Shown here piece after piece: positions 1-35,271 of a DNA stretch of 35,271 bases. The stretch lies in contig JAFLUU010000004.1 in assembly GCA_022508585.1 (NCBI GenBank), positions 1,484-36,754 on the forward strand, written 5' to 3'. The notes under the pieces are model-generated. The model worked only from the letters and a program-made list of their open reading frames with translations. It ran no database searches and was not told the DNA's origin. Origin of the DNA: Prevotellaceae bacterium (GTDB lineage: Bacteria > Bacteroidota > Bacteroidia > Bacteroidales > Bacteroidaceae). Made by a program: the position numbers and the translations under genes. Numbering within the stretch: position 1 is the first letter of the stretch; each line of letters begins with the position of its first letter.

Positions 1-47
1 GTCTCCAAAACCAGGTGTCGGGAGTTCGAGCCTCTCTTCCCGTGCCA
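1..47 (+). tRNA. tRNA-Trp, 3' part (5' end lies outside the window)
   Basis: Window starts in the anticodon arm: loop CTCCAAA (anticodon CCA), T arm GGGAG-TTCGAGC-CTCTC, acceptor strand TTCCCGT, discriminator G and encoded CCA; sits directly upstream of secE. Confidence 0.85.
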
Positions 48-60
48 AAACAAATAGAGT

Positions 61-252
61 ATGTTTAAAAATTTTGTAAATTACTGCAAGAATTCCTACG
101 AAGAATTAGCCCATAAGACAACTTGGCCCTCTCGCAAGGACTTAACACGCAGCGCGCTGATCGTACTTACCGCTTCCATTATCATTGCGCTTGTTGTGTT
201 TGCTATGGATAAGGTCTTCCAGTTCGTTATGACCACGGTCTACCCGGGTTAA
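61..252 (+). CDS. secE: Preprotein translocase subunit SecE
   Basis: 63 aa, single TM protein with 'EELAHKTTWPSRKDL' signature; located upstream of nusG. Confidence 0.95.
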   Translation: MFKNFVNYCKNSYEELAHKTTWPSRKDLTRSALIVLTASIIIALVVFAMDKVFQFVMTTVYPG

Positions 253-274
253 CCCTACTAAACACAAGCGCGCT

Positions 275-808
275 ATGGCTGAAATGAAATGGTATGTGCT
301 TCGTGCAATAACTGGTAAGGAAAGCAAGGTTAAAGAATATATTGATGCTGCAGTAAGCAATGGTGTATTCTCTGGCTATGTTGGTCAAACGCTGGTACCA
401 ACGGAGAAAGTTGTTCAGGTACGTAACGGTAAACGCGTTGTCAGCGATCATGTGCTTTATTCAGGTTATGTATATGTTCAAGCTGTCATGATCGGAGAAA
501 TTGCTTACGCACTGCGCAACATTCCTAACGTGATTGGCATTCTCGGTGGCATGGATCACATGGCAGAAGTTCGCCAATCGGAAATAGACCGCCTCCTTGG
601 CGCCTCCGAGCAGCAAGAGATAGACCTTGAAAATTCTGTTTCTTTCTTGATCGGCGAGCAGGTTAAAGTTACAGAAGGGCCGTTCAGTACTTTCAATGGA
701 GTTGTCAATGAAGTCAACCTCGAACGTAAAAAACTGACGGTTCTAGTAAAGGTTTTTGGCCGCGAAACTGCCTTAAATCTTGGCTTTGGGCAAGTAGAGA
801 AACTCTAA
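275..808 (+). CDS. nusG: Transcription termination/antitermination factor NusG
   Basis: KWYVLRAITGKE N-terminus and C-terminal KOW 'GEQVKVTEGPFSTFNGVVNEVN'. Confidence 0.97.
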   Translation: MAEMKWYVLRAITGKESKVKEYIDAAVSNGVFSGYVGQTLVPTEKVVQVRNGKRVVSDHVLYSGYVYVQAVMIGEIAYALRNIPNVIGILGGMDHMAEVRQSEIDRLLGASEQQEIDLENSVSFLIGEQVKVTEGPFSTFNGVVNEVNLERKKLTVLVKVFGRETALNLGFGQVEKL

Positions 809-871
809 CATCGTATTGTTACGGACGAAGTACGAGAATCTCAGGAATAACTTAAATTAAAAAATAAAACA

Positions 872-1315
872 ATGGCTAAAGAAGTTGCTGGAATAATCAA
901 ATTACAGATTAAAGGCGGCGCAGCTAATCCTTCACCTCCAGTTGGTCCTGCTCTTGGTTCCAAGGGTTTGAACATCATGGACTTCTGCAAGCAGTTCAAT
1001 GCACTGACGCAAAATAAGGCTGGTAAGGTTTTGCCTGTTGTCATCTCTTATTATGATGATAAGAGCTTTACATTTGTTATTAAGACTCCTCCTGCAGCAG
1101 TGCAGCTCCTTGAAGCAGCGAAGGTTAAAGGCGGTTCTCCCGAACCTAACCGTAAGAAGGTTGCCTCTGTTACTTGGGAACAGGTAAAGGCTATCGCCGA
1201 AGACAAAATGCCCGACCTTAACTGCTTTACCCTTGATAGCGCAATGCGCCTAATCGCTGGAACTGCTCGCAGTATGGGTATTACTGTAACTGGGGAATTT
1301 CCCGCCAACATCTAA
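872..1315 (+). CDS. rplK: 50S ribosomal protein L11
   Basis: '[36 protein letters not shown]' signature. Confidence 0.98.
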
Positions 1316-1326
1316 ATCTTCAAACA

Positions 1327-2022
1327 ATGAGTAAACTTACAAAAAATCAGAAGTTGACCGCCGGGAAGATTGAAGCAGGAAAGGCCTACACTATCGCAGA
1401 GGCATCTGCATTACTTAAGGAGATAACAACCACTAAGTTCGATGCTTCTGTAGACATGGATGTGCGTTTGGGCGTTGATCCACGCAAAGCAAACCAAATG
1501 GTTCGCGGTGTGTGTACCTTGCCTAATGGTACCGGTAAGACAGTTCGCGTATTGGTTCTATGTACCCCCGACAAAGAAGCAGAGGCTAAAGAAGCTGGTG
1601 CAGACTATGTTGGTCTTGATTAATATATTGACAAGATTAAGGGCGGTTGGACCGATATTGATGTTGTAATTACAATGCCTGCGGTAATGGGCAAGCTCGG
1701 TCCTTTGGGACGTGTGCTTGGACCTCGTGGATTGATGCCTAATCCAAAAAGCGGCACTGTTACTATGGATGTTGCCAAGGCTGTTACAGAAGTAAAGTCT
1801 GGTAAGATCGACTTTAAGGTAGACAAGAGTGGTATCGTTCACGCATCTATCGGCAAAATATCCTTTGATCCCCAAAAGATTGCCGAGAACGCTAGTGCTT
1901 TCATCTCGACTATCAATAAGTTGAAGCCTGCTACAGCCAAAGGCACTTATATGAAGAGCGTTTTCATCTCAACTACTATGAGTAAGGGCATTAAAATTGA
2001 CCCCAAAAGTATCATAGACTAA
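1327..2022 (+). pseudogene. rplA: 50S ribosomal protein L1, interrupted by an in-frame TAA at 1621-1623
   Basis: ORFs 1327-1623 and 1675-2022 are in the same frame. The intervening codons read [17 protein letters not shown], continuous with L1 sequence; only one codon is a stop (TAA where a Glu GAA would be expected). Confidence 0.9.
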
Positions 2023-2035
2023 ATTTCTTGAAATC

Positions 2036-2548
2036 ATGAGAAAAGAAGATAAAAACGTTGTTATTGCCAATCTTGGCGAAATGTTAAAGCAGTACCCCCA
2101 TTTCTATATTGTAGACACAGAGGGGCTTAACGCAGAGCAAACAACAGCACTTCGTCGTCTCTGTTTCAAGCAGAGCATCAAGATGGTAACAGTTAAGAAT
2201 TCCCTTTTTCAGAAAGCTCTGGATGCGGCAGAAACTGATTTCTCCCCTCTGTATGACGCACTGAAAGGTACAACTTCGGTTCTGTTCTCTGGAGTAGCCA
2301 ACGTGCCTGGCAAAATGCTACAGAAGAATCCCAAGTCTGGTATCAAGGCTCTTAAAGCAGCCTATGCCGAGGGAGGATTCTATAGCGCAAACCAATTGGC
2401 AGACCTCGCCTCACTCAAGAGCAAGGACGAACTTGTTGCCGATGTTATTGCGCTGTTGCAATCTCCGATTCAGAATGTTCTGTCCGCCCTTCAGTCTGGT
2501 GGCAACAACATTCACGGTGTCCTAAAGACTTTGAGCGAGCGTTCCTAA
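2036..2548 (+). CDS. rplJ: 50S ribosomal protein L10
   Basis: Operon position and 'VTVKNSLFQKAL' L10 signature. Confidence 0.96.
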   Translation: MRKEDKNVVIANLGEMLKQYPHFYIVDTEGLNAEQTTALRRLCFKQSIKMVTVKNSLFQKALDAAETDFSPLYDALKGTTSVLFSGVANVPGKMLQKNPKSGIKALKAAYAEGGFYSANQLADLASLKSKDELVADVIALLQSPIQNVLSALQSGGNNIHGVLKTLSERS

Positions 2549-2616
2549 TTAGAAACGTTGCTTAGAGCATATTTTTAACCAATTTTAGTATAAACAATAA
2601 TTTAATTTGAAATAAA

Positions 2617-2997
2617 ATGGCAGATATTAAAGCTATTGCCGAAACTTTAGTCGGCTTAACAGTAAAAGAAGTTAACGAGTTGATTACTGAACTGAAAGAA
2701 GTTCACGGAATTGAACCCGCTGCTGCTGCAGTTGCAGTTGCTGGTCCCGTTGCTGGCGGTACTACCGCTGAGGCTGCTGAGGAGAAGACCTCTTTCGATG
2801 TTATTCTGAAGAGTGCTGGCGCTGCAAAGTTGCAGGTTGTTAAAGCTGTCAAGGAAGCTTGCGGTCTCGGTCTGAAAGAAGCAAAGGAGATCGTTGATGC
2901 TGCTCCCAAGGCTGTCAAGGAAGGCGTTTCTAAGGACGACGCTGAAGCTTTGAAGAAAGCTATCGAAGAAGCTGGCGGCGAGGTAGAGATTAAGTAA
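2617..2997 (+). CDS. rplL: 50S ribosomal protein L7/L12
   Basis: Ala/Gly-rich hinge and '[70 protein letters not shown]'. Confidence 0.98.
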
Positions 2998-3023
2998 TCC
3001 AAATTTACTTGCAAAAACACAGC

Positions 3024-3060
3024 GGTTAAGAATCTTCTGGTAGGGGATTCTTAACCTTTT
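3024..3060 (+). terminator. Intrinsic terminator/attenuator between rplL and rpoB
   Basis: Perfect 11-bp arms GGTTAAGAATC (3024-3034) / GATTCTTAACC (3046-3056) followed by a T run. Confidence 0.75.
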
Positions 3061-3155
3061 TGTATACTTATGTTAACTACAAGTTCTTTTCTGCATCTTA
3101 TATAGACAGAGCTAAACCATCAAGAGGAACATTAACAAACGACAATATTCCGTTT

Positions 3156-6100
3156 ATGTCTCAGATTATCAACGACAGAATAAATTTTGCTTCCATCAGA
3201 AAGCCAATGCCATATCCTGACTTTCTTGATGTGCAATTAAAGTCTTTTAGGGATTTTTTCCAACTTGATACTCCGCCAGAATTACGCAAGAACGATGGAC
3301 TTTATAAAGTATTTGCGGAAAATTTCCCAATCACAGATACTCGCAATAACTTCGTATTAGAGTTTCTAGACTATTACATTGATCCTCCACGTTATACCAT
3401 TGAGGAGTGTTTGATTAATGGATTAACTTATAGCGTTCCCCTTAGAGCAAAATTGAAGTTATATTGCACTGACCCAGATCACGAAGATTTCGACACAAAA
3501 ATTCAAGATGTATTTCTGGGTCCTATTCCATATATGACTAATAATGGAACCTTTATTATAAATGGTGCTGAGCGTGTTGTTGTTTCCCAGCTACATCGTT
3601 CTCCAGGTGTATTCTTTGGTTCTTCGGTTCATTCAAATGGAACACAACTTTACTCTGCGCGTATTATTCCATTCAAAGGTTCGTGGATTGAGTTTGCCAC
3701 AGACATCAATAATGTGATGTACGCCTACATTGATCGTAAGAAGAAATTACCTGTTACTACTTTACTTCGTGCCATCGGTTTTGAAAGTGACAAAGACATC
3801 TTAGATATTTTTGGTCTCGCCGAAGAAATAAAGGTAAATAAAGCTACGTTAAAGAAATATGCTGGTAAAAAACTTGCGTCACGTGTTCTTAAGAGTTGGT
3901 CAGAAGATTATGTTGATGAAGAAACTGGCGAAGTTGTCTCTATTGAGCGTAACGAGATACTTGTAGAGCGTGAGACCATCCTTGACGATGAAACGGCTGA
4001 CAAGATTCTTGAAAGTGGCAGTAAGAAAATTCTTATACATAAAGAAGAAACCACTACCGATTATTCTATTATCTTTAATACTCTTCAGAAAGATACAAGT
4101 AATTCCGAAATTGAAGCTATAATTACAGTCTATCGTTCTTTGCGTAATGCTGACCCCGCAGATGATGCCAGCGCACGTGAAGTAATAAATAATTTGTTCT
4201 TCTCTGATCGCCGTTATGATTTAGGAGAAGTGGGGCGTTATCGTATAAACAACAAACTCGGACTTACTACAGATATAAACGTGCGTGTGCTGACCAAAGA
4301 AGATATTATTGAGATTATTAAATATCTTATCCAACTTATCAACGCAAAAGCACAATTAGACGACATTGATCATCTAAGCAACCGTCGTGTCCGTACTGTT
4401 GGCGAACAATTGGCAAACCAATTCTCTATTGGCTTAGCAAGAATGAGCCGTACTATACGCGAGCGTATGAATGTTCGCGATTACGAGGTGTTCTCTCCTA
4501 CGGATCTCATAAATGCTAAAACTGTTTCGTCTGTAATAAACTCTTTCTTTGGTGCTAATCCTTTGTCGCAGTTTATGGATCAGACCAATCCACTTGCAGA
4601 GGTTACACATAAGCGTCGTCTCTCCGCTCTTGGCCCTGGCGGTCTTACGCGCGATAGAGCAGGTTTCGAGGTGCGAGATGTTCACTATACGCATTATGGT
4701 CGTCTCTGCCCTATCGAATCTCCAGAAGGCCCTAACATTGGTCTTATCTCTTCTCTTTGTGTATATGCAAAAATTAACGATCTCGGCTTCATTGAAACTC
4801 CGTTCCGAAAAGTCAAGAACTCTGTCGTTAATCTTGATAACGATAATATTGTATATCTCTCAGCAGAAGAAGAAAGCCAGAAGATTATAGCTCAAGGTAA
4901 CGCTCCGCTTAAAGAAGATGGCTCTTTCATTCGTAAAACTGTTAAATGCCGTCAAGATGCCGACTATCCAGTCGTTGCTCCCTCTGATGTTGAGTTAATG
5001 GATGTCGCTCCACAGCAGATTGCCTCTATAGCAGCAGCCCTTATCCCATTCCTTGAACATGATGACGCACACCGCGCATTGATGGGTTCTAACATGATGC
5101 GTCAGGCAGTACCTCTCATTACCACAGAACAACCCATCGTTGGTACAGGTATCGAGAAGCAGGTATGCGAAGACTCTCGCACAATGATTACTGCCGAGGG
5201 AGATGGCGTTATTGACTATGTTGATGCATCAAAGATCATCATTCGTTACGATCGTTCAGAAGACGACGATTTTGTAAGCTTTGATAGTGCAATAAAAGAA
5301 TATGCGCTGCCTAAATTCCGTCGTACTAATCAGAATATGACTATCGACCTTCGTCCTATCTGCAAGAAAGGCGATAAGGTTAAGGCTGGCGATATTCTTA
5401 CCGAAGGTTATGCCACTTCAAAAGGCGAGCTCGCGCTGGGTCGCAACCTTCTTGTAGCATATATGCCTTGGAAGGGATATAACTATGAGGATGCCATTGT
5501 GCTTAATGAGCGTCTCGTTCGTGAAGATATCCTTACTTCTGTACATGTAGATGAGTATTCACTCGCAGTTCGTGAAACAAAACGCGGACAAGAAGAGTTT
5601 ACAGCTGATATTCCCAATGTCAGCGAAGAAGCAACCAAAGATCTTGATGAAAACGGCGTAGTTCGCATTGGTGTCCGTGTCGAGCCTGGCGATATTCTTA
5701 TTGGTAAGATTACTCCTAAGGGTGAAAGCGACCCATCGCCCGAAGAAAAACTATTGCGTGCCATCTTCGGCGACAGAGCAGGCGATGTTAAAGATGCTTC
5801 TCTCAAGGCCAATCCTTCGCTCTCTGGCGTAATTATTGATAAACGCATGTTTGCTCGCGCTCAGAAGACGCGCACTTCACGCGCAGACGATAAAAAGAAG
5901 TTGCAAGCTATTCAAGAGCTATTTGAGACTGAGGTTGCCGAGCTGAAAAAGATACTTATCTCTAAGTTGCTCGTTCTAACTAAAGACAAGACTTCCATTG
6001 GAGTAAAGAATAACCTTGGCGAGATAGCTATTTCCAAGGGCGCCAAGTTTACAGAGGGCTTGCTTAATATGGTTGATTATTCTTCTATACAAATAAGCAA

Positions 6101-6962
6101 GTGGACCAACGATGCACACGCCAATGATTTAATTGCAAAGCTTATCATCAACTACCTTAAGAAGTACAATCTTAAAGATGCCGAACTCAAGCGTAAGAAC
6201 TTTGCCGTAACAATAGGGGACGAACTTCCTTCCGGCGTTCTTCAACTTGCAAAAGTCTACGTTGCCAAGAAGCGTAAAATTGGTGTCGGCGACAAAATGG
6301 CAGGTCGCCATGGAAACAAGGGTATTGTATCCAAGATTGTTCGTCAAGAAGATATGCCATTCCTTGAAGATGGCACTCCAGTCGACATTGTTCTCAATCC
6401 GCTTGGCGTACCCTCTCGTATGAACCTCGGTCAAATTTTTGAAGCCGTTCTTGGCTATGCAGGTCTAAAGCTGGGCGTCAAGTTTGCCACTCCTATCTTT
6501 GACGGAGCCTCTTTGGAGGATCTTGAGGAATGGACCAGCAAAGCCGGTCTCCCGCATTTAGGTTCTACACAGTTGTATGATGGCGCAACAGGTGAGAAGT
6601 TTGACCAGAAAGCAACAGTGGGCGTTACCTATATGCTTAAACTCGGCCACATGGTAGAAGATAAGATGCACGCCCGTTCTATTGGTCCGTACTCTTTCAT
6701 TACTCAGCAGCCCCTCGGTGGTAAAGCCCAATTCGGTGGTCAGCGTTTCGGTGAAATGGAGGTTTGGGCAATCGAGGCATTTGGCGCTTCCCATGTGCTT
6801 CAGGAAATGCTCACTATCAAGTCCGACGATGTCGTTGGTCGTGCCAAAGCATACGAGGCTATCGTCAAGGGCGACCCCATTCCGACACCGGGTATTCCCG
6901 AGTCTCTCAATGTATTGCTCCATGAGTTACGCGGCTTAGGCCTCAGCCTTAAGTTAGACTAA
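3156..6962 (+). CDS. rpoB: RNA polymerase beta subunit
   Basis: Full-length RpoB ('[17 protein letters not shown]', '[12 protein letters not shown]'). The ORF track opens at 3060, but the ATG at 3156 ([17 protein letters not shown]) is the better start because 3060 falls inside the terminator hairpin tail. Confidence 0.95.
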
Positions 6963-6991
6963 ACAATTACCTCTCTTACAGCATAAAAAAC

Positions 6992-11296
<4,305 letters not shown>

Positions 11297-11322
11297 TTAC
11301 GTTAACATAACCCTTTAACACG

Positions 11323-11361
11323 CAGGGGCAAGTGAGAGCAATTCTCACTTGCCCCTGTTTC
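11323..11361 (+). terminator. Intrinsic terminator downstream of rpoC
   Basis: 15-bp arms CAGGGGCAAGTGAGA (11323-11337) / TCTCACTTGCCCCTG (11343-11357) then TTTC. Confidence 0.85.
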
Positions 11362-11500
11362 ATATATCCTATCTCCCACCCCATGTACCCTAACCGCAAA
11401 CTCACGACACCTTACGCTACTCAACCATCCTCCAATCACTATTTCGGCACATAATAACCTCACAAAAAGCCGCCCCAATTGTAAACAAACGTTAAATCCA

Positions 11501-11509
11501 CCCCCCCCC
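11501..11509 (+). repeat. Homopolymeric C9 tract upstream of lipoprotein gene 1
   Basis: 'gttaaatcca ccccccccct attaac'; ends about 59 nt upstream of the putative -7 box. Confidence 0.95.
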
Positions 11510-11568
11510 TATTAACATTTTTCTTTACATAAACAAGCGTTTTTATAATTATATTTTCTATATTTGCA

Positions 11569-11576
11569 GCAGAAGG
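11569..11576 (+). promoter_or_regulatory. Putative Bacteroidetes -7 element for the lipoprotein array
   Basis: TATATTTG matches TAnnTTTG; a clear -33 TTTG is not evident. Confidence 0.45.
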
Positions 11577-11653
11577 GTCAAACAACCTCATATTTACATT
11601 GCCCTATCGGCTCACCCTATCAGCATACACAATAACGCTAAATAATTTTTACG

Positions 11654-12775
11654 ATGAAAAGTTCATTACTCCCAATCCTCCTCTGCCTCGCAGCTTTTTG
11701 TGCCTCATGCAGTAAGCAGATGACAGAAGAAGAAATGCTCAACTTTCGGTCTGACATCTCCACAGCTTATGATTTTAATCCCCCACCTATAGAACAACGC
11801 CAATACGATTTACCTCCCGGCGTAAAGGGCCGGCATGTCAACCCTTATACATACTCTTTCGTTCTCGATAGCGACCTCAAGCAGTTCTACCAGGCAGGCA
11901 TTGACCTCAGAATGAAGGTCTTGGACAACTTCTATTCGCAGATAAGCGGCGCGAATTTCAATAACTCCGACTTCAGCAATCAATACCGCCCCCTCCTCGC
12001 GCCAAATGTGCGCGCCGAGATACGAAAATACGCCAAAACAAACCATGATGGCGACGACCTATACATGTGGCAGCCCTTCACGCCCCTGCCAATCGTTAGC
12101 AAGATATACGTGCGCTACCAAATCACCTACGAGGGCGATGATTGGTTTAGCATTACCCCTATGGGCGACGACACAGGCGTCCGCCTCCGCGTGGTGCTCG
12201 CCGGCAAAAACATGATGCCGGTAATAACAGAGTTGAAAAACCCCGCTTTCGATGTCAATATCGCCATTACCGACAGCAAAGGCGTCGGCAAAGGTTACAC
12301 CCTCAAGCAAGAGTGGGAGTATGGCGTGTTCAACAACAAAGGCTACAACAACACCTACTGGAACTACGTTGCCAACATAGTGTATAACACCTGCAACGGA
12401 CACAAAGCCGACAAAGGATTCATTACCGAAGCCGAACTTCTTGCTTTTGCCGACCGCATAGAGCGCAAGCGCGCACAATTCCTGCAAGATTTCTGTGCCG
12501 ACCTCACCGCACCCAACTACACCGCGCCAACATTCGTGCAAAAGTACTCCGGCAACCTCACAACCGCTATCTCAAGCGCACTAATCGAGACAAACAAGCC
12601 TACCGCCGCAAACGAAACCCTGCCCTCCGGACTGCAAGTAGTGCTCTACGGCAAAGAACTGCGTCCCCTCGTCGTAGGACTTAGCGACGAAACCCTCGGC
12701 ATAGACATACACAAAAACTTCGATGTCCATCGCAACAACCTGTGGTATGGCATAAGCATCAATAAAGACAAATAA
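11654..12775 (+). CDS. Array lipoprotein 1 (subfamily A)
   Basis: SPII signal 'MKSSLLPILLCLAAFCASC'; two-repeat core with 'ITYEGDDWFSITPMGDDTGVRLRVVLAGK...'; C-terminus GISINKDK. Confidence 0.85.
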   Translation: MKSSLLPILLCLAAFCASCSKQMTEEEMLNFRSDISTAYDFNPPPIEQRQYDLPPGVKGRHVNPYTYSFVLDSDLKQFYQAGIDLRMKVLDNFYSQISGANFNNSDFSNQYRPLLAPNVRAEIRKYAKTNHDGDDLYMWQPFTPLPIVSKIYVRYQITYEGDDWFSITPMGDDTGVRLRVVLAGKNMMPVITELKNPAFDVNIAITDSKGVGKGYTLKQEWEYGVFNNKGYNNTYWNYVANIVYNTCNGHKADKGFITEAELLAFADRIERKRAQFLQDFCADLTAPNYTAPTFVQKYSGNLTTAISSALIETNKPTAANETLPSGLQVVLYGKELRPLVVGLSDETLGIDIHKNFDVHRNNLWYGISINKDK

Positions 12776-12879
12776 ACTACGATTATGAAACGCCTCTCCC
12801 TCCCTCAACTGCTGCCATTTCTATGTGCGTGCGCAGTGTTATCACTGGCCTCGTGCTCAAAGTCCCTCACAGACTTGGG
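11858..12879 (+). repeat. ~1022-bp direct repeat, copy 1 (gene 1 body to gene 2 signal peptide)
   Basis: Constant offset of 4975 nt to 16833-17854; differences seen only in the gene 2/6 signal-peptide region (five counted). Confidence 0.9.
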
Positions 12880-13969
12880 ATATGACACGCAAGAAAGGAA
12901 TAGTACAATGATGGGAGTTCATAACTTTGCATTTGATAGCCCAAGTTCCAGAATTGTAACCCTCTCCCGAAATTACAACTACAACGTCTACTCCTTCATC
13001 TCCGACGAAGATGTGAGAAATCTCCTTGCAGCACACATCTACCTCCGCGAGAGCATCTTGCATGATTTCTATGCACGCATGAACACCAAGGACTTCTCGC
13101 AGGTTGCTTTCAACAACGAGTTCAATTCACTCTGCGCGCCGGATATTCTCGCCGTTGCTACTAACTACGCCAAGCAAAATCCAGACAACGCTCTGGGCGG
13201 TTGGCAAATCTTCAAACCGATGCCCGGCCTCAACGCTATAAAAGCGGAAAACGATATTACCTACGAGGGCAACGACTGGTTTAGCATCACACCAAAAGGC
13301 GATGATACGAAAGTTCGCTTAAAAGTAGTGATGACCCCTTACAAGATGCGCCCTGTCATTGTTGCGGTAGACAATCCTGCCTTCGGCATCAGTGCAACCA
13401 AACAGGCAGAGTCAAAGTTAGCCAAAGGCTACAAAAACATGAAGAAATTCATTTATAGCCCTGCTTATACATTCCCGAGAAGTAAATCCTACTTCGCTAC
13501 ACTCTCCCAAAAAATATCTCGCATCAGCGACGCAGCCCAACGGGGCGTAGTAACGGAAGGCGATTTCAGCCTCTTCCTTAATCAGACCATCAAAGAGCGA
13601 GAGCAAATGCTGACAGCGTTCCTCAACGAGCTCAGCGTAAAGGACATCAACAAGCACCGGCTCTCACGCAAGTATGACAATTGGCTTCACGCCGATGTAA
13701 ACAAAGCTATCATCTCTGCCCAAGAAAACAAAAGCGACAAATGGAACGCCTTTAATACCGGCAGCAACACACCCAACATCGTCTACGAGGGCAACAATTG
13801 GTTCCGACTCTCATCAGACAGCGACAAGGCAAAAGACATTCAAGTCCAGATGATACTAAACAAAGACGGACGGACACCAATCATCACCGGTCTTGTCAAT
13901 CCCGACGCAGGCATCGCCTTAGGCACCGACTTTAGCCTAAACATTTACTTATCTCGCGCCAGTCGTTAA
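12785..13969 (+). CDS. Array lipoprotein 2 (subfamily B)
   Basis: SPII signal 'MKRLSLPQLLPFLCACAVLSLASC'; 'ITYEGNDWFSITPKGDDTKVRLKVVM' and second 'IVYEGNNWFRLSSDSD' repeat. Confidence 0.85.
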   Translation: MKRLSLPQLLPFLCACAVLSLASCSKSLTDLGYDTQERNSTMMGVHNFAFDSPSSRIVTLSRNYNYNVYSFISDEDVRNLLAAHIYLRESILHDFYARMNTKDFSQVAFNNEFNSLCAPDILAVATNYAKQNPDNALGGWQIFKPMPGLNAIKAENDITYEGNDWFSITPKGDDTKVRLKVVMTPYKMRPVIVAVDNPAFGISATKQAESKLAKGYKNMKKFIYSPAYTFPRSKSYFATLSQKISRISDAAQRGVVTEGDFSLFLNQTIKEREQMLTAFLNELSVKDINKHRLSRKYDNWLHADVNKAIISAQENKSDKWNAFNTGSNTPNIVYEGNNWFRLSSDSDKAKDIQVQMILNKDGRTPIITGLVNPDAGIALGTDFSLNIYLSRASR

Positions 13970-14035
13970 ATATCTTTCGATAACTAACAGCGACCTCACA
14001 GTACCAAAGTCCACTTTCACCAACACGCAATCATT

Positions 14036-15259
14036 ATGAAACATTCTTTCCTCCCAACCCTCCTCTGCCTCGCAGCCCTCTTGTCTTCTTGCCACAGCAA
14101 CACAGAGGATATTGTCAGTCATAAACACGAAGCGGTCTACGCCTACGAAGGAATGTACACACAGACACAGTTTCTCCCTCACAAAGAGGATATTCCTTCA
14201 GTTCAGACAATAAACTCTAACACTCTTCCCGCGTCGAAAACCGGCGATGAAGTCTACACCTTTGTCTTGAGCAACGACATAAAGCAGTTTTATCAGGCAA
14301 GCATTGTCCTCAGAATGAAAGTATTGAACAACTTTTATTCAGACATAGCCGCAGGCAACTTTTATAACCCCGACTTTGCTCGGCAGTATCAGCCGCTTCT
14401 CTCGCCGTACATCAGAAAAGCCGTGCGCCAATACGCCAAAGCTGCCAATCCCCGCAACGACATCTACGCTTGGCAGCCTTTCACGCCCCTGCCCATCGCC
14501 AGCAAGATATACACACGCTACGAAATAACCTACGACGGCGATGACTGGTTTAGCATCAAACCTATCGGCGACGACACGAGTGTCAGACTTAAAGTTGTGC
14601 TTGCAGGCAAGGAGATGCACCCCGTCATTGCAGAGATAAGCAATCCCGCTTTCGACATCAATACAGGTCTTGGCACAAGCAATAACCTCGGCTCGGGCTA
14701 CACTTTCAATCAAGACTGGGAGTTCGGCATTTTCAATAATTGTAAGGGTAACCGCAATTATTGGAACTATATAGCCGGCATCATCTATCGCCACCGCGCG
14801 GCAGGCAAGAGTGGTAACAGCTTTATCTCCGAGGCCGAACTCTTGGCTTTTGCCGACCGCATAGAGCAGAAGCGTGAGCAATTCCTGCAGGACTTCTGTG
14901 CCGACCTTACCTCAACAGCCTACACAGCGCAAACCTTCTCTCAGAAGTATGACCGAAACATCACCCGCGATGTCGCCAAGTCTTGCAGCGAGTCCTCTCA
15001 GCCCTTGTCCCTCCTCCAGATGTTTGCGCCCAAAGACCGGAAGCACTACACCATCACCCATATCGACCGCGATTGGTACGGCATCTCCAGCGCCGACTCG
15101 TTAAACCCCGACCTCAAGGTGCAGGTAGTCTTCTACGAGCGAGAGATGCGCCCCCTCATCGTAGGTCTCTGCAACGATGCTCTCGGCATTGACAGCCAAT
15201 CGGACTTCGGTCTACGCCGTGACGCCTATGTAAGCGGCATACAAATAAACAAGCAGTAA
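14036..15259 (+). CDS. Array lipoprotein 3 (subfamily A)
   Basis: SPII signal 'MKHSFLPTLLCLAALLSSC'; 'ITYDGDDWFSIKPIGDDTSVRLKVVLAGK'; retains a second domain 'ITHIDRDWYGISSADSLNPDLKVQVVFYEREMRPLIVGL'. Confidence 0.85.
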   Translation: MKHSFLPTLLCLAALLSSCHSNTEDIVSHKHEAVYAYEGMYTQTQFLPHKEDIPSVQTINSNTLPASKTGDEVYTFVLSNDIKQFYQASIVLRMKVLNNFYSDIAAGNFYNPDFARQYQPLLSPYIRKAVRQYAKAANPRNDIYAWQPFTPLPIASKIYTRYEITYDGDDWFSIKPIGDDTSVRLKVVLAGKEMHPVIAEISNPAFDINTGLGTSNNLGSGYTFNQDWEFGIFNNCKGNRNYWNYIAGIIYRHRAAGKSGNSFISEAELLAFADRIEQKREQFLQDFCADLTSTAYTAQTFSQKYDRNITRDVAKSCSESSQPLSLLQMFAPKDRKHYTITHIDRDWYGISSADSLNPDLKVQVVFYEREMRPLIVGLCNDALGIDSQSDFGLRRDAYVSGIQINKQ

Positions 15260-15301
15260 CCCTCTGCCGTCGACCCGCCCCAAAACAAATACCTTTGCCT
15301 T

Positions 15302-16465
15302 ATGAAGGATCATCATTTCCCTACAAGCGCATTCCTTTTGTTCGTTGCAGTAATGCTGTTCGCCTCTTGCTCGCGGTCATTGACCGACTTGGGGTATTCA
15401 ACAAGGTATATCATATATGATAAGTGGGACAGGCGTACTCAACCTATCACCAATCCGGAGGAATACCTCTTGCTGTCAAGAACAGGCACCTACAAAACAA
15501 ATCAGATAATCTGCGATGAAGGTGTGAGAAATTTCCTCGCGGCACAAATATACTTCCGCCAGAACATCTTGAAGGATTTCTATGCGCAAATGAATGCCGC
15601 CGACTTCTCGTCCGACGCATTCGCCAAAGAGTATAGCTCCCTCTGCGCACCCGATATTCTTAACGCTGCAACGAACTACGCCAAAGCCAATCCCGACAAC
15701 GCTTTGGGCGGCTGGCAGGTCTTCAAACCTATGCCCGGACTCGACACAAAGAAAGCCAAATACGACATCGCCTATGAGGGCGACGACTGGTTTAGCATCA
15801 CTCCCGACGGCGACGATGTGGGAGTAAGGCTTCGCATCGTTTTGACGGCCGACAAACTGCGTCCTGTCATTGTAGCGGTAGAAAATCCCGCCTTTGATGT
15901 GAGTGCTGCCATAGAAGCCGGCTCCAATGTAGGCAAGGGCTACAAGAATGTAGACAACTACTCACTCGGCGTCGTCAGGTTGCCTCTAAGAAATCAATCT
16001 TACTTCGATTGGCTCGCTAAAAAACTGTCGCACATCAGCGGTGTCGCAGAGCGAGGCGTTGTAACGGAAGCCGACATCACTGATTTCTACAACGATATGG
16101 TTGAAGACAGAGCGATGCAGCTCACCGCGTTTATTAGCGCGCTCGGCGCCACAGACTTCAACAATCGCCAGCTCTCGCACAAGTATGGCAATTGGCTGAA
16201 TATAGATGTGAACCGAGCAATCACCGCCAATGCCGGCAAAAGCGGCAAGTGGAACGCCTTCAACACCGGCGGCGAAAAGACAAACATCGCCTACGAGGGC
16301 AACAACTGGTTCCGCCTCTCGTCTGATGCTGACAGCACAAAAGAGATTATGGTGCAAATGGTGCTCTGCGGCAACAAGCAGTTACCTATCATCACCGGTC
16401 TCAACAGTCCTACCGACGGCATAGCATTAGGCACCGACTTTAGCCTAACTCGCGCCAGTCGTTAA
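15302..16465 (+). CDS. Array lipoprotein 4 (subfamily B)
   Basis: SPII signal ending 'MLFASC'; 'SRSLTDLGYST' after the Cys; two YEGxxWF repeats. Confidence 0.85.
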   Translation: MKDHHFPTSAFLLFVAVMLFASCSRSLTDLGYSTRYIIYDKWDRRTQPITNPEEYLLLSRTGTYKTNQIICDEGVRNFLAAQIYFRQNILKDFYAQMNAADFSSDAFAKEYSSLCAPDILNAATNYAKANPDNALGGWQVFKPMPGLDTKKAKYDIAYEGDDWFSITPDGDDVGVRLRIVLTADKLRPVIVAVENPAFDVSAAIEAGSNVGKGYKNVDNYSLGVVRLPLRNQSYFDWLAKKLSHISGVAERGVVTEADITDFYNDMVEDRAMQLTAFISALGATDFNNRQLSHKYGNWLNIDVNRAITANAGKSGKWNAFNTGGEKTNIAYEGNNWFRLSSDADSTKEIMVQMVLCGNKQLPIITGLNSPTDGIALGTDFSLTRASR

Positions 16466-16484
16466 ATATCTGTCGATAACTAAT

Positions 16485-16571
16485 AGCGACGAAACCCTCG
16501 GCATAGACATACACAAAACTTTCGATGTACATCGCAACAACATATGGTATGGCCTGCGACTAAACAAATAG
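16485..16571 (+). pseudogene. Orphan 3' fragment of a subfamily A lipoprotein gene
   Basis: Translates in frame to SDETLGIDIHKTFDVHRNNIWYGLRLNK*, matching the C-terminus of genes 1 and 5 (SDETLGIDIHKNFDVHRNNLWYGISINKDK), with no start or upstream body. Confidence 0.85.
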
Positions 16572-16604
16572 TAACAAACACCCACTACACAAACTACAAT
16601 AGCT

Positions 16605-17750
16605 ATGAAAAAAACATTTCTCCCAATCCTCCTCTGCCTCGCAGCCTTATGTTCTTCCTGCAACAAGCAGATGACAGACAATGATATGCCTTATGTGGAA
16701 AAAGACGGTCGCACATTCTATGGCCGTTCCTATTTAGTCGAGGACTTAAATCCTCCACCCATTACCCAACGCCAGAACTTTAAGCCCCAAAGCTTCTACA
16801 CCGCAGGCTATAACAGCAACACCGATTATTCCTTCGTTCTCGATAGCGACCTCAAGCAGTTCTACCAGGCAGGCATTGACCTCAGAATGAAGGTCTTGGA
16901 CAACTTCTATTCGCAGATAAGCGGCGCGAATTTCAATAACTCCGACTTCAGCAATCAATACCGCCCCCTCCTCGCGCCAAATGTGCGCGCCGAGATACGA
17001 AAATACGCCAAAACAAACCATGATGGCGACGACCTATACATGTGGCAGCCCTTCACGCCCCTGCCAATCGTTAGCAAGATATACGTGCGCTACCAAATCA
17101 CCTACGAGGGCGATGATTGGTTTAGCATTACCCCTATGGGCGACGACACAGGCGTCCGCCTCCGCGTGGTGCTCGCCGGCAAAAACATGATGCCGGTAAT
17201 AACAGAGTTGAAAAACCCCGCTTTCGATGTCAATATCGCCATTACCGACAGCAAAGGCGTCGGCAAAGGTTACACCCTCAAGCAAGAGTGGGAGTATGGC
17301 GTGTTCAACAACAAAGGCTACAACAACACCTACTGGAACTACGTTGCCAACATAGTGTATAACACCTGCAACGGACACAAAGCCGACAAAGGATTCATTA
17401 CCGAAGCCGAACTTCTTGCTTTTGCCGACCGCATAGAGCGCAAGCGCGCACAATTCCTGCAAGATTTCTGTGCCGACCTCACCGCACCCAACTACACCGC
17501 GCCAACATTCGTGCAAAAGTACTCCGGCAACCTCACAACCGCTATCTCAAGCGCACTAATCGAGACAAACAAGCCTACCGCCGCAAACGAAACCCTGCCC
17601 TCCGGACTGCAAGTAGTGCTCTACGGCAAAGAACTGCGTCCCCTCGTCGTAGGACTTAGCGACGAAACCCTCGGCATAGACATACACAAAAACTTCGATG
17701 TCCATCGCAACAACCTGTGGTATGGCATAAGCATCAATAAAGACAAATAA
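16605..17750 (+). CDS. Array lipoprotein 5 (subfamily A)
   Basis: SPII signal 'MKKTFLPILLCLAALCSSC'; identical to gene 1 from 'FVLDSDLKQFYQ' to the C-terminus. Confidence 0.85.
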   Translation: MKKTFLPILLCLAALCSSCNKQMTDNDMPYVEKDGRTFYGRSYLVEDLNPPPITQRQNFKPQSFYTAGYNSNTDYSFVLDSDLKQFYQAGIDLRMKVLDNFYSQISGANFNNSDFSNQYRPLLAPNVRAEIRKYAKTNHDGDDLYMWQPFTPLPIVSKIYVRYQITYEGDDWFSITPMGDDTGVRLRVVLAGKNMMPVITELKNPAFDVNIAITDSKGVGKGYTLKQEWEYGVFNNKGYNNTYWNYVANIVYNTCNGHKADKGFITEAELLAFADRIERKRAQFLQDFCADLTAPNYTAPTFVQKYSGNLTTAISSALIETNKPTAANETLPSGLQVVLYGKELRPLVVGLSDETLGIDIHKNFDVHRNNLWYGISINKDK

Positions 17751-17854
17751 ACTACGATTATGAAACGCCTATCTTTCTCTCAACTGCTGCCATTTCTATG
17801 TGCGTGCGCAGTGTTATCGCTGGCCTCGTGCTCAAAGTCCCTCACAGACTTGGG
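16833..17854 (+). repeat. ~1022-bp direct repeat, copy 2 (gene 5 body to gene 6 signal peptide)
   Basis: As for copy 1; the same ORFs appear in the other frames and strand (identical 160-aa antisense and 69-aa +frame ORFs), supporting nucleotide identity. Confidence 0.9.
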
Positions 17855-19091
17855 CTACGAGTCCCAATTCACCTCAAGCAGTCGTGATATATGGCAACCA
17901 AACACATCATACGGCACGATGAGCTGGAGTCCTGTGCCGAGTGGCGGTTTCTTTGCAGGCGGATCTTATACTACCCACTACAAATTTGACAGCCATAAGC
18001 TCATCAATGACGCCAATGTCAACAATCTGTTTAAGGCGTATGTCAACATCAAGACACAAGTGCTGCAAAACTTCTATGCAGACATGAACACTCAGACATT
18101 TGCCAATACAGCCTTCAGCAAAGAGTATGTCCCTCTTTGCTCTCCCGACATACTGAGTGCAACAGACCGATTTGCCCTTGGCAACACCGGCAGCGCCATA
18201 GGCGGCTGGCAAATCTTTAAGCCCACACCCGGCCTCGACGAACCAAATGCAAAGTACACCATTGCATACGAGGGCGACGACTGGTTCAGCGTCAAGTCCG
18301 CAGACAATAACGTTGGCGTGAGGCTGCGCATTGTGCTGACGCCCGACAAACTGCGCCCCATCATCGTGGCGGTAGACAATCCCGCCTTTGGCATCAGCGT
18401 CAATCAGGCAGCCAACACCGACTTAGGCAAAGGCTACCCCTATACAAAGAATTTTATACTCGGGCTTACCATTACAGGAGCAAACATCTTCTCGTGGCTA
18501 AACAAGACCTTCGTACGCGAGAGCGGCGCAAAGCAGGGAGAAGCTATCACGCAGGCGCACTTCGAGCACTTCTTCCAAACAAATATCGCCCAAAGAGAGC
18601 AACTATTGTCTAATTTCTACAGCGAACTCCGCTCCCCGAAGTTTACCAAGCACAAGTTCTCAAACAGATACACCACTTGGCTCAACTACGACATAGACCA
18701 AACCGCATACACCTCTAAAGGCAAAAAACATAATAAGCATTTAGGCAAATGGAATGCCTTTACTGCCGATAGCTACACGCAACAAATCATCTACGAAGGC
18801 GACGACTGGTTTCGCCTCGCTGTAGAGCAACCCGACACAAGCCTCAACACCTCATCTTTGCAAGACATACATGTGCGCATAGTAACGTTTGGCCGCGACA
18901 AACGCCCCATTATCGTAGGGCTATTCAATCCGCAGAAAAACATAAGCGCAGGTGCAGACATTGCTAAGTACATTATGCCCTCCTATTTCAGTATCTGGCG
19001 AAAGCAACCACCTACACCGAGCATCAACACCGCTCACAGACAAAGCAATTACACCTCTCACCGCAGCAATTATACTTCTGCCAATAACTAA
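17760..19091 (+). CDS. Array lipoprotein 6 (subfamily B, with C-terminal extension)
   Basis: SPII signal near-identical to gene 2; two YEGDDWF repeats; unusual tail 'AKYIMPSYFSIWRKQPPTPSINTAHRQSNYTSHRSNYTSANN'. Confidence 0.8.
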   Translation: MKRLSFSQLLPFLCACAVLSLASCSKSLTDLGYESQFTSSSRDIWQPNTSYGTMSWSPVPSGGFFAGGSYTTHYKFDSHKLINDANVNNLFKAYVNIKTQVLQNFYADMNTQTFANTAFSKEYVPLCSPDILSATDRFALGNTGSAIGGWQIFKPTPGLDEPNAKYTIAYEGDDWFSVKSADNNVGVRLRIVLTPDKLRPIIVAVDNPAFGISVNQAANTDLGKGYPYTKNFILGLTITGANIFSWLNKTFVRESGAKQGEAITQAHFEHFFQTNIAQREQLLSNFYSELRSPKFTKHKFSNRYTTWLNYDIDQTAYTSKGKKHNKHLGKWNAFTADSYTQQIIYEGDDWFRLAVEQPDTSLNTSSLQDIHVRIVTFGRDKRPIIVGLFNPQKNISAGADIAKYIMPSYFSIWRKQPPTPSINTAHRQSNYTSHRSNYTSANN

Positions 19092-19138
19092 CAGCGAGCC
19101 GACAGGAACAAAAACAAACCACATAAATCATTATAACT

Positions 19139-20346
19139 ATGAGACTTACACAATTTACTACCCCCCCCTATTATTGCTCATATTAGCAATTTTAATCCTC
19201 GTATCCTCATGCTCTAAGTCCCTCACAGACTTAGGATATGACACGCAGGCAAAACCGGACAGAGACTATACTCTGCTTGAGACCTATCAAGCACCGTTAC
19301 CTGAAACACCTTTTTATCGCCCGACTAATCAAAACTACGACGTATACTCCTACATAGCAGATGAAGACATACAAAACATTTTCAATGCCTATGTCTCCCT
19401 GCGGCTCAAGGTCTTACACAAGTTCTATTCAGAGATAAGCACAGACTATTTCTACCCAAAGACCTTCGACAAGGAGTATGCCACCCTTTGTTCGCCGGCC
19501 GTTGTCAAAGCCGCCGCCAACTATGCCGCCAGCAACCCCAACAGCGCCATAGGCGGCTGGCAGATACTCAAGCCTACTCTCGGTCTTGACGCGCCGAATG
19601 CAGAATACACCATAGCCTATGAGGGCAACGACCTCTTTAGCGTCAAGCCCGCAGGCGACAGTGTCGGCGTAACACTGCGCATAGAGCTCACTCCCGACAA
19701 GATGCGCCCCGTCATCGTAGGAGTAGTCAATCCGGCATTCGACATTAACGTCTGCCAGTCATTATTTGCCAACGTAGGCAAAGGGTATAAGTATCCACTG
19801 CCCTTTAGCTACAACGCCACCAAATCATACGCCCGCAGCGAGGACTACAGCCGCGACTTGGCAAAAGCCATACACAAGACAGTTAGTTCCAAAAGCCTTC
19901 ACTCTATCACAGAAGCCAGTTTTCACTTCTTTCTTGCAGGAATTAACACAGCCAGATGGCAACTGCTTAATAGCCTCGTCGAAGAATTGCATAACAAAGA
20001 TTTCAACAAGCAGCAGTTTACGCGCGAGCACTCCACACTGCTGCACACCAATGTAGCCAAAGCCATAGACACGGCGAGCAACATCGACAAGGCAGACAGC
20101 CTCGGCCAATGGGAAGCCTTTTATGTTGGCGGCACATTCCATGATATCGCCTACAAAGGGAACAACTGGTACCGCATAACGTCGATGGATAACAATCGCA
20201 AGACTATATACGTGCAAATGGTGGTCAGCAAGGACAAAGACCGCACTCCTATCATTACAGGCTTGAGCAATAACGACATGGCTATCAACGTAGGTGCAGA
20301 CTTTAATACCCGTCGCCTTCCCACCAACAGCTGGAGGTGGAAATAA
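19139..20346 (+). CDS. Array lipoprotein 7 (subfamily B), out of frame with its ATG at a C8 tract
   Basis: ATG at 19139 is out of frame with the SCSKSLTDLGYDTQ... body. With C9 it would read MRLTQFTTPPLLLLILAILILVSSCSKSLTDLGYDTQ; with C8 it reads MRLTQFTTPPYYCSY*. Confidence 0.8.
19161..19168 (+). repeat. Homopolymeric C8 tract in the signal-peptide coding region of lipoprotein gene 7
   Basis: 'atttacta cccccccc tattattgc'. Confidence 0.95.
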
Positions 20347-20415
20347 CAATAACACTTGCCGACCAATAGCGCACCAAGCACTATAGCCTTATTAACAACG
20401 GCGCAGCCGTCGCGA

Positions 20416-20466
20416 GCCGCATTGGTAAACGTCGCGCGAAGCGCGGTGTACCAACAAGAATGCGGC
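20416..20466. repeat. Nested imperfect palindrome
   Basis: GCCGCATTGGTA ... CGCGC gaa GCGCG ... TACCAA caag AATGCGGC. Confidence 0.7.
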
Positions 20467-20479
20467 GAGAGCGTAAGCG

Positions 20480-20525
20480 ACAACTCCGCTCCACAGCGCG
20501 TCAGTGCGCTATGGAGCGGAGTTGT
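20480..20525. repeat. 20-bp-arm inverted repeat
   Basis: ACAACTCCGCTCCACAGCGC / GCGCTATGGAGCGGAGTTGT, loop GTCAGT, one mismatch. Confidence 0.85.
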
Positions 20526-20607
20526 TCGTCGTAGCGCCGGCAGCAGATGTCGTGCGCGCACTATCTATAGTCGTGCAAACAGAGAGAATAAGCCTCCGCA
20601 TCGCAAG

Positions 20608-20813
20608 AAAAGGCCTCGGCACACGATTTTTGAGCCTCCGCGCCAGATTTTTGCTCGTGATAGTTTAATAATTCATATAAGAATTTTCAAAAAATCATAT
20701 AAGAATTTCCGGAAATTTATATAAGAATTTTTGAAAATTCTTATATGATTTTTTAAGGTTTCACGACATTTCTACGAATTTCGAGGCTCAAAAATCGCGC
20801 GCGGAGGCCTTTT
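20608..20813. repeat. ~206-bp inverted-repeat element with AT-rich palindromic core
   Basis: 31-bp terminal arms 20608-20638 / 20783-20813 with three mismatches; core 20-bp arms AAAAAATCATATAAGAATTT (20689-20708) / AAATTCTTATATGATTTTTT (20735-20754); three direct (c/t)ATATAAGAATTT units. Confidence 0.8.
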
Positions 20814-20899
20814 GTAGGTGTACGCACGCGCAAAAAATTGAAACGCACGACGAGAAAGTGGGGAATAGTGTTGTTTTGGGATTGTTCGGCAGCATCTTG

Positions 20900-21712
20900 C
20901 TACTCGCCCAGGAACTTTCTGACGGCGGCGAGCTCACTGTCGGAGAACTTCTGCGAGCGCATATACTGCTGGTAGCCCTGTCGGGAACCGATAGTGCCGA
21001 ACTCGCGCTGCAGGGCGGCGAAGGTGGGCATCATGATATGGCCTTCCTCCACTGCGCATCGCACGACGAGGGCTACGCGACGCCCTTTGTGGCCGTCGAT
21101 GAGGCTGTGCATCTTGGCCAACAGCGTTTGAGGATCGGCGTGCAGGATATGCAGTCCTGTGGCAGCGGTCTCTGCCGATGGCGCAGGGGCAACGGATACT
21201 GCCGACTCGCGGTGGGGCTCGGCGGCGAGGGCAGAGGGTGCGCCGAGGCGGTAGAGGCGCATGGGGCGACGCGGACGGAAGCTGTGGAGGGCGGCACGCA
21301 GCACACCCTGCACCTTGAGGCGCGCAGCCGGCTCGGCAATGGTGATGGTCTGATACTCCGGATTGGTGGGCACGAGACGCACGCTATGGGTGGCGTCGTC
21401 GCGATAGTATTGCTTGACGACAACCTCTTCGCCGTCGAGCAGAGCGACCACGATGTCGCCGTTGTGCGGAGTGGCTGCAGCGTCGAAGACGAGCATATCG
21501 CCGCTCTTGATGTCGGGCATCATGGAGTCGCCGCCGGCTTCGAGCAGAAAGGTGGTGTCGGGGTCGAGACCGAGGAAGTCGGTGAAGTTAAACCGCTCCT
21601 CGGGGAGGTCTAACAGTCCGTTGGGGCGACCGCAGGAGGCGCGGTAGTCGTACATCAGCAGGCCGGGCTGCCGGTCGCTCAGCTTGTAGTAGATAGCTTG
21701 TGCTGTTTTCAT
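20900..21712 (-). CDS. UmuD-like S24 family peptidase with C-terminal extension
   Basis: Cys-Gly cleavage-like site 'YRASCGRPNG', Ser motif 'GGDSMMPDIKSGDMLVFD', Lys motif 'EEVVVKQYY'; extra ~100-aa C-terminal region. Confidence 0.85.
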   Translation of the reverse strand: MKTAQAIYYKLSDRQPGLLMYDYRASCGRPNGLLDLPEERFNFTDFLGLDPDTTFLLEAGGDSMMPDIKSGDMLVFDAAATPHNGDIVVALLDGEEVVVKQYYRDDATHSVRLVPTNPEYQTITIAEPAARLKVQGVLRAALHSFRPRRPMRLYRLGAPSALAAEPHRESAVSVAPAPSAETAATGLHILHADPQTLLAKMHSLIDGHKGRRVALVVRCAVEEGHIMMPTFAALQREFGTIGSRQGYQQYMRSQKFSDSELAAVRKFLGE

Positions 21713-21848
21713 GGTTCTAAATAGATTTAAGGTTTTTATTTTATTGTATTATGGTGTACATTCCTCAAGGAACAATGCGGACTTGCTGCATAAACAGTCG
21801 TTACGACCGCGGACTTGGCGCACATTCCGCCGAACTTGGCACATAAAG

Positions 21849-21863
21849 CCATCCTTAGGATGG
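21849..21863. promoter_or_regulatory. Palindromic operator candidate CCATCCTTAGGATGG
   Basis: 15-nt palindrome 2 nt downstream of the -7 box; core shared with 26436-26450. Confidence 0.6.
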
Positions 21864-21865
21864 TG

Positions 21866-21896
21866 CAAAGGTAGGAGTTTTGTGCGGCATACCAAA
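21866..21896 (-). promoter_or_regulatory. Promoter for the S24 peptidase gene
   Basis: On the minus strand: TTTG-N19-TACCTTTG, matching the Bacteroidetes -33/-7 consensus (-33 at 21893-21896, -7 at 21866-21873). Confidence 0.65.
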
Positions 21897-22112
21897 GGGG
21901 AGGCGAGCGTTTTTCTGCGTGAGATGATTGCTAACGATTGCGTCTGCTTGCAGGCAAAAGATAGCAACGCCGAATAGTTGGAAACACCCCTCCCGAAGCA
22001 GTACTTTTGCACTGCGAACGGAGAGCGAGACCGACGAACGGCGGCTTGCCGGCGAGGCTCGGCAGAAGCTACCTGCGTAACGACATAACCTTATTTATAA
22101 TACCAAAAAACT

Positions 22113-22556
22113 ATGAAACATTTACTCTCTCTTAACTTCACCTTGGCTGAGCTGACGCGCTCCGCCATTGCCTGCAGGGCGGGGCTGGACAATCTGCCGT
22201 CGCTCAAGGATCAAGACAACCTGCTGGCACTGTGCCACGACATACTGCAACCGCTGCGCGAGAGCTGGGGCGAGCCGATCATAGTGAGCTCGGGCTACCG
22301 CTGCCGCGAGCTCAACGAGATGGTGGGCGGCGTGAAATACAGCGACCACATCTATGGTAATGCTGCCGATATCCGCACGTTGAGCAACCGCCGCATAGAC
22401 AACCGCTGCCTCTTCGATCTGGCCGTGAGGCTGATGGGCGAGGGCAAGCTGAAGAACGTGAAGCAGATTATCGACGAGCATGACTACAGCTGGCTGCATA
22501 TCTCACGACAGGACGGCAGGTCGACGAAACGCAACCAAGTACTCCACCAGTCGTAA
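22113..22556 (+). CDS. M15-family peptidase (D-Ala-D-Ala carboxypeptidase-like)
   Basis: 'FTLAELTRS', 'IIVSSGYRCRELNEMVGGVKYSDHIYGNAADIRT' motifs. Confidence 0.85.
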   Translation: MKHLLSLNFTLAELTRSAIACRAGLDNLPSLKDQDNLLALCHDILQPLRESWGEPIIVSSGYRCRELNEMVGGVKYSDHIYGNAADIRTLSNRRIDNRCLFDLAVRLMGEGKLKNVKQIIDEHDYSWLHISRQDGRSTKRNQVLHQS

Positions 22557-22763
22557 CGACCGGTCTTATGCGGCAAGTCCGCACCGCTAAGCAATGTTTT
22601 ATGCGGCATGTCCGCACCGCCGAGAGGTGTTTTGTGCGACAAATCGGTAATCGGCAGCAGGCGCAGGGCTATGGCTGACCGCGGAGCCACAATCCTCGGC
22701 GCAGGCTGCACATTGCATACAACAACAACTTTTATTATTAACATCTAAAAAACTTTAGAAATT

Positions 22764-23144
22764 ATGGGACTTTTAAGAACCGGTATCGTGAAGCGCTCTG
22801 TGTTTAAGGACGGCAAGAAGCTGTTCCCCACCGTGCTGCTCTACTCCAACATCACCGACCGCGAGCTTATCAACTACATGCTCCAGAACTCGCAGGTGGG
22901 CCGCACTACCGCTGTGGCCGCCGTGGAAGCCTTCAAGGCTGCGTTTACCACCTTTCTGCTCAACGGCCACACTATGGTGGTGCCGGCGGTGGGCACCTTC
23001 AGCCTCTCGGCTAAATGCAAGGCGGTGGATAGTCTCAAAGATGTGGGCAGAAGTATTCAGCGCCTCAGGATACGCTACACACCGGAGAGCATTATCAAAG
23101 TGGCTGCCAAGAGTTCGCAATTTCGCGGCTTGCTGGAGGGGTAG
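22764..23144 (+). CDS. HU-like DNA-binding protein
   Basis: HU-fold pattern 'ITDRELINYMLQNSQVGRTTAVAAVEAFKAAFTTFLLNGHTMVVPAVGTFSLSAK'. Confidence 0.8.
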   Translation: MGLLRTGIVKRSVFKDGKKLFPTVLLYSNITDRELINYMLQNSQVGRTTAVAAVEAFKAAFTTFLLNGHTMVVPAVGTFSLSAKCKAVDSLKDVGRSIQRLRIRYTPESIIKVAAKSSQFRGLLEG

Positions 23145-23215
23145 CGAGTGGCTGCAGAGCCAAGGCTACATCGGCTTATCAACAATCTTTACTAATCTTA
23201 AATCTAATTAACACC

Positions 23216-23704
23216 ATGGCATTGATCGACAACACCAAGACTAACTACGGAAAATTGGGATATTACCCCGTGAAGCTCGAAGATGAGAACACCGGCGTAG
23301 TGAAATACTACGCGCGCCTCGCCCCTTACTCCAAGAAGGAGAAGGAGGATATTAACGCCTGGGCGGCTCAGTTTAAGAAGGTGAGCGAAGCGAGCATGAA
23401 GGTGGCCTTTGAGGCTCTGGCCGAGGCTATCCAGTACTTCACTCTCAACGGCCACTCCGTGAGCCTCGAGGGTCTGGGCTCCTTTGGCCTCAGCTGCAAG
23501 AGCGGCGTGTGGGACGAGAAGAACCAGAAGTGGAAATCGGCAGGCAAGACCTCCGCGAGCGATGTGAACAGCACTGACATAAGGAGCGTGCATGTGCGTT
23601 TCCGCACCGGCACCTTGCTGCGTGAGAAGATGAAGTCCTGCCGCTTGTTTGACGTGACCAAATCGCCTTTCGGCCAGCAGTTTCTCGGCATGGCCAACGT
23701 CTAA
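23216..23704 (+). CDS. HU-related DNA-binding protein
   Basis: 'SEASMKVAFEALAEAIQYFTLNGHSVSLEGLGSFGLSCKSG' HU-like pattern; same locus. Confidence 0.75.
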   Translation: MALIDNTKTNYGKLGYYPVKLEDENTGVVKYYARLAPYSKKEKEDINAWAAQFKKVSEASMKVAFEALAEAIQYFTLNGHSVSLEGLGSFGLSCKSGVWDEKNQKWKSAGKTSASDVNSTDIRSVHVRFRTGTLLREKMKSCRLFDVTKSPFGQQFLGMANV

Positions 23705-23725
23705 CCGCCAAAAACAAGCAGCCTT

Positions 23726-23839
23726 ATGTGCAACGACAAGAACAATAACAAGACGATGACCATCATCAACGCCATACTGACGGCTATCAGCACTATCATC
23801 GGTGCGCTGTTTATGCACTCGTGCCTATCGTTGGTATAG
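23726..23839 (+). CDS. Small hydrophobic protein (37 aa), 'smalll protein'-like
   Basis: ATG...TAG encodes MCNDKNNNKTMTIINAILTAISTIIGALFMHSCLSLV; resembles the short TM peptides that accompany HU/amidase cassettes in Bacteroidales. Below the ORF track cutoff. Confidence 0.5.
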   Translation: MCNDKNNNKTMTIINAILTAISTIIGALFMHSCLSLV

Positions 23840-23921
23840 GCACGACAGGCAAAACCGGAGGCACGGACGGCATTAGCCATGCGCTCCGCGACAATTGCCG
23901 CCCGGCGGTCTGCACTTGACG

Positions 23922-23960
23922 AAATCCCCTGCCCCGAACACTCGGGACGGGGGATTTTTT
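23922..23960 (+). terminator. Intrinsic terminator after the M15/HU cassette
   Basis: AAATCCCCTGCCCCGAACACTCGGGACGGGGGATTTTTT hairpin with T run. Confidence 0.75.
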
Positions 23961-24094
23961 ATAATAATTGCACTTTTTCAGGTATTATTTTTCATAATGT
24001 TATTTAATAAGCCTATCTTTGTACATGGTTTGTATAGGTTTGCTGAAAACTCTGTGCCGACAACCGCTATAATTTACTCCCTTAATCACACGTC

Positions 24095-26353
24095 ATGAAA
24101 AAGTTATTCTACTCCCTGCTGTTTATATTTATCTGCGCCGGCCTGCAAGCGCAGGAGGCCGACCTAAGGAAGATGTCGTCGATGATTGCTCAGAAACTGC
24201 ACACGGCATATAAGGCCAACGCCCTGCACAAAACGGACAAAAGGCGCAGCGAGGCTATCTTCGCATTAGTGAAGCTGCAAAAGGGCGACAACGATGATGC
24301 GCTGCTGAGCCGAGGGTGCAAGATTGTAGACAGGATAGGCGACATCTGCTTCACTATGCTGCCGGTCAACAGCATTGCGGAACTGTCTGCCGACAGCCGT
24401 GTGATAAGGATGGAGGCTAATCCACCCATGAGTGTGCTCTTAGACAGCGTGCAGAAGAGCCATAACCTGATACCTGCATACGAAGGCAAAGATCTGCCAC
24501 AGGCATACACGGGCAGCGGAGTGGTGGTAGGAGTGGCAGACGTGGGGTTTGATTTCACCAACCCGATGTTTCTCGACAAGGAGGGCAAGAGCAGAATCAA
24601 GTCTGCGTGGGATATATACACCGGCAAGGGTGAAGGATTTCAAGGGATAGGCTCGCTATACACCACCCACGAGGAACTGATGAGGGCGCGCGGCACTTGC
24701 GACACTACGCAATATCATGGCACACACGTAATGGGCATTGCTGCAGGCAGTGCGGTGAAAGGGGGCAAATACAGGGGCATAGCGTATGAGGCCGACATCG
24801 TAACAAGTCTGGCCATGCTGTCGGGCTATACGGAAGATAACCTGAAAAGTCTGATAGAAGACATTAACCGGACATTAGAAGATGGGAATGCCGACCCTTA
24901 CTGGTCTCTCTATTTCGAAGATGACCTGTCGCTATCGGGAACAATGGATATTTTGGCTATCAAGCACATCTTTACTTATGCCGCCGAGCACAATCAGCCG
25001 TGCGTGGTGAACTGTAGCTGGGGCTCGCAGATGAGATTGGTCAGCGACTACACATTAGCGAACGAGATATTCACGGAACTGACCGGCCCGGGGCGCATCA
25101 TTGTCTGCGCGGCAGGGAATAGCTCCGACACCGACATATATAGGGTGAAACTGAATGGGGAAATCTTAGAGACTCCACTATGGTTTAAGTCGTCGATGAC
25201 GCCTGCCATAACGCTACGCTCGTCAAAAGCGTTCAGCATCACGATGCACCCTGACATAGACGGCTTCGGCACTATAGCGTTGTCGTCGGCAGACATTCCG
25301 TTGGCGACTGAAGACAGCGTGTTTGAGCAATATATCTACAAGGGAGACGAGACTAATCGCTTCGGCGTAATGAATGCGGCAAAATATATCATGGAGGAGG
25401 GAGACACGGCCTACGCTATGACTCTGCAGCTGCCCGACACGAAACTGAACACGTACAATTCGCCCTCGCTCAACCTCAAAATAGAGGGAGAAGGCGCGGT
25501 GGAGATCATGGGGCAGTATGATTGCGCCGGATTTACCAGATTTTCGCTCAATCCGAAGAATTGTCCTTACACCGTGTCGACACCTGCTGCATACGACGAC
25601 GCGATAGCCGTGGGATTTACAAGCAATCGTAATGAGTTGCCCAACATTTATAAAGACACGATAAAGGCTTCGTACAACCTGAACGAGGAAGGAAAGATTG
25701 TGTCGTGGTCCGGAACGGGGCCGACGCTTAGCGGAAATATCAAGCCGGACATCAGTGCCGCAGGATACAATATTGTGTCGGCGTACAGCAGCTTATTGCG
25801 CAAGGGGTACTACTTTGCAGAAGAAGATGTCTACAAACCTTACATTATCGACTCGCTCAGCTATGACGGCAAGCCGTATTACATGTATGTGATGAGCGGT
25901 ACGTCAATGTCTGCGCCTGTGGTTACCGGCATCATCGCCTTATGGCTACAGGCTGACCCGACTCTTACGCCTAAGCAAATCAAAGAACTCTTTGCCAAGA
26001 CTGCCACGCACCCCGAAGAGGACGAGACATACCCCAACAACCGCTATGGTTACGGAGTGATAGATGCGTACAAGGGATTGTGCGAAATTCTAAATCTGAA
26101 CACAAATATACCGGACTTTTCCGACCGGCAACCACAGAGGCTGAAAATCTCTGTTGACAATAAGAAGCTCATGCTGAACACCAATACGGAGGTTACGGTA
26201 AGTATTTACAGTCTTAACGGACATCTGCAAAGAAGAACGACAACGGACAATGGCGTTGTAGACCTGTCGGATCTGCAACCTGCAGTGTATGCAGTACAGA
26301 TAAACTCCGACGATCCGTCTGCGACAGGCTCCACACTGATTAGGCTGCAATAA
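24095..26353 (+). CDS. Secreted S8 (subtilisin-like) serine peptidase with T9SS-type C-terminal region
   Basis: Signal peptide; catalytic 'VVVGVADVGFDF', 'HGTHVMGIAAG', 'MSGTSMSAPVVTG'; C-terminus 'EVTVSIYSLNGHLQRR...LQPAVYAVQINSD'. Confidence 0.9.
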   Translation: MKKLFYSLLFIFICAGLQAQEADLRKMSSMIAQKLHTAYKANALHKTDKRRSEAIFALVKLQKGDNDDALLSRGCKIVDRIGDICFTMLPVNSIAELSADSRVIRMEANPPMSVLLDSVQKSHNLIPAYEGKDLPQAYTGSGVVVGVADVGFDFTNPMFLDKEGKSRIKSAWDIYTGKGEGFQGIGSLYTTHEELMRARGTCDTTQYHGTHVMGIAAGSAVKGGKYRGIAYEADIVTSLAMLSGYTEDNLKSLIEDINRTLEDGNADPYWSLYFEDDLSLSGTMDILAIKHIFTYAAEHNQPCVVNCSWGSQMRLVSDYTLANEIFTELTGPGRIIVCAAGNSSDTDIYRVKLNGEILETPLWFKSSMTPAITLRSSKAFSITMHPDIDGFGTIALSSADIPLATEDSVFEQYIYKGDETNRFGVMNAAKYIMEEGDTAYAMTLQLPDTKLNTYNSPSLNLKIEGEGAVEIMGQYDCAGFTRFSLNPKNCPYTVSTPAAYDDAIAVGFTSNRNELPNIYKDTIKASYNLNEEGKIVSWSGTGPTLSGNIKPDISAAGYNIVSAYSSLLRKGYYFAEEDVYKPYIIDSLSYDGKPYYMYVMSGTSMSAPVVTGIIALWLQADPTLTPKQIKELFAKTATHPEEDETYPNNRYGYGVIDAYKGLCEILNLNTNIPDFSDRQPQRLKISVDNKKLMLNTNTEVTVSIYSLNGHLQRRTTTDNGVVDLSDLQPAVYAVQINSDDPSATGSTLIRLQ

Positions 26354-26435
26354 CGTCTGGGTTAGGTGTGGTCGGGTTAGGTTATTCGTGCATCAACATA
26401 AAGAAAATAATCCAAAACTGGACTTAGAGATAAAT

Positions 26436-26450
26436 CTATCCTTAGGATAG
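26436..26450. promoter_or_regulatory. Palindromic operator candidate CTATCCTTAGGATAG
   Basis: 15-nt palindrome directly upstream of the -33 box; shares ATCCTTAGGAT with 21849-21863. Confidence 0.55.
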
Positions 26451-26451
26451 T

Positions 26452-26483
26452 TTGGCTTTTCGCTCGCCTTGCACTAACTTTGT
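26452..26483 (+). promoter_or_regulatory. Promoter for the Lrp/AsnC gene
   Basis: TTTG-N20-TAACTTTG. Confidence 0.65.
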
Positions 26484-26509
26484 ACTGCAAAACAAAAACA
26501 CAATAGAAT

Positions 26510-26968
26510 ATGGCTGCAAAAATAGACACCCTTGACTTAAAAATCCTCGATATTATAACCAAGGACGCCAGAGCTTCGCTGAGCGACGTGGCGGAAGTGT
26601 GCGGCGTGTCGCGCGCGGTGGTGCATCAGCGCGTGGGTAAGATGGTGGAGAAGGGCGTTATACTCGGCTCCGGCTACAAAGTGAACCCGAAGAGCGTCGG
26701 TTACTCCACCTGTACCTATGTAGGCATCAATCTCGAGAGGGGTAGTATGTACAACGACGTGGTTGAGAGTCTCCGCCGCATTCCGGAAATAGTGGAGGGG
26801 CACTTTACCACCGGCAACTACACTATTCTGGTCAAGCTGTACGCTAATGACAACGAGCATCTGATGGATTTGCTCAACAACAAGATTCAACAGATACCGG
26901 GGGTAATCTCTACGGAGACGCTCATCTCCTTAGAGCAAAGCATCGACCGCCAACTGCCCATCTTGTAG
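26510..26968 (+). CDS. Lrp/AsnC family transcriptional regulator
   Basis: 'LDLKILDIITKDARASLSDVAEVCGVSRAVVHQRVGKMVEKGVI' HTH plus RAM-like C-terminal domain. Confidence 0.9.
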   Translation: MAAKIDTLDLKILDIITKDARASLSDVAEVCGVSRAVVHQRVGKMVEKGVILGSGYKVNPKSVGYSTCTYVGINLERGSMYNDVVESLRRIPEIVEGHFTTGNYTILVKLYANDNEHLMDLLNNKIQQIPGVISTETLISLEQSIDRQLPIL

Positions 26969-26972
26969 AGCA

Positions 26973-27251
26973 ATGAATTGGTTAGGGCTTGCCGTAGGAA
27001 TAGGCGCATTCTTGATTATAGGTCTGTTTCACCCCATTGTGATAAAGACGGAGTATCATACGGGCACTCGCCTGTGGTGGATATTCCTATTAGTGGGGAT
27101 TGCGACCGCCGCCGGCTCTGTTATGGTGGAGAACGCGCTGCTGTCGTGCCTGCTCGGCGTGTTTGCGTTCTGCTGCCTGTGGAGTATAAAGGAGCTGTTC
27201 GAGCAACGCGAGAGAGTGCGCAAAGGTTGGTTCCCGAAGAAAGGGAAATAA
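26973..27251 (+). CDS. DUF4491-type small membrane protein
   Basis: 'MNWLGLAVGIGAFLIIGLFHPIVIKTEYHTGTRLWWIFLLVG', three predicted TMs. Confidence 0.75.
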   Translation: MNWLGLAVGIGAFLIIGLFHPIVIKTEYHTGTRLWWIFLLVGIATAAGSVMVENALLSCLLGVFAFCCLWSIKELFEQRERVRKGWFPKKGK

Positions 27252-27260
27252 CACATCGCG

Positions 27261-29015
27261 GTGGACTGGGAAAAAAAATATCAGGAGCTGACGGCCGGCA
27301 ATTACGCGTTTGGCGACAGGCCGGTGGTCGGAATAACGGCTAACTTCGGCGAATATGGCAGCCAGCTGGCTGAAGCATACTACGAGAGCGTGCGACAGGC
27401 CGGCGGCGTGCCGATAATTATTCCTGCTTCGGACAATATAGACGATCTCGAATATATTTTGCGCCGTCTCGACGCTATTATCTTCAGCGGCGGCGGCGAT
27501 ATTAACCCGTTGCTCGTCGGAGAAGAGCCTATCCCCGAGCTTAGGAGCATTACCGAGAAGCGAGATGTGCAGGAGCTGGTGCTAATGCGCCGCGCCGTGG
27601 ACAAACAGATGCCCGTGCTGGGCATTTGTCGCGGCATTCAGGTGATGGCTGCCGCACTTGGCGGGAAAATATATCAAGACATCGGCAATCCACAAAACTG
27701 CGCCGCATCTAAGTCCGTATTGAAGCACTCGCAGCAAGCGGCGCGCCACATTGCGACCCATTCCGTCGCCATTGAGCAAGGTACGGTGCTGCATAGCATC
27801 TTCCAGACCGCCAAATTGGAGGTCAACAGCTTTCATCATCAAGCCGTGGCCGTGCCTCCGTGCGGCATGAGGGTAGTTGCTCAAAGCCCCGACGGCATTA
27901 TCGAGGCTATCGAGAGCACGGAGCACAAGCCTATCGTCGGAGTGCAATGGCACCCCGAGTGTTTCTGCGTTCTGTACGACAATCCGATGCAGCCGCTGTT
28001 CCGTTGGCTCGTGGGCGAGGCGCAAAAATACCGCGAGGCGCGAGAAATTCACCGGCGCGTGCTGACTTTGGACACTCATTGCGACACTCCGATGCTTTTC
28101 GACCAAGATATTGACTTCGCCCAGCGCGATAATCGCCTTCTCGTGGACGCAACGAAGATGCGCGACGGAGGTTTGGACGCTGCCATTATGGTTGCTTACC
28201 TTCCGCAGGGCAATCGCGACGACGCCTCGCTGCTTCAAGCCACTCGCGAGGCGCACAAGCTGCTTGACGGCATAGAAAAGCGCATTGCCGGCGCGCCGAT
28301 GGTCGGTCTCGCCGACACTCCGAACGACCTGCTGCGCTTAAAAGCCGAGGGGAAGCTGGCAATCATGCGCGGCATCGAGAATGGGTACGCCATTGGCAAG
28401 GATTTGCGCAATGTCGAGGCGTTTCGCAAGCGCGGCGTGGTCTATATGACCCTCTGCCACAACGGAGATAACGACATCTGCGACTCGGCCGTCCGCACCA
28501 ACGACGAAAATGGCGGCCTCAGCCCGTTCGGGCGCGAAGTGGTGAGAGAAATGAACCGCGTGGGCATGATAGTAGACCTCTCCCACGCAGGTAAACGCAG
28601 TTTCTACGACGCTATGGAGGTCAGCGCCACACCAATTGTCTGCAGCCACGCTTCATGTCGCGCCTTTTGCGACCATCCGCGCAATCTCGACGACGAACAG
28701 ATGCGCGCCCTTGCCCGCACTGGCGGCGTGATGCAAATTACCCTCTATCCGGGCTTTCTGCGCAAGGACGGCGAGGCGACAATCCTCGACGCGATGGCGC
28801 ATCTTGACCACGCCATCGACATTATGGGCCTCGACCATGTGGGTATTGGCACCGACTTCGACGGCGACGGCGGCGTCATCGGACTTTCCCACGCCGGCGA
28901 GCTTATTAACTTCACTCGCCAGCTTCTGAACCGCCGCTACAGCGTGCCGGACATCGAGCAAATCTGGGGCGGTAACTTTCTGCGCGTGATGAACATCGCG
29001 CAAAACACGAAATAA
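27261..29015 (+). CDS. Fusion: peptidase C26 (gamma-glutamyl-GABA hydrolase-like) + membrane dipeptidase M19
   Basis: N-half 'PVLGICRGIQVMAAALGG' and 'GVQWHPE'; C-half 'LDTHCDTPMLFD', 'IVCSHASCRAFCDHPRNLDDEQMRAL', 'VGIGTDFDGDGG'. Apparent GTG start. Confidence 0.88.
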   Translation: MDWEKKYQELTAGNYAFGDRPVVGITANFGEYGSQLAEAYYESVRQAGGVPIIIPASDNIDDLEYILRRLDAIIFSGGGDINPLLVGEEPIPELRSITEKRDVQELVLMRRAVDKQMPVLGICRGIQVMAAALGGKIYQDIGNPQNCAASKSVLKHSQQAARHIATHSVAIEQGTVLHSIFQTAKLEVNSFHHQAVAVPPCGMRVVAQSPDGIIEAIESTEHKPIVGVQWHPECFCVLYDNPMQPLFRWLVGEAQKYREAREIHRRVLTLDTHCDTPMLFDQDIDFAQRDNRLLVDATKMRDGGLDAAIMVAYLPQGNRDDASLLQATREAHKLLDGIEKRIAGAPMVGLADTPNDLLRLKAEGKLAIMRGIENGYAIGKDLRNVEAFRKRGVVYMTLCHNGDNDICDSAVRTNDENGGLSPFGREVVREMNRVGMIVDLSHAGKRSFYDAMEVSATPIVCSHASCRAFCDHPRNLDDEQMRALARTGGVMQITLYPGFLRKDGEATILDAMAHLDHAIDIMGLDHVGIGTDFDGDGGVIGLSHAGELINFTRQLLNRRYSVPDIEQIWGGNFLRVMNIAQNTK

Positions 29016-29016
29016 G

Positions 29017-30015
29017 ATGAGACTACGAGTTTTTTTATCCATCTTTTCGCTCTTAACCTTGTTCTTCCTTTTTAGTTGCAAGGGCGAAAAAAACATTAAC
29101 CCCACCGACAATACTGCAAACTCCGACAGCGTGAACATTCCGCAGTTCTGCGCTGACAGCGCGATGCTCAGCATCGAGACACAGTGCGCTTTCGGCCCTC
29201 GAACACTCGGCAGCAAGGCACACGAAGACTGCGCAGCCTACATTATCGAGGCTTTCAAGGCGCAAAACCTCGATGTAACGCGACAGGAAGCCGATTTCAC
29301 GCTGTATAATGGCGAACGTTTCCGCGGTTGTAACATCATCGCCGCGTATAAGCCCGAGCTTACCGAGCGAATCCTCATCTGCGCCCATTGGGACAGCCGC
29401 CCTTGGGCGGATAATGACCCCGATCCCGCCAATCATCACACTCCCGTGCTTGCAGCCAACGACGGCGCCAGCGGTATTGCCGTCATGCTTGAGATTGCGC
29501 GCCTGCTCAAGGCGCAAAACCCCGAGGTCGGCGTTGATTTCATCTGCTTTGATGCCGAAGATGCCGGCGTGCCCGAATGGGAGACCAACTTCAGCGGCAA
29601 CGAACAGCTTACATGGTGCCTCGGTTCGCAACACTGGGCGAACAATCCCCACCGAACCGACTTCCGTTTCGGCATCTTGCTGGACATGGTAGGCGCAAAA
29701 GATGCAAAATTCTATAAGGAACTCTTTTCGCAGCGCTATGCCAGCGGCGTGATAGCCCATGTCTGGAATGCTGCCCGCGAGGCCGGCTACAGCAGTGTCT
29801 TTGTTGACGAAGACGGTGGCGGCATCACCGATGATCATCTGCCTCTCAACACCATTACTCAAATTCCCACCATAGATATTATCCCTTATTTCCCTCACAT
29901 GGAGCACAGTTTCGGAGCGACATGGCACACCGTCAGCGACACTCCCGCCAACATCGACCCTAACACCCTCAAGGCTGTGGGGCAAACCCTGCTCCATGTC
30001 ATTTACCACTTTTAG
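29017..30015 (+). CDS. M28 family peptidase / glutaminyl-peptide cyclotransferase-like lipoprotein
   Basis: SPII-like 'LTLFFLFSC'; 'ILICAHWDSRPWADNDPDPANHHTPVLAANDGASGIAVMLEIARLL'. Confidence 0.88.
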   Translation: MRLRVFLSIFSLLTLFFLFSCKGEKNINPTDNTANSDSVNIPQFCADSAMLSIETQCAFGPRTLGSKAHEDCAAYIIEAFKAQNLDVTRQEADFTLYNGERFRGCNIIAAYKPELTERILICAHWDSRPWADNDPDPANHHTPVLAANDGASGIAVMLEIARLLKAQNPEVGVDFICFDAEDAGVPEWETNFSGNEQLTWCLGSQHWANNPHRTDFRFGILLDMVGAKDAKFYKELFSQRYASGVIAHVWNAAREAGYSSVFVDEDGGGITDDHLPLNTITQIPTIDIIPYFPHMEHSFGATWHTVSDTPANIDPNTLKAVGQTLLHVIYHF

Positions 30016-30027
30016 AACCACTTTTTA

Positions 30028-30456
30028 ATGAGCATCAACGAGATACAAGACGAGATAATCGCGGAGTTCAGCGAGCTCGACGACTGGATGGACCGCTATC
30101 AGATACTGATAGACATGGGCAGCGAGCAGACGCCCCTGCCCGCGCAAGACAAGAACGAGAGCAACCTCATAGATGGCTGCCAGAGCCGCGTCTGGCTCGT
30201 GTGCGAGGAGCGAAACGGCCTCCTTCACTTTCGTGCAGAGAGCGACGCCCTCATAGTTAAAGGCATCGTCAGTCTGCTCATCAAGGTTCTCTCCGGTCAT
30301 AGCGCGCAGGAGATACTCGATGCCGACCTCTACTTTATAAAGGAAATCGGACTGGCAGAACATCTCTCGCCCACCCGCTCCAACGGCCTGCTCGCCATGC
30401 TGAAGCAAATGCGCATGTACGCTATGGCCTACAAAGCCAAGGCAACAACCGACTAA
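30028..30456 (+). CDS. SufE-family protein
   Basis: 'DDWMDRYQILIDMG', 'LIDGCQSRVWLVCEERNGLLHFRAESDALIVKGIVSLLI'. Confidence 0.92.
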   Translation: MSINEIQDEIIAEFSELDDWMDRYQILIDMGSEQTPLPAQDKNESNLIDGCQSRVWLVCEERNGLLHFRAESDALIVKGIVSLLIKVLSGHSAQEILDADLYFIKEIGLAEHLSPTRSNGLLAMLKQMRMYAMAYKAKATTD

Positions 30457-30479
30457 CACACAACCACACATCGACAACC

Positions 30480-31421
30480 ATGGCAAAGATCATAGGCACA
30501 GGCGAAACAGTAACCGACTTCATCATTCGCAACGGCAAGCCCGAAGAGATGGTGTGCGGCGGTTCGTGCTACAACTCCATTATCAGCATCGGGCGTTGCG
30601 GTATCAGCGCAGCGTTTATCGGCGAGGTCGGCGACGATAAGCTCGGGCTGCGCACCAAAGCAATGCTCAGGGAGAACAATGTCGACGACACCTTTCTGAC
30701 TATCACTCCGGGCAAAAAATCGCAGCTCTCCCTCGCCTTTCTCAACGAGCGCAACGATGCGGAATACGCCTTTTACAAAGACCATGCCGCCGACATTTTC
30801 CCAACCAAGCTCCCCACTGTCAGCAACGGCGATGTACTCCTTTACGGCTCCTACTACGCCCTCAATCCCACCATTCACGACGCACTGAGCCGCTACCTCG
30901 CCGCAGTCAAAGCCGCCGACGGCATCATCTATTACGACATCAACTTCCGCGCCAGCCACCTCGCCGACCGAGAGCGCATTATGCCCTCGCTCATAGACAA
31001 CCTCAGCAAGGCAACCATTGTGCGCGGCTCTCACGAAGATTTCCTCAATCTTTTCGATACCGACGACACCGCACAGATATACGACAAAGTCAGCGCTTAC
31101 TGCCCCAACCTCATCATCACTCGCGGCGGTACGGCTATCAATCTGCTCACGCCCTCGCTAAGAAAGGACTATGCCGTGCAGCCCACCCATGTTGTCAGCA
31201 CTGTGGGTGCCGGCGACAACTTCAATGCCGGCATCGTCTGCAGCATCATCGCCAACAAGATTGGCAAGACTGACATCGCCACGCTTACCGAGCCTCAGTG
31301 GGACGAACTCATCGCCACCGCCACCACCTTTGCGCAGGAAGTCTGCGGCACCACCGACAACTACATCAGCCAAGCCACAGGACAAAGATTTAAGTCAAGA
31401 CTGCTGCGCACGATTTCCTAA
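30480..31421 (+). CDS. PfkB-family carbohydrate kinase
   Basis: 'GGSCYNSIISIGRCG' and 'VVSTVGAGDNFNAGIVCSI' signatures. Confidence 0.9.
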   Translation: MAKIIGTGETVTDFIIRNGKPEEMVCGGSCYNSIISIGRCGISAAFIGEVGDDKLGLRTKAMLRENNVDDTFLTITPGKKSQLSLAFLNERNDAEYAFYKDHAADIFPTKLPTVSNGDVLLYGSYYALNPTIHDALSRYLAAVKAADGIIYYDINFRASHLADRERIMPSLIDNLSKATIVRGSHEDFLNLFDTDDTAQIYDKVSAYCPNLIITRGGTAINLLTPSLRKDYAVQPTHVVSTVGAGDNFNAGIVCSIIANKIGKTDIATLTEPQWDELIATATTFAQEVCGTTDNYISQATGQRFKSRLLRTIS

Positions 31422-31695
31422 TAAACCGCAACCTTTCCAACAGTGTCGGTTTCGTGCGAGCCACAGCAATGTTATAACGATTTTGCATATTGATAAGCAG
31501 GTCGGGATTGATGCCCAAAGAAGCCTCTATCATCAACGCAAAATCCGCCGACACAGAGCGTTTGCCATTCAGTATCTCATTAAGTTGCGTATATGGCACA
31601 TCGATAAGTTCCGCAAACTTTCTTTGCGACATATTGCGACATTCCAATTCCTCTTTTAATATCTCGCCCGGGTGTGTCGGTATTCTTGTTTCCAT
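31390..31695 (-). CDS. higA: HigA-family addiction module antidote protein
   Basis: 'HPGEILKEELECRNMSQRKFAELIDVPYTQLNEILNGKRSVSADFALMIEASLGINPDLLINMQNRYNI'; ATG at 31695 gives METRIPTHPGEIL. Confidence 0.88.
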   Translation of the reverse strand: METRIPTHPGEILKEELECRNMSQRKFAELIDVPYTQLNEILNGKRSVSADFALMIEASLGINPDLLINMQNRYNIAVARTKPTLLERLRFIRKSCAAVLT

Positions 31696-31700
31696 ATCTC

Positions 31701-32009
31701 CTATTGATAATGGTTTGTAATATCTGTTATAATGCAAATAGTCAGCATCTTTTCTGCCCCCTCCTCACGCAGTTTGAACTGCAAGCGGTAGTGGTAGTCT
31801 ATCCTTATGGAGTAATAACCATTGCTAAGAGTTTCAAAGTTTAGCGAATTAAAGACAAACAAGTCCTCGAGTCTTGTCGCTGCCAACAGAGTATCTATTC
31901 TCCTCTGGTATTTTTGTACTACCTGCGGCTGAAAGCGATATTTCTTGTTCTTGCATTTCCCCTTTTCGTAGAGTTCCTGCAAATAGTCTTTCTCGTATTC
32001 TACAACCAC
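31701..32009 (-). CDS. higB: HigB/RelE-family toxin
   Basis: 'FQPQVVQKYQRRIDTLLAATRLEDLFVFNSLNFETL...YSIRIDYHYRLQFKL'; immediately upstream of higA; GTG start. Confidence 0.82.
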   Translation of the reverse strand: MVVEYEKDYLQELYEKGKCKNKKYRFQPQVVQKYQRRIDTLLAATRLEDLFVFNSLNFETLSNGYYSIRIDYHYRLQFKLREEGAEKMLTICIITDITNHYQ

Positions 32010-32028
32010 TATGTTGCTCTTTTGTTTG

Positions 32029-32060
32029 CAAAGGTAATGTTATCTTTTAATATTCACAAA
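32029..32060 (-). promoter_or_regulatory. higBA promoter
   Basis: Minus strand TTTG-N20-TACCTTTG. Confidence 0.65.
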
Positions 32061-32069
32061 TTTTGTGAA
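32053..32069. promoter_or_regulatory. Candidate HigA operator palindrome
   Basis: TTCACAAATTTTGTGAA, perfect apart from the central base, overlaps the -33 box. Confidence 0.55.
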
Positions 32070-32160
32070 CACCTTTTTATCAACCCTAATTGATGCTCAT
32101 AAAAGTCCATGCCCCGACACTTGGTTTATTAAGCACTGCGATAATTCATTAAAACACCCC

Positions 32161-32192
32161 CTCGCAGAGGCATCGCCTCTGCGAGTTTCTTT
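32161..32192. terminator. Hairpin, possible terminator
   Basis: CTCGCAGAGGC atc GCCTCTGCGAG followed by TTTCTTT. Confidence 0.55.
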
Positions 32193-32269
32193 ATAATTGC
32201 TTCACGCGCAGTTATTTTTATCTTGACATTATTGTGAGTAATTATGAAAAAACATCTAACTTTGCCCAA

Positions 32270-32494
32270 TCTAATCACAAATAGCTCTGCCTATGAAATA
32301 AACGCACACAAGACATTTAGATAAAAAGCGTTAACTTGTACTATTGCCTTACGAAATCGCCAATTCCTACAGCAATAACACTTCAAGTTGTGCATAGTTG
32401 ATGTTCACAGCAAGCGTGGACTTTGACTTGTGCTGAAGTGTAGGTGTTTGGCGATACCTGTAAGGCGGACAATGTTAGTAGTCCGCGTTTTTTT
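32270..32494 (+). ncRNA. Candidate structured noncoding RNA (6S-like?) with own promoter and terminator
   Basis: -7 box TAACTTTG at 32257-32264; long-range pairing CTTAC..ATCGCCAA..CCTACA with TGTAGG..TTGGCGAT..GTAAG; terminal hairpin GCGGAC/GTCCGC + T run; no ORF. Confidence 0.45.
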
Positions 32495-32560
32495 ATTGTC
32501 TCAAATCCGCCATTGGACTGCAATCAAAACACTTAATAACAACCAAATTAAAACACAACA

Positions 32561-33661
32561 ATGAAAAAAATCTTTTCAATCCTTATCGCGTTGTGCTTAG
32601 CACTGGCAATTCATGCCCAAAGCACCGACAAACAAGTCGCAACTCTACAATATGGCGACCAGACTCGCGTATTTTATGGCATCGATGCCCTCAAACAAGC
32701 ATACGATGCCGCACCGGACACTCTTGGTGTCATCACTTTGTCAAGCGGAGGCTTTCGTGGTCCAAATAATATCGAAAAATCTATCACTATATATGGTACA
32801 GGATTTGAAGACGACACAATAACAGGAATTCCCAAAACATCTGTAATAGAAACTTACAATATATATGCAAGCGGTGTACATATAGAGGGAATATACTTCG
32901 ACTCTGGTTTCGGTAATCTTACCAACAAGCCAACTTCTCTTACTATTGGTTTAGCAGGCTCTAACTCAGAAGCAAAGAAAGCAGAACCTATTCACAATCT
33001 GTCTATCGTAAAATGTAGTTTGACGAACATTTGGTTTAGAGTAGACTGCTATGATTGTGTTATACGGCAATCACATTTAAATAACTTCATCGGAAGCATA
33101 CGTACAAGGCCATATCCTTCTCTTGGTCCACAAGTGTTTATGCATAACCTCCTTGTATCAAATAATTACATACGAGGCATACGCACATCTGAAATAAACA
33201 ATTCGTTAAATAATGCAACTCGCTCTTTTTATGATTTCGACCCCACATCAACTATCTATGTTGACCATTGCATCCTGCTAAGTGATATGATGTCTGGCGA
33301 TTGGCATTACACAAACAACATTATTAAAGATTTTCACGTCAATGGCAAATGTAATATCTTCCTTGGCGACGATTTGCCAGTATTTGACAAAGACAACAAC
33401 TGGCTTAACGTAAGTCCGGAATATGTTTGGGCTGAAGAGGGAGAAGACGGAGAGTATGCAGAAAACAAGAGCTTCGCAATCAAAACGCCCGAGCTGTATC
33501 GCGCCACCGACGGCACGGAGATAGGTCTGCACGGCGGCGTGTACGCTTGGAACAAAATCCCCTCTACTCCTCGCATCACGGAGTGCATCATCGACACCAA
33601 AGACGCAGCTAACGGCACTCTCAAACTGAGCATCAAGGCCGAGGCACAGACCAAGGAGTAA
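32561..33661 (+). CDS. Secreted protein, probable right-handed beta-helix/polysaccharide-lyase-like
   Basis: Signal peptide MKKIFSILIALCLALAIHAQ; 'SGGFRGPNNIEKSITIYGTGFEDD' beta-helix-style segments. Confidence 0.6.
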   Translation: MKKIFSILIALCLALAIHAQSTDKQVATLQYGDQTRVFYGIDALKQAYDAAPDTLGVITLSSGGFRGPNNIEKSITIYGTGFEDDTITGIPKTSVIETYNIYASGVHIEGIYFDSGFGNLTNKPTSLTIGLAGSNSEAKKAEPIHNLSIVKCSLTNIWFRVDCYDCVIRQSHLNNFIGSIRTRPYPSLGPQVFMHNLLVSNNYIRGIRTSEINNSLNNATRSFYDFDPTSTIYVDHCILLSDMMSGDWHYTNNIIKDFHVNGKCNIFLGDDLPVFDKDNNWLNVSPEYVWAEEGEDGEYAENKSFAIKTPELYRATDGTEIGLHGGVYAWNKIPSTPRITECIIDTKDAANGTLKLSIKAEAQTKE

Positions 33662-33698
33662 TCCATCACAAAAAACTTATCTGATAAACCGTTTTAAC

Positions 33699-35114
33699 AT
33701 GAACAGATTTATCTATACTCTCTTGCTCTCCATTATGGCGCACCCACTTTTAGCACAAGTGAAGACCGCCACATTGGAGTACTGGTTCGACAGAAATTTT
33801 GCCGACCGCCAGTCTACCAATATCAATGGGAGCATAGAGAAAGAAGTGGACATCAGCTCACTGCGCAACGGTCTCCACTCGTTAGAGCTTCGTGTCAGCG
33901 ACACTAACGGCAAATGGAGCAGTCCGCAACTGCGCTATTTTATAAAGGATGTCCCCATACCTGCCAACACTCACCTCAACACTCTTGAGTATTGGCTCGA
34001 CAGAAATTTTGCTGCTCGGCAGTCGATGAATATCGACGGCGATGCAGAGCAGGAACTTGACATCAGCTCGTTGCGCGACGGACTACACTCATTGGAGCTT
34101 CGCGTGAGCGACACTAACGACAAATGGAGCAGCACTCTGCTCAAATACTTCATAAAGAACGACCCCACGCCAGCAAAGAGTGTCATCAGCTCTTATACAT
34201 ACTGGATCGATGATTACAACAACGTGCAGACCGGCACTATAGCCAGCGACAACCTAATGCTCGACATAGACGTGTCAGCGTTGACCAAGGGGCTTCACTC
34301 GTTGGGCTATCAAGTGCAGTACAACACAGGCAAAAAGAGTTCGCCACGCCTGCTCTACTTCATCATACCCGACTTGGAACAGGGTGCAGGACTCATCAGC
34401 ACCTACGAATACTGGTTCAACCATGGCGCACGCACTCGCGTGGAGCTGCCTGATCCCGCTCCTGCCGTGAGCCTCAGCGACCTAATCATAGAGATACGCG
34501 ACGTGTTGCCCAACTCTGTCGACGGATACACATTTGATGCCGCCACCGAGCAGGCAAGCGTTGACGACAACGTTACCTTTGGCGTACAAGTCTACAATGC
34601 TGACGACCGAGGCTCTCTCGCTGCCGTGTCGGAGACATTCCCTATGGTCGTGCCTATAGAGCTGAACATGGAAACATTATCGCCCAACCGTCAGCCCCTC
34701 ACGACGGCCGCTCCTACTACAGGCAGAATGCAGGGCTTCAAGTCGGAGACCGCAGCCGGCGACTCTCTCCGCTATCTGCTGACACCGGAAAACGTAGTGG
34801 CAGACTTCTATGACGCCGAAGGCAACCGCATCAGTGCCGAGCGCGAAGCAAATGAAGACGGCAGCGTAACATACACCCTCGAGGCAACATCTGACTGCAC
34901 ATATATGTTAGTATATGGAGCATCAGACGTGCAGACAGAGCTGACGGCCACATTGCTGTCCTCCACACCCACCGGACTGCACTCCGCACAGCAAGGCGAA
35001 GCACTCTCCGGCGTGCACTACAACACGAGCGGCCAGCGCATAGACGCCAAGCAGCGAGGCGTACACATCGTGAAGATGAGCGACGGAACGGTACGCAAGG
35101 TGGTAGTCAGGTAG
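33699..35114 (+). CDS. Secreted repeat protein with probable T9SS C-terminal sorting region
   Basis: Signal peptide; repeated 'LEYWFDRNFAxRQSxNIxG...DISSLRxGLHSLELRVSDTNxKWSS' units; C-terminus 'GVHYNTSGQRIDAKQRGVHIVKMSDGTVRKVVVR'. Confidence 0.7.
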   Translation: MNRFIYTLLLSIMAHPLLAQVKTATLEYWFDRNFADRQSTNINGSIEKEVDISSLRNGLHSLELRVSDTNGKWSSPQLRYFIKDVPIPANTHLNTLEYWLDRNFAARQSMNIDGDAEQELDISSLRDGLHSLELRVSDTNDKWSSTLLKYFIKNDPTPAKSVISSYTYWIDDYNNVQTGTIASDNLMLDIDVSALTKGLHSLGYQVQYNTGKKSSPRLLYFIIPDLEQGAGLISTYEYWFNHGARTRVELPDPAPAVSLSDLIIEIRDVLPNSVDGYTFDAATEQASVDDNVTFGVQVYNADDRGSLAAVSETFPMVVPIELNMETLSPNRQPLTTAAPTTGRMQGFKSETAAGDSLRYLLTPENVVADFYDAEGNRISAEREANEDGSVTYTLEATSDCTYMLVYGASDVQTELTATLLSSTPTGLHSAQQGEALSGVHYNTSGQRIDAKQRGVHIVKMSDGTVRKVVVR

Positions 35115-35173
35115 CATCTGCTTCCGGGCACCCTGCCACGAGAGCTAAACCTCTCTCTGGCGGTAAGCAATCA

Positions 35174-35206
35174 GTGCGAGTTTTTGCGAAAAACTCGCAC
35201 TTTTTT
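35174..35206 (+). terminator. Intrinsic terminator
   Basis: GTGCGAGTTTTT gcg AAAAACTCGCAC TTTTTT. Confidence 0.85.
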
Positions 35207-35271
35207 ATTTAATGTCGTCAAAAGCGCACCCAACATCGTCGAAAATCATAGAAAAGGCCTCCGCGGGGGGG

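Follow-up and report, generated by a model that had tools for sequence, protein, structure and literature searches.

Two gene pairs in a tandem array of co-oriented lipoprotein genes share a near-identical block that we consider, with a probability of about 0.7, to be a recent gene-conversion tract, that is, the product of non-reciprocal homologous recombination between two A-B pairs. The array lies in the window, a 35,271-nt stretch of a contig from a Prevotellaceae bacterium, between rpoC and a gene for an S24-type peptidase. It consists of seven same-strand genes in the order A1, B1, A2, B2, A3, B3 and B4, with an A-tail remnant between B2 and A3 (Table 1). On this reading, the array, which comes from an uncultured bacterium, would be a clean example of how tandem genes for surface proteins overwrite one another, with the tract and its edges mapped.

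Table 1 Features of the lipoprotein gene array and its surroundings (positions in the window).
Feature	Position	Strand	Length (aa)	Remark
C9 homopolymer upstream of A1	11501–11509	+		about 50 nt upstream of a TATATTTG box, a putative promoter
A1, lipoprotein gene	11654–12775	+	373	contains block copy 1; beta strands 1-2 of domain 2 missing
Divergent post-signal-peptide linker of A1	11739–11857	+		48% identical to A3
Block copy 1	11858–12879	+		perfect part 11858–12795; five mismatches 12796–12844
B1, lipoprotein gene	12785–13969	+	394	signal peptide B3-like, body B2-like
A2, lipoprotein gene	14036–15259	+	407	intact two-domain A protein
B2, lipoprotein gene	15302–16465	+	387	
A-gene 3′ tail remnant	16484–16579	+		against the A1/A3 tail, 83% over 96 nt, 93% over the first 70 nt
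A3, lipoprotein gene	16605–17750	+	381	carries block copy 2
Block copy 2	16833–17854	+		perfect part 16833–17770
B3, lipoprotein gene	17760–19091	+	443	
B4, lipoprotein gene	19139–20346	+		natural ATG at 19139 out of frame with the body, owing to the C8 run
C8 homopolymer in B4 signal-peptide codons	19161–19168	+		C9 or C6 would be in frame

The block and its boundaries

Positions 11858-12879 and 16833-17854 align at a constant offset of 4975, and the base-by-base comparison revealed only five mismatches; the initial annotation, which had described a near-identical block of ~1022 bp on these terms, was therefore right to the base. It had placed the mismatches within the first ~80 nt of the B gene, and all of them indeed fall in its first 60 nt (12796, 12799, 12800, 12803 and 12844 in block copy 1). 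The preceding 938 bp (11858-12795) are 100% identical to the other copy. When the matching columns of the A1-B1 versus A3-B3 alignment were permuted 500 times, the longest identical run reached a maximum of 56, as against the 938 observed.

Along the same alignment, the identity is 82% in the signal-peptide codons (11654-11738), 48% in the linker (11739-11857), 100% over 11858-12775, 95% over 12776-12879 and 46-61% in the B body; the flanks that directly adjoin the block are about 46-48% identical. The flanks had been called divergent, which holds for the linker and the B body but not for the A signal-peptide codons themselves, and the flanks are homologous but old. The near-identity thus covers only a part of the paralogs; its edges are sharp and the sequence on either side is divergent, which is the pattern of gene conversion. 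In the rest of the genome, no third copy of the block was found above 69% identity over its length, with the exception of a 70-nt match of 93% that belongs to the A-tail remnant. This remnant joins the 3′ flank of B2 at an AGCGAC microhomology and is another recombination scar in the array.

Conflicting ancestry of tract and flanks

In the tree, subfamilies A and B split earlier than the species did (support of 95/97 for the A clade), and A1-A3 and B1-B4 are expansions within this lineage. The ancestry of the tract is in conflict with that of its flank in B1: its body is sister to the B2 body (support 95/97), whereas its signal peptide, by identity, goes with that of B3 (94%). The signal-peptide segment is the only one that matches between B1 and B3; in the bodies, about half of the positions differ and there are indels. 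In addition, A1 and A3 have in common a deletion of about 30-35 codons in domain 2, which is present neither in A2 nor in the four aligned A genes of relatives. Because B1 is a mosaic, A1 and A3 share this deletion and the block is flanked by sequence of old divergence, we infer that the copying was non-reciprocal.

In the proposed mechanism, a tract of at least 938 bp would have been copied from one A-B pair into the other, its ends lying a short way into the mature A domain and in the signal peptide of the B gene that follows. The copying, with RecA-type recombination as the presumed agent, would have halted where the homology ends: upstream in the divergent linker that follows the A lipobox, downstream in the divergent B body. 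A transfer from A3-B3 into A1-B1 seems slightly more probable than the reverse, since the B1 body is sister to that of B2 and the B1 signal peptide is that of B3, while the B2 signal peptide resembles those of relatives. Two events, or old homology, instead of a single tract may account for the five mismatches in the final 84 bp. A likely effect of such a transfer is that the exposed N-terminal linkers and the B bodies would remain diverse while the A domain is homogenised.

Copy number and the short-read assembly

The genome is a short-read metagenome assembly, and the repeat statistics were taken from a sample of 61 contigs (677 kb). Among the 117 genuine contig ends in this sample, 28 have an overlap of exactly 55 bases with another sequence of the sample, an indication of a SPAdes-type de Bruijn assembly with k=55. 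Short-read metagenome assemblies resolve few repeats, their read pairs spanning <1 kb, and metaSPAdes merges strain differences (PMC8021871). Short reads cannot span a perfect repeat of 938 bp, and the contig therefore probably passes the block as a loop in the graph.

The 4975-bp unit could accordingly be present in another copy number (a single copy, at least three, or a mixture of states). Alternatively, the assembler could have collapsed two similar but non-identical copies and walked the result twice. We regard this account by assembly as improbable, though the best placed of the alternatives. It is consistent with the contig-end overlaps, with the standing of the block as the only exact repeat in the sample longer than 93 bp, the length of the next longest, and with the finding that no 16S was found in the genome; the collapsing of bulges could also have erased true differences (PMC8021871). 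However, each copy is bordered at either end by sequence of its own, and what separates the copies is unique; a loop of the form R-X-R with two entries and two exits is therefore forced by the graph. In addition, the five nearby mismatches escaped collapsing. By this reasoning, the gene order is forced by the unique flanks, while the copy number of the block and its perfect identity are not proven by the assembly. For near-perfect repeats within short-read metagenome contigs in general, a long-read check is needed before the copy number is trusted. If the 938-bp direct repeats are a real pair, a deletion or amplification of 4975 bp is to be predicted.

A dispersed, partly palindromic intergenic repeat (TATAAGAATTTTTGAAAATTCTTATA ... 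TTTCACGACATTTCTACG ... GGAGGCC) was also noticed at 20641-20825 of the window and at many contig ends. It has 68 merged copies in the 677 kb, of which 55 lie at contig ends, and no match in 26 loci of relatives. The contig terminates with seven consecutive G (35265-35271) that follow GGCCTCCGC; contig L102 ends likewise, with longer G runs. The terminal G run probably arose as an artefact of sequencing or assembly at the intergenic repeat.

Recombination edges in relatives and duplication as an alternative

The relatives, the nearest of which include rumen bacteria, contain further recombination edges. In the two genomes G007 and G016, a B-A pair adjoins the same downstream gene. The B 5′ ends of the two are 91% identical over 199 nt and the A bodies 96.7% over 1159 nt, while the intervening B body is only about 45-50% identical, and the breakpoints lie within the B and A signal peptides. 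The B body at this locus has been swapped for a different one, an independent case of the same boundary logic. We do not claim an inter-species transfer of the A body, as the neighbouring sequence is 92-95% identical against its 96.7%. In G009 (L066:15422-16285, minus strand), a B-type signal peptide with an SLTDLGY linker is fused to an FGE-sulfatase domain (PF03781, E 1.3e-37), the relative of which in G012 has a different signal peptide. Owing to these two cases, recombination edges near the signal peptide can be said to recur.

The locus itself is also variable. In G012, rpoC is directly adjoined by a gene for an Lrp-type regulator, which in the window sits at 26510; the array is thus part of a region of ~15 kb (11297-26509) that is present here and absent in G012. 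The Lrp-type regulator gene of G001 has a family member immediately upstream.

Such changes bear on the possibility that the block is the leftover of a tandem duplication by unequal crossing-over, the flanking bodies having been replaced later. The A-B-A-B-A-B-B order and the A-tail remnant indicate that the array has grown and shrunk by duplication and deletion, and the replacement of a body at an orthologous locus is observed in the relatives. Nevertheless, at least two extra replacements would have to follow a duplication so recent that 938 bp have not changed since; one conversion is simpler, and we hold this course of events to be slightly less probable still than an artefact of the assembly. 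A single unequal crossover fits less well because, by reasoning, it duplicates or deletes whole segments and leaves no homogenised block between divergent flanks. Duplication of the whole A-B pair followed by very fast diversification of the linker and the B body is very improbable: the linkers are hypervariable across all aligned members, which speaks for it, but the B1 and B3 bodies are about half different, with indels, beside 938 unchanged bases, and the B1 body groups with B2. A recent whole-gene duplication is ruled out by the tree and the identity profile. The initial annotation had suggested gene conversion or unequal recombination rather than whole-gene duplication; conversion is preferred to duplication here as well, since the B1 and B3 bodies are anciently diverged and the B1 body is sister to that of B2, whereas simple unequal crossing-over is the weaker half of the suggestion.

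A genus-restricted lipoprotein family

A lipoprotein-type signal peptide was found in all seven genes of the array, in B4 only once the frame is corrected, and by inspection the lipobox contains an SC (A2 residues 18-19) that is invariant in all aligned members. In searches of Pfam and NCBIfam, no family scored above the curated cut-off for the array proteins. Among the 61 genomes searched, homologs are confined to the genus, and the profile search found them in 9 of its 19 genomes. A scan of a genome collection with A1 alone returned no relatives; with the alignment, it matched only Bacteroidaceae/Bacteroidales MAGs, including one from goat rumen and two RUG isolates.

A sequence search of solved structures gave nothing credible. 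The AlphaFold2 models of A2 and A1 (mean pLDDT 71) predict two repeats, each with helices and then a sheet of four strands; in A1, and hence in A3, strands 1 and 2 of the second sheet are missing. In the fold search of the A2 model against the PDB, there was no significant match, and the best Foldseek match of the A1 model, YbjP (PDB 9tg4), was not significant either (E 0.38, probability 0.38, TM 0.19/0.40). YbjP, which is bound to AcrABZ-TolC in this structure, is a lipoprotein too but has no sequence match to A1. YbjP carries DUF3828, and a DUF3828/NTF2-like fold may be considered as a candidate for the A proteins. The array probably encodes lipoproteins of the outer membrane that have two alpha+beta domains.

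Poly-C tracts and a possible variation system

With C9 or C6 in place of its C8 run, B4 would encode a complete lipoprotein signal peptide. Five C/G runs of at least 8 were counted in the 677-kb sample, runs at contig ends excluded, and two of the five are at the array. This excess of poly-C near the array, noticed after the fact, is suggestive. The C8 run in B4 is possibly a site of phase variation, and B4 may equally be a simple pseudogene.

A wider reading would be a surface-lipoprotein system, restricted to one genus of uncultured, rumen-type Bacteroidaceae, in which recombination with its anchor in the signal-peptide region produces variants. Copies, whether in tandem or dispersed, would exchange mature bodies and signal-peptide modules. 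The 938-bp direct repeats would drive deletion or amplification of the 4975-bp four-gene unit, and the poly-C tracts would switch single members on or off. We regard this wider reading as speculative and unlikely to hold as a whole.

Elsewhere in the window (31390-32009, minus strand), a pair of overlapping short ORFs resembles, by eye, a HigB/HigA-type toxin-antitoxin pair.

Comparison with known systems

Porphyromonas gingivalis belongs to the Bacteroidales, the same order as the source bacterium. In this species, recombination by allelic exchange and gene conversion likewise diversifies surface proteins, lipoproteins included (PMC5266723), but other gene families are involved and the exchange is described as one between strains, whereas here it would be between paralogs of one chromosome. 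In two reports on the Vpma proteins of Mycoplasma agalactiae (PMC2268961, PMC11868660), a family of variable surface lipoproteins is likewise altered by DNA rearrangement; Vpma, as described there, uses a dedicated site-specific recombinase and inversions, neither of which was seen at the array. A search for inverted repeats of 60 nt and longer, as would be expected of a shufflon or other invertible variation, found none, and no recombinase was recognised on inspection of the window ORFs.

The lpl cluster of Staphylococcus aureus also consists of tandem paralogous lipoprotein genes (PMC4470592). That organism is unrelated and the likeness is one of arrangement; the array described here differs in having two alternating subfamilies and a mapped conversion tract. 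Paralogs within one prokaryote genome that are more alike than their orthologs elsewhere have been attributed to gene conversion and concerted evolution (PMC6053082), and the array resembles these cases in that its paralogs are more alike than the orthologs of other species. In contrast to that survey, which deals with long-lasting concerted evolution of conserved pathway genes, we describe a recent, partial tract in genus-restricted lipoproteins. The kind of event is already known, and here it is well delimited and placed in an unannotated family.

Follow-up and report, generated by a model that had tools for sequence, protein, structure and literature searches.

The window analysed here, a stretch of 35,271 nucleotides, carries seven lipoprotein genes arranged head-to-tail downstream of rpoC. 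Behind the fourth of them lies a short open stretch that looks like the 3′ end of a gene of the neighbouring type, and this raises the question of whether an entire gene once stood at this site. The initial annotation described the stretch as a deletion scar, that is, a 29-codon orphan end left behind gene 4 by the microhomology-mediated loss of an A-type gene. We asked how far the arrangement of the array bears out this description and which other histories could have produced the same sequence.

Organization of the lipoprotein array

The array products have ~370–440 residues and belong to two types, A (genes 1, 3 and 5) and B (genes 2, 4, 6 and 7), which alternate along the array as far as gene 6, the fragment site aside (Table 1). 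A lipobox cysteine is present in all seven products, with S18 and C19 invariant and a variable stretch behind the cysteine. In most of these lipoproteins, a domain with the motif YEGDDWF occurs twice. In the AlphaFold model of gene 3 (pLDDT 72), two repeats are predicted, each consisting of about three helices followed by a small antiparallel sheet. This model has no confident match among solved folds, no solved relative was found by sequence either, and the family gave no Pfam or NCBIfam match above cut-off.

Table 1. Features of the array and of the gene 4–gene 5 junction (positions in the window)
Feature	Position	Strand	Description
Gene 1 (A1)	11654..12775	+	A-type lipoprotein; lacks ~34 residues of the second domain
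Gene 2 (B1)	12785..13969	+	B-type
Gene 3 (A2)	14036..15259	+	A-type, full length
Gene 4 (B2)	15302..16465	+	B-type
Gene 4 (B2) trailer	16466..16484	+	Homologue of the gene 2, 6 and 7 trailers (ACTAACAGCG motif)
Join	16484..16490	+	TAGCGAC, found likewise in the A 3′ end; gene 2 trailer has AGCGAC (13989-13994)
Orphan A-type 3′ end	16485..16571	+	28 codons and TAG; off the gene 4 frame; without start codon
Fragment–gene 5 spacer	16572..16604	+	Weakly like both the A-gene flank and the B-to-next leader
Gene 5 (A3)	16605..17750	+	A-type
938-base tract	16833..17770	+	Identical to 11858-12795 (A1 through start of B1)
Gene 6 (B3)	17760..19091	+	B-type; C-terminal extension reaches into trailer
Gene 7 (B4)	19139..20346	+	B-type; frame broken at C8 run behind ATG

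Several further features of the array were noted. The residues missing from genes 1 and 5 (around 12560-12640 and 17535-17615) include second-domain strands and are kept in gene 3 and in the A genes of relatives. At the start of gene 7 (19139-19170), with its run of eight C behind the ATG, the frame as read ends after 15 codons, and another frame encodes a full lipoprotein signal peptide; the run is a possible slippage switch, or else a sequencing error. The only other run of seven or more C in the window is a run of nine (11501-11509) between rpoC and gene 1, ~150 bases ahead of the latter. Finally, gene 7 is followed by an almost perfect inverted repeat (20480-20525; arms of 20 bases, loop of 6), perhaps the terminator of the array.

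The stretch behind gene 4 is a relic of an A-type gene

The stretch reads AGCGACGAAACC...AAATAG and translates as SDETLGIDIHKTFDVHRNNIWYGLRLNK*. It matches the 3′ ends of genes 1 and 5 at 23 of 28 residues and 73 of 87 bases (84%), and gene 3 or the A genes of relatives at only 8–9 of the 28 residues. When the whole gene 4–gene 5 spacer (139 bases) was compared with the rest of the array, the score was 64, and none of 100 shuffles scored above 19; the orphan end claimed in the initial annotation is thus confirmed, as 28 codons and a stop. The same comparison of the gene 2–gene 3 spacer as a candidate second scar scored 15 (shuffle maximum 17), which we took as chance. A search of the whole genome with the fragment gave significant matches to genes 1 and 5 only, in both cases at the 3′ end (E 1e-23).

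The first ~34 bases of the fragment are identical to genes 1 and 5, and the remainder diverges without any indel, with the reading frame kept and mostly conservative changes (N/T, L/I, I/L). These codon-like differences suggest that the fragment derives from a working A allele, which would have been under selection at the protein level up to its truncation. As had been proposed, this version is carried by none of the present A genes.

Only 28 of the ~380 codons of an A gene are retained. Since the fragment is out of the gene 4 frame, has no start of its own and follows an intact gene 4 stop, it is a relic, with significant homology to intact paralogues but without a start and most of the coding sequence. 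The fusion behind gene 4 that had been described therefore holds for the DNA and not for the protein: a gene 4–fragment fusion product is ruled out by the stop at 16465 and the different frame. The fragment is most likely untranslated and functionless. Its frame is open over 28 codons, as a short translated peptide would need, and a regulatory RNA element at this junction could also be imagined. However, no ATG, GTG or TTG occurs in frame within the open stretch, none of the inverted-repeat pairs listed lies inside it and such a piece is present at no other array junction, and a use of this kind is scarcely credible.

The join lies at a short identity shared by B trailers and A 3′ ends

Every B-gene trailer contains a ACTAACAGCG-like motif, 14–16 bases past the stop or, in gene 6, overlapping it. 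The gene 4 trailer is 92% identical to that of gene 2 over 25 bases, in agreement with the proposal that a B-type trailer precedes the fragment. The two then part: the gene 2 trailer continues with AGCGACCTCACAGTACC and that of gene 4 with TAGCGACGAAACCC, which is the A 3′ end. The native spacer found behind AGCGA of genes 2 and 6 (ACCTCACAGTACCAAA.. and GCCGACAGGAACAAAA..) is absent directly behind the gene 4 trailer.

With the gene 2 trailer as a proxy for gene 4's own and the A1 3′ end as the A side, AGCGAC was present on both sides of the join, as had been claimed. The join reads ACTAA-T-AGCGAC, and its T matches the A 3′ end (cttAGCGAC). The base before AGCGA(C) is C in the trailers of genes 2 and 6 and T in that of gene 7 (ACCAATAGCG), so the shared stretch measures 6 or 7 bases. 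At least 6 bases are common to both sides, whereas randomly placed joins in the array reach this figure at a rate of about 0.2%, and these data support short-homology joining.

Probable loss of an A gene at the junction

Deletion is the best reading of the junction and in our view a probable one: an A-type gene would once have stood between genes 4 and 5, and a break or replication slip would have joined the AGCGAC in the trailer of gene 4 to that close to the A-gene 3′ end, by short-homology end joining or slipped replication. The leader of the A gene and all its codons but the last 28 would have been removed at this step. The homology of the fragment begins at AGCGAC on the left and runs on the right to the gene end, as expected of a 3′ remnant. 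Deletion is favoured because the fragment matches an A 3′ end far beyond chance and because the native spacer of genes 2 and 6 does not directly follow the gene 4 trailer. The 6 or more bases shared at the join and the codon-like differences point the same way. Moreover, the ~34-residue in-frame loss in genes 1 and 5 and the frameshift in gene 7 indicate that this array sheds sequence. Provided that an A gene had stood there, deletion is the simpler, single step.

Three points count against it. The undeleted arrangement was seen in no genome searched. Deletion also requires either that two A genes (the lost one and gene 5) followed each other or that a B gene was lost as well, contrary to the A-B alternation elsewhere up to gene 6. 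The third concerns the spacer in front of gene 5, which has a weak likeness to the A-to-B spacer, that is, the A-gene flank (ACTACRAT..TATG, p 0.02–0.04), and somewhat resembles the gene 6–gene 7 spacer (p 0.005–0.016), with 22 of 33 positions matching at the best offset (p about 0.005, before multiple-comparison correction). The latter likeness would fit insertion into a B-to-A spacer, but neither is decisive; a short templated insertion is the main rival of deletion.

According to this alternative, ~81 bases were copied from an A-gene 3′ end, perhaps that of gene 5 or of gene 1 before conversion, into the gene 4–gene 5 spacer, with no extra gene involved. The template switches would have occurred at AGCGAC (left) and at AGTAAC-like bases (right). 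The sequence behind the fragment, AGTAACAAAC, is similar to AGTACCAAAG and AGGAACAAAA, found in the spacers that follow genes 2 and 6, and for this reason the insert would end on both sides at short identities. However, the right-hand likeness is weak and lies in A/C-rich sequence. AGTAAC is also an equally natural A-gene end, gene 3 ending with AACAAGCAGTAAC and the A gene of a relative with TGGTAACAAAGC, and it would be a coincidence for an insert to stop at the stop codon. We regard such an insertion as rather unlikely.

A tract shared by genes 1 and 5 bears on the origin of the fragment

The 938-base tract that is identical around genes 1 and 5 crosses the A-B spacer into the B signal peptide. 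Outside it, the two genes are less similar (only 50–60% in the variable part, 82% in the signal peptide region), a pattern that suggests a recent gene conversion or duplication. As a separate event, a tract of at least 938 bases would thus have been copied between genes 1 and 5. Because this identity lies beside diverged N-terminal parts, one of the two genes probably had its 3′ end overwritten. The identity of the fragment to genes 1 and 5 (84%) is comparable to that of their unconverted 5′ ends (82%), which also speaks for the templated insertion. The fragment may accordingly represent what gene 1 or gene 5 originally had at its 3′ end, copied to the upstream site before conversion took place; with one 3′ end overwritten and such similar identities, an additional lost gene is likely but not strictly required.

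The same tract shows that duplication or conversion has been active here, which would suit a seam left by tandem duplication of a block that began in an A 3′ end, reached the gene 4 trailer and was later partly lost; the occurrence of AGCGAC at both ends also suits it. However, no upstream source, namely this 3′ end followed by gene 5-like sequence, is present in the window or the genome, and a further loss is needed, so that we find this history very unlikely.

The host assembly (array on contig C111) is a draft of 176 contigs, 86% complete and probably metagenome-assembled like those of its named relatives, and the exact 938-base repeat could hardly be bridged by short reads; a contig wrongly joining two strains or copies was thus also considered. 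This is highly improbable, since the fragment and both joins lie in locally unique sequence, with over 250 bases separating them from the start of the long repeat, while at the join genes 1 and 5 are matched exactly over only ~35 bases and the fragment differs from both genes.

Distribution of the family and of the array

The named members of the genus are rumen Bacteroidaceae/Bacteroidales metagenome assemblies (goat, yak and others). The lipoprotein family occurs in 6 of the 19 genomes of the genus, the host included; in the relatives, the homologues lie elsewhere in the genome as single genes or B-A pairs. Protein searches found it in none of 282 other genomes sampled in the taxonomic family, and a profile search of 295 sampled genomes of the order found it in none but the host. 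Outside the host, neither the array nor the fragment was recovered from the DNA of the genus, the genus and family proteins, the order profile search, GTDB contigs, viral contigs or phages; the DNA search of the remaining genus genomes gave no significant match to the fragment.

In the window, ~15 kb (11297-26509) separate rpoC from an Lrp gene and hold the array, a LexA-like gene, HU-like genes and a subtilase-like gene. This stretch is absent at the same site in one relative (G002), where the Lrp gene directly follows rpoC; in another (G004), one half-size B gene precedes the Lrp gene. As the array was found in no relative, there is no parental arrangement for comparison. Of the claimed microhomology-mediated loss, the orphan A 3′ end and the short identity at the join are thus upheld; that a whole A gene stood there and was deleted is probable.

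Comparison with known systems

Bacteria are known to lose DNA lying between short direct repeats (PMC8149714). The junction described here resembles the RecA-independent, short-homology deletions produced by alternative end joining or slipped replication (PMC8149714) in that it joins at 6–7 shared bases and keeps one copy of the repeat; it differs in that the loss of intervening DNA is deduced and not read from an undeleted parent.

By itself, the fragment says nothing new on mechanism. It records one turnover step in a genus-restricted lipoprotein array, whose copy number and allele content change through small joins and tract copying, and it fits the ordinary birth-and-death turnover of duplicated paralogues. 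A broader reading would make the array a locus of surface-lipoprotein variation, in which conserved ends recombine around the variable N-terminal part and members are switched on and off by C runs, the fragment being a scar of this shuffling or a leftover donor for it; we hold this to be quite unlikely. The 30-mer ACACAAAACTTTCGATGTACATCGCAACAA is the sequence that would identify strains of interest in rumen metagenomes.

The tandem lipoproteins of Staphylococcus aureus are an example of birth-and-death evolution among tandem lipoprotein paralogues. We know of no sequence relation between them and the rumen array and, unlike the S. aureus system, the array family has so far been found only in one rumen genus of Bacteroidaceae. 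The two are nevertheless alike in their head-to-tail genes, with a conserved signal peptide and a variable part, in the exchange of tracts and in the presence of truncated members.
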